The translations under genes were made by a program, and so were the position numbers. Below are positions 1 to 64,000 of a stretch of 64,000 bases of DNA, one piece after another (within the stretch, counting starts at the first letter, position 1; every line of letters starts with the position of its first letter). Origin of the DNA: Sideroxyarcus sp. (lineage in GTDB: Bacteria; Pseudomonadota; Gammaproteobacteria; Burkholderiales; Gallionellaceae). The stretch lies in NCBI GenBank assembly GCA_030651895.1, contig JAUSBR010000010.1, forward strand, positions 124,001-188,000, read 5' to 3'. Under the pieces are notes generated by a model. The model was not told where the DNA came from and did not search any database. It saw only the letters and a program-made list of their open reading frames with translations.

Positions 1-556
1 GTGCGATCTGCTCCTCGTCGACGCCGAAGCGCACCAAGTCATCCTGCGGCAGATAGACGCGGCCGATGTGCCAGTCCTTTGCCACGTCCTGCCAGAAGTT
101 GATGAGTTGCAGGGCCGTGCAGATGGCATCGGAGTAGGCGATGTTGGTCGGAGTCGCTTCCTCGTACAGGTGCAGCAGCAGATTGCCGACCGGATCGGCC
201 GAGCGGCGGCAGTAGTCCAGCAGTTCTTCGTAGTTGTCGTAGCGTTTCTTCACCACATCCTGCGAGAAGGCATCGAGCAGGTCGTGGAGGGGTTGCATGG
301 GCAGTTGGTGGGCCTCGATCTCGGCGGCCAGGCGTTTGAACAGCGGCGACAGCGGGGTCTCTCCGTTCGCGATATGCATCAGTTCATCGCGGAAATCGTC
401 GAGCTGTTGCAGGCGCTCGGTATCGGGCAGATCGCCCTCGTCGGCGATGTCATCGGCGGCGCGGGCAAAGTGATAGATGGCTGCCACCGGCTTGCGCAGC
501 CGCTTGGGCATGAGGATGGATGCTACGGGGAAGTTCTCGTAATGATCGACGGCCAT
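1..556 (-). CDS. hpnC: Hydroxysqualene synthase HpnC (3' end beyond window edge)
   Basis: Squalene/phytoene synthase family enzyme of hopanoid precursor synthesis. In the known pathway HpnD makes presqualene diphosphate from farnesyl diphosphate, HpnC converts it to hydroxysqualene and HpnE reduces that to squalene. The 185 residues in the window begin MAVDHYENFPVAS and carry the first Asp-rich motif DDIADE (35-40) and the second, NFWQDVAKD (153-161), both of which bind diphosphate through magnesium. The rest is cut off by the window edge. The ATG is fixed by an in-frame TAG at 560-562, which is also the stop of the preceding gene, so the two are only three bases apart and probably co-transcribed. 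HpnC rather than HpnD is inferred from the N-terminal sequence style; hpnD and hpnE would be expected just outside. Confidence 0.88.
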   Translation of the reverse strand, partial: MAVDHYENFPVASILMPKRLRKPVAAIYHFARAADDIADEGDLPDTERLQQLDDFRDELMHIANGETPLSPLFKRLAAEIEAHQLPMQPLHDLLDAFSQDVVKKRYDNYEELLDYCRRSADPVGNLLLHLYEEATPTNIAYSDAICTALQLINFWQDVAKDWHIGRVYLPQDDLVRFGVDEEQIA

Positions 557-559
557 TGG

Positions 560-1420
560 CTAGTCGCAGTACTCTTCAAATGTCCACTGGAGAAGTGTTG
601 CGGCCAAGCTGAGGGATGCCCGTGCATCAGCAAGATTCCATTCAATTGAGCTTGTTGTCTCATCAGCATGTTTTGCGGCATGCGTTAAATCTATGAGTGA
701 TTTTCGGATTGCCGTGAATCGTTCTCTTTTATCCCTCTTCTTCTTTTCCGATTGAGCTGGCACACCCTCATCATTTAGAGAACGGTTTAGCGATTCTAGG
801 ACATCGCGACAAGCGCTAACCGCTTCCCTGTAATGCCCGTGCAACATTTGTTTTTGAGCGTTCGCCAAGTGTTTTGTTGCTTCAGCAAAATCTGCGTTGG
901 ATTCATCTGTTGGCACTGGAACTTCTAAGAGAAGTATTTTGCGGTAGTTAATGCTCTCTAGAAGTGTAATCCAATCGCTTTGGCTGACTATAAGCTGATA
1001 TGGTTGCCTATAAAGAGGCTCCGACTTCTCACCTTGATAGGCGGTGGCATAAAGCTCAATCGTAAAAGTTAAATTGCCACCAAGTCGAATTCGTTCGATA
1101 GCCTCAATTCTGGCCGCATCTAGTTCGATTTCAAGGATGATCTGGTGATTTCCCACATGTTCGTATGTTGTTATGGGATAGTTTGAACCTTGGGGTACCA
1201 AGCGACCGAGAAGAGTTGGATTTGATGGAGATGCTATTCCCTGCACATTCAAACGGCCTGAAATGCCGGTAACCGTGATAGGTTGCTCTTTTGGTCTGTT
1301 ATGCGTTGTAACTTTAATTGGGAATACGAGCTGATAAAAGCCCATACCTCTAACACCTTGAGGTTTGTCGGAATCCCATGACGCAAATCTTTGCGTGCCT
1401 AATGTCCAGTCGTTGCTCAT
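560..1420 (-). CDS. Unknown protein with a helical, HEPN-like C-terminal region; probable acquired gene
   Basis: A 286-residue soluble protein that I do not recognise. It has no signal peptide or membrane segment. Residues 1 to about 165 look beta-rich, with many short hydrophobic strands. Residues 180-286 look alpha-helical, with a pattern (A-N-A-Q-K-Q then Y-R-E-A-V-S-A-C-R-D-V-L-E-S-L) that resembles HEPN or similar four-helix domains; this is a resemblance only, and no R-x4-6-H catalytic motif was found. The DNA is clearly richer in A and T than its neighbours. It lies between prmB and hpnC, two ordinary core genes, with a gap of 17 bases on one side and 3 on the other. The composition suggests it was acquired by transfer and now rides in the local transcription unit. 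Confidence 0.7.
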   Translation of the reverse strand: MSNDWTLGTQRFASWDSDKPQGVRGMGFYQLVFPIKVTTHNRPKEQPITVTGISGRLNVQGIASPSNPTLLGRLVPQGSNYPITTYEHVGNHQIILEIELDAARIEAIERIRLGGNLTFTIELYATAYQGEKSEPLYRQPYQLIVSQSDWITLLESINYRKILLLEVPVPTDESNADFAEATKHLANAQKQMLHGHYREAVSACRDVLESLNRSLNDEGVPAQSEKKKRDKRERFTAIRKSLIDLTHAAKHADETTSSIEWNLADARASLSLAATLLQWTFEEYCD

Positions 1421-1421
1421 T

Positions 1422-1440
1422 TAAAAACTCTCAGTTTTTA
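1422..1440. repeat. AT-rich inverted repeat between prmB and the unknown gene
   Basis: TAAAAACT (1422-1429) and AGTTTTTA (1433-1440) form a perfect 8-base stem with a 3-base loop. It contains the prmB stop codon and ends just before the start of the AT-rich gene downstream. It could act as a weak terminator for prmB or mark the edge of an inserted segment; the sequence cannot decide which. Confidence 0.5.
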
Positions 1441-2343
1441 TACCAGATCGTTCCGGTGCAACATGAACACGAATTCATCGCCGGCACTGACATCCATCCA
1501 GGTGAACGGCAGGTTGGGGTAAGCGGCCTCGAGCGCATCGCGGTTATGGCCGATCTCTACCACGAGGATGCCGTTGTTGCTGAGGTGTTCGGCGGCGTGC
1601 TCAAGGATGATGCGTGTCGCATTCAGTCCGTCCGTGCCGCTTCCCAGCGCGAGCTTGGGTTCGTATTTGTATTCTTGCGGCAGTGCGGCGACCGAGGGTG
1701 CATCCACGTAGGGCGGGTTGCTGATGATGAGGTCGTATTTCTTGCCCTCGAGTTTTGCGAACATGTCCGACTCGATCAGCGAGATGTGGTCTTCCAGCGC
1801 GTAATCGGTCACGTTGTACTGGGCGACATCCAGTGCGTCGGCGGACAGATCGACCGCATCGACATGCGCGTCCGGGAAAGCATGCGCTGCCAAAATGGCC
1901 AGGCAGCCGCTGCCGGTGCACAGGTCCAGCACGTTGTGCACGCGCTCGGGATCGCCGATCCAGGGAGAAAGCTGATCGCGCAACAACTCGGCGATGAATG
2001 AGCGCGGCACCAGTACACGTTCATCCACATAGAATGAGAGTTCGCCCAGCCAGGCCTGATTGGTCAGATAGGCGGCCGGGATACGCTGCTCGGTACGCCG
2101 TTCGATGATGTCCAGCACGTCGTAGATCTCGGACTGCGTGAGGCTGGCGTCGAGGAAGGGCTCCAGCCGGTCCAGCGGCAGGTGCAGGGTGTGCAGGATG
2201 AGGTAGGCGGCTTCGTCGTAGGCGTTCTCGCTGCCGTGACCGAAGAACAGCTCGGCTTCGTTGAAGCGGCTCACCGCAAAACGCAGACAATCGCGTACCG
2301 TCTTGAGTGAGGCGCTCGCCTCTGAAAAGTGATTGATGTCCAT
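1438..2343 (-). CDS. prmB: Ribosomal protein L3 N5-glutamine methyltransferase PrmB
   Basis: SAM-dependent methyltransferase of 301 residues that methylates a glutamine side chain of ribosomal protein L3 during 50S assembly (known for the family). The SAM site is seen as LDLCTGSG (139-146), and the glutamine-binding signature is NPPY (209-212), shared with PrmA/PrmC/HemK enzymes. The N-terminal helical domain and the VPRSFIAEL stretch before the Rossmann fold fit PrmB rather than PrmC, which acts on release factors. The ATG at 2343 abuts the TAG of the small upstream gene without a gap, so translation is probably coupled. It is the sixth gene of the minus-strand dap cluster. Confidence 0.9.
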   Translation of the reverse strand: MDINHFSEASASLKTVRDCLRFAVSRFNEAELFFGHGSENAYDEAAYLILHTLHLPLDRLEPFLDASLTQSEIYDVLDIIERRTEQRIPAAYLTNQAWLGELSFYVDERVLVPRSFIAELLRDQLSPWIGDPERVHNVLDLCTGSGCLAILAAHAFPDAHVDAVDLSADALDVAQYNVTDYALEDHISLIESDMFAKLEGKKYDLIISNPPYVDAPSVAALPQEYKYEPKLALGSGTDGLNATRIILEHAAEHLSNNGILVVEIGHNRDALEAAYPNLPFTWMDVSAGDEFVFMLHRNDLV

Positions 2344-2544
2344 CTAGTCTCCTCCGCCCCCGCCATCTCCTCCGCCATCGCTACTGCTGCTATCGTCGCA
2401 GCGCGATGAAGAGTATCCATTGCCCGAATCTCCCGAGCTACCAGTGCTGCCGTTATCGTTATTCGCCCGCCGCCGATTCCTGCGTGTGCCGGACATGAGC
2501 CAGAGCACGATGATGATCAGCAGCAGAACGATATAGATAGTCAT
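2344..2544 (-). CDS. Small single-span membrane protein with a Gly/Ser/Asp-rich tail
   Basis: A 66-residue protein of unknown function. Residues 2-17 are almost entirely Ile, Leu, Val and Trp and form one membrane span. A basic patch (T-R-R-N-R-R-R) follows, which should hold the next part on the cytoplasmic side, and then a low-complexity tail of Ser, Gly and Asp that ends in glycines. The frame sits between dapE (four bases after it) and prmB (zero gap), and this exact packing supports it being a real gene. Low-complexity tails are poorly conserved, so homologues may be hard to detect. Confidence 0.6.
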   Translation of the reverse strand: MTIYIVLLLIIIVLWLMSGTRRNRRRANNDNGSTGSSGDSGNGYSSSRCDDSSSSDGGGDGGGGGD

Positions 2545-2548
2545 TGCT

Positions 2549-4019
<1,471 letters not shown>

Positions 4020-4023
<4 letters not shown>

Positions 4024-5195
4024 TCGCTTTTTTGGTTGGGTAATTCAATGTTAAGTTTGATGCCATCGAACTTGGTTCCCGGTGGAGGGGGCATTTGTGG
4101 ATTAGTCGAATTGGGATCGAACACCTTCATCTTGCTCGTCTGTGAGTAATCGATCAGCGATGACAGGTTGCTGGCCGAGTCGGCGTTGCGCAGTGCATCT
4201 TCCTTGGAGATGTGCCCGGCCTTGAACAGCTTGTACAGGGCCTGTTCGAAGGTCTGCGATCCCGGCGAGACGCTTTGTTCGATGGCATCGCGAATCTGGT
4301 CGATCTGGTCGCTCTTGATAAGTTCGGCGATCAGCGCGGAGTTCAGCAGCACTTCAACAGCCGGCACCAATTTGCCCTGTGTGTTGCGAATCAGGCGCTG
4401 CGAGATGACGGCGCGCAGGCAGAGTGACAAGTCGGACAGGATGCTGTTGCGCGCATCGTAAGGGAAGAAGTTCACCATGCGGTTGAGTGCATGGTAGCTG
4501 TTGTTGGCGTGCAGCGTGGACAGGCACAGGTGGCCGGTCTGCGCAAAGATCAGCGCATGCTTCAGCGTCTCGCGGTCGCGGATCTCACCGATCATCAGTA
4601 CGTCCGGCGCCTCGCGCATCGCGCTGACCAATGCCGAACCATAGTCGGCGGTATCGGTACCGACCTCACGTTGGTTGACGATGGATTTGTTGTGCCGGAA
4701 CATGTATTCCAGCGGGTCCTCGATGGTGAGGATGTGTCCGCTCTGAGTTTCGTTGCGGTGCTGGATCATCGCTGCCAGCGTGGTCGACTTGCCGGAGCCA
4801 GTGGCGCCGACCATCAGAACCAGCCCGCGCTTTTCCATGACCAGATCTTTCAGCACCAACGGGAGGTTGAGCGCTTCCACGTTGAGTACATCGCCGCGCA
4901 CGTAGCGGATCACTACCGCGACGCTGCTGCGTTGGCGCATCACATTGACACGGAAGTTGCCGATGCCTGGGACACGGAAGGAGAAGTTCATCTCCATGTG
5001 CAGCTCGAACTCGGTGATCTGTGCTTCGGTCATCATCTCGTAGGCGATGCGCTTGACCGTGGCCTCGTCGAGGATCTGGGCATTCACCGGCATCACCACG
5101 CCGTCGATCTTGATGTTGATCGGCGCACCGACCGAGAGGAACAGGTCGGAGGCCTTCTTGTCGGCAGCGAGCTGGAGCAATGGAGTGATGATCAT
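4020..5195 (-). CDS. pilU: Type IV pilus retraction ATPase PilU (PilT-like)
   Basis: Secretion-type hexameric ATPase of 391 residues that works with PilT at the inner membrane to disassemble type IV pili (known for the family). The Walker A motif is GATGSGKST (130-138), followed by the Asp box (ILTIEDPLE), Walker B (LMIGEIRD) and the His box (TGHLCLSTLHANN). The C-terminal tail of about 50 residues, rich in Pro and Asn, and the lack of a PilT-type AIRNLIR motif favour PilU over PilT. A GAGGTGA ribosome-binding site lies five A residues before the ATG. It is embedded between dapD and the ArsC-like gene with no other pilus gene in the window. Confidence 0.88.
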
Positions 5196-5210
5196 TTTTT
5201 CACCTCGTTT

Positions 5211-5285
5211 CAGGATGCAGGAAGCAGGATGCGGGATTCAGGGAAAGCGGCTGTATCCTGAATCCTGTATTCCGTAACCTGCTTA
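5211..5285. repeat. Mirrored arrays of degenerate heptanucleotide repeats
   Basis: Five 7-base units (CAGGATG, CAGGAAG, CAGGATG, CGGGATT, CAGGGAA) run from 5211 to 5245. After a 5-base spacer, five units of the complementary type (CTGTATC, CTGAATC, CTGTATT, CCGTAAC, CTGCTTA) run from 5251 to 5285, reaching the dapD stop codon. The two halves can pair: GGATTCAGG (5234-5242) is the exact complement of CCTGAATCC (5257-5265). It fills the gap between dapD and pilU and could fold as a long imperfect hairpin in the transcript. Confidence 0.75.
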
Positions 5286-6104
5286 GATTCCACGCAGCAA
5301 TTCGTTGATGCCTGTCTTGCCCAGCGTCTTGGCATCCACTTTCTTCACGATCACCGCACAGTACAGACTGTACTTGCCGTCCTTGGAAGGCATGCTGCCG
5401 CTGACCACCACGGAACCGGCCGGCACGCGACCGTAATGCACTTCGCCCGTTTCGCGGTCGTAGATCTTGGTGCTTTGCCCGATGAACACGCCCATCGAGA
5501 TGACCGAGCCTTCTTCCACGATCACGCCTTCGACCACTTCGGAGCGCGCGCCGATGAAGCAGTTGTCCTCGATGATGGTGGGGTTGGCCTGCACCGGTTC
5601 CAGCACGCCGCCGATGCCGACGCCGCCGGAGAGGTGCACGTTCTTACCGATCTGCGCGCAGGAGCCGACGGTGGCCCAAGTGTCGACCATGGTGCCTTCA
5701 TCGACATAGGCGCCGATGTTGCAGTAGGAAGGCATCAGCACCACGTTCTTGGCGATGTAAGCACCGCGGCGCGCGGCTGCGGGAGGCACCACGCGGAAGC
5801 CGCCTTCGCGGAACTCCTTGGAGTTGTAGTCGGCGAACTTGGAAGGCACCTTGTCGAAATAGTTGGTGAAGCCGCCTTTGATGAAGGCGTTGTCCTCGAT
5901 GCGGAAGGACAGCAGCACGGCCTTCTTGACCCATTGATGAGTCACCCACTCGCCGTTGATCTTCTCGGCCACGCGCAGCTTGCCCTGGTCGAGATACTCG
6001 ATGACGGTATTGATGGTCTCTTTCAGTTGCGCGTCCACGTTGCGCGGGGTGATCTCGGCACGGCGTTCAAAGGCTTCTTCGATGATGGCTTGCAATTGCG
6101 GCAT
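5283..6104 (-). CDS. dapD: Tetrahydrodipicolinate N-succinyltransferase
   Basis: Transfers succinyl from succinyl-CoA to tetrahydrodipicolinate, the committed step of the succinylase branch of lysine synthesis. The 273-residue protein starts [13 protein letters not shown] and matches DapD of E. coli in length (274). It has the left-handed beta-helix hexapeptide region in its middle ([12 protein letters not shown] through S-G-G-V-G-I-G-G-V). The frame is open upstream to 6287, but that extension lies inside dapC and has unrelated composition, so the ATG at 6104 is preferred. dapC lies 34 bases upstream and pilU follows after the heptamer arrays. Confidence 0.95.
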
Positions 6105-6138
6105 GGTGTGTCCCAGTCTGGTTCGTTGATTGAAATGG

Positions 6139-7329
6139 TTATTGTTTTTGTGTGAATTCGGCAATACGTCGTGCCGCTTCCAGCGTTTCGTCCAGGTTGG
6201 CGACCAGCGCCAGCCGGATGAAGTTCGCACCGGGATTGACCCCGTGCGCTTCGCGCGCCAGAAAGCTGCCGGGCAGCACGGACACATTATAGTCGCGATA
6301 CAACTGTTGCGCGAAAGCCGTATCGGCGATGGGTGTTCTGATCCACAGATAGAAGCCGGCGTCCGGTTTGCTCACCGGCAGCACCGGTGCGAGCAGGGCG
6401 ATGACCTTGGCGAACTTTTCCGCATACAGGCGGCGGTTCTCGGCGACATGCGCCTCGTCGTTCCAGGCCGCGATGGTGGCAGCCTGCACAGCTGGGTTCA
6501 TGGCGCAGCCGTGATAGGTGCGATACAGCGCGAACTTCTCCAGAATCTTCGCATCGCCCGCAACGAAGCCGGAACGCAGCCCGGGCACGTTGGAGCGCTT
6601 GGACAGGCTGGAGAACACCACCAGGTTCTTGTAATCGCCACGTCCCAGTTGTTGTGCCGCCTGCAGCGCGCCGAGCGGTTGGTCGTCGCCGAAATAGATC
6701 TCGGAATAGCATTCGTCCGAAGCGATCACGAATCCGTAACGGTCGCTCATCTCGAACAGGGTCCTCCACTCGGCCAGCGGCATCACGCGGCCGTTCGGGT
6801 TCCCAGGCGAGCAGACGTAGATGAGCTGTGTGCGTTGCCAGGTTTCTTCCGGCAGCTGAGCGAAATCGAGCGCGTAGTCGTCTTCCGGCAGCGCGTTAAG
6901 AAAACAGGGCGTGGCACCGGACAGGAACGCTGCACCTTCGTAGATCTGGTAGAACGGATTCGGACAGACCACGGCCGGGTCTTTCCTGCTGCGGTCGATC
7001 ACCGCCTGCGCGAAAGCGAACAAAGCTTCGCGGCTGCCGTTGACGGGCAATATCTGGGTCTTCGCATCCGGCGCAGGGATGCCATAGCGGCGGGCCAGCC
7101 AGTCGGCAATGGCTTTACGCAGCGCGTCGCTGCCGATGGTTGTGGGATAATTCGCCAGCCCGCCGAGTCCGGCGATCAGGGCATCCTTGATGAAAGCAGG
7201 GGTATCGTGTTTGGGTTCGCCGATGTGCAGGCTGATCGGTTTCATTGCCGCATTCGGCGTGACCTCGCCGAACAGGCGGGCGAGTTTCTGGAATGGGTAA
7301 GGCTGCAGCTTGTCTAGATCGAGATTCAT
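6139..7329 (-). CDS. dapC: Succinyldiaminopimelate transaminase
   Basis: PLP-dependent class I/II aminotransferase of 396 residues. It converts N-succinyl-2-amino-6-ketopimelate and glutamate to succinyl-DAP, the step between DapD and DapE. The Schiff-base lysine is in [16 protein letters not shown], and the phosphate/carboxylate contacts are seen in CSPGNPNG and in the final N-F-I-R-L-A segment. The assignment among many similar aminotransferases rests on position: it heads an operon with dapD and dapE. There is no clear Shine-Dalgarno sequence before the ATG. The 71-base gap to the divergent permease gene must hold its promoter. Confidence 0.92.
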
Positions 7330-7400
7330 GCGGTTTCACAACGTGCTGTAAATCAGCACGCATTATAAGGGTCGGGCGAGTGCCATCAAAACGAAATGTC

Positions 7401-8273
7401 ATGCCGGTGGTCGGCGTATTGAGCGGCGCGCTGGTGTGGGGCCTGATCTGGTATCCCTATCGCGCGTTGCAGGATGTCGGCGTGTCCGGTGCGATGGCGA
7501 CATTCATCACCTATCTGCTGGCGATGATGTTCGGTGCGTTCATGCTGCCGCGCGTGTGGCGCGAACGTGCGACCTTCAACTGGTGGGCCTTGCTGCTGAT
7601 CCTGAGCGCGGGCTGGGCCAATCTTGGCTATGTGCTGGGTATGCTGGGCGGCGAGGTGATGCGCGTGCTGCTGCTGTTTTACCTCGCACCTGTGTGGACC
7701 ATCCTGTTCTCGTTGTGGATATTGGGCGAACGGCTCAACCGCTACGGTTACTCCGTCGTGCTGCTGTCATTGAGCGGTGCGATCATTATGCTGTGGGAAC
7801 CGGCGATGGGGCTGCCGCTGCCGCAGAATCTGTCCGAGTGGCTGGGACTGTCGGCTGGCATGGGCTTCGCCTTGTCCAATGTCACCTCGCGTCGAGCCAC
7901 GCATCTTTCTGTACAGGCCAAATCGTTCAGCCTGTGGCTGGGCACGGCCGCGCTGACCTTGCCGTTCCTGCTTTGGCAGGGCGGGGTGGGGGCGCAACTT
8001 GCGGCGATAGGGATGCAGTCCTGGATCATGTTGGCGCTGATGGGGCTGGTCCTTTGCGCCACCAGTTTTGCCGTGCAATACGGCGTTACCCATCTTTCCG
8101 CCAACCGTGCTGTGGTGCTGTTCCTGTTTGAGCTGGTGGTGGCCGCTATCACTTCCTATTTTCTTGCGGGTGAGGCGATGGAACTGCGCGATTGGATCGG
8201 TGCAACGCTGATCGTCTCCGCCAGTTTGTTGTCGGGACGGCTGCATGTGCCCGCGACCAAGGAAACCGCCTGA
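7401..8273 (+). CDS. DMT-superfamily (EamA) permease
   Basis: An integral membrane protein of 290 residues with about ten hydrophobic spans in two similar halves, the pattern of EamA-domain drug/metabolite transporters. The second half has the typical A-N-R-A-V-V-L-F-L-F-E-L-V-V-A motif and the E-A-M-E-L-R-D-W-I-G ending that precedes the last span. The substrate cannot be read from the sequence. The ATG at 7401 begins MPVVGVLSGALVW. A GTG at 7380 is in frame and slightly better placed relative to a GGGCGAG stretch, so the first seven residues are uncertain. The gene is divergent from dapC. Confidence 0.85.
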   Translation: MPVVGVLSGALVWGLIWYPYRALQDVGVSGAMATFITYLLAMMFGAFMLPRVWRERATFNWWALLLILSAGWANLGYVLGMLGGEVMRVLLLFYLAPVWTILFSLWILGERLNRYGYSVVLLSLSGAIIMLWEPAMGLPLPQNLSEWLGLSAGMGFALSNVTSRRATHLSVQAKSFSLWLGTAALTLPFLLWQGGVGAQLAAIGMQSWIMLALMGLVLCATSFAVQYGVTHLSANRAVVLFLFELVVAAITSYFLAGEAMELRDWIGATLIVSASLLSGRLHVPATKETA

Positions 8274-8551
8274 GCGTTTCCGAACCCCTGTAGGCCGCAT
8301 GTCATAATTGTCAATCACAGCTGTCCATCACGTCAGAAATGGCGGTTGGCGTGATTTCCCCCATTCCCTTTCGAAAACGCTGCTCAGCGGCATCTGGCTG
8401 ATAAAGATCAATATTCATCAGACATGTGCTGCATGGCACGGTGATTGCTGATGAGCCTCCAGTTAATACTTCGGGGTAGTGCCGGTTGGGTGTGCTTGGT
8501 CTGCTGCGCCCGAGCTGGAAACTTCGGATCAAAGCCAATTGGAGGGACGAG
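8274..8551. other. Intergenic stretch with no identifiable feature
   Basis: 278 bases between the DMT permease and the next small gene. Open frames across it are short or are shadows. No convincing terminator hairpin with a T run, tRNA-like fold or repeated motif was seen; the promoter of the next gene is presumably here but could not be located with confidence. Confidence 0.5.
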
Positions 8552-8974
8552 ATGGTGCGAGACAAACGAATCCTGAAGATCCTGCTCGCGGTATTCGTGC
8601 TCGGGGCGTTCTACTGGTTCGTCTTGCGCACCGATCCCAAGGTCGTGGCGCTGAACCAGGCGCTGGAGCAAGTCGCCAGCCCGGCTCTGCGGAACTATCC
8701 CTACACGTTCAGGGTGGTGCGCCTGGAGGGTGAGTCCGCTGTGATGGGTACGCCGCGATCCTACGAGATGCCGGTAGTGCGGATGATAGGCACCCTCTAT
8801 CCCAACCTGGCTGGGAAAGCGCCCGATCATCCCGATTTCATCGCGGCTGAAAAGGAACTGGCGCAGATGCAGTCCGAAGCGCGCCAGATCGTACTCTCCC
8901 AGAGCGGGGTCAGTGCGGTGAAATGGGAATTGGATCAGAGCTGGCTCATCTCCCACAATATCCCGCTCAACTGA
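8552..8974 (+). CDS. Membrane-anchored protein of unknown function
   Basis: A 140-residue protein that I do not recognise. A basic N-terminus (MVRDKR) precedes one hydrophobic span at about residues 9-22, so the rest should be periplasmic. The remainder is a small soluble domain without cysteines or an obvious motif. The start is chosen because GGAGGG (8541-8546) lies five bases before the ATG at 8552; the frame is open about 22 codons upstream but without such a site. The DUF302 gene follows on the same strand after 103 bases. Confidence 0.7.
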   Translation: MVRDKRILKILLAVFVLGAFYWFVLRTDPKVVALNQALEQVASPALRNYPYTFRVVRLEGESAVMGTPRSYEMPVVRMIGTLYPNLAGKAPDHPDFIAAEKELAQMQSEARQIVLSQSGVSAVKWELDQSWLISHNIPLN

Positions 8975-9077
8975 AGTCCGCAGGCGGGCGGGGAACGCCG
9001 CATTTCAATGTTTCGGAAAACAGGTTTTGTTGCACATATATTGAGTCAGTCTGTTTATTTATAGGGGGATGTACAAA

Positions 9078-9626
9078 ATGTTGAAGGTCGTCGGGGGTTT
9101 TGTCGCTGGTATCGTCGTTGTCGTGCTGCTCGTCTACAACTTCGCGGGCAGCCTGATGTTCAGGGAGATTCAAAGCCCGTTCGGTGTGGAAGAGACGGTC
9201 GCCCGCATCCAGCAGAACATTCAGAACGCCGGCAACGGCTGGTCTTTGTCCGGCCTGCGCAACGCGGCCAAGCCCATCGAGCTGGACGGCGGCAATGTGC
9301 TTCCCGTGCTGATGATCGAGGCTTGCAGCACCAGATATTCCGGCCCCATCCTCAAGGACGACTCGCTGCGTTTCCTCTCCAATCTGATGCCCTGCAAGAT
9401 CTCGGTGTACAAGAAGAACGACGGCAAGACCTACATCGGCATGATGAATGCCGAACTGATCGGTAGCCTGTTCGGTGCCAAGGTGGGCGGCATCATGAAG
9501 CAGGTTTCCGCAGACCAGGCCAAGTTCGTCGTGTTCGATGCGAGCAAACCAGCCCCTGCGATGATCAAGGGCACGCCCGGCGCAACGAGCGGCGGGGCCG
9601 GCGCCGGTGCGGCAGGCGGTTGCTGA
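9078..9626 (+). CDS. DUF302-domain protein with N-terminal membrane anchor
   Basis: A 182-residue protein. Residues 3-24 form a hydrophobic anchor. The next part has the DUF302 pattern: a helix F-G-V-E-E-T-V-A-R-I, then V-L-M-I-E-A-C-S and M-P-C-K-I-S-V-Y-K-K-N-D-G-K-T-Y-I. Two cysteines lie in these strands. The tail is very rich in Gly and Ala and ends in Cys. DUF302 proteins often occur near sulfur- or electron-transfer genes, but their function is not settled. A run of five G (9064-9068) touches an ATG at 9069 and is correctly spaced for a second ATG at 9078, so 9078 is preferred. It lies 60 bases upstream of the octaheme cytochrome gene. Confidence 0.78.
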   Translation: MLKVVGGFVAGIVVVVLLVYNFAGSLMFREIQSPFGVEETVARIQQNIQNAGNGWSLSGLRNAAKPIELDGGNVLPVLMIEACSTRYSGPILKDDSLRFLSNLMPCKISVYKKNDGKTYIGMMNAELIGSLFGAKVGGIMKQVSADQAKFVVFDASKPAPAMIKGTPGATSGGAGAGAAGGC

Positions 9627-9685
9627 GGCAATCATCCGAATAGCGACCATACCGTATCCACACCCAGATCAATCAAGGTGACCAC

Positions 9686-11323
9686 ATGTTATCAAGACTC
9701 AAATTCATTCTGCCGCTAATGGCAGCAGGCGCGCTGCTGGCAGCGCCGACTGCATCCGCGGTTCCCGCCGAGCCCGCTGCGGCGACCGCTCCGCAACTGG
9801 AAACCATCATCAAGCCAAAAGCCTCCACGGCCGACCACAGCAAGTTCAAGGAACTGAACCGGAATTTTCAGACCGGCCCGCAAGTGACCGAGGCTTGCCT
9901 GATATGTCACACCGAAGCCGCCAAGCAGGTGCAGCACACCAAGCACTGGACCTGGGAATCTACCGATCCCAAGACCGGGCAGGTGCGCGGCAAGAAGAAC
10001 ATCATCAACAACTACTGCACATCACCGGTCTCGAACGAGAAAGACTGCATGGCTTGCCATGCCGGTTACGGCTGGAAGGACGACAAATTCGACTTCAAAG
10101 TCGAAAAGAACGTGGACTGCCTGATCTGCCATGACCAGACCGGCACCTACCGCAAGCTGCCGGGCGATGCTGGGCATCCGGTGTACAAGCGCGTGGAATT
10201 TCCGAAGGGGTCGGGCAAGTTCGTCGAGCCTGCCGATCTGAAAAAAGTGGCGCAGAGCATCGGCATGCCCACCCGCAGCAACTGCGGCTCCTGCCACTTT
10301 TTCGGCGCGGGCGGTAACGGTGCGAAACACGGCGACCTTGACGCATCGCTGCAACATCCCGGTAAATACCTGGACGTGCACATGGACGAAAAGGGTTTGA
10401 ACTTTACCTGCACGACCTGTCACGCCACCTCCAGTCATGAAGTCTCCGGCAGCCGTTACAACGTGGCTGCGGCAGTCAAAGGTCCGGCGCACATTCGCGG
10501 CAAGCAGGATGAATCTCCCGCAGCCTGCCAGTCCTGCCACAGCGACAAGCCGCACCATGAGGCCATGCTTAATCAGCATACCGAAAAGCTCGCCTGCCAG
10601 ACTTGCCACATCCCGGAATACGCACGCAACGAAATCGGCACCGAGGCAAGCTGGGACTGGTCACAAGCCACCATCATGGGGGCGGATGGCAAGCCGATGG
10701 TAAGCAAGGACAGCGCCGGGCGCCGCAAATTCGACAGCAAGAAGGGTACATGGGTGTGGGATTCCTACGTCATTCCGGAATATCGCTGGTACAACGGCGT
10801 CTCCACCTACAAGGTGATCGGCGACAAGATCGATCCGAGCAAGACCGTGCAGATCAACGAAGTGGGCGGCGCTCCGGGCGATGCCGATTCGCGCATTTGG
10901 CCGACCAAGGTGCACCGCGGCAAGCAACCCTATGACAAGGTGAACAACTATCTCACCGTGCAGCATACGGCGGGAGAGGACCACACTGCCTTGTGGCACA
11001 ACTATGACTGGCAGAAGGCGATCGGCGCCGGCATGAAGGCGGCCAAGCTGCCGTACAGCGGCGAATACGGTTTCGTCGATACCGAGATGACCTGGCCGAT
11101 CACCCATATGGTCGCGCCCAAGCATGACGCGCTGGCTTGCGAGCAGTGCCACAGCAAGAGCGGGCGTCTGCAGGGTATCGAGGGCGTCTATCTGCCTTCG
11201 CGCGACAGTAACAAGTGGCTGGACATGATCGGCTGGACGCTGGTCATGCTGTCGCTGATCGGCATACTGATCCACGGCGGACTTCGCATCTACACCGGCA
11301 AGAATAAAGGACAACACAAATGA
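9686..11323 (+). CDS. Octaheme c-type cytochrome, tetrathionate reductase (Otr) family
   Basis: A 545-residue periplasmic multiheme protein. A signal peptide covers residues 1 to about 25. Eight CXXCH haem-binding motifs start at residues 71, 121, 145, 200, 242, 281, 304 and 485, the number and order expected of octaheme tetrathionate reductases. A single membrane helix follows (about 514-532). Characterised Otr reduces tetrathionate, and also nitrite and hydroxylamine in vitro; the in vivo substrate here is not known. AAGGTGA precedes the ATG. The stop overlaps the start of a cytochrome b gene by four bases, which, with the C-terminal anchor, points to a quinone-linked two-subunit complex. 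The downstream partner is evidence for respiration rather than soluble detoxification. Confidence 0.9.
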   Translation: MLSRLKFILPLMAAGALLAAPTASAVPAEPAAATAPQLETIIKPKASTADHSKFKELNRNFQTGPQVTEACLICHTEAAKQVQHTKHWTWESTDPKTGQVRGKKNIINNYCTSPVSNEKDCMACHAGYGWKDDKFDFKVEKNVDCLICHDQTGTYRKLPGDAGHPVYKRVEFPKGSGKFVEPADLKKVAQSIGMPTRSNCGSCHFFGAGGNGAKHGDLDASLQHPGKYLDVHMDEKGLNFTCTTCHATSSHEVSGSRYNVAAAVKGPAHIRGKQDESPAACQSCHSDKPHHEAMLNQHTEKLACQTCHIPEYARNEIGTEASWDWSQATIMGADGKPMVSKDSAGRRKFDSKKGTWVWDSYVIPEYRWYNGVSTYKVIGDKIDPSKTVQINEVGGAPGDADSRIWPTKVHRGKQPYDKVNNYLTVQHTAGEDHTALWHNYDWQKAIGAGMKAAKLPYSGEYGFVDTEMTWPITHMVAPKHDALACEQCHSKSGRLQGIEGVYLPSRDSNKWLDMIGWTLVMLSLIGILIHGGLRIYTGKNKGQHK

Positions 11324-11928
11324 ACGCAGTGAACCGCCGCATCTACCTCTACAATCGCTATGAGCGCTTCTGGCACTGGTCGCAGGCTTTGCTCGTTATT
11401 CTCATGATGATCACCGGCTTCGAAGTGCATGGATCATACAAACTACTCGGCTTCGGAAATGCGGTGAACCTGCACACCGTTGCTGCATGGACGCTGCTGA
11501 CGCTCTGGGCTTTTACCATTTTCTGGCAATTCACCACCGACGAATGGAAACAATACATACCGAGCCTGAAAAAGGTGGATGCCATGGTGCGTTATTACGC
11601 CTACGGCATTTTCCTCAATGCACCCAATCCGTTCCACAAAACCGCGGCCAAGAAACATAACCCGCTGCAGCGTCTGGCTTACTTGGCATTGCTGTCGATG
11701 GTCTCCCCAGTTATCTGGGGTTCGGGACTGTTTTATCTTTTTTATTCCTCATGGAAGAGTTTGGGTATTGATGCCTGGCTGAGTCTGGAGGCGGTGGCAT
11801 TCGTTCACACAGCGGGCGCTTTCATGATGCTGGTGTTCTTCATTGCCCACGTCTACCTGACCACCACCGGCCATACGCCGACCGCTCACATCAAGACGAT
11901 GGTCACGGGCTGGGAAGAAGTGGATTGA
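11320..11928 (+). CDS. Cytochrome b561-type membrane subunit, partner of the octaheme cytochrome
   Basis: A 202-residue integral membrane protein with four or five hydrophobic spans, related to di-haem cytochrome b subunits of Ni-Fe hydrogenase, formate dehydrogenase and thiosulfate reductase. Histidines suited to haem binding are in R-F-W-H-W-S (about 18-22), N-L-H-T-V (about 50), V-H-T-A-G and A-H-V-Y-L in the last two helices. It most likely exchanges electrons between the quinone pool and the octaheme protein encoded immediately upstream (four-base overlap, ATGA). Direction of electron flow cannot be told from the sequence. Confidence 0.88.
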   Translation: MNAVNRRIYLYNRYERFWHWSQALLVILMMITGFEVHGSYKLLGFGNAVNLHTVAAWTLLTLWAFTIFWQFTTDEWKQYIPSLKKVDAMVRYYAYGIFLNAPNPFHKTAAKKHNPLQRLAYLALLSMVSPVIWGSGLFYLFYSSWKSLGIDAWLSLEAVAFVHTAGAFMMLVFFIAHVYLTTTGHTPTAHIKTMVTGWEEVD

Positions 11929-11939
11929 GTTGCCTGACG

Positions 11940-11983
11940 CATCAAACAACAAGCCGCTACTTGTAGCGGCTTGTTGTTTGATG
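11940..11983. terminator. Bidirectional terminator, 21-base-pair perfect stem
   Basis: The arms 11940-11960 and 11963-11983 are exactly complementary over 21 bases with only TT between them. The core is GCCGCTAC/GTAGCGGC. The outer part is made of A and T tracts (CAACAA on one arm, TTGTTGTTTG on the other), so either strand yields U-rich RNA after a GC-rich stem. It sits between the convergent cytochrome b and TlpA-like genes, 12 and 10 bases from their stops. Confidence 0.85.
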
Positions 11984-11992
11984 CAATTCTGA

Positions 11993-12835
11993 TCATTTGC
12001 CGGAACGTGCCGCCGCGTCGTGCAGCAACGGCAGGTATTCTGACCAGCGCGAGATCGCCCCGACGTTGGCGAACACGACGATGCCGTGCTTGTCCAGGAT
12101 ATAGGTGGTCGGGAAGACCTCGGCGATATATCTGTCGTGGATGGACTTGCCGTTTGCAAGCGGCAGGGAATCATTTGCTTTCTTGCTCACGCCCGAATCG
12201 AACAAAGGCAATTGCAGACGCTGTTGTCGGGCCCACTTGCGCGCGGTGCCGATATCCTCGCGCACCTGCAGCAAGACCATCTTGATTTCGGAAGAGTCTC
12301 CCAGCTGCCGATGTAGCTGCTGCATCTCCGGCATCTCGCGACGACACGGCGGGCACCATGAGCCCCAGAAATGCAGCACGACCACTTTGCCGCGCAGGTC
12401 GGAGAGCTTCATGGCTTTGCCCTGCGGATCCTTGAAAGCCAGGTCGTAGAAACGTTCGCCGCGTTTCAGGCCGGTATTGGCCCTGTCTGCAGCGGAACGG
12501 TCCGGATAGGGGCCCCAGAGTCCGGACCAGGCTTTCTTGTCGAATACCACCTTGTCGTCGAGCGCATAAAGGATGCAAGCATGTCCGTTGTCGAACTCGC
12601 AGGTCTGCAGGGTGTCTTCGGCGACGGACTCGGCAGAGGAACCGTTTCCGTTCCATGTCCATGCGCCGCCCGGGGCGATGGCGAAAGCACGGTGCCGTTC
12701 GGCAGCCAGAAAGTCGCGGTAAGCTTCTTTTCCGGTCCGGTCGAGATGCGGGATCGCTTCGATGTCATTCAAACTGGCAGCTGTTGCTGCAGTGCTGGCG
12801 AATAGCAGAGCGGTCAACAGCAACGGCAGGTACAT
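11993..12835 (-). CDS. Periplasmic TlpA-like thioredoxin-fold protein
   Basis: A 280-residue exported protein. Residues 1-20 form a signal peptide (MYLPLLLTALLF then A-S-T-A-A-T-A-A). An N-terminal region of about 110 residues has no recognised domain but contains two cysteines (79 and 87). A redoxin/TlpA domain follows from about 125, with active site WCPPC (160-164) and the cis-proline segment V-F-P-T-T-Y. TlpA/ResA-type proteins reduce disulfides in the periplasm, often to let haem attach to apocytochrome c. Being next to the octaheme cytochrome makes that role reasonable, but it is on the opposite strand. The frame is open 28 codons further upstream; the ATG at 12835 is chosen because a signal peptide starts there. 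Confidence 0.85.
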   Translation of the reverse strand: MYLPLLLTALLFASTAATAASLNDIEAIPHLDRTGKEAYRDFLAAERHRAFAIAPGGAWTWNGNGSSAESVAEDTLQTCEFDNGHACILYALDDKVVFDKKAWSGLWGPYPDRSAADRANTGLKRGERFYDLAFKDPQGKAMKLSDLRGKVVVLHFWGSWCPPCRREMPEMQQLHRQLGDSSEIKMVLLQVREDIGTARKWARQQRLQLPLFDSGVSKKANDSLPLANGKSIHDRYIAEVFPTTYILDKHGIVVFANVGAISRWSEYLPLLHDAAARSGK

Positions 12836-13078
12836 GCGAGAGGTCACGATGATATGGTCTTTGGTTGATCTATGGAGAATGGTTGCGGCTATTTTGCGGG
12901 GTCGATCTGCCAGCGTCAACGGCAGACTTCGATTTCTCCTTAACGCTTGGCTTTATTCGGTTTTTTCCGACGAACGGCGCCGTATTTGAATTGTGTTACA
13001 GCGATTGACTAGGGTAGACTTCGTCCGATTTTGGTGAGGCAAACTTCGAAGACCGGACTCGTGCGCGGATTCTCAAAC

Positions 13079-13996
13079 ATGAATAACACCCCAACTCCTG
13101 ACCAGATCAACGAGTTGTTCAACAACGAAGACCGGCATATCGTATGGGCAAAGGTAACCGGCATCATCCGCCGGATGAGCCGGGATTACGATTTCGCCCT
13201 CATTGAGTCCGTATACGAAGATATCATGCGCCTGTTCCATGGCGACTACCCGGATTATTCCTCCATCAAGACGCTGTACCACGATCTTCCCCATACGCTG
13301 GAGGTGCTACTTTGCGGTGCGCGCCTGATGCACGGCGTGCATCTGTCGGGTGACCGCCTGACAGACGAGGAGATCTCGCTGATCGTGATCGCCATCCTGA
13401 TGCACGATGTCGGTTATGCCCAACGCAAAAGCGAGGAAACCGGGACCGGGGCGCAGCATACGCAGACGCACGTCCAGCGCGGAATCGAGTTCATGCGGCA
13501 ATACTTTGCCGACCAGAATCTCCCCGAGCACGTCGCGGTTTCGGTGACCGCCATGATCCTGGGGACAGAACACAACCGTCCCTTTGCGCAAATCTGCTTC
13601 AGGGATGAACGTTCGCGCATGCTTGGCCGCATCGTCGCCACCGCAGATATCACCGGCCAGATGGCCGACCGCATCTATCTGGAAAAGCTGCTGTTCCTGT
13701 ATCTCGAATTCAAGGAGGCGAACTTCGGCAGCTATGAGAGCAACTATGATCTTTTACGCCAGACCAACCGTTTCTACGAGACGACACGCGCAAAGCTGGA
13801 CGGAGTGTTGGGGGGTATCTACAAGAAGTTGGAGTATCACTTCAAAGATACGATGGGAGTCAGCAACAATTACTATCTCGAGTCCATCGAGAAGAACATG
13901 GCCTATCTGGCCAAAGTGGTGGCGCACGATGAAGAGGAGCTGTACACCATGCTCAAGCGCCACGGCGTCGCCGAGATGTCGCGCAGGCTGAGCTAG
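13079..13996 (+). CDS. HD-domain phosphohydrolase
   Basis: A soluble protein of 305 residues. The metal-binding HD pattern is seen as YHDLPHTLEV (67-76), a variant of the YHNxxHAxDV signature of class I cyclic nucleotide phosphodiesterases, and MHDVGYAQ (108-115). Further conserved-looking His and Asp residues occur at A-D-I-T-G-Q-M-A-D and in the T-E-H-N-R region. It probably hydrolyses a phosphoester of a nucleotide; the exact substrate is not readable. No GYP motif, so it is not an HD-GYP c-di-GMP enzyme. The start at 13079 (MNNTPTPDQ) is preferred over an upstream GTG-rich extension. It stands alone between divergent and convergent neighbours. Confidence 0.75.
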   Translation: MNNTPTPDQINELFNNEDRHIVWAKVTGIIRRMSRDYDFALIESVYEDIMRLFHGDYPDYSSIKTLYHDLPHTLEVLLCGARLMHGVHLSGDRLTDEEISLIVIAILMHDVGYAQRKSEETGTGAQHTQTHVQRGIEFMRQYFADQNLPEHVAVSVTAMILGTEHNRPFAQICFRDERSRMLGRIVATADITGQMADRIYLEKLLFLYLEFKEANFGSYESNYDLLRQTNRFYETTRAKLDGVLGGIYKKLEYHFKDTMGVSNNYYLESIEKNMAYLAKVVAHDEEELYTMLKRHGVAEMSRRLS

Positions 13997-14032
13997 TCTG
14001 CTTGACCTAGCTTCAGCCGTTCGCCGGGTGGT

Positions 14033-15082
14033 TTATGCCACCGTCACCTTCGCATCCAGATAGACATCCTGCACCGCATTCAGCAATGCGATACCGTCCT
14101 GTAGCGGTTTCTGGAACGCCTTGCGACCGAGGATCAGTCCCATCCCGCCTGCGCGCTTGTTGATCACCGCGGTACGCACTGCCTGCTGCAAGTCATCCTT
14201 GCCCGATTCGCCGCCGGAGTTGATCAGGCCGGCGCGGCCCATGTAGCAGTTCGCCACCTGGTAGCGCACCAGGTCGATGGGGTGGTCGGTGGTGAGTTCG
14301 CTGTAGACCTTGGGATGGGTCTTGCCGAACTTGATGGCGTTGTAGCCGCCGTTGTTCTCGGCCATCTTCTGCTTAACAATGTCGGCATTGATGGTGGCGG
14401 CGAGATGGTTGGCCTGACCGGTCAGGTCGGCAGCGACGTGGTAGTCCTTGTCGCCCACCTTGAAACCGGAATTGCGCAGGTAAGCCCACAGCACGGTCGC
14501 CATGCCCAGTTCATGTGCACGCTCGAACGCTTCGGAGATCTCCTGTATCTGGCGGCGCGAATGCTCGGAGCCGTAGAACACCGTCGCGCCCACGGCTACG
14601 GCGCCCATGTTGAAAGCCTGCTCGACGCTGGCGAACAGCGTCTGGTTGTAGATGTTGGGATAGGTCAGGATCTCGTTGTGGTTGATCTTTACGATGAACG
14701 GGATCTTGTGCGCATAGCGGCGCGCGACGGAAGAAAGCACGCCCAGCGTGGAAGCCACCGCGTTGCAGCCGCCTTCCATCGCGAGTTTGACGATGTTCTC
14801 GGGGTCGAAATAGATCGGATTGGGTGCGAAAGACGCGCCGCCCGAGTGCTCCACGCCCTGATCCACCGGCAGGATGGAGAGGTAGCCGGTATTGGCCAGC
14901 CGCCCGTGACCGTACAGGGATTGCATGCTGCGCAGCACGCCGGTGCGGCGGTCTTTCATGGCGACCACGCGATCCACATAGTCGGGGCCCGGGATATGGA
15001 TGGCCTCCTTCGGTATCCCCGTGCAACGGTGTTTCAACAGATGTTCCGCTTCGTCGCCCAGCAACTGCACGATGTTCGTCAT
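14033..15082 (-). CDS. fbaB: Class I fructose-bisphosphate aldolase (FbaB/DhnA type)
   Basis: A 349-residue Schiff-base aldolase that interconverts fructose 1,6-bisphosphate with DHAP and glyceraldehyde 3-phosphate. The DhnA-type pattern is seen in [10 protein letters not shown] near residue 73, the I-V-K-I-N-H-N-E strand, and the phosphate-binding end [10 protein letters not shown] with G-L-I-L-G-R-K-A-F. An AAAGGAGT ribosome-binding site stands before the ATG. It is monocistronic and divergent from purT. The gene is well conserved among betaproteobacteria that run gluconeogenesis or the Calvin cycle. Confidence 0.92.
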
Positions 15083-15127
15083 GGCCGTACTCCTTTGATG
15101 AAAAAGTTCAAACAGAAAAGACCTGAA

Positions 15128-15158
15128 TCGACAGGAATCATACTCCCCTGTGTATAAT
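15128..15158 (+). promoter_or_regulatory. Putative sigma-70 promoter of purT
   Basis: TCGACA (15128-15133) and a perfect TATAAT (15153-15158) are separated by 19 bases, slightly longer than ideal. It predicts a transcript starting near 15165 with a leader of about 28 bases and an AAGGG ribosome-binding site before the GTG start of purT. It lies in the gap between the divergent fbaB and purT genes. Confidence 0.6.
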
Positions 15159-15192
15159 TTTGACCGTCTCCAACCCTAAGGGTAAATACTTA

Positions 15193-16398
15193 GTGAACAC
15201 CATCATCCTCGGTACTCCTCTCAGTCCTTCCGCCACCAAAGTCATGCTGCTGGGCAGCGGCGAACTCGGCAAGGAAGTCATCATCGCGCTGCAACGTCTG
15301 GGTGTGGAAGTCATCGCGGTGGACCGCTACGAGAATGCGCCGGGGCATCAGGTGGCGCACCGCGCTCATGTCATCAATATGGCGGACGGAGCAGCGCTGC
15401 GCGCTTTGATTGAAAAGGAAAAGCCGCATCTGGTCGTGCCGGAGATCGAGGCCATCGCCACCGACATGCTGGTGCAACTGGAGAAGGAGGGGCAGCGCGT
15501 CATACCGACCGCACGCGCGGCACAGCTCACCATGAATCGTGAAGGCATCCGCCGCCTGGCCGCCGAGACGCTGGGCTTGCCGACCTCGCCGTACAAGTTC
15601 GCCGACAGCCTGGAAGAGATGCAGGCCGCCATCGACGGCGGGATCGGCTATCCCTGCATCGTCAAGCCGGTTATGTCTTCTTCCGGCAAAGGGCAGTCGA
15701 AACTTGATGGCCCGGCCGATGTGAAGAAAGCCTGGGACTATGCCGCCAGCGGTTCGCGCGTGAACCAGGGCAGGGTGATCGTGGAAGGCTTCATCGATTT
15801 CGATTACGAGATCACCCAGCTCACCGTGCGTGCAGTCGGCGCCAACGGCCAAACCGAAACGCATTTCTGTGAACCTATTGGCCATGTGCAGGTGCACGGC
15901 GACTATGTCGAAAGTTGGCAGCCGATGGCGATGACGGAGCAAGCCCTGCAGAGATCGCGCGAGATCGCCAGGAAGGTCACCGATGATCTGGGCGGTCTTG
16001 GTCTCTTCGGCGTCGAACTGTTCGTGAAGGGCGACATGGTGTGGTTCTCCGAAGTCAGCCCGCGCCCGCACGACACCGGCATGGTGACCATGTGCACCCA
16101 GCGTTTCAACGAGTTCGAGCTGCATACGCGCGCCATCCTCGGCCTGCCGGTGGATGCCTCGCTGCGTGCCGTCGGCGCGTCCGCCGTGATCTACGGCGGC
16201 ATGGAGGAGAAAGGCATCTCCTTCAAGGGTGTGGACGAGGCGCTGCGCGTGCCGGAAGCGGACATCCGCCTGTTCGGCAAGCCCGAGTCGTTCAAGCGCC
16301 GCCGCATGGGGGTGGCGCTGGCGAACGGCAAGGATACCGACGAGGCGCGCGCGCGCGCCAAGCTGGCGGCGGGCAAGGTCATTCCGGTCAAAGTGTGA
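15193..16398 (+). CDS. purT: Formate-dependent phosphoribosylglycinamide formyltransferase
   Basis: ATP-grasp enzyme of purine synthesis that makes formyl-GAR from GAR, formate and ATP, an alternative to folate-dependent PurN. The N-terminal domain has the substrate-binding [10 protein letters not shown] loop. The ATP-grasp domain is marked by [14 protein letters not shown] and the metal site [12 protein letters not shown]. With a GTG start at 15193 the protein has 401 residues, close to the 392 of the E. coli enzyme. An in-frame TTG at 15160 lies next to the -10 box and is rejected. The stop overlaps the next start by one base (TGATG), so it is coupled to the VOC gene. Confidence 0.93.
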
Positions 16399-16769
16399 TG
16401 ATCTCGGGCATCCATCACGCCACCTTCCTCAGCAGCGATCTGCCCAGGTCGCGCGCGTTCTACGAGGGCGTGCTCGGTCTGCAGCTGGCATTGAACCGGC
16501 CGCAGATGAGCTTCGACGGCGTGTGGTACGACATCGCACTGAATCAGCAGATACATCTGATGTTGCTGCCGGATCCGGCGGCGGGGGTGCATCGCCCGGC
16601 GCACGGCGGGCGCGATCGCCATGTGGCACTGGCGGTGAACGACTTGTCGCAGCTGCGGGCGCGACTGGATGCCGCGAGCGTCGCCTATACGCAAAGCCAG
16701 TCGGGCAGGAATGCCTTGTTCTGCCGCGATCCGGACGGCAACGCGCTGGAATTCATCGAGACCGCCTGA
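16398..16769 (+). CDS. VOC-family (glyoxalase/dioxygenase fold) protein
   Basis: A 123-residue protein of the vicinal oxygen chelate superfamily: two beta-alpha-beta-beta-beta units, with metal-site candidates H6/H7 in ISGIHHATF, H74 in DRHVALAV and a final E in N-A-L-E-F-I-E. The reaction cannot be assigned; family members include glyoxalase I, fosfomycin-inactivating enzymes and ring-cleaving dioxygenases. It overlaps purT by one base and zapE starts two bases after its stop, so the three are probably one transcript. Confidence 0.82.
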   Translation: MISGIHHATFLSSDLPRSRAFYEGVLGLQLALNRPQMSFDGVWYDIALNQQIHLMLLPDPAAGVHRPAHGGRDRHVALAVNDLSQLRARLDAASVAYTQSQSGRNALFCRDPDGNALEFIETA

Positions 16770-16771
16770 AG

Positions 16772-17917
16772 ATGCAGCATTCCGTGAGCGATAGCGAGAG
16801 CAGTCCCAAAGCCTGGTACCAGAGCGCATGCGACAAGGCGGGTTTCGTCTGCGATGGGCGCCAACTCGCAGCGATCGACGAGCTGGAAGCCCTGTGGCAG
16901 CAACTGATGGAATTCAAGGTAAAGCGAAACCAGTTCCTTGGCCGCAGCCTGCTGAGTCCGGACGTGCCGAAGGGGTTGTACATCTGGGGCGGGGTCGGGC
17001 GCGGCAAGACTTTCCTGATGGACGGCTTTTATCATTGCCTGCCGTACCGGCGTAAACGCCGCATCCATTTCCACAACTTCATGGCCGAAGTGCATCAGGA
17101 GATGAAACGACTCGCCCGCGAGGACGACCCCCTGATGGCTCTGGCTGAAAAGATCGAGACATCCACGCGTCTGCTGTGTCTGGACGAGTTCCATGTCGAC
17201 GATATCGCCGACGCGATGATACTCGGGCGTCTGCTGGGTGCTCTGCTCGAGCGCGGCGTGGTGTTGCTCACCACTTCCAACTATCCGCCCGATGGCCTGT
17301 ATCCCAACGGTTTGCAGCGGCAGAATTTTCTGCCGGCCATCGCCTTGCTCAAGCGCGAACTGAAAGTGGTTCACCTCGACAGCGACACCGATTACCGCAT
17401 GCTGCAGATGGTGCGCGATCCCCTGTTCATGCGTGCCGACGAAGCCGCAACCGACAGCCATATGCAGTCGCTGTATCAGCGCCTCACCGCCGGCATGCAC
17501 GCCGAGACTGAATTTATTCAGGTGCGTAACATCAGCATCCCGGTCAAACGACATTCGCGCGAGGTCGTCTGGTTCGATTTCAAGGAGCTGTGCGGCGGCA
17601 ACCACGACCAGTCAGATTATCTGGAGATCGCCCACCGTTATCCGACCGTGTTCCTTTCGAACATCCCGCAGATGTCCGCGGACAACGGCGCGGCAGCAAG
17701 GCGTTTCACCTGGCTGATCGACGTGCTCTATGACAATCACGTCAAGCTGGTAGCTTCCTTCGAAGTCGGACTACCGCAGCTATACGGAGATGGGGAACAT
17801 GGCAGCGAGGCACAGCGCATCGCCAGTCGTCTGACCGAGATGCAGACACGCCGTTATCTCGAGTTGCCGCACCAAAGCCGCGGCGTGTCGTTGACCGCAG
17901 CGGAGACGGCGCGATGA
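16772..17917 (+). CDS. zapE: Cell division ATPase ZapE (AFG1/LACE1 family)
   Basis: AFG1-type P-loop ATPase of 381 residues. In E. coli ZapE binds FtsZ and constricts the Z ring under stress; mitochondrial relatives help degrade respiratory subunits. The Walker A is GGVGRGKT (73-80), Walker B is L-L-C-L-D-E-F-H, and the family motif R-I-H-F-H-N-F-M and the sensor region L-T-T-S-N-Y-P-P are all present. The start at 16772 gives MQHSVSDSES. It ends overlapping the next small gene by four bases (ATGA). Confidence 0.92.
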   Translation: MQHSVSDSESSPKAWYQSACDKAGFVCDGRQLAAIDELEALWQQLMEFKVKRNQFLGRSLLSPDVPKGLYIWGGVGRGKTFLMDGFYHCLPYRRKRRIHFHNFMAEVHQEMKRLAREDDPLMALAEKIETSTRLLCLDEFHVDDIADAMILGRLLGALLERGVVLLTTSNYPPDGLYPNGLQRQNFLPAIALLKRELKVVHLDSDTDYRMLQMVRDPLFMRADEAATDSHMQSLYQRLTAGMHAETEFIQVRNISIPVKRHSREVVWFDFKELCGGNHDQSDYLEIAHRYPTVFLSNIPQMSADNGAAARRFTWLIDVLYDNHVKLVASFEVGLPQLYGDGEHGSEAQRIASRLTEMQTRRYLELPHQSRGVSLTAAETAR

Positions 17918-18159
17918 ACCGCGAGTTGCGACAGGCATGGCTGCGGCCGCTGTCGTTGGTCGTGTTGCTGGGGTTGCTGGTGGTTTGTCTCAAGGTGACG
18001 GCAGGATGGTGGCGCGGTGAACTGTCGCTGGCTGAGGACGGTAACTGGGTCTGGCTGGCGCTGTTCCCGGTGCTGCTGGTGATATGGTGGCGTTACTTCT
18101 CCGTCTTCGGCTGCAAAGAACCGGCCTGTCTGCTGCCCGAAGACGAAGAACGCAAATGA
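17914..18159 (+). CDS. Small two-span membrane protein
   Basis: An 81-residue protein of unknown function with two hydrophobic spans (about 14-30 and 45-63) separated by a short Trp-rich loop. A C-terminal segment carries two cysteines (G-C-K-E-P-A-C) and an acidic end. It overlaps zapE by four bases and is probably translated from the same transcript. It converges with the minus-strand gene downstream, seven bases away. Confidence 0.65.
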   Translation: MNRELRQAWLRPLSLVVLLGLLVVCLKVTAGWWRGELSLAEDGNWVWLALFPVLLVIWWRYFSVFGCKEPACLLPEDEERK

Positions 18160-18166
18160 ATCTGTT

Positions 18167-18559
18167 TTACGAACCGCTGGCCAGTCGCGTGTCGTAAGTC
18201 GCCTGGCAGGCTGCGTTGGCGGCTTCCAGTGTCTGGTCGGCCTCTGCCTGAACTGCCGGTGGGACCGTGAATTGACCGGGTTTGCGTTTTACCGGCTTCT
18301 TGTTCGCTTCCAGAAAATCCGTTTTGGTTTTCTCGGCCGTCTCTTTGCAAACGGTCATATCGGCCAGGATCATCGCTTCGAATTGGGCCTTCGCTTCGGC
18401 TGCGGCTTTTTCTCTTGCGGCTGCCTGTGCACGCGCCTCGACCATCGCCTGCCGCAACTCTTCGGCTGCCTTGATCTCCTGCTTGTTCATGTAATCGAGA
18501 TAGCCCCAAGTGCCTCCGGCGATGACGATGAGCAACACCGCAACGATCTTCTTTACCAT
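18167..18559 (-). CDS. Membrane-anchored Ala/Glu-rich small protein
   Basis: A 130-residue protein of unknown function. It has an N-terminal hydrophobic segment (about residues 5-19) that may be a signal anchor, then a charged helical stretch rich in Ala, Glu and Lys (coiled-coil-like, residues 25-70), and a short end with two cysteines. GGGAGGA lies five bases before the ATG at 18559, which decides the start over an ATG 16 codons upstream. It converges with the zapE operon. Confidence 0.68.
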   Translation of the reverse strand: MVKKIVAVLLIVIAGGTWGYLDYMNKQEIKAAEELRQAMVEARAQAAAREKAAAEAKAQFEAMILADMTVCKETAEKTKTDFLEANKKPVKRKPGQFTVPPAVQAEADQTLEAANAACQATYDTRLASGS

Positions 18560-18711
18560 TCTTTCCTCCCAGAAATTTTTTGTCCCGACGGTCGTATGAT
18601 ATCCCAACCTCGGGTCGCGGTGGCAAGGTAAACCGAATGAAATCTTTCCCTTACATGAAGATTACAGCGCGGAGGTGTTGCGTTTCCGACCAGCTCGGGG
18701 AGAGACCTTGC

Positions 18712-19746
18712 TCACGGCGCCGGATTCGGATACAGCTTGTGCACCGCTTCTATCTTCTCCAGCACCTCTTTCGATAGCGTCACTTCGGCGCTGTCGATAT
18801 CCTCTTTCAGTTGTTCCATTGTGGTTGCGCCGAGGAGGACGCTGCCCATGAACCAGCGTGTTCTGGCAAAGGCGAGCGCCATCGTTGCGGGCGCGAGCCC
18901 GGCTTCCTGTGCGATACGCATGTATTCCCTGACGGCGGGCGGCACGTTGACCTTGGCGTAACGCTGGCCGAAGTTCGGGAACAGGGTGATGCGGCCGTGC
19001 GCCTGCGGATCTTTGATGTATTTGCCACTGAGCCAGCCGAACGCCAGCGGGCTGTAACCGAGCAGGCCGACGCCGGTGTGATGGCAGATCTCGGCGAGAC
19101 CGCTTTCGAAAGTGCGGTTCATCAGGTGGTAGGCGTTCTGCACGCTGACGATCTTCGGCAGGCCGAGCCGTTCAGCGCAGTGGACGAATTCGGTGACACC
19201 CCACGGTGTCTCGTTGGAGAGACCGATGTGGCGTACTTTCCCTGCCTTGACCAATTCCGCCAGCACCTGCAATTGTTCGGCGATGGGCACAGCTTCGCGT
19301 TCCAGCGTGACATCGTAACTGGTGGAGCCGAACATCGGCACATAACGGTCCGGCCAGTGGATCTGGTACAGGTCGACATAGTCTGTCTGCAGGCGGCGCA
19401 GGCTGCCGTCGATTGCGGCGGTGAGGTGTTCGCGGTTGATGCGCGGCGTGCCGCGTATCCAGTTGAAGCCGCGCGCGGGACCTGCGATCTTGGTGGCGAC
19501 GATGAGCTTGTCGCGCTGCTGCCGTCCGAGCCAGGTGCCGATGTGACTCTCGGTGCGGTGCACGGTCTCGGCGCGCGGGGCGACAGGGTACATCTCGGCG
19601 GTGTCGATGAAGTTGATGCCGTGTGCGATAGCGTAGTCCAGTTGTGCATGCGCGTCGGATTCGCTGTTCTGCTCACCGAAAGTCATGGTGCCGAGCGCGA
19701 GTGCCGACACGTTGAGATCGCTGCTGCCCAATCGTCTGTATTCCAT
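18712..19746 (-). CDS. tas: Aldo/keto reductase, Tas-like
   Basis: NADPH-dependent oxidoreductase of 344 residues with the (beta/alpha)8 fold. The catalytic tetrad is seen as D48 in F-I-D-T-A-E-M-Y, Y53, the lysine in V-A-T-K-I-A-G-P and the histidine in Y-Q-I-H-W-P-D. The length and these motifs match E. coli Tas, a multicopy suppressor of tyrosine auxotrophy whose natural substrate is not known. A GAGG ribosome-binding site precedes the ATG. It is divergent from the LigB-type gene, with 59 bases between. Confidence 0.88.
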   Translation of the reverse strand: MEYRRLGSSDLNVSALALGTMTFGEQNSESDAHAQLDYAIAHGINFIDTAEMYPVAPRAETVHRTESHIGTWLGRQQRDKLIVATKIAGPARGFNWIRGTPRINREHLTAAIDGSLRRLQTDYVDLYQIHWPDRYVPMFGSTSYDVTLEREAVPIAEQLQVLAELVKAGKVRHIGLSNETPWGVTEFVHCAERLGLPKIVSVQNAYHLMNRTFESGLAEICHHTGVGLLGYSPLAFGWLSGKYIKDPQAHGRITLFPNFGQRYAKVNVPPAVREYMRIAQEAGLAPATMALAFARTRWFMGSVLLGATTMEQLKEDIDSAEVTLSKEVLEKIEAVHKLYPNPAP

Positions 19747-19805
19747 GATTGCCTCGGGGGATTAAGATGGGGTATTTTATCCTGTCATCGTGCTAGCATC
19801 TGCCC

Positions 19806-20594
19806 ATGATGATGCCGGTCCTGTTCCTTTCACATGGCGCACCGACTTTGCCGCTTGATGAGGGAGAGACGGGTGCTGCTTGGCGCAAGCTCGGCGCGCA
19901 GTTGCCCAGACCTTCTGCGATCCTGGTGATCTCCGCACATTGGGAATCCCATATTGCGACTCTCAGCCGTGCCGTGCAGCCGGACACCATCCACGATTTC
20001 AGCGGCTTTCCGGAAGAGTTGTATCGCATGCAGTATCCCGCTCCCGGCGCACCGCAGATGGCAGAGGTCGCTGCCGAGTTGTTGCAGCAATCCTGCATCG
20101 CGGTGCAGCTCGACGATACGCACGGTCTCGACCACGGTGCCTGGGTTCCGTTGAGCATCATGTTCCCGCAGGCGGATATTCCCGTCGCACAACTCTCATT
20201 GCAGCCGCAACGCGATCCGGCCTGGCATGTCGCCGTGGGCCGTGCATTGAGCCCGTTGCGCGAGCAGGGGGTGCTGATCGTTGGCAGCGGCGCGATCACT
20301 CATAACCTGCGCGCCGTGTTCCAGCATCCGCAAGGCGATCCGGCACCGGTCTGGGTGACGGAATTCCGCGACTGGATCGCGGCCAGGATCAGGGAAGGGG
20401 ATCTGGACGCGCTCTGTGCCTACCGTGCGCACGCGCCCCATGCCGTGCAGAACCATCCTACCGATGAACATCTGTTGCCCTTGTTCGTGGCGATGGGCGC
20501 GGCCTCGAAACTGGAAGATGCCCATCACCTGAATCCGGTGATGACTTTCGGTTTGCTCGCGATGGATGCGTGGCTGTTCAACGGGACAAGCTAA
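19806..20594 (+). CDS. LigB-type extradiol dioxygenase (DODA/YgiD family)
   Basis: A 262-residue member of the class III extradiol ring-cleavage dioxygenase family. The metal ligands are in FLSHGAPT (residues 7-14), I-S-A-H-W-E-S and D-H-G-A-W-V-P, with a fourth conserved His in H-P-T-D-E-H-L-L-P-L. YgiD in E. coli opens 4,5-DOPA; the physiological substrate here is unknown. Three consecutive ATG codons (19806, 19809, 19812) make the exact start uncertain by two residues. It is followed 64 bases later by the FIST gene on the same strand. Confidence 0.87.
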   Translation: MMMPVLFLSHGAPTLPLDEGETGAAWRKLGAQLPRPSAILVISAHWESHIATLSRAVQPDTIHDFSGFPEELYRMQYPAPGAPQMAEVAAELLQQSCIAVQLDDTHGLDHGAWVPLSIMFPQADIPVAQLSLQPQRDPAWHVAVGRALSPLREQGVLIVGSGAITHNLRAVFQHPQGDPAPVWVTEFRDWIAARIREGDLDALCAYRAHAPHAVQNHPTDEHLLPLFVAMGAASKLEDAHHLNPVMTFGLLAMDAWLFNGTS

Positions 20595-20658
20595 AGAAAT
20601 TGAATCTGTGGCCGTTTAGAGTGTTGATGAGTCTGAATCAATGTCGTTGGGAGACGGT

Positions 20659-21813
20659 ATGAGCAAGGCGAGCATGATGTGTTACCTGCCCGGGATAGAG
20701 GCGGGAGAAATCGACAAGAAACTGGCCGAGATGCAGGCGCTGCATCCGAAACTGGGTGTCTGCGCCTTGTTGCCTGAGGCGGAGAAAGACAAGGTCGCCG
20801 TGCTGCAGGCGGCATCCAGCGACCGCAAGGTGCCCATGGTCGGCGGTATCTTCCCGGCACTGGTCCAGGACGGGTATTTCCGGACGGTTGGAGTCTGGTT
20901 GCTGTTCTTCAAAGAAATGCCCTATTTCAGACTCTGCGAAGATCTGCCCAGCGGCGCTGCGGAAGCTGAGCAGTTCGCCGAGAAGCTCTCCGCTGACATC
21001 CGCGCGCAGATCGACCACACCCCCGACATGACACTGTTCATGCTGTTCGACGCCATGGTGCCCAATATCGGCACGCTGCTCGATAACCTCTATCTGCATC
21101 TGGCGAACCGCGTCCACTACGCCGGGGCCAATGCGGGCAGCGAGACGTTCCAGCCCATGCCCTGTCTGTTCGATGGCGAGCGCGTGATACGCAACGGCGT
21201 GTTGCTGATGCTGCTGACACAGCACAAGGGGGCGATCCTGGAACACGGCTACCACACCAATCCGCATACTTCCTATGCGACCTCGACCAACGGCAACTGT
21301 ATCTCGCAGATCGATTGGCAGCCAGCCTTCAAGGTCTACCAGGATCTGGTGCGCGAACATTACGGGGAAGAGGTCACCAAAGAGAACTTCTACCAGTACG
21401 GCGTGCATTTCCCTTTCGGTATCGTGCGCGCCAATCACCATGTGGTGGTGCGCATCCCGGTCATGCTGGCGGAGGACGGTTCGCTGTTCTGCGTGGGCGA
21501 AGTGCCGCCCAATTCGGTACTGACCCTGCTCAAGGCGCCGACCGTGCGCATGGTCGAGACCCTGCATAATCTGACCGAAGGCCTGAAGGCCTTGAACGGC
21601 GATATCAACGATACCGAGTTGCTGCTGTTCTATTGTGCCGGGCGCCGCATGCATCTGGGGATAGAGATGGCGACCGCGGAGTTGGAGGCATTCTCGGGAT
21701 TGACGCAGGCGTCGCAGGTCGCCGGCGCGCTTTCGCTCGGCGAGATCGGCGGTTCGACCGTTCACGGATATCCACTCTTTCACAACGCCACGCTGGTCGC
21801 CGCGCGCTGGTAA
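20659..21813 (+). CDS. FIST-domain sensor protein
   Basis: A 384-residue soluble protein with the FIST N region (about 1-200) and FIST C region (about 210-350). Signature segments include V-P-M-V-G-G-I-F-P-A-L, H-Y-A-G-A-N-A-G-S-E-T-F, and the late F-Y-C-A-G-R-R and S-L-G-E-I-G. FIST domains are ligand sensors; one group (NosP) binds haem and nitric oxide. The gene immediately precedes a PAS-GGDEF-EAL protein (one base between stop and next start), which suggests the ligand state is passed to c-di-GMP turnover. GGGAG stands five bases before the ATG at 20659, so this is preferred over the ATG at 20641. Confidence 0.85.
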   Translation: MSKASMMCYLPGIEAGEIDKKLAEMQALHPKLGVCALLPEAEKDKVAVLQAASSDRKVPMVGGIFPALVQDGYFRTVGVWLLFFKEMPYFRLCEDLPSGAAEAEQFAEKLSADIRAQIDHTPDMTLFMLFDAMVPNIGTLLDNLYLHLANRVHYAGANAGSETFQPMPCLFDGERVIRNGVLLMLLTQHKGAILEHGYHTNPHTSYATSTNGNCISQIDWQPAFKVYQDLVREHYGEEVTKENFYQYGVHFPFGIVRANHHVVVRIPVMLAEDGSLFCVGEVPPNSVLTLLKAPTVRMVETLHNLTEGLKALNGDINDTELLLFYCAGRRMHLGIEMATAELEAFSGLTQASQVAGALSLGEIGGSTVHGYPLFHNATLVAARW

Positions 21814-21814
21814 C

Positions 21815-23998
21815 ATGGGGCGGGATGAAGTACTGCCGGTGTTGTACGACCTCGTTGTCACCATCGGCAGCGAGATCAGCCTCAAGCCGCTGCTGACGCG
21901 CACGCTGCAGCGCTTGCTCTACCACACCTCGTTCTCGGCGGGGTTCATCTGTCTGGATGTCTCTCCCTGCGATCATGAAGGCGGTGTGGTCGAAGTTCAT
22001 CTCGATGCGGCAGTCGGCGATTTCGACCTGATCGGGGAGATCGGCAAGCCCATCCATCTGCCGTGCGCGCTGATCTGTCGGAGCGCCGGTCGCGAAGACG
22101 AGCAGGAGGCTTTGCTTTCCGCACTGCGTTGCACGCAGACGCAATACAAGGCCTATCTCAGGTTGCCGATCGACCAGTGCGGCGTGATCGTGCTGCTGGC
22201 CGCCGAGATACCGGAAACGGACTTGCCGCTGACCACCATGCTGCAGCCGGTGCTGTCGCATCTGGCCAAGGCCATCGTGCTGTGCCGCAGCAACGATGCC
22301 AGTACCAGCGTGCTGGTGAAACAGCGCGACATGCTGGAGCAGGTGTTCGAGAGCAGCTATTCCAGCGTGATGATCACCGATGACCAGGGCAATATCATCG
22401 AGGTCAATCCGGCCTTCACGCGCATCACCGGTTACACGCTGGATGAAGTGCGCGGCAGGAATCCGCACTGCATGGCTTCCGGACGGCATGACAAGCAGTT
22501 CTATCGCGAGATGTGGAGCGACATCACGGAAGCAGGACACTGGGAAGGCGAGATATGGAACCGCCGCAAGGACGGCGAGGTCTTCCCGAGCTGGCTGAGC
22601 ATCAACCAGATCCGCGACAAGAACGGCAAATTGTTGCACTACGTGGGGACTTCCTCGGATATCACCAAGCGCAAGGAAGCCGAGGCGCAGATCCACCAAC
22701 TGGCTTTCTATGATCCATTGACGCAGTTGCCCAATCGCCGCCTGCTGGTTGAGCGCTTGCAGCAGGCTTTCTCGGTCGGCACTCGCAGCGGGCAGCACGG
22801 TGCGGTGCTGTTCCTCGATCTGGACAACTTCAAGACGCTCAACGATACCAAGGGGCACGATACCGGCGACCAGCTGCTGGTCGAGGTGGCGAAACGTCTC
22901 GATGCCTGCGTGCGCGACGGCGACACCGTGGCGCGGCTGGGCGGAGACGAGTTCGTTGTGATACTGGAGTCGCTAAGCACGAAATCGGATGAGGCGGCGG
23001 CACAAGCCGATATGGTCGCGGAAAAGATACGCGATGAGCTGAGCCGTCCGTACCAGCTATCCAATCACGTCCATTACTCGACGCCGAGCATCGGCGTCGT
23101 GCTGTTCCGCGGCAATCTGCAGAGCCTGGACGATGTGCTGAAATACGCCGACACCGCGATGTATCAGGCCAAGACAGCTGGCCGCAACACTATCCGTTTC
23201 TACGATCCGGTGATGCAGGCAGCCATCGAGGCGCGCGCCGAACTTGAAGAGGATCTGCGCCATGCGCTCGAGCGCGACCAGCTCCGTCTGTATTACCAGG
23301 TCCAGATGGATAGCCGGAGGCGCCCTTTCGGAGCGGAAGTGTTGCTGCGCTGGATTCATCCCGAACGCGGTCTGATCCCTCCGGCAAAATTCATCCCGCT
23401 GGCCGAGGAGACAGGGCTTATCGTGCCGATCGGACTGTGGGTGTTGCAGACCGCCTGCGCGCAGCTCAGGCTTTGGCAGAGCAAGGAATCGACGCGCGAT
23501 CTCACTCTGGCAGTCAACGTCAGCGCCAAACAGTTCCGCCGGCCCGATTTCGTCAAACAGGTGCAGCGCACGCTGGTGGAGTCCGGCGCCAGGCCTGCCT
23601 TGCTCAAGCTCGAGCTGACCGAAAGCATCGTGCTGGAGAACGTCGAGGACACTATCTCCAAGATGCGCGAACTCAAGTTGCTGGGCGTGAGCTTCTCGAT
23701 GGACGATTTCGGCACCGGCTATTCCTCGCTGCAGTACCTCAAGCGCTTGCCGCTGGACCAGATCAAGATCGACCAGTCCTTCGTGCGCGACATCGCCAGC
23801 GATCCCAATGATGCCGCCATCGTGCAGACCATCATCGCGATGAGCGAAGTGATGGGGTTGCTCGTCATTGCGGAAGGGGTGGAGACCGAGGAGCAGCGCG
23901 AATTCCTTGATCTGCGCGGCTGCCATGCCTTCCAGGGTTACCTGTTTGGCAAGCCTGTGCCGCTGGAGGAGTTTGAGGTGCAACTGAAAGGCCAGTAG
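21815..23998 (+). CDS. PAS-GGDEF-EAL c-di-GMP protein with EVL variant
   Basis: A cytoplasmic 727-residue protein. The order is: an N-terminal domain of about 165 residues that looks GAF-like, a PAS domain (178-285), a GGDEF domain with an intact RLGGDEF (375-380 region) and inhibitory site R367-x-x-D370, and an EAL domain. The signature Glu-Ala-Leu is replaced by Glu-Val-Leu (508-510), while M-D-D-F-G-T-G-Y-S-S-L and the other EAL loops are kept. The cyclase half should be active. The phosphodiesterase half may be active, since the metal-binding Glu remains. It is one base after the FIST gene and the two probably form a sensor-output pair. Confidence 0.9.
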   Translation: MGRDEVLPVLYDLVVTIGSEISLKPLLTRTLQRLLYHTSFSAGFICLDVSPCDHEGGVVEVHLDAAVGDFDLIGEIGKPIHLPCALICRSAGREDEQEALLSALRCTQTQYKAYLRLPIDQCGVIVLLAAEIPETDLPLTTMLQPVLSHLAKAIVLCRSNDASTSVLVKQRDMLEQVFESSYSSVMITDDQGNIIEVNPAFTRITGYTLDEVRGRNPHCMASGRHDKQFYREMWSDITEAGHWEGEIWNRRKDGEVFPSWLSINQIRDKNGKLLHYVGTSSDITKRKEAEAQIHQLAFYDPLTQLPNRRLLVERLQQAFSVGTRSGQHGAVLFLDLDNFKTLNDTKGHDTGDQLLVEVAKRLDACVRDGDTVARLGGDEFVVILESLSTKSDEAAAQADMVAEKIRDELSRPYQLSNHVHYSTPSIGVVLFRGNLQSLDDVLKYADTAMYQAKTAGRNTIRFYDPVMQAAIEARAELEEDLRHALERDQLRLYYQVQMDSRRRPFGAEVLLRWIHPERGLIPPAKFIPLAEETGLIVPIGLWVLQTACAQLRLWQSKESTRDLTLAVNVSAKQFRRPDFVKQVQRTLVESGARPALLKLELTESIVLENVEDTISKMRELKLLGVSFSMDDFGTGYSSLQYLKRLPLDQIKIDQSFVRDIASDPNDAAIVQTIIAMSEVMGLLVIAEGVETEEQREFLDLRGCHAFQGYLFGKPVPLEEFEVQLKGQ

Positions 23999-24062
23999 TA
24001 TGTCGCTGTCAGGTAGCGACGGAGCAGGGCCGTGGTGGTGAATCGAAAAACGGAAGAACGAG

Positions 24063-25310
24063 ATGTCTACCTATAACGTCAATTTGCATGAGGCGATCTA
24101 TTCCCTGTCCGACGCGCTCGATCTGGTCGGCGTCACCCATATCCATCACGGCAAACGCGTCGCCTACATGGCCACCGAATGCGGCAAACAACTGGGTTGG
24201 AGTGGCCCCAGGCTGGACGAGTTGTTCCAGGCGGCCATCCTGCACGACAGCGGCGTGTCCCGAACCATGGTTCATGCAAACCTGGCGCAGATGGCCTGGG
24301 AGAACGAGGCGGAGCACTGCAAGCTGGGCGCCGAACTGCTGGCCAGCAGTCCGCTGCTGGAACACCTGTCGGACACCGTCCTGCAGCACCACACGCACTG
24401 GTCCGCGCTCAGGGATATGGATCTGCCGCTGGAAGTGAAGTTGCGGGCGAACTGCATCTACATGGTCGACCGCGTCGATGTGCTTGCCCTGTCTTATCAG
24501 CTCGAAGGCAAGGAGATATTGCTGGGCAAGGACGAGATCAGGGACAAGATAGTCAAGCGTCGCGGCGACTGGTTCTGTCCGGAGCTGGTCGATGCATTTC
24601 TGGCAGTCTCGTGCTCGGACGCATTCTGGTTCACGTTGGAAGGCGGCCATGTCAATGGCTACCTGGCGACCTGGTTGTCGCATTATCCGGACCGGAACAT
24701 GGAATTCCACGAGTTGCGAAGTCTGGTCCATGTCTTCTCCAGCATCGTCGATGCGAAGAGCCCGTTCACCAAGCAACATTCCGACGGGGTGGCCAATCTG
24801 GCGCGTTATCTCGGCGGTCTGTTCGAATTGCCGGAAGAGGCCTGTGAATTGCTAGAACTGGTCGGGTTGCTGCACGATATCGGCAAGTTGCGCGTGCCGG
24901 ACGAGTTGCTGGACAAGCCGGGCGAACTGAGCGAGGCCGAGACACTCATCATGCGCCAGCATTGTTTCGACACCTACAGCATCCTGAAGAACATCCGCGG
25001 GCTGGAGCGCGTCAGCCTGTGGGCTTTGCAGCACCACGAACGCATGGACGGCACCGGCTATCCCAATCACACCAAGGGTGTCGATCTCTCATTCGAGGCA
25101 CGCATCGTCGCAGTATCCGACGTGTTCCAGGCGTTGGCCCAGGCGCGTCCCTACCGCGGCCCGCTAGAGCAGGATGTCATCATGATGCTGCTCAGGATAC
25201 AGGCAGATGCAGGCAAGCTAGACGAGCGGATCGTTTCGAAGGTCGAACAGAACCTGTCGGCATGCTGGAATGCCGCCGTGAACCAGTCGACCTGGATGGT
25301 GATGAAATGA
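24063..25310 (+). CDS. Tandem HD / HD-GYP phosphodiesterase
   Basis: A 415-residue soluble protein with two HD-type halves. The first (about 20-140) has H61-D62 and H-H at 109-110 but no GYP. The second (about 220-400) has the full set: LHDIGKLRVP (270-279) and HHERMDGTGYP (324-334), the signature of c-di-GMP-degrading HD-GYP enzymes. No sensory or response-regulator domain was seen, so it may take input from a neighbouring protein. It lies 64 bases after the GGDEF-EAL gene and its stop overlaps the next start by four bases. The first half is presumably regulatory. Confidence 0.88.
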   Translation: MSTYNVNLHEAIYSLSDALDLVGVTHIHHGKRVAYMATECGKQLGWSGPRLDELFQAAILHDSGVSRTMVHANLAQMAWENEAEHCKLGAELLASSPLLEHLSDTVLQHHTHWSALRDMDLPLEVKLRANCIYMVDRVDVLALSYQLEGKEILLGKDEIRDKIVKRRGDWFCPELVDAFLAVSCSDAFWFTLEGGHVNGYLATWLSHYPDRNMEFHELRSLVHVFSSIVDAKSPFTKQHSDGVANLARYLGGLFELPEEACELLELVGLLHDIGKLRVPDELLDKPGELSEAETLIMRQHCFDTYSILKNIRGLERVSLWALQHHERMDGTGYPNHTKGVDLSFEARIVAVSDVFQALAQARPYRGPLEQDVIMMLLRIQADAGKLDERIVSKVEQNLSACWNAAVNQSTWMVMK

Positions 25311-27013
25311 AGCTGAGCAGCAGATTCTATATTTTGCTGTCGGGTATTTTCCTGAGCTACAGTGTGATTTCCTGGCTGGTGTTCAGGGATATGGTGCATG
25401 AGATAAACCAGCAATGGGGGCGGCAGTTCGCCGAAAGACAAGTTCTGTTCGATAAATATAGAACGCTTTCACCGCTGATCCGCGAGATCAGGCTGGCTCG
25501 ACAGATGGCGCTCGAACCCGCGCTGATCGAAATGGCGTTGCACGAGGATGATGCGGAAGTGAGACGCCGTGCGACCAGAGTGATGGAGCGTTACCGTTTC
25601 GATTTTCGTGATCACAGTTATTTCGCGGCATTCGCTCGCAGCGGGAGCTACTATTTCAACGATGCAGCAGGCCACTATTCGAACAAGCAGTACCGATACA
25701 CCCTCTCCCCGCGCGCGAAAAGCGATTATTGGTTCTACGCGACGCTAAGGAGCGGCACGGACTATCAAGTGAATCTTGACCCTGACGTACATCTGGGCGT
25801 GGTGAAGGTCTGGATCAATGTATTGCTCAAGAACGGCGACGAGGTCCTTGGCGTGATCGGTACCGGTATCGACCTGTCCGAGTTTCTGAAGGAAAGTGTG
25901 GATATCAACCAGGAAGGGGTGGAGACTTTCTTTGTTGACAGGAGTATGGCTATCCAGCTATCCGCCGACCCCACACTGATCGACTATGCCAGCATCGCCA
26001 AGACGGTGGGTGAACGCATCAAGGTTGATGCCCTGCTGAAAAATCCCGCGGATATAGAAAAATTACGGCAGACGGCGGAATACCTCGAGCACCATGCCGG
26101 TGAAGTTGCCACGCTATGGGTGGATTATCGGGGCGACAAGCGTCTGCTTGGCATTTCCTATCTACCCGAGGTCGGCTGGTTTGATCTGACCCTGATGGAT
26201 GAGAAGAGCCTGATGGTGATTCACGGATTTGCCTGGTTGCCGCTGTTGTTCGGAAGCATATTCATGCTTGGCCTGCTGATATTGGGACTGTTGCTGAATC
26301 ACTGGGTGTTGCGACCGATCCACAGGTTGACCAAGGCGACCGAGCAGGTCCGGAAGGGCAATTATGAGGTCGAACTGCCCATCGTGGGGAAAGGCGAGAT
26401 CTCGGAGCTTTCCCGCTCATTCTGGCGGATGGTTGAGTTCATTCATCACACCAATGAAGAGTTGGAAAGCAAAGTGAAGGAACGCACCGAAGATTTGCAG
26501 CGGTTGACAGAGATCGACTACCTGACCGGCTTGCTCAACCGGCGCGGCATGATGGATAAGCTGGAGCAGGAGGTTGCACGCCAGGCTCGCCAAGGCGGTT
26601 CAATGGGGCTGCTGCTGCTGGATCTGGATCACTTCAAAGCTGTCAACGATACCTATGGCCATGAAGCTGGCGATCTCGCCTTGTGCGCGGCGGCCAATGT
26701 GCTGCGTTCCATGAAGCGCAGCTACGATCATGCGGGTCGCTGGGGTGGAGAGGAATTCATCCTGCTTCTGCCGGAATGCGATGAGGATGAACTGGTTTCG
26801 ATCGCAGAGCGGATCCGCGAGGCGGTGCAGTCTTTGCGTATCGATACGGGGACGCGCTCTTTCTCTTTCACTACCAGTATCGGCGCCCACCATCCCAGCA
26901 CCCCGCAGACGCTGGATGCAATGCTGCAACTGGCTGACAAGGCCCTGTACGCCGCAAAAGACGCAGGACGCAACTGCGTGCGTCTGGCGAGTCAGTCTGC
27001 GCGGGAGAATTGA
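25307..27013 (+). CDS. Membrane-bound diguanylate cyclase with Cache-like sensor (GGEEF)
   Basis: A 568-residue protein. A transmembrane span at 7-26 and another at about 308-331 enclose a periplasmic sensor of about 280 residues with dCache-like segments (F-R-D-H-S-Y-F, S-D-Y-W-F-Y-A-T, V-L-G-V-I-G-T-G-I-D-L). A HAMP linker (331-385), a short coiled coil and a GGDEF domain follow, with GGEEF at 480-484 and inhibitory site R471-x-x-D474. It should make c-di-GMP in response to an extracellular small molecule. Translation is coupled to the HD-GYP gene through an ATGA overlap, so a synthesising and a degrading enzyme are made together. Confidence 0.9.
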   Translation: MKLSSRFYILLSGIFLSYSVISWLVFRDMVHEINQQWGRQFAERQVLFDKYRTLSPLIREIRLARQMALEPALIEMALHEDDAEVRRRATRVMERYRFDFRDHSYFAAFARSGSYYFNDAAGHYSNKQYRYTLSPRAKSDYWFYATLRSGTDYQVNLDPDVHLGVVKVWINVLLKNGDEVLGVIGTGIDLSEFLKESVDINQEGVETFFVDRSMAIQLSADPTLIDYASIAKTVGERIKVDALLKNPADIEKLRQTAEYLEHHAGEVATLWVDYRGDKRLLGISYLPEVGWFDLTLMDEKSLMVIHGFAWLPLLFGSIFMLGLLILGLLLNHWVLRPIHRLTKATEQVRKGNYEVELPIVGKGEISELSRSFWRMVEFIHHTNEELESKVKERTEDLQRLTEIDYLTGLLNRRGMMDKLEQEVARQARQGGSMGLLLLDLDHFKAVNDTYGHEAGDLALCAAANVLRSMKRSYDHAGRWGGEEFILLLPECDEDELVSIAERIREAVQSLRIDTGTRSFSFTTSIGAHHPSTPQTLDAMLQLADKALYAAKDAGRNCVRLASQSAREN

Positions 27014-27021
27014 ACGCGGGG

Positions 27022-27441
27022 CTAGCCGCGCGTGTTGGATTGTGTCGAGAACTGCGTCAGGTCGACCAGCGGCGCGGGTTGCCAGCTCGGTTTGCGGTGT
27101 TCGGCCACCACATTGGTGAAGATGCCGCCGCGCACGTAGAACTTGGCGGTGAGACGCATGAAACGGGGCTGGGTGACGGCGACCAGGTCGTCCAGCACGC
27201 GATTGGTCACATCCTCATGGAAATGTCCCTCGTTGCGGAACCCCCAGATGTACAGCTTGAGACTCTTAAGCTCCACGCACTGCTCGTCGGCGATGTAATC
27301 CAGGATTAATGTGGCGAAGTCCGGCTGGCCGGTCTTGGGGCACAGGCAGGTGAATTCCGGGATCTCCATGTGGATGTGGTAGTCGCGTTTAGGCTGCGGA
27401 TTGGGAAAAGTTTCCAATGTCTTAGTGGCTTGGGTGGTCAT
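27022..27441 (-). CDS. queF: NADPH-dependent 7-cyano-7-deazaguanine reductase
   Basis: Reduces the nitrile preQ0 to the amine preQ1 in queuosine (tRNA modification) synthesis. The 139-residue protein is the short (unimodular) QueF type. The catalytic cysteine is in [14 protein letters not shown], the QueF motif E-L-K-S-L-K-L-Y is seen just after, and the substrate glutamate/histidine are in E-G-H-F-H-E. The gene is convergent with the GGEEF gene and divergent from smc. Confidence 0.94.
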
Positions 27442-27470
27442 TTGGTGAGGTGCCCGGGTTCAGTTAGAAT
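27442..27470 (+). promoter_or_regulatory. Possible promoter of smc
   Basis: TTGGTG (27442-27447) and TAGAAT (27465-27470) are spaced by exactly 17 bases in the queF-smc divergent gap. The -10 matches five of six consensus bases and the -35 only three, so this is a tentative call. Confidence 0.4.
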
Positions 27471-27501
27471 GCAGCGCATTATATCGTCAGCCTGAATCAA
27501 A

Positions 27502-30500
27502 TTGCGTCTTGCACATATAAAGTTAGCCGGTTTCAAGTCCTTCGTTGATCCCACCCTTATCTCGCTGCCCGGGCAGTTGGTGGGCATCGTCGGTCCGAAC
27601 GGCTGCGGCAAATCCAACGTCATCGACGCCTTGCGCTGGGTGCTGGGAGAGTCCCGCGCCTCGGCGCTGCGCGGCGAATCCATGCAGGACGTGATCTTCA
27701 ACGGCGCCGGTACGCGCAAGCCGGTGGCCCGCGCCAGCGTCGAACTGGTGTTCGATAACTCGCTGGGCAAGGTCGGCGGGCAGTGGGCGACCTACGCCGA
27801 GATCTCCATCAAACGCGTCCTTCAGCGCGATGGCGACTCCAGCTACTACATCAATAATCAATCTGTGCGCCGCAAGGACATCACCGACATCTTCCTCGGC
27901 ACCGGCGTTGGCGCGCGTGCCTACGCTATCATCGAACAGGGCATGATCTCGCGCATCATCGAGGCCAAGCCCGAAGAGCTGCGCGTATTCCTCGAAGAAG
28001 CGGCAGGCGTGTCGAAATACCGCGACCGTCGCCGCGAGACCGAATTGCGTCTGGGCGACACACGCGACAACCTGTTGCGCGTCAGCGACATCCTGCAGGA
28101 ACTCGACAAACAACTGGTGCACCTGGGCGGTCAAGCCGAGGTGGCCAAGACTTACCGCGAGCTGGAGGCAAGACGCGAGACCACGCAAAAACTGCTGTGG
28201 CTGGTGAACAAGCAGGAAGCCGAAGCGCGCCGTGTGCGTATGGCGCAACAGGTCGAGAAGACCAAGAACGACTTGGAAGCCGAGATCGCCAAGCTGCGCG
28301 AAGTGGAAGCCAAGCAGGAGACCGCGCGCAGCGAGCATTTTGGCCAATCCGATGCGCTGCACGCCAAGCAGGGCGAGTTGTATGCGAGCAATGCCGAAGT
28401 GTTGCGCCTGGAACAGCAGATCGCCTTCATCACCGAACAACGCAACCGCTTGGCGCAACAGATCCAGAACGGCGAACGCCAGATCGCACAGCAGCAGACC
28501 CAGCTGCAGGGCCTGCGCACGCTACGCACGCACTGGCAGCAGCAACAGGAAGATGCCGCCATACGCGTGGCGACCTGCGAGAACCGCAGCGAAGTCGAGG
28601 CGCAGAGTCTGCCGCAGGTGGAAGAGGCTGCACGCGTGGCGCAGGAACGCCTGAACTCGATGCAGCGCGAGCAGATGCTGATCCAGCAGCAATTGCAGAT
28701 ATTCGAGACCCAGCGCGGCCATGTGCAGGGCAACGTGCAGCAACTGGAAAGCCGCCGCTCGCGCCTGATGCTGGAACGCGACAACCTGCCGCAGACCGAT
28801 ATGGAGTTGCTGGAGCAGAACCAGCAGCAACTGGCCGAGATGCAGGCAGAGTACGAGATGCAGCAGCAGCAGTTGGCGGAATTGCAGGAACGCCTGCCGC
28901 TGGCCGATGCCGAGCGTCGCAAGCAGCGCGATGCGGTGCAGGTTCTGGAGCGGCAGTTGGCGCAGACCGAAGCGCGCCTGCATGCCTTGCAGCAATTGCA
29001 GGCGCAGCTCGACAACGACAAGAACCTGAAAGCTTGGTTGACGCAGCACCAGTTGGATAACGCGCCGCGCCTGTGGCAATCCATCCGCATCGAGCAAGGG
29101 TGGGAAGACGCGCTGGAAGCGGTGTTGCGCGAACGCATCAACGCGCTGGCGCTGCCGCGCCTGGAAGATGCGGCCAGTTGGAGCGATGCGCCCCCCGCCA
29201 AACTGGCGGTGTATGCGGCGGATGGTTCGCGTTCGAACCAGACTGCGTCGCAGTCCGGCCTGACCCCGCTGGCCAACTACGTGCGCTGCCAGGATGCACA
29301 GGCGACAGCGGTCGTGTCCGACTGGCTGTCCGGTGTGTTCGCGGTGGGCAGTTTGAACGAAGCGATGAGCCTGCGCGGCAATTTGGCAGCGGGGGCATGG
29401 CTGGTGACGGCACAGGGCCACCTGGTCGGCGCGCACAGCGTCCTGTTCCATGCGCCGGACAGCCAATTGCACGGCGTGCTGGCCCGCCAGCGCGAGATCG
29501 AAGCATTGCAGCAGGAAGCGCAGCAGCGCCGTGAAGCACTGGAGCAGGGCAAGCAGCAGTCGGCGCAGGCAGAAGAGATGTACCAATCCGTCTACGCACG
29601 TATCGCGCCGATGCGCAGTTCCACCACTGATCTGCAACAACGCCAGCACGGCTTGCAGATGCAGATCCTGAAACTGACCCAGGCCAACGAGCGCACGCAG
29701 GAACGCAACGTGCAGATCGCGCAGGAGTTGGAAGAACTGGCCGAGCGCGTGAACAACGAGCAGCGCCAGATGCAGGAGATAGCCGAGCAGATGGATATCC
29801 AGCGCGAGAAGCTGTTGTCGCAGCAGATGGAAAGCGATCAGGCGCGGCAGCAATCCGGCACCCAGGACAACCTGTTGCGCGAACAGCGCGACCGTGCGCA
29901 GAAGGCGCAGCACGAATTGCAGGAAGCGCGATTCTTCGCCAAGACCTGTGCGGAGAAGCTCGCCGATCTGGAACAGAACCTGAAACAGCAGGGAGAGACG
30001 CTGACGCAATTGGAAGAGGCGCTGGCGCACAGCCGCAACGAACAGGCGAACCTGAGCGAGGGCGACGCGGACCAGCAATTGCAGGGAGCGCTGCAGCAGC
30101 GCCAGGTGCATGAACAGGCGCTGGCCGAAGCACGCAATATTCTGGAGAACGCCACGCTGAACCTGAACCGCATGGAACAGGAGCGCATGGCCTGTGAGCA
30201 GAAGCTGCACCCCTTGCGCGAGAAAGTGAGCGAGATCACGCTGAAAGAGCAGGAAGCGCGCATCCAGTACGAGCAGTGGGCGGAGCAGTTGCAGGGTGTG
30301 GACGAAGAGCCGCTGCTGCCGCTGATCGAAGGCGCCAAGGCGGGCGGACTGCAGAACGAATTGACGCGTCTTGCTAACGAGATCACGGCGCTGGGCGCGG
30401 TGAACCTGGCAGCGCTGGAAGAATTGCAGACAGCGCAGGAACGCAAGACCTATCTCGATGCACAGGCAAAAGACCTGAACGAGGCGATCGAGACCCTGGA

Positions 30501-31035
30501 AGACGCGATACGCCGCATCGACAAGGAATCACGCGACCTGCTGATGGCGACCTATGACGAGGTGAACCGCCATCTGTCCGAACTGTTCCCTATCCTGTTC
30601 GGCGGCGGCGATGCGAAACTTGTGCTGACGGGCGATGAGATCCTCGATAGCGGCGTGCAGGTGATGGCGCATCCGCCGGGCAAGAAGAACGCATCCATCC
30701 ATCTGTTGTCCGGTGGCGAAAAGGCGCTGACGGCTATTTCACTGGTGTTCTCGCTGTTCCAGCTCAATCCGGCGCCGTTCTGCGTGCTGGACGAAGTGGA
30801 TGCGCCGCTGGACGATACCAATACCGAACGACTGTGCAAACTGATCCAGAAGATGTCCGAAAAGACCCAGTTCGTCTACATCAGTCACAACAAGATCACC
30901 ATGGAAATGGCGCATCAACTGATCGGGGTGACCATGCAGGAGCGCGGCGTCTCCAAGGTGGTGTCGGTGGATATCGAAGAGGCGATGAAGCTGAGCGAGG
31001 ACAGCGGCGGCAAGGCCGCTGTGGTTGCGGCCTAG
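27502..31035 (+). CDS. smc: Chromosome partition protein SMC
   Basis: A 1177-residue condensin ATPase that organises and segregates the chromosome. The N-terminal Walker A is GPNGCGKSN (31-39). Two long coiled-coil arms rich in Gln, Glu and Ala (about 170-500 and 660-1010) flank a hinge near 520-650. The C-terminal ABC signature HLLSGGEKAL, and Walker B F-C-V-L-D-E-V-D-A-P-L-D-D, complete the ATPase head. The start is TTG: the family begins M-R-L-x-x-I-K-L-x-G-F-K-S-F, and no ATG or GTG lies at that place. No scpA or scpB gene is in the window. Its TAG stop shares four bases with the TAG of the opposing gene. Confidence 0.96.
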   Translation: MRLAHIKLAGFKSFVDPTLISLPGQLVGIVGPNGCGKSNVIDALRWVLGESRASALRGESMQDVIFNGAGTRKPVARASVELVFDNSLGKVGGQWATYAEISIKRVLQRDGDSSYYINNQSVRRKDITDIFLGTGVGARAYAIIEQGMISRIIEAKPEELRVFLEEAAGVSKYRDRRRETELRLGDTRDNLLRVSDILQELDKQLVHLGGQAEVAKTYRELEARRETTQKLLWLVNKQEAEARRVRMAQQVEKTKNDLEAEIAKLREVEAKQETARSEHFGQSDALHAKQGELYASNAEVLRLEQQIAFITEQRNRLAQQIQNGERQIAQQQTQLQGLRTLRTHWQQQQEDAAIRVATCENRSEVEAQSLPQVEEAARVAQERLNSMQREQMLIQQQLQIFETQRGHVQGNVQQLESRRSRLMLERDNLPQTDMELLEQNQQQLAEMQAEYEMQQQQLAELQERLPLADAERRKQRDAVQVLERQLAQTEARLHALQQLQAQLDNDKNLKAWLTQHQLDNAPRLWQSIRIEQGWEDALEAVLRERINALALPRLEDAASWSDAPPAKLAVYAADGSRSNQTASQSGLTPLANYVRCQDAQATAVVSDWLSGVFAVGSLNEAMSLRGNLAAGAWLVTAQGHLVGAHSVLFHAPDSQLHGVLARQREIEALQQEAQQRREALEQGKQQSAQAEEMYQSVYARIAPMRSSTTDLQQRQHGLQMQILKLTQANERTQERNVQIAQELEELAERVNNEQRQMQEIAEQMDIQREKLLSQQMESDQARQQSGTQDNLLREQRDRAQKAQHELQEARFFAKTCAEKLADLEQNLKQQGETLTQLEEALAHSRNEQANLSEGDADQQLQGALQQRQVHEQALAEARNILENATLNLNRMEQERMACEQKLHPLREKVSEITLKEQEARIQYEQWAEQLQGVDEEPLLPLIEGAKAGGLQNELTRLANEITALGAVNLAALEELQTAQERKTYLDAQAKDLNEAIETLEDAIRRIDKESRDLLMATYDEVNRHLSELFPILFGGGDAKLVLTGDEILDSGVQVMAHPPGKKNASIHLLSGGEKALTAISLVFSLFQLNPAPFCVLDEVDAPLDDTNTERLCKLIQKMSEKTQFVYISHNKITMEMAHQLIGVTMQERGVSKVVSVDIEEAMKLSEDSGGKAAVVAA

Positions 31036-31484
31036 TTGCAGTTTGTGCTGACCGCCTTGTTTGCCTCCTCCAGACGTTGGGCGCGCGCGTCATCATCAAG
31101 GACAGTGCGCTCTCCCTTTTCATCATAAGTGACCAGACGAGTACCTTCTTCGATGGAGCGAAGCATTTGCCGCGCGGCATCGCAGTTACGCTTCTTTGTT
31201 TCAGACTCTGCAACCTGCTGGGATTTTTTCTGAGCAGCCTCATCTTTTTCCAGCCTGGACTTTTTCAAGTCAGCTTCCCGTTCTGCGATGTTTTTTGGTG
31301 AGTAACTGGTCGGGGCTTCTGCTTGTCCTTTTCCTGAGATATTCCGAACAGATTCAGATTTCACATCGGGAGGTCGAGTGTCCGAGTAATGCACTTTACC
31401 TTCCGAATCAACCCATTTGTTCAGTTCGGCATTGGCGTTCAGAGCGGTTATCGCAATTGCGATAGTAAAAAAAAGTCGTTTCAT
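31032..31484 (-). CDS. Exported DUF4124-domain protein
   Basis: A 150-residue protein with a signal peptide (MKRLFFTIAIAITALNANA), then a DUF4124 segment seen as L-N-K-W-V-D-S-E-G-K-V-H-Y-S-D-T-R-P-P. The rest is charged and helical, with two cysteines near residues 105 and 149. DUF4124 domains are common in secreted or periplasmic proteins of Gammaproteobacteria and Betaproteobacteria, and their role is not known. It is tail-to-tail with smc, overlapping its stop by four bases (CTAG on both strands). Confidence 0.8.
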   Translation of the reverse strand: MKRLFFTIAIAITALNANAELNKWVDSEGKVHYSDTRPPDVKSESVRNISGKGQAEAPTSYSPKNIAEREADLKKSRLEKDEAAQKKSQQVAESETKKRNCDAARQMLRSIEEGTRLVTYDEKGERTVLDDDARAQRLEEANKAVSTNCN

Positions 31485-31620
31485 GATGTCCTCCGAAAAT
31501 GACTTTCGCGAAACTAGCTGTTAATTTGTCCCGCGTCAATTTATGATAGCGCCCGAGTTTTATGCCTGCCTCCCGAATTCGGAGGCTATGCAACGACAAC
31601 CAGCGGAGTAGCAAGCCGAA

Positions 31621-32286
31621 ATGTCACACATACAAACGCCGGCAAATATCGACCAGGATTACTATCTGGTCGATAGGAACCAGGATCTGGTGCTCAGGTT
31701 GTTCCGCTCGTATTACCGGGCGCACCAGAATTCGGGGAAGCTGTTTGACGACTTCCCCGATTTCTTCCTGGTCAAGCCCATCGTGCTTAAAGATGTCGAT
31801 CTGGTGACCCGAGCCTCCGACAAACTCATCCTCGACGATTGCATCCACCGCGCACAGGAACGCAAAGGCTACATCGGTGTCAGCAAGCGCATGAACCCGA
31901 AATTGAAGTACTACTGGTTGGAACTGACCGTGCTGCCTTTCGTGCTGGGCGATTCGGTGACCGAGAACAATAAGAGCGAATTCTTCTATGTCCTCAGCAA
32001 TTTCATCGAGTACACCAAGCAACACCCCAAGACCTATGGCGATATCACTGCCGAGATCGATTCGGACAAGGACCTGGCTCTGATGCTTAAGGAGATCAAC
32101 AAGCAAGGCGACCACTTGCGCCAGTTGATCCCGATCTACCCGCAGGAGATGCTGGTGCACTTCAATCCAAACTGGCCGATCAGCGAGGTGAACAAGCTGC
32201 TGATGACCCTGAAGGACAATGACCAGAGCTGGTGTGAGGTCTTTTTCGAATATCTGATCTATGTGATGGGCAGAAAGGGTAAGTAG
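31621..32286 (+). CDS. Unknown soluble protein
   Basis: A 221-residue protein that I do not recognise. It has no signal peptide or membrane span, is rich in aromatic residues and charged amino acids, and has one Cys in a possible helix (L-D-D-C-I-H-R-A-Q). The frame is long and uninterrupted with codon use like its neighbours, so it is a genuine gene. It lies upstream of the guaB promoter and is preceded by an imperfect inverted repeat (GCCTCC at 31568-31573 and GGAGGC at 31581-31586). Confidence 0.7.
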   Translation: MSHIQTPANIDQDYYLVDRNQDLVLRLFRSYYRAHQNSGKLFDDFPDFFLVKPIVLKDVDLVTRASDKLILDDCIHRAQERKGYIGVSKRMNPKLKYYWLELTVLPFVLGDSVTENNKSEFFYVLSNFIEYTKQHPKTYGDITAEIDSDKDLALMLKEINKQGDHLRQLIPIYPQEMLVHFNPNWPISEVNKLLMTLKDNDQSWCEVFFEYLIYVMGRKGK

Positions 32287-32294
32287 GGCAATAG

Positions 32295-33812
<1,518 letters not shown>

Positions 33813-33813
33813 G

Positions 33814-33837
33814 AAAGGCGGAGCAATCCGCCTTTTT
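33814..33837 (+). terminator. Intrinsic terminator between guaB and guaA
   Basis: A 9-base stem (33814-33822 with 33827-33835) closed by a GCAA tetraloop and ended by five T. It is a full Rho-independent terminator only two bases after the guaB stop. Since guaA follows 17 bases later with no evident promoter, it may work as a partial terminator that sets guaA lower than guaB. Confidence 0.85.
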
Positions 33838-33853
33838 CATTACTATCCCCGCC

Positions 33854-35434
33854 ATGCATAAAAAGATACTCATCCTCGATTTCGGTTCCCAGTACACCCA
33901 ACTCATTGCCCGCCGCGTGCGCGAGACGCATGTTTATTGCGAACTGCACCCGTGGGACATGAGCGAGGCGGACATTCGGGCTTTCGATCCGGCAGGCATC
34001 ATCCTGTCGGGTGGACCGAATTCCGTTTATGAGGAAGAGACGCCGAAAGCGCCGCAAGTTGTGTTCGATCTGAAGGTGCCGGTGTTCGGTATCTGCTACG
34101 GCATGCAGACTATGGCAGCCCAGTTGGGCGGCAAGGTCGAGAGCGGCAAGGTGCGCGAGTTCGGTTATGCCGAGATCCGCGCGCAGGGGCACTCAAAACT
34201 GTTTGACGGTATCCAGGACAAGACCAATGCCCAGGGGCACGGCCTGCTCGATGTGTGGATGAGCCATGGCGACAAGGTGACGGCTCTCCCGTCCGGATTT
34301 ACTGCGATCGCTTCCAACGAAGCTACACCGTTCGCCGCCATGGCAGACGAGGCGCGCCGCTATTACGCGGTGCAGTTCCATCCAGAAGTCACCCACACCT
34401 ATCAGGGCAAGGCCATCATCGGCCGTTTCGTACACGACATCTGCGGTTGCGGCCAGGACTGGAATATGCCGGACTATATCGCCGAAGCAGTGACGAAGAT
34501 CAAGGCGCAGGTCGGCAAGGATGAAGTCATCCTAGGCCTGTCCGGCGGCGTGGACTCTTCTGTGGCGGCGGCGCTGATCCATCGCGCCATCGGCGACCAG
34601 TTGACCTGCGTGTTCGTGGATAACGGCCTGCTCCGTTTGCACGAAGGCGAGCAGGTGATGGAGACCTTCGGCAAGAATATGCACATGAAGGTCATCCATG
34701 TGGATGCCAGCGGCGAATTCATGAAACACCTCACGGGTGTCACCGATCCCGAGCAAAAGCGCAAGGTCATCGGGCGCGAGTTCGTCGAAGTGTTCCAGCG
34801 CGAATCCGCCAAGCTCAAACAGGCCAAGTGGCTGGCCCAGGGCACCATCTATCCGGATGTGATCGAATCGGCCGGTGCCAAGACCAAGAAGGCGCATGCC
34901 ATCAAATCGCACCACAATGTCGGCGGACTGCCCGAGTCCATGCATTTGAAACTGCTGGAGCCCTTGCGCGAACTGTTCAAGGACGAAGTGCGCGAATTGG
35001 GTGTGGCACTCGGTCTGCCTGCCGACATGGTGTACCGCCATCCCTTCCCCGGTCCCGGTCTGGGCGTACGTATCCTCGGCGAAGTGAAGCGCGAGTATGC
35101 CGAACTGCTGCGCCGCGCCGATGCGATCTTCATCGAGGAATTGCGCAACACCAAGGATGCCGACGGCAAGAGTTGGTACGACAAGACCTCGCAGGCCTTC
35201 ACCGTGTTTCTGCCGGTGAAATCGGTTGGTGTGATGGGTGACGGCCGCACTTACGAATGGGTCGTCAGTTTGCGCGCTGTGCAGACACAGGACTTCATGA
35301 CCGCACACTGGGCGCACCTGCCTTACGAGCTGCTGGGCAAAGTGTCCAACCGGATCATCAACGAAGTGCGCGGCATCAACCGTGTGGTGTACGACATCTC
35401 CGGCAAGCCGCCCGCCACCATCGAGTGGGAGTGA
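33854..35434 (+). CDS. guaA: GMP synthase (glutamine-hydrolysing)
   Basis: Aminates XMP to GMP with glutamine and ATP. The 526-residue protein has an N-terminal class I glutamine amidotransferase with nucleophile C81 (G-I-C-Y-G-M-Q) and the His/Glu pair in F-H-P-E-V-T-H-T. The ATP-pyrophosphatase P-loop is L-S-G-G-V-D-S-S, and the C-terminal dimerisation domain contains the H-P-F-P-G-P-G-L-G motif. It is 41 bases downstream of guaB and is followed by a c-di-GMP protein after 43 bases, without a terminator between them. Confidence 0.97.
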
Positions 35435-35477
35435 TTCCAGGCATTGCTGCGGTGTGGATGAATCACTGAGAACGGAC

Positions 35478-38444
35478 ATGCATCCATTCGCAATCTATCG
35501 CTGGTCGGATATTCCCAAACTGCTGATACTGGCAGTGCTGTATGCGCTGCTTATCCTGCTCGTCCTTTCCTATCTGACTACGGACGGAAACATCTCGCCG
35601 GTCTGGCTGCCTAGCGGATTGGGATTGGCTGCCCTGCTGCTGCTAGGGAAGAGATACTGGCCCGGGATATTCATCGGCGCGTTGGCAGCCTATCTGTTAG
35701 TGGACCGTTCGCTCACGGTTTCATTTTTTATTGCAGCCAGTAATGTCATCGAACCGTTGCTCGCGCTCTGGCTGCTTTCGCTTCCCAAACGCTTCGATCC
35801 GCAATTGCGGGATCCCCGGGACTACCTCTGGCTGATCCTGATCGGTACCTTCGTGGCCATGCTGTCGGCCAGCATCGGTATCGTCACTTTGTCGGTGGCG
35901 GGCATGTTGCCAGCGGAAGCGGTCATGGCTGGCTGGATGCACTGGTGGCGGGGGAATCTGTTCGGCATCGGACTGGTCACGCCATTCCTGCTGATCTGGC
36001 GCTATCTGCCGGCGGGTTGGTGGCGAGGAAAGGGTAGAGGGGTGGAGACGGTGCTGTTTGTCGCCTCATCGTTCCTGACCAGCATGGTCGCTTTTCACGG
36101 CTGGACGCTCGGCATGTTCCTGGATGTTCCGCTCGGCTATCTGATGTTCCTGTTCGTGCTCTGGGGAGCGCTGCGTTTCGGCCGCCACGGCGTCATGCTG
36201 ATCCTGTTGCTGTCAGCGTTACAAGGCGTGCTGGGCGCACTGGATGGTGTCGGTTTCTTTGCTTCGGACATCGCCACCGGTCTGGCCAATTTCTGGCTCT
36301 ATATGATGAGCCTGACTTTCGTCGGCATCGTGCTGGCGACCAGCATACGGCAGCAACGGGATGATGCGGAAGCGCTGAGCGAGAGCAAATCGACTTTGCA
36401 TGCCATCCTCGACCATGCGCCGGTGGGTATCTGGTTCGTCGGTGTCGATGGGCGCTATCGCTTCGTCAATAAGCGGTTCTGTGATGCGGTCGGTATTCAG
36501 GAAACCGCATTCCTTTTGACCGAGAACCTGCGCGAAGTGATGGGGGATGAGGCGGCGGCGAGCTGTCTGGCTTCGGATAAGGCCAGCATGGCGCAGGATG
36601 AACCCTATATCTCCATCGAGGTGTTTCCGTTGGCGGACGGCAAACTGCACCAGTTGGAAATCACCAAAGCCAAATTGCGCGATAGCAAGGGTGAGATGGT
36701 CGGTGTCATCGGGATCTCGGTGGACGTGACCGCGCGCAAGCAGGCCGAAGAGGCGCTGCGCGAGAGCGAGGCGCGCTGGAGTTTCGCGTTGGAGGGCGGC
36801 GGCGACTGCGTCTGGGACTGGAATCTGCAAAACAACGAGGTCTCGCTCTCCAAGGGCGGCAAAGCCATGTTTGGTTTTGCCGACGACGAGATCGGCAACA
36901 ACATGTCGGAATGGAACGCACGTGTGCATCCCGAGGATGTCACCCGTATGCTGCTGCAGGTCAGCGACTTCTTCCACAGCAAACAGGACAAGTTCGTCGC
37001 CGAGTACCGCGTGCGCTGCAAGGACGACAGCTGGAAATGGATACTTACGCGCGGCATGGTCTCGCACCGCAACGAAGACGGCCGGGTCATCCGCATGATC
37101 GGCACGCATACCGACCTGACCGAACGCAAGCAGGCCGAAGAGACCATCCAGCGTCAGGCACATTATGACGCGCTCACGCAATTGCCCAACCGCCGCCTGT
37201 TCCGCGATCGTCTGGAACAGACTATAAAGACAGCCAGACGCGACCATAGCGCCTTTGTCCTTATGCTCATCGATCTCGACCACTTCAAGGAGGTCAACGA
37301 CACGCTGGGGCACGATGCGGGCGATTTCCTGCTGGTGGATGCCGCGCAACGCCTGCTGCATTGCGTGCGCGAATCTGACACTGTGGCACGCATGGGCGGT
37401 GACGAATTCGTGGTGATCCTGCCGTATATCGATGATACGGCGAGCATAGAGCGTATCGCGCAGAAGATCATCGACAAGCTGGCTTCGCCTTTCCTGCTGG
37501 GCGAAGAGAAGGCCTTCATCTCCGCCAGCATCGGCATCACGCTCTATCCCAGCGATGCCGACAGCATGGAGACCCTGATGAAGAATGCCGATCAGGCCAT
37601 GTACGTCGCCAAGAACCTCGGCCGTAACCGCTTCAGCTATTTCACCCCGGCTTTGCAGGAGAAGGCGCAGCATCGCATGCGCCTGGTCAACGATCTGCGC
37701 GATGCGCTGTCGTCCAACCAGTTCGTGGTGTACTACCAGCCGATCATTGATCTGGCCACGGGTGACATCCACAAGGCCGAAGCGCTGATACGCTGGATGC
37801 ACCCCACGCGCGGCATGGTCAATCCCGCCGATTTCATCCCGCTCGCCGAGGAGACCGGCATGATCGTCGAGATCGGCGACTGGGTGTTGCGGCAGGCGAT
37901 GACCCAGGTGAAGCGCCTGCAGGCCAGCCACCACAAAGGCTTCCAGATCAGCGTCAACAAATCACCGGTGCAGTTCCACAAGGACAGTCCGCTGAAAGCG
38001 GAGGAGTGGTTGCAGGAACTGGAGCAGAACGGTCTGCATGCCAGCAGTCTGGTGGTCGAGATCACCGAAGGCGTGCTGCTGGACGACGATGGCAACGTCA
38101 AGGAGAGGTTGCTGGCATCGCGCGATGCGGGTATCCAGGTCGCGATAGACGATTTCGGCACCGGCTACTCCTCGCTGGCCTACCTGAAGAAATTCGACAT
38201 CGACTATCTGAAGATTGACCAGACTTTCGTCAACAACCTTGGAAATCATCCCGACGATATGGCACTATGCGAGGCAATCATCGTCATGGCACACAAGCTC
38301 GGACTGAAGGTCATCGCCGAAGGTGTCGAGACCGAGCAACAGCGCGATCTGCTGGTACAGGCCGGATGTGATTTTGCACAAGGGTTCCTGTTCTCCAGGC
38401 CGCTACCGGCCGCGGAACTGGAAAAGCTGCTTAGCAAACCGTAG
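35478..38444 (+). CDS. MASE1-PAS-PAS-GGDEF-EAL c-di-GMP protein
   Basis: A 988-residue membrane protein. Residues 15-290 form a MASE1 sensor of about eight spans. Two PAS domains follow (about 305-420 and 430-550). The GGDEF domain is intact (640-644) with inhibitory site R631-x-x-D634, and the EAL domain has EAL at 768-770 and D-D-F-G-T-G-Y-S-S-L. Both synthesis and breakdown of c-di-GMP look possible. The start at 35478 (MHPFAIYRWS) is chosen since the MASE1 spans begin directly after it; the frame is open upstream into guaA. It lies 43 bases behind guaA and may be expressed with it. Confidence 0.92.
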   Translation: MHPFAIYRWSDIPKLLILAVLYALLILLVLSYLTTDGNISPVWLPSGLGLAALLLLGKRYWPGIFIGALAAYLLVDRSLTVSFFIAASNVIEPLLALWLLSLPKRFDPQLRDPRDYLWLILIGTFVAMLSASIGIVTLSVAGMLPAEAVMAGWMHWWRGNLFGIGLVTPFLLIWRYLPAGWWRGKGRGVETVLFVASSFLTSMVAFHGWTLGMFLDVPLGYLMFLFVLWGALRFGRHGVMLILLLSALQGVLGALDGVGFFASDIATGLANFWLYMMSLTFVGIVLATSIRQQRDDAEALSESKSTLHAILDHAPVGIWFVGVDGRYRFVNKRFCDAVGIQETAFLLTENLREVMGDEAAASCLASDKASMAQDEPYISIEVFPLADGKLHQLEITKAKLRDSKGEMVGVIGISVDVTARKQAEEALRESEARWSFALEGGGDCVWDWNLQNNEVSLSKGGKAMFGFADDEIGNNMSEWNARVHPEDVTRMLLQVSDFFHSKQDKFVAEYRVRCKDDSWKWILTRGMVSHRNEDGRVIRMIGTHTDLTERKQAEETIQRQAHYDALTQLPNRRLFRDRLEQTIKTARRDHSAFVLMLIDLDHFKEVNDTLGHDAGDFLLVDAAQRLLHCVRESDTVARMGGDEFVVILPYIDDTASIERIAQKIIDKLASPFLLGEEKAFISASIGITLYPSDADSMETLMKNADQAMYVAKNLGRNRFSYFTPALQEKAQHRMRLVNDLRDALSSNQFVVYYQPIIDLATGDIHKAEALIRWMHPTRGMVNPADFIPLAEETGMIVEIGDWVLRQAMTQVKRLQASHHKGFQISVNKSPVQFHKDSPLKAEEWLQELEQNGLHASSLVVEITEGVLLDDDGNVKERLLASRDAGIQVAIDDFGTGYSSLAYLKKFDIDYLKIDQTFVNNLGNHPDDMALCEAIIVMAHKLGLKVIAEGVETEQQRDLLVQAGCDFAQGFLFSRPLPAAELEKLLSKP

Positions 38445-38465
38445 TTCCTGATTCCAGGCGGGGCC

Positions 38466-40802
38466 ATGACGGATCAAAGCGAAATACAGATCGGCATCCT
38501 CAAATACGTACTGCTCTACGCTATCTTCGCCGGCCTCTGGATAATGGTCTCCGATCCAATGGTCACCATGCTCGTTTCCGAGCCTGACCATATACTCATC
38601 GCCAACACCATCAAGGGCTGGTTTTTCGTCGCTGTCACCTCGGCCCTGTTCTACGGATTGATGCGCCGCATCGTGCGCAGGATGCAGGATAACCTGGCAC
38701 GCGAGAAGGCACTGCAGGCGGAAAAACTGCGCGCACTGCAACTGCTTGACGGTATCGCCGAAGGTTCCACCGATGCCATCTTCGCCAAAGACACCCAGGG
38801 GCGTTACTTGCTGTTCAACCGGGCTGCCGCGCGTTTCATCGGAAAAACAGAGGCCGAGGTGCTGGGCCGGGACGACACCGAACTGTTCTCTCCGGCTGAT
38901 GCCCGTGCCGTTATGGCGGGAGACCGCAAGGTGATGGAGTCGAATCTGACCATGACCTATGAGGATTCCGTCGCGACCAGGAGTGGACGGACGATCTTCC
39001 AGTCGACCAAGGGCCCGTTGCATGATACGGACGGGAATGTGATCGGACTGTTTGGCATCTCGCGCGACATCACCGGGATGAAAGTGATCGAAGATGCGCT
39101 ACGGCGCGAACGCGACCGCAACCAGCGCTATCTGGACACCGTGCAGAACATCATGCTGGCGCTGGATTCGGAAGGGCGCGTTAGCATGATCAACCACTAC
39201 GGCTGCACCTTGCTAGGTTGCCGCGAGAGCGAGTTGCTGGGGCAGAACTGGTTCACCACCTGTTTGCCGCAACCGGAGGGTATCGAGACTGTTTTTCCGG
39301 TGTTCCGTCAGGTCATGTCGGGGGATATTGCCCTCGTCGAAGCTTACGAGAACGATGTGCTGTGCCGCGATGGTTCCAAGCGCACGGTCGCCTGGCACAA
39401 CGGGTTCCTGAAGAACGAGGCCGGCAACATCATCGGCACGCTCAGTTCGGGCGAAGACATCACCGAACACAAGCGCGCGGAAGCGCAGATCCACCGTCTC
39501 GCCTATTACGATTCCCTGACCGAACTGCCCAATCGCACGCTGTTGCTGGACCGGCTCGGCATGATCGTGCCGATCGCATCGCGGCAACACAGGCATGATG
39601 CATTGCTGCTCTTCAATCTCGACCGTTTCAAGAACATCAACGACACCAGCGGCCAGGCGATCGGCGATTCGCTGCTCAAGGTCGTCGCCAAAAGGCTGAG
39701 CGGCGTGCTGCGCGAGGGCGACGTGCTGGCACGCCTGTCGGGCGACGAGTTCGCGATCCTGCTCCCCGACCTGGCGCACGAGGTGAACGCGGCGGCACAC
39801 CAGACCATGCATGTGGCGGAGAAGATCCATTTCGGCTTGCGCGATCCGCTGCGGCTGGGCGAGGAACAGTTCGTGCTGACGGCCAGCATCGGTATCGCGC
39901 TGTTTCCCATCGAGGAATCGGATACACCACTGGACATATTGCGCCGTGCACAGACCGCGCTGCACCGTTCCAAAGCGAATGGCGGCGGGCAGACCACCCT
40001 GTTCGAGATCAGCATCGACGAGGTGGCCAAGCAGCGCTTCCTCATCGAGCGCGACCTACGGCTGGCCATCCCCGCGGGGCAGTTGCGGCTGTATCTGCAA
40101 CCGCAGGTCGATCCCTCCGGCAAGATCGTCGGGGCGGAAGCGCTGGTGCGCTGGCAACATCCGGAACGCGGACTGATCACGCCCGGCATGTTCATTCCCA
40201 TTGCGGAAGAATCCGATCTCATCATCGAACTCGGCCACTGGGTGTTCGGGGAGGTCTGCAAACTGATCGCTAGCGAAGCGGTGTGCGGCAAGCCTTGTCG
40301 CATCTCGGTGAACATCAGCGCGCGCCAGTTCCGTCAGCCCGATTTCGTCGCTTGGGTGAAGAACGAGCTCATCGCCAGCGGAGCCGAGCCGATGCATCTG
40401 ACCTTAGAGGTGACCGAGGGCGTGGTGATCGACAACATCAGCAGCGTGATCGCCAAAATGAACGAGCTGACGGATATGGGCATCCATTTCTCGCTGGATG
40501 ATTTCGGCACCGGCTACTCTTCGCTTGCCTACCTAAAGCGGCTGCCGATACACGAGCTGAAGATCGACAAGACCTTTGTGCAGGATGCGCCAAGCGATCC
40601 GGATGATGCTGCACTGGTAGAGACCATCCTCGCGGTGGCAAAGCTGATGCGTCTCAAGGTGGTGGCAGAGGGCGTGGAAACAGCGGAGCAGGCCGAATTC
40701 CTCAACCAGCGCGGACAGGTCATCCATCAGGGATATTTGTTCGGAAAGCCGCAACCGGCGGCAGAATTCATCAGCCTTCTGACCAGCAAGTCAAAACCAT
40801 AA
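38466..40802 (+). CDS. PAS-PAS-SGDEF-EAL protein, cyclase half degenerate
   Basis: A 778-residue protein with two N-terminal membrane spans (about 12-28 and 48-66), two PAS domains (about 92-205 and 220-335), a GGDEF-like domain and an EAL domain. In the cyclase domain the signature is SGDEF (425-429), the first metal-binding Asp is Asn (N384 in F-N-L-D-R-F-K), the usual G-H is G-Q (396-397), and the A-D-x-A-L-Y motif is A-Q-T-A-L-H. This half is probably inactive or only binds GTP. The EAL motif (558-560) and D-D-F-G-T-G-Y are intact, so it is likely a phosphodiesterase. It is 21 bases after the MASE1 gene. Confidence 0.9.
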   Translation: MTDQSEIQIGILKYVLLYAIFAGLWIMVSDPMVTMLVSEPDHILIANTIKGWFFVAVTSALFYGLMRRIVRRMQDNLAREKALQAEKLRALQLLDGIAEGSTDAIFAKDTQGRYLLFNRAAARFIGKTEAEVLGRDDTELFSPADARAVMAGDRKVMESNLTMTYEDSVATRSGRTIFQSTKGPLHDTDGNVIGLFGISRDITGMKVIEDALRRERDRNQRYLDTVQNIMLALDSEGRVSMINHYGCTLLGCRESELLGQNWFTTCLPQPEGIETVFPVFRQVMSGDIALVEAYENDVLCRDGSKRTVAWHNGFLKNEAGNIIGTLSSGEDITEHKRAEAQIHRLAYYDSLTELPNRTLLLDRLGMIVPIASRQHRHDALLLFNLDRFKNINDTSGQAIGDSLLKVVAKRLSGVLREGDVLARLSGDEFAILLPDLAHEVNAAAHQTMHVAEKIHFGLRDPLRLGEEQFVLTASIGIALFPIEESDTPLDILRRAQTALHRSKANGGGQTTLFEISIDEVAKQRFLIERDLRLAIPAGQLRLYLQPQVDPSGKIVGAEALVRWQHPERGLITPGMFIPIAEESDLIIELGHWVFGEVCKLIASEAVCGKPCRISVNISARQFRQPDFVAWVKNELIASGAEPMHLTLEVTEGVVIDNISSVIAKMNELTDMGIHFSLDDFGTGYSSLAYLKRLPIHELKIDKTFVQDAPSDPDDAALVETILAVAKLMRLKVVAEGVETAEQAEFLNQRGQVIHQGYLFGKPQPAAEFISLLTSKSKP

Positions 40803-40925
40803 ACGACCTCAGTCGTTCTAAATAGCCCGTTTTTCCGCCTTTATTCCGCGCTTGAGCCTGATGCTGACCTGATACTTTAGCGTCGAGCCGATGCCCTTGG
40901 CATCCTTTAGCGAAAGAGGTGGAAC

Positions 40926-43484
40926 ATGTCTGCACAGAAAAATATCCGTTTGGTCTCTTCCCGCGACGAGGCGGATCCCGCCGAATCCGAAGCGATACTG
41001 GAATCGCGCGGTCGCGTCGAGGCCGAGATTGAGGCGCAGTTGGCAGCCCAGGCGCGCGCCCGAGCCGAGGCCCATGCCCGAGCTGTGCTGCAGGACAAGG
41101 CCAAGCAGGAGAGTGAACTCGCCGAACTGGTCGAGGTGCGCACCCGTGCCGAGGCCGAGATCATCAATGAAGTGCAGGTCCGTGCCGGGCTGGAACGCGA
41201 ACTCAGCGCTGCCGCACATGCCAAGCGCAAGACCGAGGAGAGTCTGACCGAAGCGGTGCGAGAAAAACTGGAAGCTGAAAGACAGGCGCAGGCCGAACTC
41301 GAACAGCGCATGGCCGCTGAACAACGCCTGCGCGATGAACTGGAGCGGCAGGCGAAACTGGATCGCGAAGCGGCCTTGCTGGCCCAGGAGAAGGCGCAGA
41401 CCGAGGGGCTGGTCACGCAGAGCAAACAGCACAAACTCAAGTCCGAGAAAGAAGCGATGGCGATGGTTAACGCCAAGCTCACCGCCGAAGACTCGGCGCA
41501 GGATGCGATGAATGCCCGCGTGCGTGCCGAGATGACCGCGCTGGCCGAGAAACAGACCCGTGTGGCCGCAGAGCTGGAAGCCGAGCGCGCTGCCACGGAA
41601 CGGGCCGCGGAAGAACGCAAGCTGCTGGAGACGGTGGAGCTGCGCATCAAGGTTGAACAGGAAGCGCAGGCGGAAGTCTCCGCCCGCGTCGCTGCCGAAC
41701 TCAGACTGGCCGAAGCCGCAAAACAGGCCGTCGAGAAGGAACAGGCCGAGCGTCTGGCGGCGGAACGCAAGCTGCAAGCCGAGCAGGAGATGCTGAGTCT
41801 GCTCGAATCGCGCGTGCAGGCCGAACAACTGGCGCTCAGGGAGCGCGAAGCGGCAAATGCGGTGCTCATGCAGATCGAACTGGAAGCGCGCGATCTGCTG
41901 TCCGCCGAAGAGCAGGCCAAACGTGCCGCCGAGGTCAAGCTGCAGGCCGAGCGCGAACTGATGGAGATGGCACAGCAACGCGCCGAAGCCGATATGCGTG
42001 CCTCGCATGCCGTCGAGATGCAGGTGCATGCCGAGACAGAAGCGATCGAGCTGGCCAATCAGCGCTACGAGATGGCTGAATGTGCCCGCAGCATCGCCGA
42101 AGGCAAGGCCGAACTGGAGCGTGAGACCTTTGCCGTCGAACAGGCGCGTGCCAATGCCGACGAGCTGGCCGCAAGGGAGCTACAGAAGAAGCTTGATACG
42201 ATCAATGCCTATCTGCCGCTGGCAGAGCAGCATGCACGGATGATGGTCGAATCCTGCCTGGCAGAGGAGGAGCGACTGGCCGCGGAGACCGCCGCCATCA
42301 TCGCCCTGCAGCAGCGCACCGATGCCGACCGCGCTGCCACAGAGGCCGCCGAACTGCGCCGGGAACTGGACGAGGAGGCGGCAAAGGTTGCACAAGCGCG
42401 GGCAATTGCGGAGAATGAGGCTATCGACAAGATCACCCTGCGTATGGACACTGAACTGAAAGCTATCGAGGCCGACAACGAATGCATCGCCGCAGAAGTG
42501 CGCGCGCAGGAGATCGCCGCCGCCAAGGCAGCACTGGCCGCGCAGATACTCGCTTCGGCAAGAGAGAAGGAAGAACTGGAGATGCGTGCGCTGAACATGG
42601 CCAAGGCCCAGGCGGAAGCACTGGCGCAGGCGGTCAAGACCGAAGAAGAGACGGTGCAGGTGCAAGCCCGTGCCGCCGTGTTGGCCCGTCAGCGTATGGC
42701 TGTCGCCGAGCAGACCAAACTTCAGGCCGAACAGCACGAGCGCGACGAAGCCGCTTTGCTCGAACAGGAACAACTCAATCAGCAAGCTGAAGAAAGTATC
42801 GCCGAGTCGCGCATGCAACGCCTGGCGGCTGAGCGCCAGGCCGCTGCCGAGCAAGCCAAACTGATGGCGGAAACGCGTGAACGCGAAGAAGCTGCTTTAC
42901 TCGATATGCAACAACGCAACCTGCAAGCCGAAGAACGCCTCGCTATTGCTCGCAGGGAACGTCTGGAAGCGGAACAGAACGCAGTCAAGGCGGCCGAGGA
43001 GCGCATCGAGGCCGAGCAGCAAGCCACCGAAGCGGCACGCCAGCGCGGTCTGGCCGAGTTGCTGGCACAGCAGACCGCCAACGAGAACGCCGAGATGCAG
43101 GAACAGTTGATCGCCACCCTGACGGCGGGCGAGGAGTTGGAACGCGGCTTGATCAATGAGAATAGCGAAGAGCTGCGCCATGCCAAGGCACAGCTGGAAA
43201 CCGGCAAGCTGTTGCAGAAACTGCGCAAGACCCACCGTGTGAATCGTATCTCGCAATTCGCCCTGGCCGCTTCGTTGTTGCTGAGCGTCGGGCTTTGGGT
43301 GAACGGTTCCGGCACAAAAGCGCCGGCGGTGGAAAGCGTAGCGAGCGGAAATGTCGCTGCGGTGCAAGTCGCACCCGAACAGAAGACGGAAGAGGTCGCC
43401 AGGGTGGCAAGCCTGCGCCTCGCCACGGGTCTGGGCGACAAGACGGCGCAGAAGCCGCAGACGGAAGTCGAAAAAGAGTTCTAA
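40926..43484 (+). CDS. Long coiled-coil protein with C-terminal membrane anchor
   Basis: An 852-residue protein of unknown function composed mainly of Ala, Glu, Gln, Arg and Leu. Segments such as K-L-Q-A-E and R-V-Q-A-E recur at 14 and 21 residues, multiples of seven, as expected of a continuous heptad coiled coil. It spans about residues 20 to 765. A single hydrophobic segment (about 776-793) is followed by some 60 mostly small or charged residues, so the protein is tail-anchored with most of the rod in the cytoplasm. It has no ATPase site and is not SMC. It follows the c-di-GMP genes after 123 bases; a scaffold role is a guess. Confidence 0.8.
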   Translation: MSAQKNIRLVSSRDEADPAESEAILESRGRVEAEIEAQLAAQARARAEAHARAVLQDKAKQESELAELVEVRTRAEAEIINEVQVRAGLERELSAAAHAKRKTEESLTEAVREKLEAERQAQAELEQRMAAEQRLRDELERQAKLDREAALLAQEKAQTEGLVTQSKQHKLKSEKEAMAMVNAKLTAEDSAQDAMNARVRAEMTALAEKQTRVAAELEAERAATERAAEERKLLETVELRIKVEQEAQAEVSARVAAELRLAEAAKQAVEKEQAERLAAERKLQAEQEMLSLLESRVQAEQLALREREAANAVLMQIELEARDLLSAEEQAKRAAEVKLQAERELMEMAQQRAEADMRASHAVEMQVHAETEAIELANQRYEMAECARSIAEGKAELERETFAVEQARANADELAARELQKKLDTINAYLPLAEQHARMMVESCLAEEERLAAETAAIIALQQRTDADRAATEAAELRRELDEEAAKVAQARAIAENEAIDKITLRMDTELKAIEADNECIAAEVRAQEIAAAKAALAAQILASAREKEELEMRALNMAKAQAEALAQAVKTEEETVQVQARAAVLARQRMAVAEQTKLQAEQHERDEAALLEQEQLNQQAEESIAESRMQRLAAERQAAAEQAKLMAETREREEAALLDMQQRNLQAEERLAIARRERLEAEQNAVKAAEERIEAEQQATEAARQRGLAELLAQQTANENAEMQEQLIATLTAGEELERGLINENSEELRHAKAQLETGKLLQKLRKTHRVNRISQFALAASLLLSVGLWVNGSGTKAPAVESVASGNVAAVQVAPEQKTEEVARVASLRLATGLGDKTAQKPQTEVEKEF

Positions 43485-43508
43485 GCAGGGATCAGGGACG
43501 GGAAAGAC

Positions 43509-43534
43509 AAACGGGGGCGTCAGCCCCCGTTTTC
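43509..43534 (+). terminator. Intrinsic terminator after the coiled-coil gene
   Basis: AAACGGGGGC (43509-43518) pairs with GCCCCCGTTT (43523-43532) around a GTCA loop, and four T follow. The stem lies 24 bases after the coiled-coil stop and 22 before the stop of the opposing lipoprotein gene. It ends the plus-strand transcript; on the other strand the T run is short, so it is weaker there. Confidence 0.85.
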
Positions 43535-43555
43535 ATTTGCTGCATTGCACAGCGA

Positions 43556-44014
43556 TCAGTATTTCGTCACGCGAGCGACGCCGTCGCTCTCGATCACGCG
43601 CACCTTCTCGCCGACGGCGATTACCTCACTGTCGCCGACCGTCTGCACCACCGAGATGTAACTTCCGTCTTCAAGCTTGATGGCGTATTCGATGCCGTCC
43701 TCGCGTGTGTAGCCTTCCTCGGCTGCCGCACCGACCACGCCGCCGACCACCGCACCCAGCACCGCGGCGACTTCGCCAGTCTTGCCCCGGGCCGCGCCGC
43801 TGCCGGCGATGCCGCCGACGATGGTGCCCGCGGTCGTGCCGACCTGGCTCTTGGTGCCTTCGATGCGCACCATATGCATGCTTTCAACCACACCTACCCT
43901 GAAGTGCTGTACCTGACGCACCTGGTCACGGGTATAGATATCGCCGCCTTTCTCGCTGGCACAGCCGGCCAGCAGCAGGGCAGAAGCGAAGGGAACGATC
44001 AGTAATATTTTCAT
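43556..44014 (-). CDS. Glycine-zipper outer-membrane lipoprotein (SlyB/Pcp-like)
   Basis: A 152-residue lipoprotein. The lipobox L-L-L-A-G-C puts the lipid-modified cysteine at residue 18. A glycine-zipper two-span region follows (T-A-G-T-I-V-G-G-I-A-G-S-G then V-L-G-A-V-V-G-G-V-V-G), as in SlyB and Pcp proteins. Such proteins insert in the outer membrane and support its integrity. GGAG lies seven bases before the ATG at 44014, deciding against a longer reading frame starting inside copA's gap. It lies ten bases from the copA stop and may be co-transcribed with it. Confidence 0.87.
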   Translation of the reverse strand: MKILLIVPFASALLLAGCASEKGGDIYTRDQVRQVQHFRVGVVESMHMVRIEGTKSQVGTTAGTIVGGIAGSGAARGKTGEVAAVLGAVVGGVVGAAAEEGYTREDGIEYAIKLEDGSYISVVQTVGDSEVIAVGEKVRVIESDGVARVTKY

Positions 44015-44024
44015 GGCGATCTCC

Positions 44025-46256
44025 TTATGCGCTGGTTCGTTGCGCACCTTGCGCATCGTCTGCATCTTCGTCATCCAGATCGGGCGCAGGTTCCCCGGGT
44101 TTCCACTGTTTCAGCAACAAAGCGTTGCTGACCACCGATACCGAGCTCATCGCCATGGCGCCGCCCGCGATCATCGGATTGAGCAGGCCGAGACCGGCCA
44201 GCGGGATACCCAGCACGTTGTAGGCAAAAGCGAAGAACAGATTCTGGCGGATCTTGGAAAGTGTCACCTTGGACAGGTCGATGGCATCGGCCACGCTGTT
44301 GAGGTCGCTGCGCATCAGCGTGATGTCTGCCGCCTCGATGGCGATGTCGCTGCCGCTCTTCATGGCGAAGCTCACGTCGGCCGCGGCCAGCGCGGGGGCA
44401 TCGTTGATGCCGTCGCCGACCATGCCGACCACGGTCTGCTCGTTCCTGAGCGAGGTGACATAGCTGGCCTTGTCCTGCGGCGATACTTCGGCGATGTATT
44501 CCTCGATGCCTGCCTGTTGCGCGATGGCCTGGGCGGTGACCTGATTGTCGCCGCTCAGCATCACCACGCGTATGCCCATCTCCTGCAGGCGGGCAACGGC
44601 GACGCGGCTGCTGTCGCGGATCTTGTCGGCGAAGGCGATGTAACCGAGCAGCACGTTCTCGCGCGCGACCGCGATGACGCTCTTGCCCTGTTGCTGCAAT
44701 GCCAGTATCGATGCGTCATCCAGTGAGACGCCCTGTTGCGCGATAAAGGCGGGCGAACCGAGCATATAGAGCGAGCCGTCCAGCGTCGCGCGCAATCCGC
44801 CTCCCGGTGTCTCGCCGAAATCGGCGATAGGCAGCGGCATGATCGCCTGTGCCTTGGCGTGTTCCATGATCGCGCCGGAGAGCGGGTGAGTGGAATGTTG
44901 CGCCAGGCTGGCGGCGATGCGCGTCAATTCGCCCACGCCGCTGGCGGCGCTGGGGCGCAGGTCGGTGAGGGCGGGTTTGCCTTCGGTCAGCGTGCCGGTC
45001 TTGTCCAGCACCAGCACGGAGAGTTTGTGCGCGCGTTCCAGTGCCGCCGCATCCTTAACCAATATTCCTTCGCGTGCGGCCAAGCCGCTGGCGACGACGA
45101 CGGTGATGGGTGTCGCCAGACCCAAAGCGCAGGGGCAGGCGATGACCAGCACCGACACGGCGGTGATCAATGCATAGGCGAAATCTTTTTCCACGTACAA
45201 CCAGACGAAGAAGGTGATGACGGCAAGTACCAGCACGACCGGCACGAAGATGCCCGATATCTTGTCGGCCAGGCGCTGGATCGGCGCTTTCGAACCCTGT
45301 GCCTGCTCGACCAGACGCACGACCGCAGCCAGTTGGGTATGGCTGCCGACTGCGGTGGCGCGGCACTTGATCACGCCCTGATGGTTGAGCGTGGCAGCGT
45401 AGACCTTGTCGTTCGCCTGTTTGGTTTGCGGCATGCTTTCGCCGGTGAGCATGCTCTCGTCCAGCGACGAGGTGCCGTCCAGCACGACCCCGTCCACGGG
45501 CACGTTCTCGCCGGGACGCACGATGAAGATGTCGTCCGGGCGCAAAGAACCTACCGGGACATCCAGCACCGCGCCGTCGCGTTCTACATGGGCGATCTTC
45601 GGCTGCAACTGGATCAGTTTTTCGATGGCGCTGGATGCCTTGGCCTTGGCGCCCATCTCCAGTAGCTTGCCCATCAGCACCAGCGTGATCAGCACCGCGC
45701 TGGATTCAAAGTACACCGGCTGGTGGATATCGAGCACGACGATGGCGACACTAAGGAAATAGGCGGCACTGGTGCCCAGCGCCACCAGCAGGTCCATGTT
45801 ACCGCTGCCGTGTTTGATGCTGGCCCAGGCACCGCGGTAGAAGCGCGCGCCGATCCAGAACTGCACCGGCGTCGCCAGCAGCCACTGCATCCAGGTCGGA
45901 ACCATCAGGTGGATGTCGAAAATCATCAGCAACATTTCCAGGATCATCGGCGTAATGAGTCCCAGCGCGATGAAGAAACGCAGTTTTTCCAGTTTGTAGG
46001 CTTTGACGCGATCCGCTTTTTCCGCGGCGAAGTCGCGCGTCACATGCGCGTCGAAGCCGGTATCGCGCACCGCCTTGATCAACTCGTCCACATTGGTGCG
46101 AGCGGGGTCAAAGCTGATACTGGCCTTCTCGGTGGCCAGGTTCACCACGGCGGTGACTTCAGGTAGTTGATTCAATGCCTTTTCCAGGCGGCCGGAACAG
46201 GAGGCACAACGCATGCCGACGATCTGGAGGTCGGCGTGATTTTCTGCTTGGGACAT
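44025..46256 (-). CDS. copA: Copper-translocating P1B-type ATPase
   Basis: Exports cytoplasmic Cu(I) across the inner membrane. The 743-residue protein has one N-terminal metal-binding domain with C17-A-S-C20, the actuator motif TGES (271-274), the membrane metal site CPC (374-376), the phosphorylation motif DKTGT (418-422), the H-P locus (T-H-P-L-S-G) and GDGIND. The CPC motif and the HMA domain support Cu(I) rather than zinc. There is no clear Shine-Dalgarno sequence. I could not find a convincing CueR-type palindrome in the divergent gap to mtnP. Confidence 0.94.
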   Translation of the reverse strand: MSQAENHADLQIVGMRCASCSGRLEKALNQLPEVTAVVNLATEKASISFDPARTNVDELIKAVRDTGFDAHVTRDFAAEKADRVKAYKLEKLRFFIALGLITPMILEMLLMIFDIHLMVPTWMQWLLATPVQFWIGARFYRGAWASIKHGSGNMDLLVALGTSAAYFLSVAIVVLDIHQPVYFESSAVLITLVLMGKLLEMGAKAKASSAIEKLIQLQPKIAHVERDGAVLDVPVGSLRPDDIFIVRPGENVPVDGVVLDGTSSLDESMLTGESMPQTKQANDKVYAATLNHQGVIKCRATAVGSHTQLAAVVRLVEQAQGSKAPIQRLADKISGIFVPVVLVLAVITFFVWLYVEKDFAYALITAVSVLVIACPCALGLATPITVVVASGLAAREGILVKDAAALERAHKLSVLVLDKTGTLTEGKPALTDLRPSAASGVGELTRIAASLAQHSTHPLSGAIMEHAKAQAIMPLPIADFGETPGGGLRATLDGSLYMLGSPAFIAQQGVSLDDASILALQQQGKSVIAVARENVLLGYIAFADKIRDSSRVAVARLQEMGIRVVMLSGDNQVTAQAIAQQAGIEEYIAEVSPQDKASYVTSLRNEQTVVGMVGDGINDAPALAAADVSFAMKSGSDIAIEAADITLMRSDLNSVADAIDLSKVTLSKIRQNLFFAFAYNVLGIPLAGLGLLNPMIAGGAMAMSSVSVVSNALLLKQWKPGEPAPDLDDEDADDAQGAQRTSA

Positions 46257-46383
46257 GGGGAGAAATACTCGTGAAAAGAATAGGCCAAAAGATACGCCCG
46301 AGCGCCTTCATTGTCCATCTTGACCTTGAGCCAAACGCGGTTTCCTGTTTCAATCCGGCTTCATTCAAAAAACAGGGAAAAAC

Positions 46384-47253
46384 ATGGCTCAGGCAAGCAT
46401 CGGCATCATCGGGGGGAGCGGTGTTTACGACATCGCGGGGCTGGAAAACAAGCGCTGGGAAAAGGTCGAATCGTCTTTCGGCGCACCGTCGGATGAACTG
46501 CTGTTCGGCGAGCTCAACGGCGTCAAGCTGGCCTTCCTGCCGCGCCACGGAAGAGGACACAAGATTCCCCCGTCCGAGATCAACTTCCGCGCCAACATCG
46601 ACGTGCTGAAACGAGTAGGGGTGACTGATGTCATCTCGGTCAGTGCCGTCGGTTCTCTGCGCGAACACTTGACTCCCGGCACCTTCGTCATCGTCGACCA
46701 GTTCATCGACCGCACCTTCGCCCGCGAGAAATCGTTCTTCGGTACTGGCCTCGTCGCGCATGTCTCAATGGCGCATCCCGTGTGCAAACGCCTGGGCGAC
46801 CATATCGAAGCAGCAGCGAAGGAAGCGAGCATCAACGCCCTGCGCGGCGGCACGTACTTGGTGATGGAAGGCCCGCAGTTCTCCAGCCTCGCCGAATCCG
46901 AGCTGTATCGCCAGTGGGGCTGCGACGTGATTGGTATGACCAACATGCCCGAAGCCAAGCTCGCCCGCGAAGCCGAACTCTGCTACGCCACCGTGGCCAT
47001 GGTCACCGATTACGACTGCTGGCATCCCGACCATGACGACGTGACCGTGGAACAGATCATCAAAGTGTTGCTGGCGAATGCCGACAAAGCCAAGACGCTG
47101 GTGAAGCATCTCGTGCCGCACGTTGGCAAAGATGCCAAGGCCTGTGACTGCGGCTGCCGCACCGCGCTGCAATATGCGCTCATTACTGCACCTGACGCGC
47201 GTGATGCAGAAATGAAGAAAAAGCTGCAAGCGATAGCAGGGCGCGTGCTTTAA
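46384..47253 (+). CDS. mtnP: S-methyl-5'-thioadenosine phosphorylase
   Basis: Splits 5'-methylthioadenosine with phosphate to adenine and 5-methylthioribose 1-phosphate. The 289-residue protein has the phosphate loop G-G-S-G-V-Y-D-I, the R-H-G-R-G-H-K region, and the substrate segment G-M-T-N-M-P-E-A-K-L-A-R-E-A-E, which is typical of MTA phosphorylase. AGGGA precedes the ATG. It begins a plus-strand group with ald2, apt and mtnA. Confidence 0.93.
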   Translation: MAQASIGIIGGSGVYDIAGLENKRWEKVESSFGAPSDELLFGELNGVKLAFLPRHGRGHKIPPSEINFRANIDVLKRVGVTDVISVSAVGSLREHLTPGTFVIVDQFIDRTFAREKSFFGTGLVAHVSMAHPVCKRLGDHIEAAAKEASINALRGGTYLVMEGPQFSSLAESELYRQWGCDVIGMTNMPEAKLAREAELCYATVAMVTDYDCWHPDHDDVTVEQIIKVLLANADKAKTLVKHLVPHVGKDAKACDCGCRTALQYALITAPDARDAEMKKKLQAIAGRVL

Positions 47254-47281
47254 GATTTTGGAGAGACGCCGATTGTATTTT

Positions 47282-47355
47282 CCGTTCGTGGTGAGCCTGT
47301 CGAACCATGAACGGACCACTGAAAGATAGCCCTTTGACAGGCTCAGGGCGAACGG
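47282..47355. repeat. REP-like inverted pair upstream of ald2
   Basis: Two copies of a dispersed palindromic element in opposite orientation: CCGTTCGTGGTGAGCCTGTC followed by GAAC and a mirrored end ACGG (47282-47314), and 47330-47355, whose complement reads CCGTTCGCCCTGAGCCTGTC. The shared core is CCGTTCG(N)3TGAGCCTGTC. They lie between mtnP and the ald2 start, and translated on the minus strand they give the well-known spurious peptide F-A-L-S-L-S-K-G. Confidence 0.8.
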
Positions 47356-47366
47356 CATATTCAGAG

Positions 47367-48005
47367 ATGACTGAAGAAAAATTACGCACATCCTTGTTGC
47401 AAACCTCCCGCCGCATGGTCGAACTAGGCCTCAACCGCGGCACGGCGGGCAATGCCTCGGTGCGCTGCGGCAACGATCTCCTAATCACGCCGTCCGCCTT
47501 GCCGGTCGCCGAGATGACCGAGCAAGACCTGGTGCTGATCGCCACAGACGGCAAAGTACTGCAAGGCCGCAAGCCCTCCAGCGAGTGGCGCTTCCACTGC
47601 GACATCCTCAACGCCCGCCCCGAGATTGGCGCCGTGCTGCACATGCATTCAACCTACGCCACCACCATGGCCTGCCTGGGCCGTGACATACCCGCCGTGC
47701 ACTATCACATCGCCATCGCAGGCGGCGACACCATCCGCTGCACGCCTTACACCATCTTCGGTGAACAGAACCTCTCCGACCTCGTGCTGGAAGCCCTGCG
47801 CGACCGTAAGGCCTGCCTGCTCGGCAACCACGGCATGATCGCACTGGGCAAAGACCTGGACGATGCCCTGTCCGTGGCGCATGAAGTCGAATGCCTGTGC
47901 GAGATCTACTGGCGCGCGTTGTCGGTGGGCGAACCCAAGATACTCACCGCGCAGCAGATGCACGAGGTGAAAGCCAAGTTCGTGGAGTACAAGAAACGCA
48001 GTTAG
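47367..48005 (+). CDS. ald2: Class II aldolase, probable Ald2 of the DHAP shunt
   Basis: A 212-residue zinc aldolase of the FucA/adducin fold. The catalytic Glu is in S-S-E-W-R-F-H and the zinc ligands in H-M-H-S-T-Y-A and G-N-H-G-M-I-A. The N-terminal L-G-L-N-R-G-T-A-G-N-A-S-V-R is a FucA/Ald2 hallmark. Ald2 splits 5-methylthioribulose 1-phosphate to DHAP and methylthioacetaldehyde. The alternative family member in methionine salvage, MtnB, is a dehydratase and would need mtnC/mtnD-type genes, none of which is seen. Position between mtnP and apt-mtnA supports Ald2. The start at 47367 (MTEEKLRTSL) is preferred over one inside the repeat at 47307. Confidence 0.78.
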   Translation: MTEEKLRTSLLQTSRRMVELGLNRGTAGNASVRCGNDLLITPSALPVAEMTEQDLVLIATDGKVLQGRKPSSEWRFHCDILNARPEIGAVLHMHSTYATTMACLGRDIPAVHYHIAIAGGDTIRCTPYTIFGEQNLSDLVLEALRDRKACLLGNHGMIALGKDLDDALSVAHEVECLCEIYWRALSVGEPKILTAQQMHEVKAKFVEYKKRS

Positions 48006-48013
48006 CTATAGAT

Positions 48014-48071
48014 CCGTTCGCCCTGAGCCCTATAATCCCGTTCGTCCTGAGCCTGTCGAAGGAACGAACGG
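48014..48071. repeat. REP-like elements downstream of ald2
   Basis: A truncated copy (CCGTTCGCCCTGAGCCC, 48014-48030) is followed by a full one (CCGTTCGTCCTGAGCCTGTC starting at 48038) whose ends CCGTTCGT (48038-48045) and ACGAACGG (48064-48071) pair as a hairpin. The same element family as the pair upstream of ald2. A TATAAT at 48031-48036 falls between the two copies. Confidence 0.8.
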
Positions 48072-48143
48072 CGCGCCGAACAGAAGTGGCGGACTGCGAA
48101 GCAATAAGAACCGATCAAAAGAAAACTTAACAAAGGAAACACC

Positions 48144-48671
48144 ATGCCCATCAAATCCAGAGTCCGCACCGTCCCCCATTACCCCAAACAAGGCATCATG
48201 TTCCGCGACATCACCACGGTGCTCAAAGACCCCGTCGGCCTGCGCGCCACCATCGACGAACTGGTGCGCCGCTATAAGGACGTGAAGATCGACAAGATCG
48301 CGGGCATCGAATCGCGCGGTTTCATCATCGGTACACCGCTGGCCTACGCGCTCGGCGTCGGCTTCGTGCCCATCCGCAAAAAAGGCAAACTGCCCGCCGA
48401 AACCATCGGCCACGACTACTCGCTCGAATACGGCACCGACCGCATCGAGATCCACACCGACGCCATCTCCAAGGGAGAAAAAGTGCTGCTGGTGGACGAC
48501 CTCATCGCCACCGGCGGCACGGCAGAAGCCGCCGTCATTCTCATCGAGAAGATGGGCGGCAAGATCATCGAATGCTGCTTCATGATCGACCTGCCGGACA
48601 TCGGCGGTCGCGCGCGGCTGGAGAAGCGCGGGCACAAGGTATTTTCGTTGTGCGAATTTGAGGGTGATTGA
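48144..48671 (+). CDS. apt: Adenine phosphoribosyltransferase
   Basis: Recycles adenine with PRPP to AMP. The 175-residue protein has the PRPP-binding motif [14 protein letters not shown] and the family's [12 protein letters not shown] start. AAAGGAAA lies seven bases before the ATG. In this position it takes the adenine released by MtnP, which removes product and pulls the salvage route. mtnA follows three bases after its stop. Confidence 0.94.
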
Positions 48672-48674
48672 TCC

Positions 48675-49715
48675 ATGAAAGTCGAAACCCTGCGCTGGTT
48701 CAACAACCGGCTGGAAATGATAGACCAGCGCATCTTGCCAGCTGCGTTTGAATACCTGAGTTACTACACGGCGCATTCTGTGGCCGAAGGCATCCGCAGC
48801 ATGGTGGTGCGCGGCGCACCGGCCATCGGTGTGGCGGCGGCTTATGGCGTGGCACTGGAGGCGCTGCATTTGCAGGAGAAATCTGCGGGTGAGTTCAAAG
48901 CAGGCATGGAGACCGGCTTCAGCGTGCTGGCCGCCAGTCGCCCGACGGCGGTGAATCTGTTCTGGGCCTTGCAGCGCATGCGCAAGGTTTGGGAGAGCGT
49001 GGCAACGCAATCGCCGCAGCAGGTCGCGCAGCGTTTGCTGGCCGGGGCTCATGAGATTCTGGCCGAGGATATCCGCATCAACAAGGCGATGGGCGCGCAC
49101 GGCGCGGCTTTGCTGAAAGACGGGGCGCGGGTGTTGACGCACTGCAACGCGGGGGCGCTGGCGACGGCGGGGTGGGGCACGGCGCTGGGGGTGTTCCGTT
49201 CTGCGGTTGAGGCGGGCAAGAAGATTTCGGTGATTGCCGACGAGACGCGCCCGTTCCTGCAAGGCGCGCGGCTGACGGCGTGGGAGATGGTGCAGGAGAA
49301 CATCCCGGTGACGCTGATCACTGACAACATGGCCGGTCACCTGATGGCGCACGGCGAGGTGGATGCGGTGGTGGTGGGTACGGATCGGGTGGCGGCCAAC
49401 GGCGATGTGGCGAACAAGATCGGCACTTATATGGTGGCGGTGCTGGCGAAGCGGCACAACATTCCGTTTTATGTGGCGTGCCCGCTCTCGACCATCGACC
49501 TCAACATCGCTTCGGGCAAGGACATTCCCATCGAGGAGCGATCGGTGGAGGAGGTGAAGGGCTTCCGCGATTATCACTGGGCGGCGGAGGGGGTGAAGAT
49601 CCGCAATCCGGCCTTTGATGTGACCCCGGCCGAGCTGGTGACGGGGCTGATTACGGAAAAAGGGGTGGTGCTTGCTCCCGATGTCCATAACATCAAGAAG
49701 TTAATGTCCGCCTGA
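48675..49715 (+). CDS. mtnA: Methylthioribose-1-phosphate isomerase
   Basis: Isomerises 5-methylthioribose 1-phosphate to 5-methylthioribulose 1-phosphate. The 346-residue protein has the eIF2B-like fold with R-G-A-P-A-I-G-V-A-A-A-Y-G, the catalytic cysteine region L-T-H-C-N-A-G-A-L-A-T-A-G, and the Asp in V-V-G-T-D-R-V-A-A-N-G-D. The start is three bases after the apt stop with GAGGGTG overlapping it. With mtnP and ald2 it forms a full MTA-to-DHAP path. A terminator follows. Confidence 0.93.
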   Translation: MKVETLRWFNNRLEMIDQRILPAAFEYLSYYTAHSVAEGIRSMVVRGAPAIGVAAAYGVALEALHLQEKSAGEFKAGMETGFSVLAASRPTAVNLFWALQRMRKVWESVATQSPQQVAQRLLAGAHEILAEDIRINKAMGAHGAALLKDGARVLTHCNAGALATAGWGTALGVFRSAVEAGKKISVIADETRPFLQGARLTAWEMVQENIPVTLITDNMAGHLMAHGEVDAVVVGTDRVAANGDVANKIGTYMVAVLAKRHNIPFYVACPLSTIDLNIASGKDIPIEERSVEEVKGFRDYHWAAEGVKIRNPAFDVTPAELVTGLITEKGVVLAPDVHNIKKLMSA

Positions 49716-49729
49716 GTCCTCGCAAATCA

Positions 49730-49770
49730 GCAAACCCCGCTCCCTGCATGAAAACGCGGCGGGGTTTTGC
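49730..49770 (+). terminator. Intrinsic terminator of the mtnP-mtnA operon
   Basis: AAACCCCGC (49732-49740) pairs with GCGGGGTTT (49759-49767), with an 18-base loop and a TTTT end. It lies 15 bases after the mtnA stop and separates the salvage genes from the rimP operon promoter. Confidence 0.75.
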
Positions 49771-49790
49771 TCGATACTCTTAAATACCTG

Positions 49791-49819
49791 TTTCCATTGG
49801 GCTGACCTTTTGGTACAAT
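49791..49819 (+). promoter_or_regulatory. Promoter of the rimP-nusA-infB operon
   Basis: TTTCCA (49791-49796, four of six consensus bases), 17-base spacer, and TACAAT (49814-49819) with an upstream TG that makes it an extended -10 (TGGTACAAT). It predicts a start near 49826 and a leader of about 47 bases before rimP. Confidence 0.6.
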
Positions 49820-49833
49820 CCGCGCCGTTTTCA

Positions 49834-49856
49834 GATGGGCTTCAGGCCCGTTTTTT
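49834..49856 (+). promoter_or_regulatory. Leader hairpin with T6 run before rimP (possible attenuator)
   Basis: GGGC (49837-49840) pairs with GCCC (49846-49849), with an extra T-G pair at the loop end, and six T follow immediately (49851-49856). This is a short intrinsic terminator placed between the promoter and the rimP start. NusA, encoded two genes later, strengthens such pause/termination hairpins, so feedback on the operon is conceivable. The stem is short and unaided termination would be weak. Confidence 0.5.
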
Positions 49857-49872
49857 ATTTGTGGGTACGAAT

Positions 49873-50298
49873 ATGGATGTGGCGAAGCTGGTAGAAACGA
49901 CGCTGGCCGGTATGGGGTACGAGCTGGTCGATCTGGAGTTGTCCGGACGCGGATTGATGCGTGTATTCATGGACAAGCCGGACGGTATCGCGGTGGAAGA
50001 CTGCGAGCGCGTAAGCAACCAGTTGGTGCGCCTGTTCACGGTGGAGGGGGTTGAGTACGAACGCCTCGAGATCTCTTCGCCGGGTTTGGACCGGGTAGTC
50101 AAGAAGGAAGCGGATTTTGTGCGGTTTGCCGGACAGAAGGTGCAGATCAAGGTGCGCGTGCCATTGGCAGGTCGCAAGAACTTTGTCGGCATCATCGGCG
50201 AGTTGAAGGATGGGGTTTTGCAGTTGGATGTGGATGGCAGCCCGGTAGCAATCGAGCTGTCTAATATGGACAAGGCACGTTTGGTGCCGGTGTTTTAA
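49873..50298 (+). CDS. rimP: Ribosome maturation factor RimP
   Basis: A 141-residue 30S assembly factor. It begins [19 protein letters not shown] and has the RimP N-terminal alpha/beta domain with G-Y-E-L-V-D-L-E and D-C-E-R-V-S-N-Q-L, the [10 protein letters not shown] link and a C-terminal SH3-like barrel (A-G-R-K-N-F-V-G). The frame runs upstream of 49873 through the leader hairpin, which is not plausible coding; a GTG at 49861 is an alternative start four codons earlier. nusA follows after 23 bases. Confidence 0.93.
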
Positions 50299-50321
50299 TT
50301 CTAGGCTGGTTGGAGACTGTT

Positions 50322-51797
50322 ATGAGTCGTGAAGTTCTGTTGTTGGTGGATGCCTTGGCGCGTGAGAAGAACGTGGACAAGGAGATCGTGTTTGGTGCGC
50401 TGGAATCGGCTTTGGCCTCCGCGACCAAAAAGCGTTTCTCGGAAGAAGAGGCGGATGTGCGCGTGAATATCGACCGCGAGACCGGCGAATACGAGTCCTT
50501 CCGCCGCTGGCAAGTGATGGACGACGAGACTTTCGAGACGCCAGAACTGCACATCAAGCTGGAAGAGGCGCAGAAACGCGATCCCGACATCCAGATGGAA
50601 GAATTCATCGAAGAGCCGCTGGAGAACATCGACTTCGGCCGTATCGGCGCGCAGGCGGCGAAACAGGTCATCTTCCAGAAGATCCGCGACGCCGAGCGCG
50701 AACAGATCCTGGCCGACTTCATGGATCGCAACGAGCACCTGGTGTCCGGCACGATCAAGCGTATTGAACGCGGCAATGCCATCGTCGAATTCGGCAAGAT
50801 CGAAGCTTTGCTGCCGCGCGATCAGATGATCCCGAAAGAGAACCTGCGCGTCGGCGACCGCGTCCGCGCCTATCTGTTGCGCGTCGACCGCACCGTGCGC
50901 GGCCCGCAGATCATCCTGTCGCGCATCACCACCGAATTCCTGAAGAAGTTGTTCGAACTGGAAGTGCCCGAGATCGAGGAAGGCATCCTGGAGATCGTCA
51001 GCGCGGCACGCGATCCCGGTTCGCGCGCCAAGATCGCGGTGCGCAGCCACGACCAGCGTCTGGACCCGATCGGCACCTGCGTCGGCATGCGCGGTTCGCG
51101 TGTGCAGGCCGTGACCAACGAACTGGCGGGCGAGCGCGTCGACATCATTCTGTGGTCGGACGATTCCGCCACCTACGTCATCAACGCCCTGGCGCCTGCC
51201 GAAGTCAGCAGCATCGTGGTGGATGAGGACAAACACAGCATGGACGTGGTGATCGAGGAAGAGAACCTGGCACAGGCCATCGGTCGCGGCGGCCAGAACG
51301 TGCGTCTGGCCAGCGAGTTGAGCGGCTGGGAGATCAACCTGATGACGGTTGAACAGTCCGCCGAAAAGAACGAGCAGGAGTTCGCCAAGGTCCGCGATCT
51401 GTTCGTGGCCAAGCTGGATGTGGACGAGGAAGTCGCCGACATCCTGGTGCAGGAAGGTTTCAATACATTGGAAGAAGTGGCTTACGTGGAGTTGGACGAG
51501 ATGCTGGCCATCGAGTCGCTGGACGAAGCCACGGTGAACGAGTTGCGCAGCCGTGCGCGCAATGCGCTGCTGACGGCGGCCATCGCCAACGAAGAGCAGG
51601 TCGAGCACAACATCGAAGACCTGCTGAAGATCGAGGGCATGGACGAAGAGACAGCGCGCACGCTGGCTGGCAAGGGTGTCGGTACGCAGGAACAGCTGGC
51701 CGATCTGGACGGTGACGAACTGGTGGAAATGACCGGTATGGATGCCGACCGCGCCAGTCAGTTGATCATGACGGCGCGTGCGCCCTGGTTCGTTTGA
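50322..51797 (+). CDS. nusA: Transcription termination/antitermination protein NusA
   Basis: A 491-residue RNA polymerase-associated factor. It has the N-terminal polymerase-binding domain (1-125), an S1 domain (135-200), two KH domains (about 230-345, with [10 protein letters not shown] and [10 protein letters not shown]), and two C-terminal acidic repeats (from about 365) that contact the alpha subunit, as in E. coli. GGAG lies before the ATG at 50322; an upstream ATG at 50310 in the same frame is rejected for lack of one. It has the usual operon position between rimP and infB. Confidence 0.96.
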
Positions 51798-51858
51798 ACC
51801 GGCAGCGCAGACAGTAAAGGTTATCCGTAGTCTGGTGGTATTGGTTTAAGGGGTCGTA

Positions 51859-54444
51859 ATGGGAAAAATGAACGTCGCGCAATTTGCGGGTGAGCTTGGG
51901 CTGCCGGTGGAACTGCTGTTGGAGCAGTTGCAATCGGCTGGAGTCGCCAAGCAGAAAGATACCGACACCATATCGGAGCAGGACAAATCGCAACTGCTGG
52001 AACACTTGCGCGGCGCGCACGGTGCCGGCAAGAACAAGATCACGCTGACCCGCCGCGAGACGACGGCGATCAAGAAGTCGGACAGCACCGGCAAGTCGCG
52101 CACCATCCAGGTGGAAGTGCGCAAGAAACGCACGGTCGCCGCACCGACTGCCGCTGTGGAAGAAGCTGCTCCGGTGGTAGAGGCGCAGCCAGCCAAGCCG
52201 GTCAAGAAGGTACTCGACGAGCAGGAACAGAAGTCGCGCGAAGAAGAAGCGCGTCTGCAAGCCGAACTGGCCGCGCGCCAGGCCGCCGAGATCGAAGCCA
52301 AACAGGCGCGTACCAGCAAGCGCAAGGCAGCTGCGGCCGAACCGGCGCCTGCACCCGCGCCGGAGCCTGTTGTCGAAGCCAAGCCGGTTGCCGAGGTACC
52401 AGCCGCCGTCGCACCCGCTGCCGGAACACCGGATGGAACGCTGCATAAACCGACGCTCAAGCCCGGCGACAAGGTGGCACGTCCCGCCAAGAAGATCGAC
52501 AAACCCGCTGCCGTTAAAGACAGCCCGTGGGATGACAAAGGACACAAGAAGCGTCCGCCTTCGCGTACCACGGATACACGCGCCGGATTGGGCGGACGTA
52601 CTGGCGGTAGCGCTGTTCGCGCGCCGCGTCACGACAAACACAGCAAGCCCGAGGCTGCACACGCATTCTCGTTGCCGACCGAGCCTATCGTACAGGAAGT
52701 GATGGTTCCGGAAACCATCAGCGTCGCCGAGTTGGCGCAGAAGATGTCGATCAAGGCTGCCGAGATCATCAAGGTTCTGATGAAGATGGGTTCCATGGTC
52801 ACCATCAACCAGGTGCTGGATCAGGAGACCGCGATGATCGTGGTCGAAGAGATGGGCCACAAGGCCGTGCCGGCCAAGCCGGACGATCCCGATGCCTTCC
52901 TGATGGAAGCGGTCGACCACGGCGATGTGGTGCTGGAGTCTCGTGCTCCGGTCGTCACGGTCATGGGTCACGTCGACCACGGCAAGACTTCTCTGCTGGA
53001 CTACATTCGCCGCACCCGTGTGGCTTCCGGCGAAGCCGGCGGTATCACGCAGCACATCGGTGCGTATCACGTCGATACCCCGCGCGGCATGATCACCTTC
53101 CTCGACACCCCGGGCCACGAAGCGTTTACCGCGATGCGTGCGCGCGGCGCGAAAGCGACTGACATCGTGATTCTGGTGGTGGCTGCCGACGATGGCGTGA
53201 TGCCGCAGACCAAGGAAGCGATCCACCACGCCAAGGCGGCCGAAGTGCCTATCGTGGTCGCGATCACCAAGATCGACAAACCGGATGCCAATTCCGAGCG
53301 CGTGCGCCAGGAACTGGTGGCCGAAGGCGTGGTGCCCGAGGATTGGGGCGGAGACGCGATGTTCGTCGAAGTATCCGCAAAGACCGGTCAGGGCATCGAC
53401 ACCTTGCTGGAAGGCATCCTGTTGCAGGCCGAAGTGCTGGAACTGAAGGCGCCGAAGAACGCCAGCGCCAAGGGCGTGGTGGTCGAAGCGCGTCTGGACA
53501 AGGGCAAGGGTGCAGTGGCGACGCTGCTGGTGCAATCCGGCACGCTGAAACGCGGCGACGCGATTCTGGTCGGCTCCGTATCGGGCCGTGTGCGCGCCAT
53601 GCTGGACGAGAACGGCAAAGTGATTAACGAAGCGGGCCCCTCCATCCCGGTCGAAATTCAAGGTTTGTCCGAAGTGCCGGTCGCCGGTGCGGATTTCCTG
53701 GTGCTGGCCGACGAGAAGAAGGCGCGCGAGATCGCCCTGTTCCGTCAGGGCAAGTTCCGCGACGTGAAGCTCGCCAAGCAGCAGGCGGCCAAGCTAGAGA
53801 ACATGTTCGAGCAGATGGGCGAGGGCGAAGTGCGGACCTTGTCTGTGATCGTGAAGGCAGACGTGCAGGGTTCGCTCGAGGCGATCGCCGGTTCGTTGCA
53901 GAAGATTTCCACAGCCGAGGTCAAGGTCAACCTGATCCACAGCGGCGTGGGTGCCATCACCGAGTCCGACGTCAACCTGGCACTGGCTTCCAAGGCCATC
54001 ATCATCGGCTTCAACTCGCGTGCCGACGCGACCGCGCGCCGTCTGGCGGAGTCGTCCGGCGTGGATATCCGCTACTACAACATCATCTACGCGATGGTGG
54101 ACGAGATCAAAGCGGCACTGTCCGGCATGCTGGCACCCGAGAAGAGGGAAAGCATCATCGGCATGGTCGAGATCCGCCAAGTGTTCACCATCTCCAAGGT
54201 GGGAACGATCGCGGGTTGCTACGTCACCGAGGGCATGATCAAGCGTTCCTCCAGTGTGCGCGTGTTGCGCAACAATGTGGTCATCCATACCGGCGAGCTG
54301 GATTCGCTCAAGCGCTTCAAGGATGACGCCAAGGAAGTGAAATCTAACTTCGAGTGCGGCCTGTCGCTGAAGGGTTTCAACGACCTGGAGGTCGGCGATT
54401 TCCTTGAGGTGTTCGAGATCGTTGAGGTCGCCAGAGCACTGTAA
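51859..54444 (+). CDS. infB: Translation initiation factor IF-2
   Basis: An 861-residue GTPase that brings initiator tRNA to the 30S subunit. The N-terminal IF2 domain is seen as [20 protein letters not shown], followed by a long linker rich in Ala, Pro, Glu and Lys (about 90-270). The GTPase domain has GHVDHGKTS (about 370-378), D-T-P-G-H-E-A-F and N-K-x-D-type I-T-K-I-D-K. Domains II-IV follow to the end. AGGGG precedes the ATG at 51859; a second ATG three codons later is possible. Its stop shares one base with the rbfA start (TAATG). Confidence 0.96.
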
Positions 54445-54800
54445 TGGCCAAGGACTACGCACGCACCGATCGCATCGCCGAGCAGATCCAGCGCGAATTG
54501 GCCCAGCTGATTCGCCTGGAGGTGAAGGACCCGCGTGTGAAGAAGGTCACACTGACAGGCGTGGAAGTGACCAACGACCATGCCCATGCCAAAGTGTTCT
54601 ACACCTCGCTGGACGGCGACAGTCCGGAACTGTTCCAAGGTCTGGAGCGTGCCGCCGGTTTCCTGCGCAGCCAGCTGGCGCATGCCATGAAGCTGCGCAT
54701 CACGCCGCAGTTGCATTTCCTCTATGACGCCTCCGTGGAACATGGAGCGCATCTTTCGCAGCTCATCGATCAAGCGGTCGCTAGTGACAAAAAAGACTGA
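54444..54800 (+). CDS. rbfA: Ribosome-binding factor A
   Basis: A 118-residue KH-fold protein needed for late 30S maturation and cold adaptation. It has [11 protein letters not shown] near its start, [16 protein letters not shown] and [11 protein letters not shown], all typical. It overlaps infB by one base and truB by 17, so the three are translationally coupled. Confidence 0.94.
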
Positions 54801-55725
54801 GCAATTTAAACGCGTCAAAAGACCGCTGGATGGTGTCTTGCTGTTCGACAAGCCGCTGGAACTCAGCTCCAACACCGCACTGCAAAAAGTCCGCCATTTG
54901 TTCAATGCCGAGAAGGCCGGTCACACCGGCACGCTCGATCCGCTGGCCACCGGCCTGCTGCCGGTCTGTTTCGGCGAGGCCACCAAATTCACCATCGCCT
55001 TGCTCGATGCCGACAAAGGCTATCGGGCGACCATACGTCTGGGGCAACGCACGACCACGGGCGATGCCGAAGGCGAAGTGACCGATACCCGTCCTGTCGT
55101 TGTGGATGAAACGAAGGCGCTGGCGGCGCTGGCGCAGTTCATGGGCGAGAGCCGGCAGCTTCCGCCCATGCACAGCGCCATCAAGCATCAGGGCAAGCCC
55201 TTGTACGAGTACATCCGCAAAGGCGAAACGGTGGAGCGTGAGTTGCGCACCATCTTCATCCACGAGCTGAAGCTGGAGCGGCTGGCGGGGGATGAGCTGG
55301 AATTCAGCGTGCTGTGCAGCAAGGGCACTTATGTTCGCACCCTGGCCGAGGATATCAGCGAGGTGCTGGGCTGCGGCGGACATCTGATCGCCTTGCGGCG
55401 CACGCGGATCGGCGAATTCGTGCTCGACGATGCCCTTACCCTGCAGCAGCTTGAGGCCATGGGCGCAGAACAGCGCGATGCCTGCCTGATGCCGCTGGAC
55501 CGGCTGGTACAGAACCTGCCCAGTCTGGAGCTGGACGAGGTTCAGGCCGGGCGCCTCGCCCAGGGCCAAAGACTGGGGCTGAGCGATGCTCACCCCGACG
55601 GAAAGCGCCGTTTATACGTCGGCGGGCACTTTATCGGACTGGGCGATCTGGAGGGAGGGCGGTTGTCCCCGAGCCGTCTGTTGTCCAGCGTGGCCAAGGC
55701 AGCTGCACAGCGCGAATCAACTTGA
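54784..55725 (+). CDS. truB: tRNA pseudouridine(55) synthase
   Basis: Converts U55 of the tRNA T loop to pseudouridine. The catalytic Asp is in [15 protein letters not shown] and the tyrosine segment Y-R-A-T-I-R-L-G follows. With the GTG start at 54784 the protein has 313 residues, one fewer than the E. coli enzyme. No ATG lies at a suitable place, since an earlier ATG (54724) would add an unrelated segment overlapping rbfA further. The rpsO promoter starts over its stop codon. Confidence 0.93.
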
Positions 55726-55751
55726 GCGGATACCCCATTCGGGGGTAGAAT
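55722..55751 (+). promoter_or_regulatory. Promoter of rpsO with a palindromic spacer
   Basis: TTGAGC (55722-55727), 18-base spacer, TAGAAT (55746-55751). The -35 overlaps the truB stop codon. The spacer holds an inverted repeat, TACCCC (55731-55736) and GGGGTA (55742-55747), with a 5-base loop that runs into the -10. A regulator could bind it, or it may be chance. Confidence 0.6.
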
Positions 55752-55781
55752 GCCGCACTTTTTATTGGAGAGAGAAGCCTA

Positions 55782-56051
55782 ATGTCTATTACCGCCGTAC
55801 AAAAATCGCAGATCGTGACTGACTATCAGCGCGCAAAGGGCGATACCGGATCCCCCGAAGTTCAAGTAGCCCTGATAACGGCACGTATCAATTACCTGAC
55901 CGATCACTTCAAAGAACACAACAAGGATCACCACTCCCGTCGTGGTCTGCTGCGCCTGGTAAGTCGCCGCCGCAAGCTGCTTGACTACCTGAAGAGCAAG
56001 AACGAAGCGGGTTACAAAGAGCTGATCCAGCGTCTGGAACTGCGCAAGTAA
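55782..56051 (+). CDS. rpsO: 30S ribosomal protein S15
   Basis: An 89-residue primary binding protein of 16S rRNA, the same length as in E. coli. It shows the family's [19 protein letters not shown][10 protein letters not shown] and [10 protein letters not shown] motifs. GGAGAG lies eleven bases before the ATG. It is followed by a hairpin and pnp, the conserved rpsO-pnp order in which S15 and PNPase are expressed together. Confidence 0.97.
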
Positions 56052-56062
56052 CAAGTTTTACA

Positions 56063-56094
56063 AGCGGGTCGCGAATGCGGCCCGCTTCGTTTTG
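56063..56094 (+). terminator. Hairpin with T run between rpsO and pnp
   Basis: AAGCGGG-T-CGC (56063-56073) pairs with GCG-G-CCCGCTT (56078-56088), one T-G wobble in eleven pairs, loop GAAT, followed by CGTTTT. It is a typical rpsO terminator that lets part of the transcripts through to pnp; in E. coli the intercistronic RNA is also an RNase III/PNPase control site. Confidence 0.8.
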
Positions 56095-56155
56095 GATGTC
56101 GAAGCAACACGCTGGTAACGACCACTCGGTCACGCATTTACATTGGAGAGATATC

Positions 56156-58267
56156 TTGAGTCACTATAAAAAAACCCTGAGCTACGGCAAACATCAATTG
56201 ACCCTTGAAACCGGTGAGATCGCGCGCCAAGCCAGTGGCGCAGTCATGGTCAGCCTGGACGACACCGTGGTGCTGGTCACTGTGGTAGGCCGCAAGGATG
56301 CCAAACCCGACCAGGATTTTTTCCCGCTGACCGTGGAATACCAGGAAAAGACCTATGCAGCCGGCAAGATCCCCGGCGGCTTCCTGAAGCGCGAAGGTCC
56401 GCTGCGCGAGAAGGAGATCCTGACTTGCCGTCTGATCGACCGTCCGTTGCGTCCGCTGTTCCCCGAGAGTTTCTACAACGAAGTGCAGATCGTGGCGACC
56501 GTGATGTCGTCCGATCCCGAGATCGATTCCGACATCCCCGCGATGATCGGTGCGTCCGCCGCGCTGGCCATTTCCGGCATCCCGTTCGACGGCCCCATCG
56601 GTGCGGCGCGCGTGGGCTATGCCAATGGCCAGTACCTGCTGAACCCGACCAAGGAAGAACTGGTCACTTCGCAGATGGATCTGGTCGTCGCCGGCACGTC
56701 CAAAGCGGTGCTGATGGTTGAATCCGAAGCGCAACAACTTTCCGAAGAAGTCATGCTGGGCGCGGTCGTATTCGGCCACGAGCAGATGCAGGTCGTGATC
56801 AACGCCATCATCGAGATGGCGAACGAAGTCGGCCAGGACGATTGGGATTGGACACCAGCCGCGAAGAACGAGGCACTGATCGCCAGGATCAGTGCACTGG
56901 CTGAAGCAGACCTGAAGGCCGCTTACGCCGTGCGCGAAAAGCAGGCCCGTACCCACAAAGTGGAAGCGATCCGCTCCAAGGTCTCCGAAGCGCTGGCGAC
57001 ACCGGAATTCGAGAACGTCTCCAAGAACGAGATCGGCGAACTGTTCAGCGCACTGGAAGCCAAGATTGTGCGCGGCCAGATCCTCAGCGGCGAACCGCGT
57101 ATCGACGGACGCGACACCCGCACGGTGCGCCCGATCACCATCCGTACCGGCGTGCTGCCGCGTACCCACGGTTCGGTGCTGTTCACACGCGGCGAGACGC
57201 AAGCCATCGTGGTTGCCACGCTGGGCTCCATGCGCGATGCGCAGAAAGTCGACGCGCTGCAAGGCGAATACAACGACCGCTTCATGCTGCACTACAACTT
57301 CCCCCCGTTCGCAACCGGCGAGACCGGCCGCGTGGGTTCGCCCAAGCGCCGCGAGATCGGCCACGGCCGTCTGGCCAAGCGTGCACTGGTTGCCGCGCTG
57401 CCTAGCGAAGAAGAATGCGGCTACGCCATCCGCGTGGTTTCCGAGATCACCGAATCCAACGGCTCCAGCTCGATGGCTTCCGTGTGCGGCGGCTGCCTGT
57501 CGATGATGGATGCGGGTGTTCCGCTGAAGACGCACGTGGCGGGTATCGCCATGGGCCTGATCAAGGACGGTGGCCGTTTCGCTGTGCTGACCGACATCCT
57601 GGGCGACGAAGATCACCTCGGCGACATGGACTTCAAGGTGGCCGGTTCCGATCAGGGCATCACCGCCCTGCAGATGGACATCAAGATCAACGGCATCACC
57701 AAGGAGATCATGCAGGTTGCGCTGAGCCAAGCCAAGGAAGGCCGTCTGCATATCCTCGGCATCATGAAACAGGCGATGCCGTCTGTGCGTCCGGAAGTCT
57801 CCGACTTCGCGCCGCGCATGATCAAGATGAAGATCAATCCGGAAAAGATACGCGACGTGATCGGCAAGGGTGGCGCGGTGATCCGTGCGCTGACCGAAGA
57901 GACCGGTACCACCATCGACATCGACGACGAAGGCAACATCACCATCTCCTGCGTGAGCGGCGAGGCGGGCGAGTTGGCCAAGAAGCGCATCATGGATATC
58001 GTTGCGGAAGTCGAAGTGGGCAAGGTCTATGAAGGTCCGGTGGTCAAGTTGCTGGACTTCGGTGCTCTGGTCAACATCCTGCCGGGCAAGGACGGTCTGC
58101 TGCACATCTCGCAGATCTCGCACGAGCGTATCGCCAACGTGACCGACCACCTGAAAGAAGGCCAGATCGTGAAGGTCAAGGTTCTGGAAGTGGACGACAA
58201 GGGCCGCATGCGCTTGAGCATGAAGGCACTGTTGCCGCAACAGGAATCAGCGCCGGCTGCCGAGTAA
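56156..58267 (+). CDS. pnp: Polyribonucleotide nucleotidyltransferase (PNPase)
   Basis: A 3'-to-5' phosphorolytic exoribonuclease of 703 residues (E. coli 711). Two RNase PH-type domains are seen, the first with [11 protein letters not shown] and the second, active one with [11 protein letters not shown] and S-D[13 protein letters not shown]. KH ([12 protein letters not shown]) and S1 domains are at the end. The start is TTG at 56156, with GGAGAG at eight bases; it begins at the conserved [10 protein letters not shown], and no ATG fits. Confidence 0.96.
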
Positions 58268-58287
58268 TCTTCGGAGTGCTATCCTTC

Positions 58288-58312
58288 AAGCCCCGCCGCG
58301 AGCGGGGCTTTT
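58288..58312 (+). terminator. Intrinsic terminator after pnp
   Basis: AAGCCCCGC (58288-58296) pairs with GCGGGGCTT (58302-58310), loop CGCGA, followed by TTTT. It ends the rpsO-pnp transcript 21 bases after the stop. Confidence 0.85.
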
Positions 58313-58345
58313 CATTGCAGCTGTTCGAACGGACTAAGTGAACAC

Positions 58346-58984
58346 ATGAATCCATCCAGACTTTCATTGGCGCGCAGCCTGGTGGCCACGTTGCCGAGCG
58401 GCAGACCCGGTCTGTTCAACCCGTGGGCCGATCATTGTCCGCACGATGCCGCTGGTAACGGTCCGCAGGCAAAACTCGAACGGCTGGCCCTGCATCTGGA
58501 TTGCGAACCCGAATTCATTCTGGCGGGGGAAGCGCCTGGCTATCAGGGCTGCCGCTACAGCGGCATCGCCTTCACCAGCGAACGTCTGCTGGGCGAGGGT
58601 GCCATCCCGCGCATCGCCGCCTTGCCGGACCGCCTGTCGACGCGGCGCCTGCCGTTCTCGGAGCCGTCTGCCACCATCGTATGGAAGACGCTGTACCGGC
58701 TCGGCATCGCCGAACGCACCATCCTGTGGAACGCGATGCAACTGCATCCGCATCGTGCGGACGAGTTGTGGTCGAACAGGACACCGGCACCCGAGGAGAT
58801 ACGTCTGGGCGAGCCGGCATTGCGCATGCTGGTCGAAACGTTCCCGCATGCGAAGATCGTCGCCGTCGGCAAGAAGGCCGAGGGGCTACTGGGCGAGATG
58901 GGGGTGAAGGTCACCGGTGCGGTGCGCCATCCGGCGAACGGCGGGGCGACCGAGTTCGCCCGCGGACTGCAGGCATTGATATAG
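58346..58984 (+). CDS. Uracil-DNA glycosylase superfamily protein
   Basis: A 212-residue protein with the UDG-superfamily pattern: motif A GEAPGYQGCR (61-70) and a C-terminal motif R-H-P-A-N-G-G in the place of the H-P-S-P loop. An N-W-N-A-type segment (I-L-W-N-A-M-Q-L-H-P-H) lies between. It is not the classical Ung and lacks the four Fe-S cysteines of UdgA. Activity on uracil or another base is inferred only. It stands directly before uvrC (three bases), so it probably belongs to a repair unit. Confidence 0.78.
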   Translation: MNPSRLSLARSLVATLPSGRPGLFNPWADHCPHDAAGNGPQAKLERLALHLDCEPEFILAGEAPGYQGCRYSGIAFTSERLLGEGAIPRIAALPDRLSTRRLPFSEPSATIVWKTLYRLGIAERTILWNAMQLHPHRADELWSNRTPAPEEIRLGEPALRMLVETFPHAKIVAVGKKAEGLLGEMGVKVTGAVRHPANGGATEFARGLQALI

Positions 58985-58987
58985 ACG

Positions 58988-60796
58988 ATGGACGCTACAC
59001 CATTCGACCCTAAAGAGTTCGTCGCCTCGCTGCCGCTGCAGCCGGGCGTATATCGCATGCTGGACGAGGCCGGGCAGGTGCTGTACGTCGGTAAAGCGAA
59101 CCAGCTCAGGAAACGTGTCGGCTCCTATTTTCAGATCAGCAATCTGTCGCCGCGCATCCGGCTGATGGTTTCGCACATCGCCAAGATTGAAGTCACGGTG
59201 ACGCGCTCCGAGGCCGAGGCGTTGCTGCTGGAGAACAACCTCATCAAGACGCTGAAGCCGCGCTACAACATTCTGTTCCGCGACGACAAGTCCTATCCCT
59301 ACATCGTGCTCACCGGCAGCCCGTCGCCGCGCCTGACCTACTATCGCGGCGCGGCCGACAAGCGCAGCCAGTACTTCGGTCCCTATCCCAACGCGCAGGC
59401 GGCGAAGGAGACCATCAACCTGCTGCAGAAGGTGTTCAAGCTGCGCACCTGCGAGGAGGGCGTGTTCAACAACCGCACGCGCCCCTGTCTGCTGCACCAG
59501 ATCCATCGTTGCAGCGCGCCCTGTGTCGGCCTGATCAGCGCGGAGGACTATGCCACCGATGTGCGCAACGCCGGGCTGCTTTTGCAGGGCAAGTTTGACG
59601 AAGTGGAGAAACGCCTGCGGGAAGCGATGGAACAGGCTTCCGCTGCGATGCAGTACGAACACGCCGCCGCGCTGCGCGACCAGTTGCAGGCCCTGCACAC
59701 GGTACAGCAGAAACAATTCGTCGAGAGCGGACGCGATACCGATGCCGACATCGTTGCCGTGGTGGAAGCGGAAGGCGCACTGTGCCTGAACCTCGCCGTG
59801 GTGCGTGGCGGACGGCATCTCGGCGACAAACCCTTCTTCCCGCAGAACGTGCAGGGGCAGGACAGTACCGAAGTGCTGGAAGCTTTTCTGGCGCAGCATT
59901 ATCTGGAACGCAGCGTACCGCCCTTGATCATCACCAGCATAGAAGTGAGCGATGAGGCGCTGGAGCAGTTGCTGGGCGAGCAGGCCGGGCACAAGGTGCA
60001 GATACGCCATGCGGTGACCGGCGAACGGCGACAATGGCTGGAGATGGCGCAGGCCAATGCGCTGCTGGCATTGAAGCGCCAGGCAGGCTTGCAGGCCGGA
60101 CAGGAGTTGCGGCTGGAGGCCCTGCGCAATGATCTGGCACTGCCCGATCTGAAACGCATCGAATGCTTCGACATCAGCCATACCATGGGCGAGGCGACCG
60201 TCGCATCCTGCGTGGTGTACGACGATCTGGCGATACGCCCGCAGGAATACCGACGCTTCAACATCTCCGGCATCACCCCCGGCGACGATTACGCCGCGAT
60301 GAAGCAGGCCCTGCAGCGGCGCTACCAGAAATTGCAGGCGGGCGAGGGCAAGCGCCCGGACCTGGTCCTCATCGACGGTGGGGCCGGGCAACTGGGCATG
60401 GCGGTCGAGGTGATGACCGAGCTGGGCCTGTCCGACATCGCGCTGGTCGGCGTTGCCAAAGGCGTGGAGCGCAAGCCGGGCATGGAACAATTGTTACGAC
60501 CCGGCGTGGAAAACTCGTTACAATTGCCGCCGGACAGTCCTGCCCTGCATCTGATACAGCAGGTCCGCGACGAGGCGCACCGTTTTGCGATCACCGGACA
60601 CCGTGCCAAGCGCGGCAAAGCGCGTACCGCGTCCTCGCTGGAGGATATCGAGGGGGTGGGTGAGAAGCGCAGGCGCAATCTGCTGACGCATTTCGGCGGA
60701 TTGAAAGGCGTGCAGCAGGCCAGTATCGAAGAATTGTCGCGCGTGGAAGGGATCAGTCCCGCGCTGGCAGAGAAAATTTACCAGCATTTACATTAA
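58988..60796 (+). CDS. uvrC: UvrABC system protein C
   Basis: A 602-residue excision nuclease subunit that makes both cuts around bulky DNA lesions. The N-terminal GIY-YIG domain is seen in P-G-V-Y-R-M-L and V-L-Y-V-G-K-A (18-36). The UvrB-binding UVR helix pair is at about 204-240. The RNase H-like domain follows with E-C-F-D-I-S-H near 396 and D-G-G-A-G-Q-L near 465. The helix-hairpin-helix pair at the end contains [10 protein letters not shown]. pgsA begins two bases after it, a common pairing in proteobacteria. Confidence 0.96.
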
Positions 60797-60798
60797 CG

Positions 60799-61374
60799 AT
60801 GCCGCTCAACATACCGAATCTGCTGACCTGGTTCAGAATCATGATGATCCCTGTGTTCGTCGGAGTCTTCTATGTTTCGGACGAGACGCTCAGCCTGCAT
60901 CACAAGCACATGCTCAGCACCTTCCTGTTCGGGCTGGCGGCCGTCACCGACTGGCTGGATGGTTATCTTGCACGCACCCTGAACCAGGGCTCCGCCTTCG
61001 GCGCCTTTCTCGACCCGGTGGCGGACAAGTTGATGGTGGCGGCGGCGCTGATCGTGCTGGTCAAGCTGGGGCTGGTCGACGTGATCATCGCCTTCATCAT
61101 CATCGGCCGCGAGATCACCATCTCGGCCCTGCGCGAATGGATGGCGCAGCTGGGAGACAGCAAGAGCGTGGCCGTTTCCATGCTGGGCAAATTCAAGACC
61201 GCGTTCCAGATGATTGCCATTCTCTTCCTGCTCTATCAGGAGCCGTTGCTCGGTGTTTCGACGCTGTGGTGGGGCACTTTGCTGATCTATCTGGCGGCCG
61301 TGCTGACCTTGTGGTCCATGGTGTATTACCTGATGCTGGCGATGCCGCAGATCCGGAAAAAAACACTCGAGTAA
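60799..61374 (+). CDS. pgsA: CDP-diacylglycerol-glycerol-3-phosphate 3-phosphatidyltransferase
   Basis: Makes phosphatidylglycerol phosphate, the first step to phosphatidylglycerol and cardiolipin. The 191-residue membrane protein has the full CDP-alcohol transferase motif, D54-G-x2-A-R59-x8-G68-x3-D72-x3-D76, and about five hydrophobic spans. It follows uvrC with two bases between and is followed by the tRNA promoter. Confidence 0.95.
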   Translation: MPLNIPNLLTWFRIMMIPVFVGVFYVSDETLSLHHKHMLSTFLFGLAAVTDWLDGYLARTLNQGSAFGAFLDPVADKLMVAAALIVLVKLGLVDVIIAFIIIGREITISALREWMAQLGDSKSVAVSMLGKFKTAFQMIAILFLLYQEPLLGVSTLWWGTLLIYLAAVLTLWSMVYYLMLAMPQIRKKTLE

Positions 61375-61376
61375 AA

Positions 61377-61404
61377 TTGATTTTTGGCGCTCGGCCTGTA
61401 TAAT
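61377..61404 (+). promoter_or_regulatory. Promoter of the tRNA-Pro/Arg/His operon
   Basis: TTGATT (61377-61382), 16-base spacer, and a perfect TATAAT (61399-61404), followed within seven bases by a GC-rich stretch. It begins three bases after pgsA and ends 10 bases before the first tRNA. Confidence 0.7.
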
Positions 61405-61414
61405 GCCGCGCTCT

Positions 61415-61491
61415 CGGGGTGTAGCGTAGCCTGGTAGCGCGCCTGGTTTGGGACCAGGATGTCGGGAGTTCGAATCTCTCCACCCCGACCA
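61415..61491 (+). tRNA. tRNA-Pro (anticodon TGG)
   Basis: 77 bases including an encoded CCA. The acceptor stem CGGGGTG pairs with CACCCCG. The anticodon stem CCTGG/CCAGG closes loop TTTGGGA with anticodon TGG, which reads CCA and by wobble other proline codons. The T loop has GTTCGAATC. It is the first of three tRNA genes in one unit. Confidence 0.97.
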
Positions 61492-61531
61492 GGTTCAAGT
61501 AGCAAGTAGTCAGTTGGTTGCCGACAGAATT

Positions 61532-61608
61532 GTGCCCGTAGCTCAACCGGATAGAGCACCAGCCTTCTAAGCTGGGGGTTGCTGGTTCGATTCCAGTCGG
61601 GCACACCA
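61532..61608 (+). tRNA. tRNA-Arg (anticodon TCT)
   Basis: 77 bases with an encoded CCA. The acceptor stem GTGCCCG pairs with CGGGCAC. The anticodon stem CCAGC/GCTGG encloses loop CTTCTAA with anticodon TCT for AGA/AGG codons. The T arm has GCTGG and GGTTCGATT. Confidence 0.97.
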
Positions 61609-61626
61609 ATGACAAGACCGTTCAAC

Positions 61627-61703
61627 GGTGGCTGTAGCTCAGTTGGTAGAGCCCTGGATTGTGATTCCAGTTGTCGACGGTTCGAGCCCGTTCAGCCACC
61701 CCA
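61627..61703 (+). tRNA. tRNA-His (anticodon GTG)
   Basis: 77 bases with the extra 5' G (G-1) that marks histidine tRNA, paired with C73, and an encoded CCA. The acceptor stem GTGGCTG pairs with CAGCCAC. The anticodon stem CTGGA/TCCAG encloses loop TTGTGAT with anticodon GTG. Confidence 0.97.
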
Positions 61704-61707
61704 TATC

Positions 61708-61741
61708 AAACCCGCTAATTCATTTGGTTAGCGGGTTTTTT
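61708..61741 (+). terminator. Intrinsic terminator of the tRNA operon
   Basis: AAACCCGCTAA (61708-61718) and TTAGCGGGTTT (61728-61738) form an 11-base perfect stem with a 9-base loop and six T at the end. It starts five bases after tRNA-His. Confidence 0.88.
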
Positions 61742-61880
61742 ATTTATCCGGATTGATTCATGTTGTGCCGCCAAAATTGACACCAGAACGTTCGTTCTGT
61801 ATCTTCACGTGCGCGTGACACATGCCTAATGCAGCCGCGATTTAACAAAACTGATTAACGTATTGATTGAGGAGATTTAG

Positions 61881-63401
61881 ATGTCCGAGGTGAAGAAGGT
61901 CAAATTGACGCCAGCAGAGATCGGCACCGCCAAAGAGGCAGCCGCAGCGGAAAAGACTCTGATCCTCGCCAGCAAATCGATGCTCGCCGCCGACCTGGCC
62001 GCAGCAGAAGCCAGACATATACTCGAAGCCAAACAGACCATCGCCGCACAGAAAACAGCAGCGGCCGAGCAGGCACGCACCGCCTATGAGGCGGCAGCCG
62101 AACAGAAAGCACTCGCCGAACAACGCATGAACGCGGCCAAAGAAGCGGGCGAAAAAGCGCGCGCCGATGCCGAGGCGGCCCGAGTCGCCAAGATCGTGGC
62201 AGCGCAAGAAGCAGCAGCGGCAAAAGCATTGGCCAAAGAACAGGCAAGGCAGCGCGCTGAAGAAGCCGCTGCCGCCAAGCTCGCCGAGGCAGAAGCGAAG
62301 AAGAAAGCGGCAGAGGAAGCCGCCGCATACAAGAAAGCCGTGGCCGACGCGAAGAAAAAGGCCGCAGAAGAAGCCGCCGCTCTGAAGCAAGCCGAAGCCG
62401 AGGCCAGAAAGCTCGCCGCGCAGCAAGCCGCAGAAGCCAAACAAGCCGCGGCGGAAGCTAAGCGACAGGCAGCAGCAGAAGCGGCAGCACAGAAGAAGGC
62501 GGAAGCCGAGGCGAAGAAGCTGGCTGCCGAACAAGCCGCAGCAGCGAAAAAGGCAGAAGCAGAAGCTAGGAAACAAGCCGCAGCAGAAGCTACCGCATTG
62601 AAAAAAGCCGAGGCCGAAGCGCGCAAACAGGCTGCGCTGGAAGCGGCAGCTGCGAAGAAGGCTGAAGCAGAAGCGAAGAAGAGAGCTGCAGAAGAAGCCG
62701 CTGCCGCGAAGAAAGCCGAAGCCGAAGCGAAGAAGAGGGCAGCGGAAGAAGCCGCTGCCACCAAGAAGGCCGAAGCCGAAGCGAAAAAACAGGCCGCTGC
62801 AGAAGCAGCTGCATTGAAAAAAGCGCAAGCCGAAGCCAAAAAAGCCGAGGCGGAAGCTCAGAAGCAGGCCGCAGCGGAAGCGGCCGCATTGGCCAAAGCC
62901 GAAGCTGCCGCCCGCAAGCTGGCAGCACAACAAGCTGCTGCAGAAAAGAAGGCGCAAGCCGAGGCCATGAAACAAGCCGCACTGGAAGCTGCCGCCCTCA
63001 AAAAGGCTGAAGCCGAAGCGCGCAAGCTCGCAGCCCAGCAACTCGCCGCCGAGAAGAAAGCGGAAGCCGAAGCCAGAAAACAGGCAGCGCTAGAAGAGGC
63101 CGCGATCAGGAAGGCCGAAGCCGAAGCCAAAAAGATCGCCGCGCAGGAAGCGGCCGCGGAAAGAAAGCTGGCCGCTGAACAAGCCAGACTGGCCGCACAG
63201 GAACTGGCCGCCGCCAGAAAAGCGGAAGCCGAGGCACGCAAAGCGGCAGCGGCACAGGCGAAGCAGATCAAACAGGAAGAGGCCGCAGCGCGCAAAGCCG
63301 CGGCAGCGCTAAAGAAGGCAGAAGCCGAAGCCAGAAAAGCCGCACTGACTCCGCCCGAACCGGTCTGGCCGTTCCCCGAGGAAGAAGCCAACCCGGTTTG
63401 A
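61881..63401 (+). CDS. Ala/Lys/Glu-rich repeat protein, predicted long helix
   Basis: A 506-residue cytoplasmic-looking protein of unknown function. Residues 1-132 are Ala-rich without clear periodicity. Residues 133-463 consist of 18 units of exactly 18 residues, with one extra 7-residue piece after the tenth unit. The consensus begins K-K-A-E-A-E-A and continues K-K-x-A-A-x-E-A-A-A-x. The end (T-P-P-E-P-V-W-P-F-P-E-E-E) is Pro-rich. It has no signal peptide or membrane span. It resembles the middle region of TolA and similar helical rods in composition, but the membrane anchor and C-terminal domain of TolA are absent. AGGAG lies eight bases before the ATG. Confidence 0.8.
   Translation: MSEVKKVKLTPAEIGTAKEAAAAEKTLILASKSMLAADLAAAEARHILEAKQTIAAQKTAAAEQARTAYEAAAEQKALAEQRMNAAKEAGEKARADAEAARVAKIVAAQEAAAAKALAKEQARQRAEEAAAAKLAEAEAKKKAAEEAAAYKKAVADAKKKAAEEAAALKQAEAEARKLAAQQAAEAKQAAAEAKRQAAAEAAAQKKAEAEAKKLAAEQAAAAKKAEAEARKQAAAEATALKKAEAEARKQAALEAAAAKKAEAEAKKRAAEEAAAAKKAEAEAKKRAAEEAAATKKAEAEAKKQAAAEAAALKKAQAEAKKAEAEAQKQAAAEAAALAKAEAAARKLAAQQAAAEKKAQAEAMKQAALEAAALKKAEAEARKLAAQQLAAEKKAEAEARKQAALEEAAIRKAEAEAKKIAAQEAAAERKLAAEQARLAAQELAAARKAEAEARKAAAAQAKQIKQEEAAARKAAAALKKAEAEARKAALTPPEPVWPFPEEEANPV
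62277..63269 (+). repeat. 54-base tandem repeats coding for 18-residue helical units
   Basis: Eighteen units of 54 bases, one per 18-residue protein unit, with a 21-base insertion after unit ten. The protein repeats are clearer than the DNA repeats, because synonymous codons vary between units. The repeats therefore were kept by selection on the protein or are old. The reading frame is intact throughout. Confidence 0.85.
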
Positions 63402-63426
63402 TTCTTGCGGGGAACGCGGATTAAAC

Positions 63427-63470
63427 GCCCTGCACAACAGGGCGGGGAGGAGGCGGGCTGTGAACCCGCC
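63427..63470. terminator. Two adjacent GC-rich hairpins between convergent genes
   Basis: GCCCTG (63427-63432) pairs with CAGGGC (63438-63443), loop CACAA. GGCGGG (63452-63457) pairs with CCCGCC (63465-63470), loop CTGTGAA. They lie between the repeat-protein stop and the stop of the opposing gene. No T run follows, so if they end transcription it may be with Rho. Confidence 0.5.
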
Positions 63471-63475
63471 CCTAT

Positions 63476-64000
63476 TCAGGAATAGTCGATATCCTGCTCG
63501 CTGCCCGCATACTGATCCTGCAGTTCGGTGAGCACGGTCTTGATCCTGGTTTTGCCAAGTATCTTCTTGATGATCGTGCCCCTGAGATCTTCCATGCGTT
63601 CGCGCAGCAGGGGTTGAAACTCGGGCGGGATCTTTTTCAGGAACTCGTTCCAGTTGGCCTCGACATCGGGCCGCGCTTCGCGGGCACGGTTGATCAGGTT
63701 CTCGATCTCCCTTTGTCCCGTGCGCGCGACGATCCGTCCATCTCCCGCTAGCGCGAAGATCACGGCAAGAGAGATCACCGCATTCGCATCAAGCTCGGCG
63801 TCTTTTACGGGACCGTTGGAATTTTTCTTGCGTAACCATTTTGCGCAATCGATGATCTTCTGGTTGCGCTTCCGGTCCAGCAATTCATTCTGGAAGACGG
63901 CATCCCCCGACCATGTCGAAACGGGATCGGCGCTGCATATCTCCATGAAGATCGCCTTGAGGTTGCGCTGCTGGATGAATGCATCGTTGTCGAAATCTGA
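63476..64000 (-). CDS. Unknown protein, 5' end beyond window edge
   Basis: An open frame that continues past the window edge; 174 residues are visible. The frame is open upstream of the first ATG in it (63946), reading F-I-Q-Q-R-N-L-K-A-I-F before it, so that ATG is probably internal. The visible part is charged and helical, with two hydrophobic stretches at most (A-V-I-S-L-A-V-I-F-A-L-A), and ends E-Q-D-I-D-Y-S. I do not recognise it. It converges with the 18-residue repeat gene. Confidence 0.6.
   Translation of the reverse strand, partial: SDFDNDAFIQQRNLKAIFMEICSADPVSTWSGDAVFQNELLDRKRNQKIIDCAKWLRKKNSNGPVKDAELDANAVISLAVIFALAGDGRIVARTGQREIENLINRAREARPDVEANWNEFLKKIPPEFQPLLRERMEDLRGTIIKKILGKTRIKTVLTELQDQYAGSEQDIDYS

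Follow-up and report, generated by a model that had tools for sequence, protein, structure and literature searches.

The locus described here, in which the gene of a FIST-domain sensor is followed on the same strand by three genes for enzymes of c-di-GMP turnover, raises the question of which of these genes form a unit, and of how the sensor could reach an enzyme. On the coupling of FIST sensors with kinases and c-di-GMP enzymes, the excerpted text of a 2022 review describes how little is known about binding and about signal propagation (PMC8846402). The locus lies in a window (the whole stretch of 64,000 nucleotides that was analyzed) from a Gallionellaceae-like draft genome of 2.13 Mb that is 73% complete. 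The original prediction described a complete four-gene module with a shorter-looking FIST protein and discussed it beside the NosP group; its link between the FIST and the GGDEF-EAL gene stands, whereas neither the module nor a NosP grouping is supported and the FIST is no short form.

Gene content of the locus

The four consecutive genes are all open on the + strand, where the prediction had placed them. The first (20659..21813, +, the stop codon ending at 21813) encodes a stand-alone FIST/FIST_C protein of 384 aa, whose Pfam matches of 50.7 and 78.4 bits, against cut-offs of 23.2 and 28.5, place it in the FIST/FIST_C superfamily. Comprising FIST-N plus FIST_C it is full length, and not the shorter-looking form it had been taken for. 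The reading frame opens at 20641, but the likely start is ATG 20659, the coordinate given previously, which is preceded by GGGAG (20649-20653) five bases upstream. The nearest fold in the PDB is that of human FBXO22 (TM 0.43 by query length), and the closest named relatives come from Gallionellaceae/Sideroxydans MAGs. A fifth gene on the same strand, LigB/4,5-DOPA-extradiol-dioxygenase-like (19806..20594, +), lies 64 bases upstream; it precedes FIST in 5 of the 15 relatives that have an upstream aldo-keto reductase gene in common.

The second gene (21815-23998, +) begins, as had been claimed, one base past the FIST stop (21815 vs 21813) and shows Pfam matches to PAS (residues 173-285; 22331..22669, +), GGDEF (residues 297-458; 22703..23188, +) and EAL (residues 479-714; 23249..23956, +). 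The GGDEF motif and the RxxD I-site are intact, EVL replaces EAL, the remaining EAL-side motifs are present, and judged by these motifs the protein probably qualifies as both a GGDEF and an EAL enzyme. Ahead of these domains, residues 1-167 (21815..22315, +) form a cryptic domain of predicted GAF fold, which we propose as the FIST adaptor. The third gene (24063..25310, +), 64 bases further downstream, encodes the predicted tandem HD/HD-GYP protein of 415 aa, with two HD_5 stretches in Pfam and with HDIG and HHERMDGTGYP read in its translation, so that both the HD and the GYP motif are present. The fourth (25307..27013, +) overlaps it by the expected 4 bases (ATGA) and encodes a membrane diguanylate cyclase (GGEEF) of 568 aa, with hydrophobic stretches around positions 7-27 and 301-338 of the protein, a HAMP domain at 329-377 and a GGDEF domain at 403-556. 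Altogether, the c-di-GMP enzyme motifs of the locus look intact.

The N-terminal half of the fourth protein is SiaA-like (NF038263, 1.4e-90, 304.7 bits, under the cut-off of 700), and SiaD is among the best NCBIfam matches of its GGDEF domain, also below the model cut-off. The Pseudomonas aeruginosa pathway uses SiaA, B, C and D, according to the available portions of two reports (PMC7278518, PMC7647112). As opposed to that pathway, the fourth gene joins sensor and cyclase in one chain, and Pfam detects no PP2C domain in it. SiaC is present in 2 of the 61 genomes searched, but in none of the 37 of the same family (our own and 36 others, several of them incomplete drafts), and was discarded as a missing partner. 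With neither the PP2C domain nor the SiaC partner that mark SiaA and SiaABCD found, the fourth gene looks, from its sequence, like a one-chain form of the pathway.

The conserved pair and its optional neighbours

Strong FIST orthologues (at least 64% identity) occur in 24 of the 61 genomes searched, own included. Of the 23 loci fetched from relatives with FIST, 22 have an adaptor-bearing gene behind it at a distance of -1 to +34 nt, as do 24 of the 25 fetched from GTDB in the same way; the two sets overlap and were counted separately, and the one miss in each (L046 and L070) is a locus cut by a contig end. Synteny of FIST with the GGDEF-EAL gene had been named as the check on which the prediction could fail, and since FIST keeps a gene with this N-terminal domain behind it, the test gives no refutation.

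The linkage extends across the order, where a profile search found 32 adaptor copies in 30 of 399 genomes, 27 of them directly behind a near-full-length FIST gene and one (L140) behind a FIST that the contig end truncates. Of the other four, two follow a partial FIST (L128, L155) and two have no adjacent FIST (L129, L154). At class level, with a single sequence as query, 5 of 369 genomes carry the adaptor and all four non-own copies lie behind FIST; in the phylum it was found in 4 of 349 genomes, with 3/3 non-own copies behind FIST. A sister FIST pair, represented by L060 on contig 11 and by L058 in G005, has a divergent adaptor, detected by profile-profile comparison (P 7e-7, probability 85%, 165 columns). 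Only FIST and the next gene are a conserved unit.

The exceptional copies differ among themselves. In L128 (4485-4649, genome G763) only about the last 62 FIST residues remain before the adaptor, a C-terminal remnant, while L155 (1471-2566, G449) holds FIST residues 130-381 and then a partial adaptor. The FIST-less adaptor of L129 (2492-5311) sits on a multi-PAS HD-GYP protein, with flanks that by eye resemble glmU and ATP synthase subunits, and its genome, G013, also has a FIST pair.

Concerning the two other genes, the view of a complete four-gene module had to be given up: the HD-GYP and cyclase genes come and go near FIST and also occur without it, which rules out the four as a conserved unit. 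In the 14 relatives with a FIST 71-94% identical and with sequence continuing behind the pair, the HD-GYP gene comes next in 10 and the cyclase also in 6. Orthologues of the HD-GYP protein (at least 61% identity) are found in 23 of the 61 genomes, near FIST in 14 and not near it in 9, and those of the cyclase (at least 58% identity) in 19, near FIST in 12 and not near it in 7, a few of these separations coming from drafts in which the genes lie on different contigs. The full order is present in 7 genomes including our own; in one of them, G007, a frameshift near residue 600 breaks the GGDEF-EAL gene in two (L037/L064). There is also a second genomic context, with the cyclase 5.5-6.8 kb from the FIST gene in 5 loci and HD-GYP near it in 2. 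Five loci (L050, L052, L054, L055 and L056) show the FIST pair among two to three more GGDEF-EAL matches and a SiaA-like cyclase, i.e. a c-di-GMP gene cluster in which HD-GYP is sometimes included. On contig C14 of G014 (283471-285924) orthologues of HD-GYP and the SiaA-like cyclase lie side by side, and the contig has no FIST match.

What stands behind the adaptor changes as well, being GGDEF-EAL, HD-GYP or a histidine kinase, the last sometimes with receivers. Traced on a tree of 33 FISTs (with 20 GGDEF-EAL, 9 kinase and 4 HD-GYP outputs; L155 was kept in the trees despite its partial FIST), the output type takes 10 changes against a shuffled mean of 11.5. Hence, output shows almost no dependence on FIST ancestry, whereas FIST and adaptor stay paired; if only starred branches are counted, the GGDEF-EAL label must still change at least 4 times. 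Plasmid DNA searched with a locus that includes a kinase yielded no match of use.

The predicted fold of the proposed adaptor and the FIST clades

Residues 1-167 escape sequence-based recognition: none of the 21 members compared with the Pfam GAF models gave a match, even at E values as high as 10, and a sequence search of the PDB returned no match. The AlphaFold2 model of this segment (pLDDT 87.3), compared by Foldseek, hits the PtsP-type GAF domain 3ci6 at E 6.3e-7 and 170 chains at E <=0.001, so that a GAF fold is predicted. The likeness to PtsP-type GAF domains (3ci6, 3trc) is one of predicted fold, at an identity of only 15-18%; the near folds also include 5w10, a cAMP-bound GAF. No description of the adaptor was found in the accessible portions of the openly licensed literature on FIST, NosP and GAF/GGDEF. 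Over the 59 of 66 copies kept, helices 1 and 2 and strand 6 are the most conserved parts, strands 1 and 5 and helix 5 come next, and segments 48-57 and 84-110 are the least conserved. Small-molecule binding and dimerisation are both common among GAF domains, and in their topology we take the helices to be the dimer or contact face and the variable part of the adaptor to line the ligand pocket. On this assumption, conserved helices with a variable pocket side would suit a contact role, though the helices could be a dimer face instead.

The FIST protein itself is set apart by its invariant residues. Across 20 window-type FISTs, H202, H256, H338, C175 and C284 (numbering from 20641) do not vary, whereas among 23 other FISTs C175, H256, H338 and C284 are found in 0-1 sequences and H202 in 4. 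The rarity of these residues elsewhere makes a different cofactor or signal plausible. It should be noted that the alignments (A1, 21 loci; A2, 20 loci) are hand-picked subsets, that 9 of the 32 candidate FIST loci were dropped, and that L053, whose FIST is intact, was omitted from A2 because its supplied coordinates began upstream of the start codon and included a stop.

Among the known systems closest to this one is that of the NosP proteins. The available excerpts of one report state that NosP binds NosK and that about 130 N-terminal residues of NosK carry no recognised sensor domain (PMC12570481). The NosP-NosK/NahK-NosR system likewise places the gene of a stand-alone FIST immediately ahead of that of the signalling partner and has a c-di-GMP output. 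However, the partner in the window is not a histidine kinase (NosK/NahK) but a PAS-GGDEF-EAL enzyme that begins with the predicted GAF fold, the pair includes neither a kinase nor a response regulator, and the FIST differs both in its clade and in its invariant residues; some relatives of the window FIST do have kinase partners. Homology between the NosK N-terminus and the adaptor was considered and rejected at the level of sequence comparison, with no HMM match up to E 10 and a profile-profile P of about 0.8-0.9.

NosR loci proved a poor guide to NosP, FIST being present in 3 of the 20 regions fetched; the other 17 contribute no tree row. The three (L215, L223 and L231) combine a NosR over the model cut-off, FIST and a histidine kinase, and the window-type FIST model gives 15.4 and 20.9 bits on two of their FISTs and no match on the third. 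In a tree of 59 rows, which is one quick tree with long branches flagged, also at the join of its two halves, the window FIST falls outside the clades of the FISTs beside NosR and kinase (SH-aLRT 100), so that a grouping with NosP is not supported. The same genome holds two further FISTs, on contigs C15 and C5, in the clades to which those of L215, L223 and L231 belong. Three consecutive FIST matches were seen on contig C612 of G136 (583-3779).

Outside the window clade the proteins encoded after FIST begin differently. Those after NosP-type FISTs carry an N-terminal element of ~65 residues (LLxRQL...Y...D...RSLxxSSxE; L215, L223, L235, L238, L242-L245, L247 and L061, the C15 locus of this genome), and the partners of another FIST clade a coiled-coil-like N-terminal element (KIN..L..RVE...VRERT..L; L231, L239, L241, L246, L248, L249, L250 and L062, the C5 locus of this genome). 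On the 59-row tree the GAF label (34 rows) marks one clade with support 100, although 21 of these rows were found through the adaptor, so that their label is not independent, and L058, L060 and L059 received theirs from a model for which L058 and L060 were the source, L059 at only 20 bits. The second element (8 rows) also marks one clade (support 96), the first (10 rows) takes two changes, and rows with no recognised element (7) take four; since 9 and 7 of the rows so labelled had gone into the two element models, only L235 and L062 are independent. Taken over all labels, partner N-terminus changes 4 times on the 59 rows, where shuffling gives a mean of 23.4. FIST clade and partner N-terminus thus largely co-segregate.

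A probable two-protein sensor and the alternatives

The object of interest is the pair of FIST and GAF adaptor, not the four-gene set, and the joint travel of the two with a swapped output suggests a plug-in two-protein sensor. We consider it probable that the two proteins form a cytoplasmic sensor, in which FIST docks on a GAF adaptor of its own and the adaptor drives exchangeable outputs. The FIST protein would take up a signal and dock on the GAF-fold N-terminus of the PAS-GGDEF-EAL enzyme, and this docking would shift the balance of the enzyme between making and breaking c-di-GMP. FIST and adaptor would be the constant input unit and the part behind the adaptor the exchangeable one, while the HD/HD-GYP gene and the SiaA-like cyclase may be separately mobile c-di-GMP genes that share the cluster in this clade. 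The sequence data show the linkage of the genes, the exchange of outputs, the separate FIST clade, the predicted GAF fold and the enzyme motifs, and from these we infer the physical docking, the direction of control, the ligand and co-transcription. The two FIST-less adaptors (L129, L154) and the two with a partial FIST (L128, L155) count against this reading.

Comparable arrangements are known. In Vibrio cholerae CdpA, which has a GGDEF part, FIST input likewise comes before a c-di-GMP enzyme without a kinase; the window differs by having two separate proteins and an extra adaptor domain. CdpA is a phosphodiesterase with FIST-FIST_C whose EAL domain is inhibited by haem, and in H-NOX pairs with a cyclase or phosphodiesterase (SwH-NOX/SwDGC) a separate sensor likewise acts on a c-di-GMP enzyme, both according to excerpts of the 2022 review (PMC8846402), but the H-NOX sensor belongs to another family (haem HNOB domain).

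Could the window FIST simply be a strict NosP, binding b-type haem, sensing NO and setting c-di-GMP via the neighbouring enzymes? Such a role would agree with the shared superfamily, with the excerpted reports of NosP proteins working beside c-di-GMP enzymes or kinases (PMC12570481, PMC8846402), and with NosR as the top NCBIfam match of the HD-GYP half (NF053512, 121.9 bits, under the cut-off of 400). We nevertheless find it unlikely, given that the FISTs of L215, L223 and L231 match the window-type model poorly and sit in other clades, that four of the five invariant residues are nearly absent, and H202 rare, in other FISTs, and that this genome already has two FISTs (C15, C5) in NosR-associated clades.

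Less probable again is that the GAF domain itself senses a small molecule which FIST makes, carries or removes, with no binding between the two proteins. The frequent ligand binding of GAF domains and the cAMP-bound 5w10 among the near folds speak for it; yet the least conserved segments presumably lie on the pocket side, and the quite different partner N-termini that other FIST clades have in the same place would suit docking better. We give the least credence to a dedicated module of all four genes, with FIST and the SiaA-like sensor jointly setting c-di-GMP. The tight spacing, the seven genomes with the full order and the recurrence of cyclase and HD-GYP near FIST in the second context would fit it, but there the cyclase lies kilobases away, both genes are found apart from FIST in a good part of the genomes that have them, and in G014 they are together on a contig where FIST was not found.

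As regards the pair, the pattern may be wider than this clade. It is possible, and we put it forward tentatively, that each FIST clade has its own partner N-terminus grafted onto kinases and c-di-GMP enzymes, whether GAF-fold, short and helical-looking or coiled-coil-like, as a general plug-in sensor, and that the window clade, which has invariant histidines and cysteines of its own, reads a cofactor or signal different from that of NosP. A defined adaptor of 167 residues, kept beside FIST as outputs are exchanged, points to the probable site of contact, which two small proteins would suffice to test. If this is true, kinases and c-di-GMP enzymes with unexplained N-termini would become predicted FIST partners.
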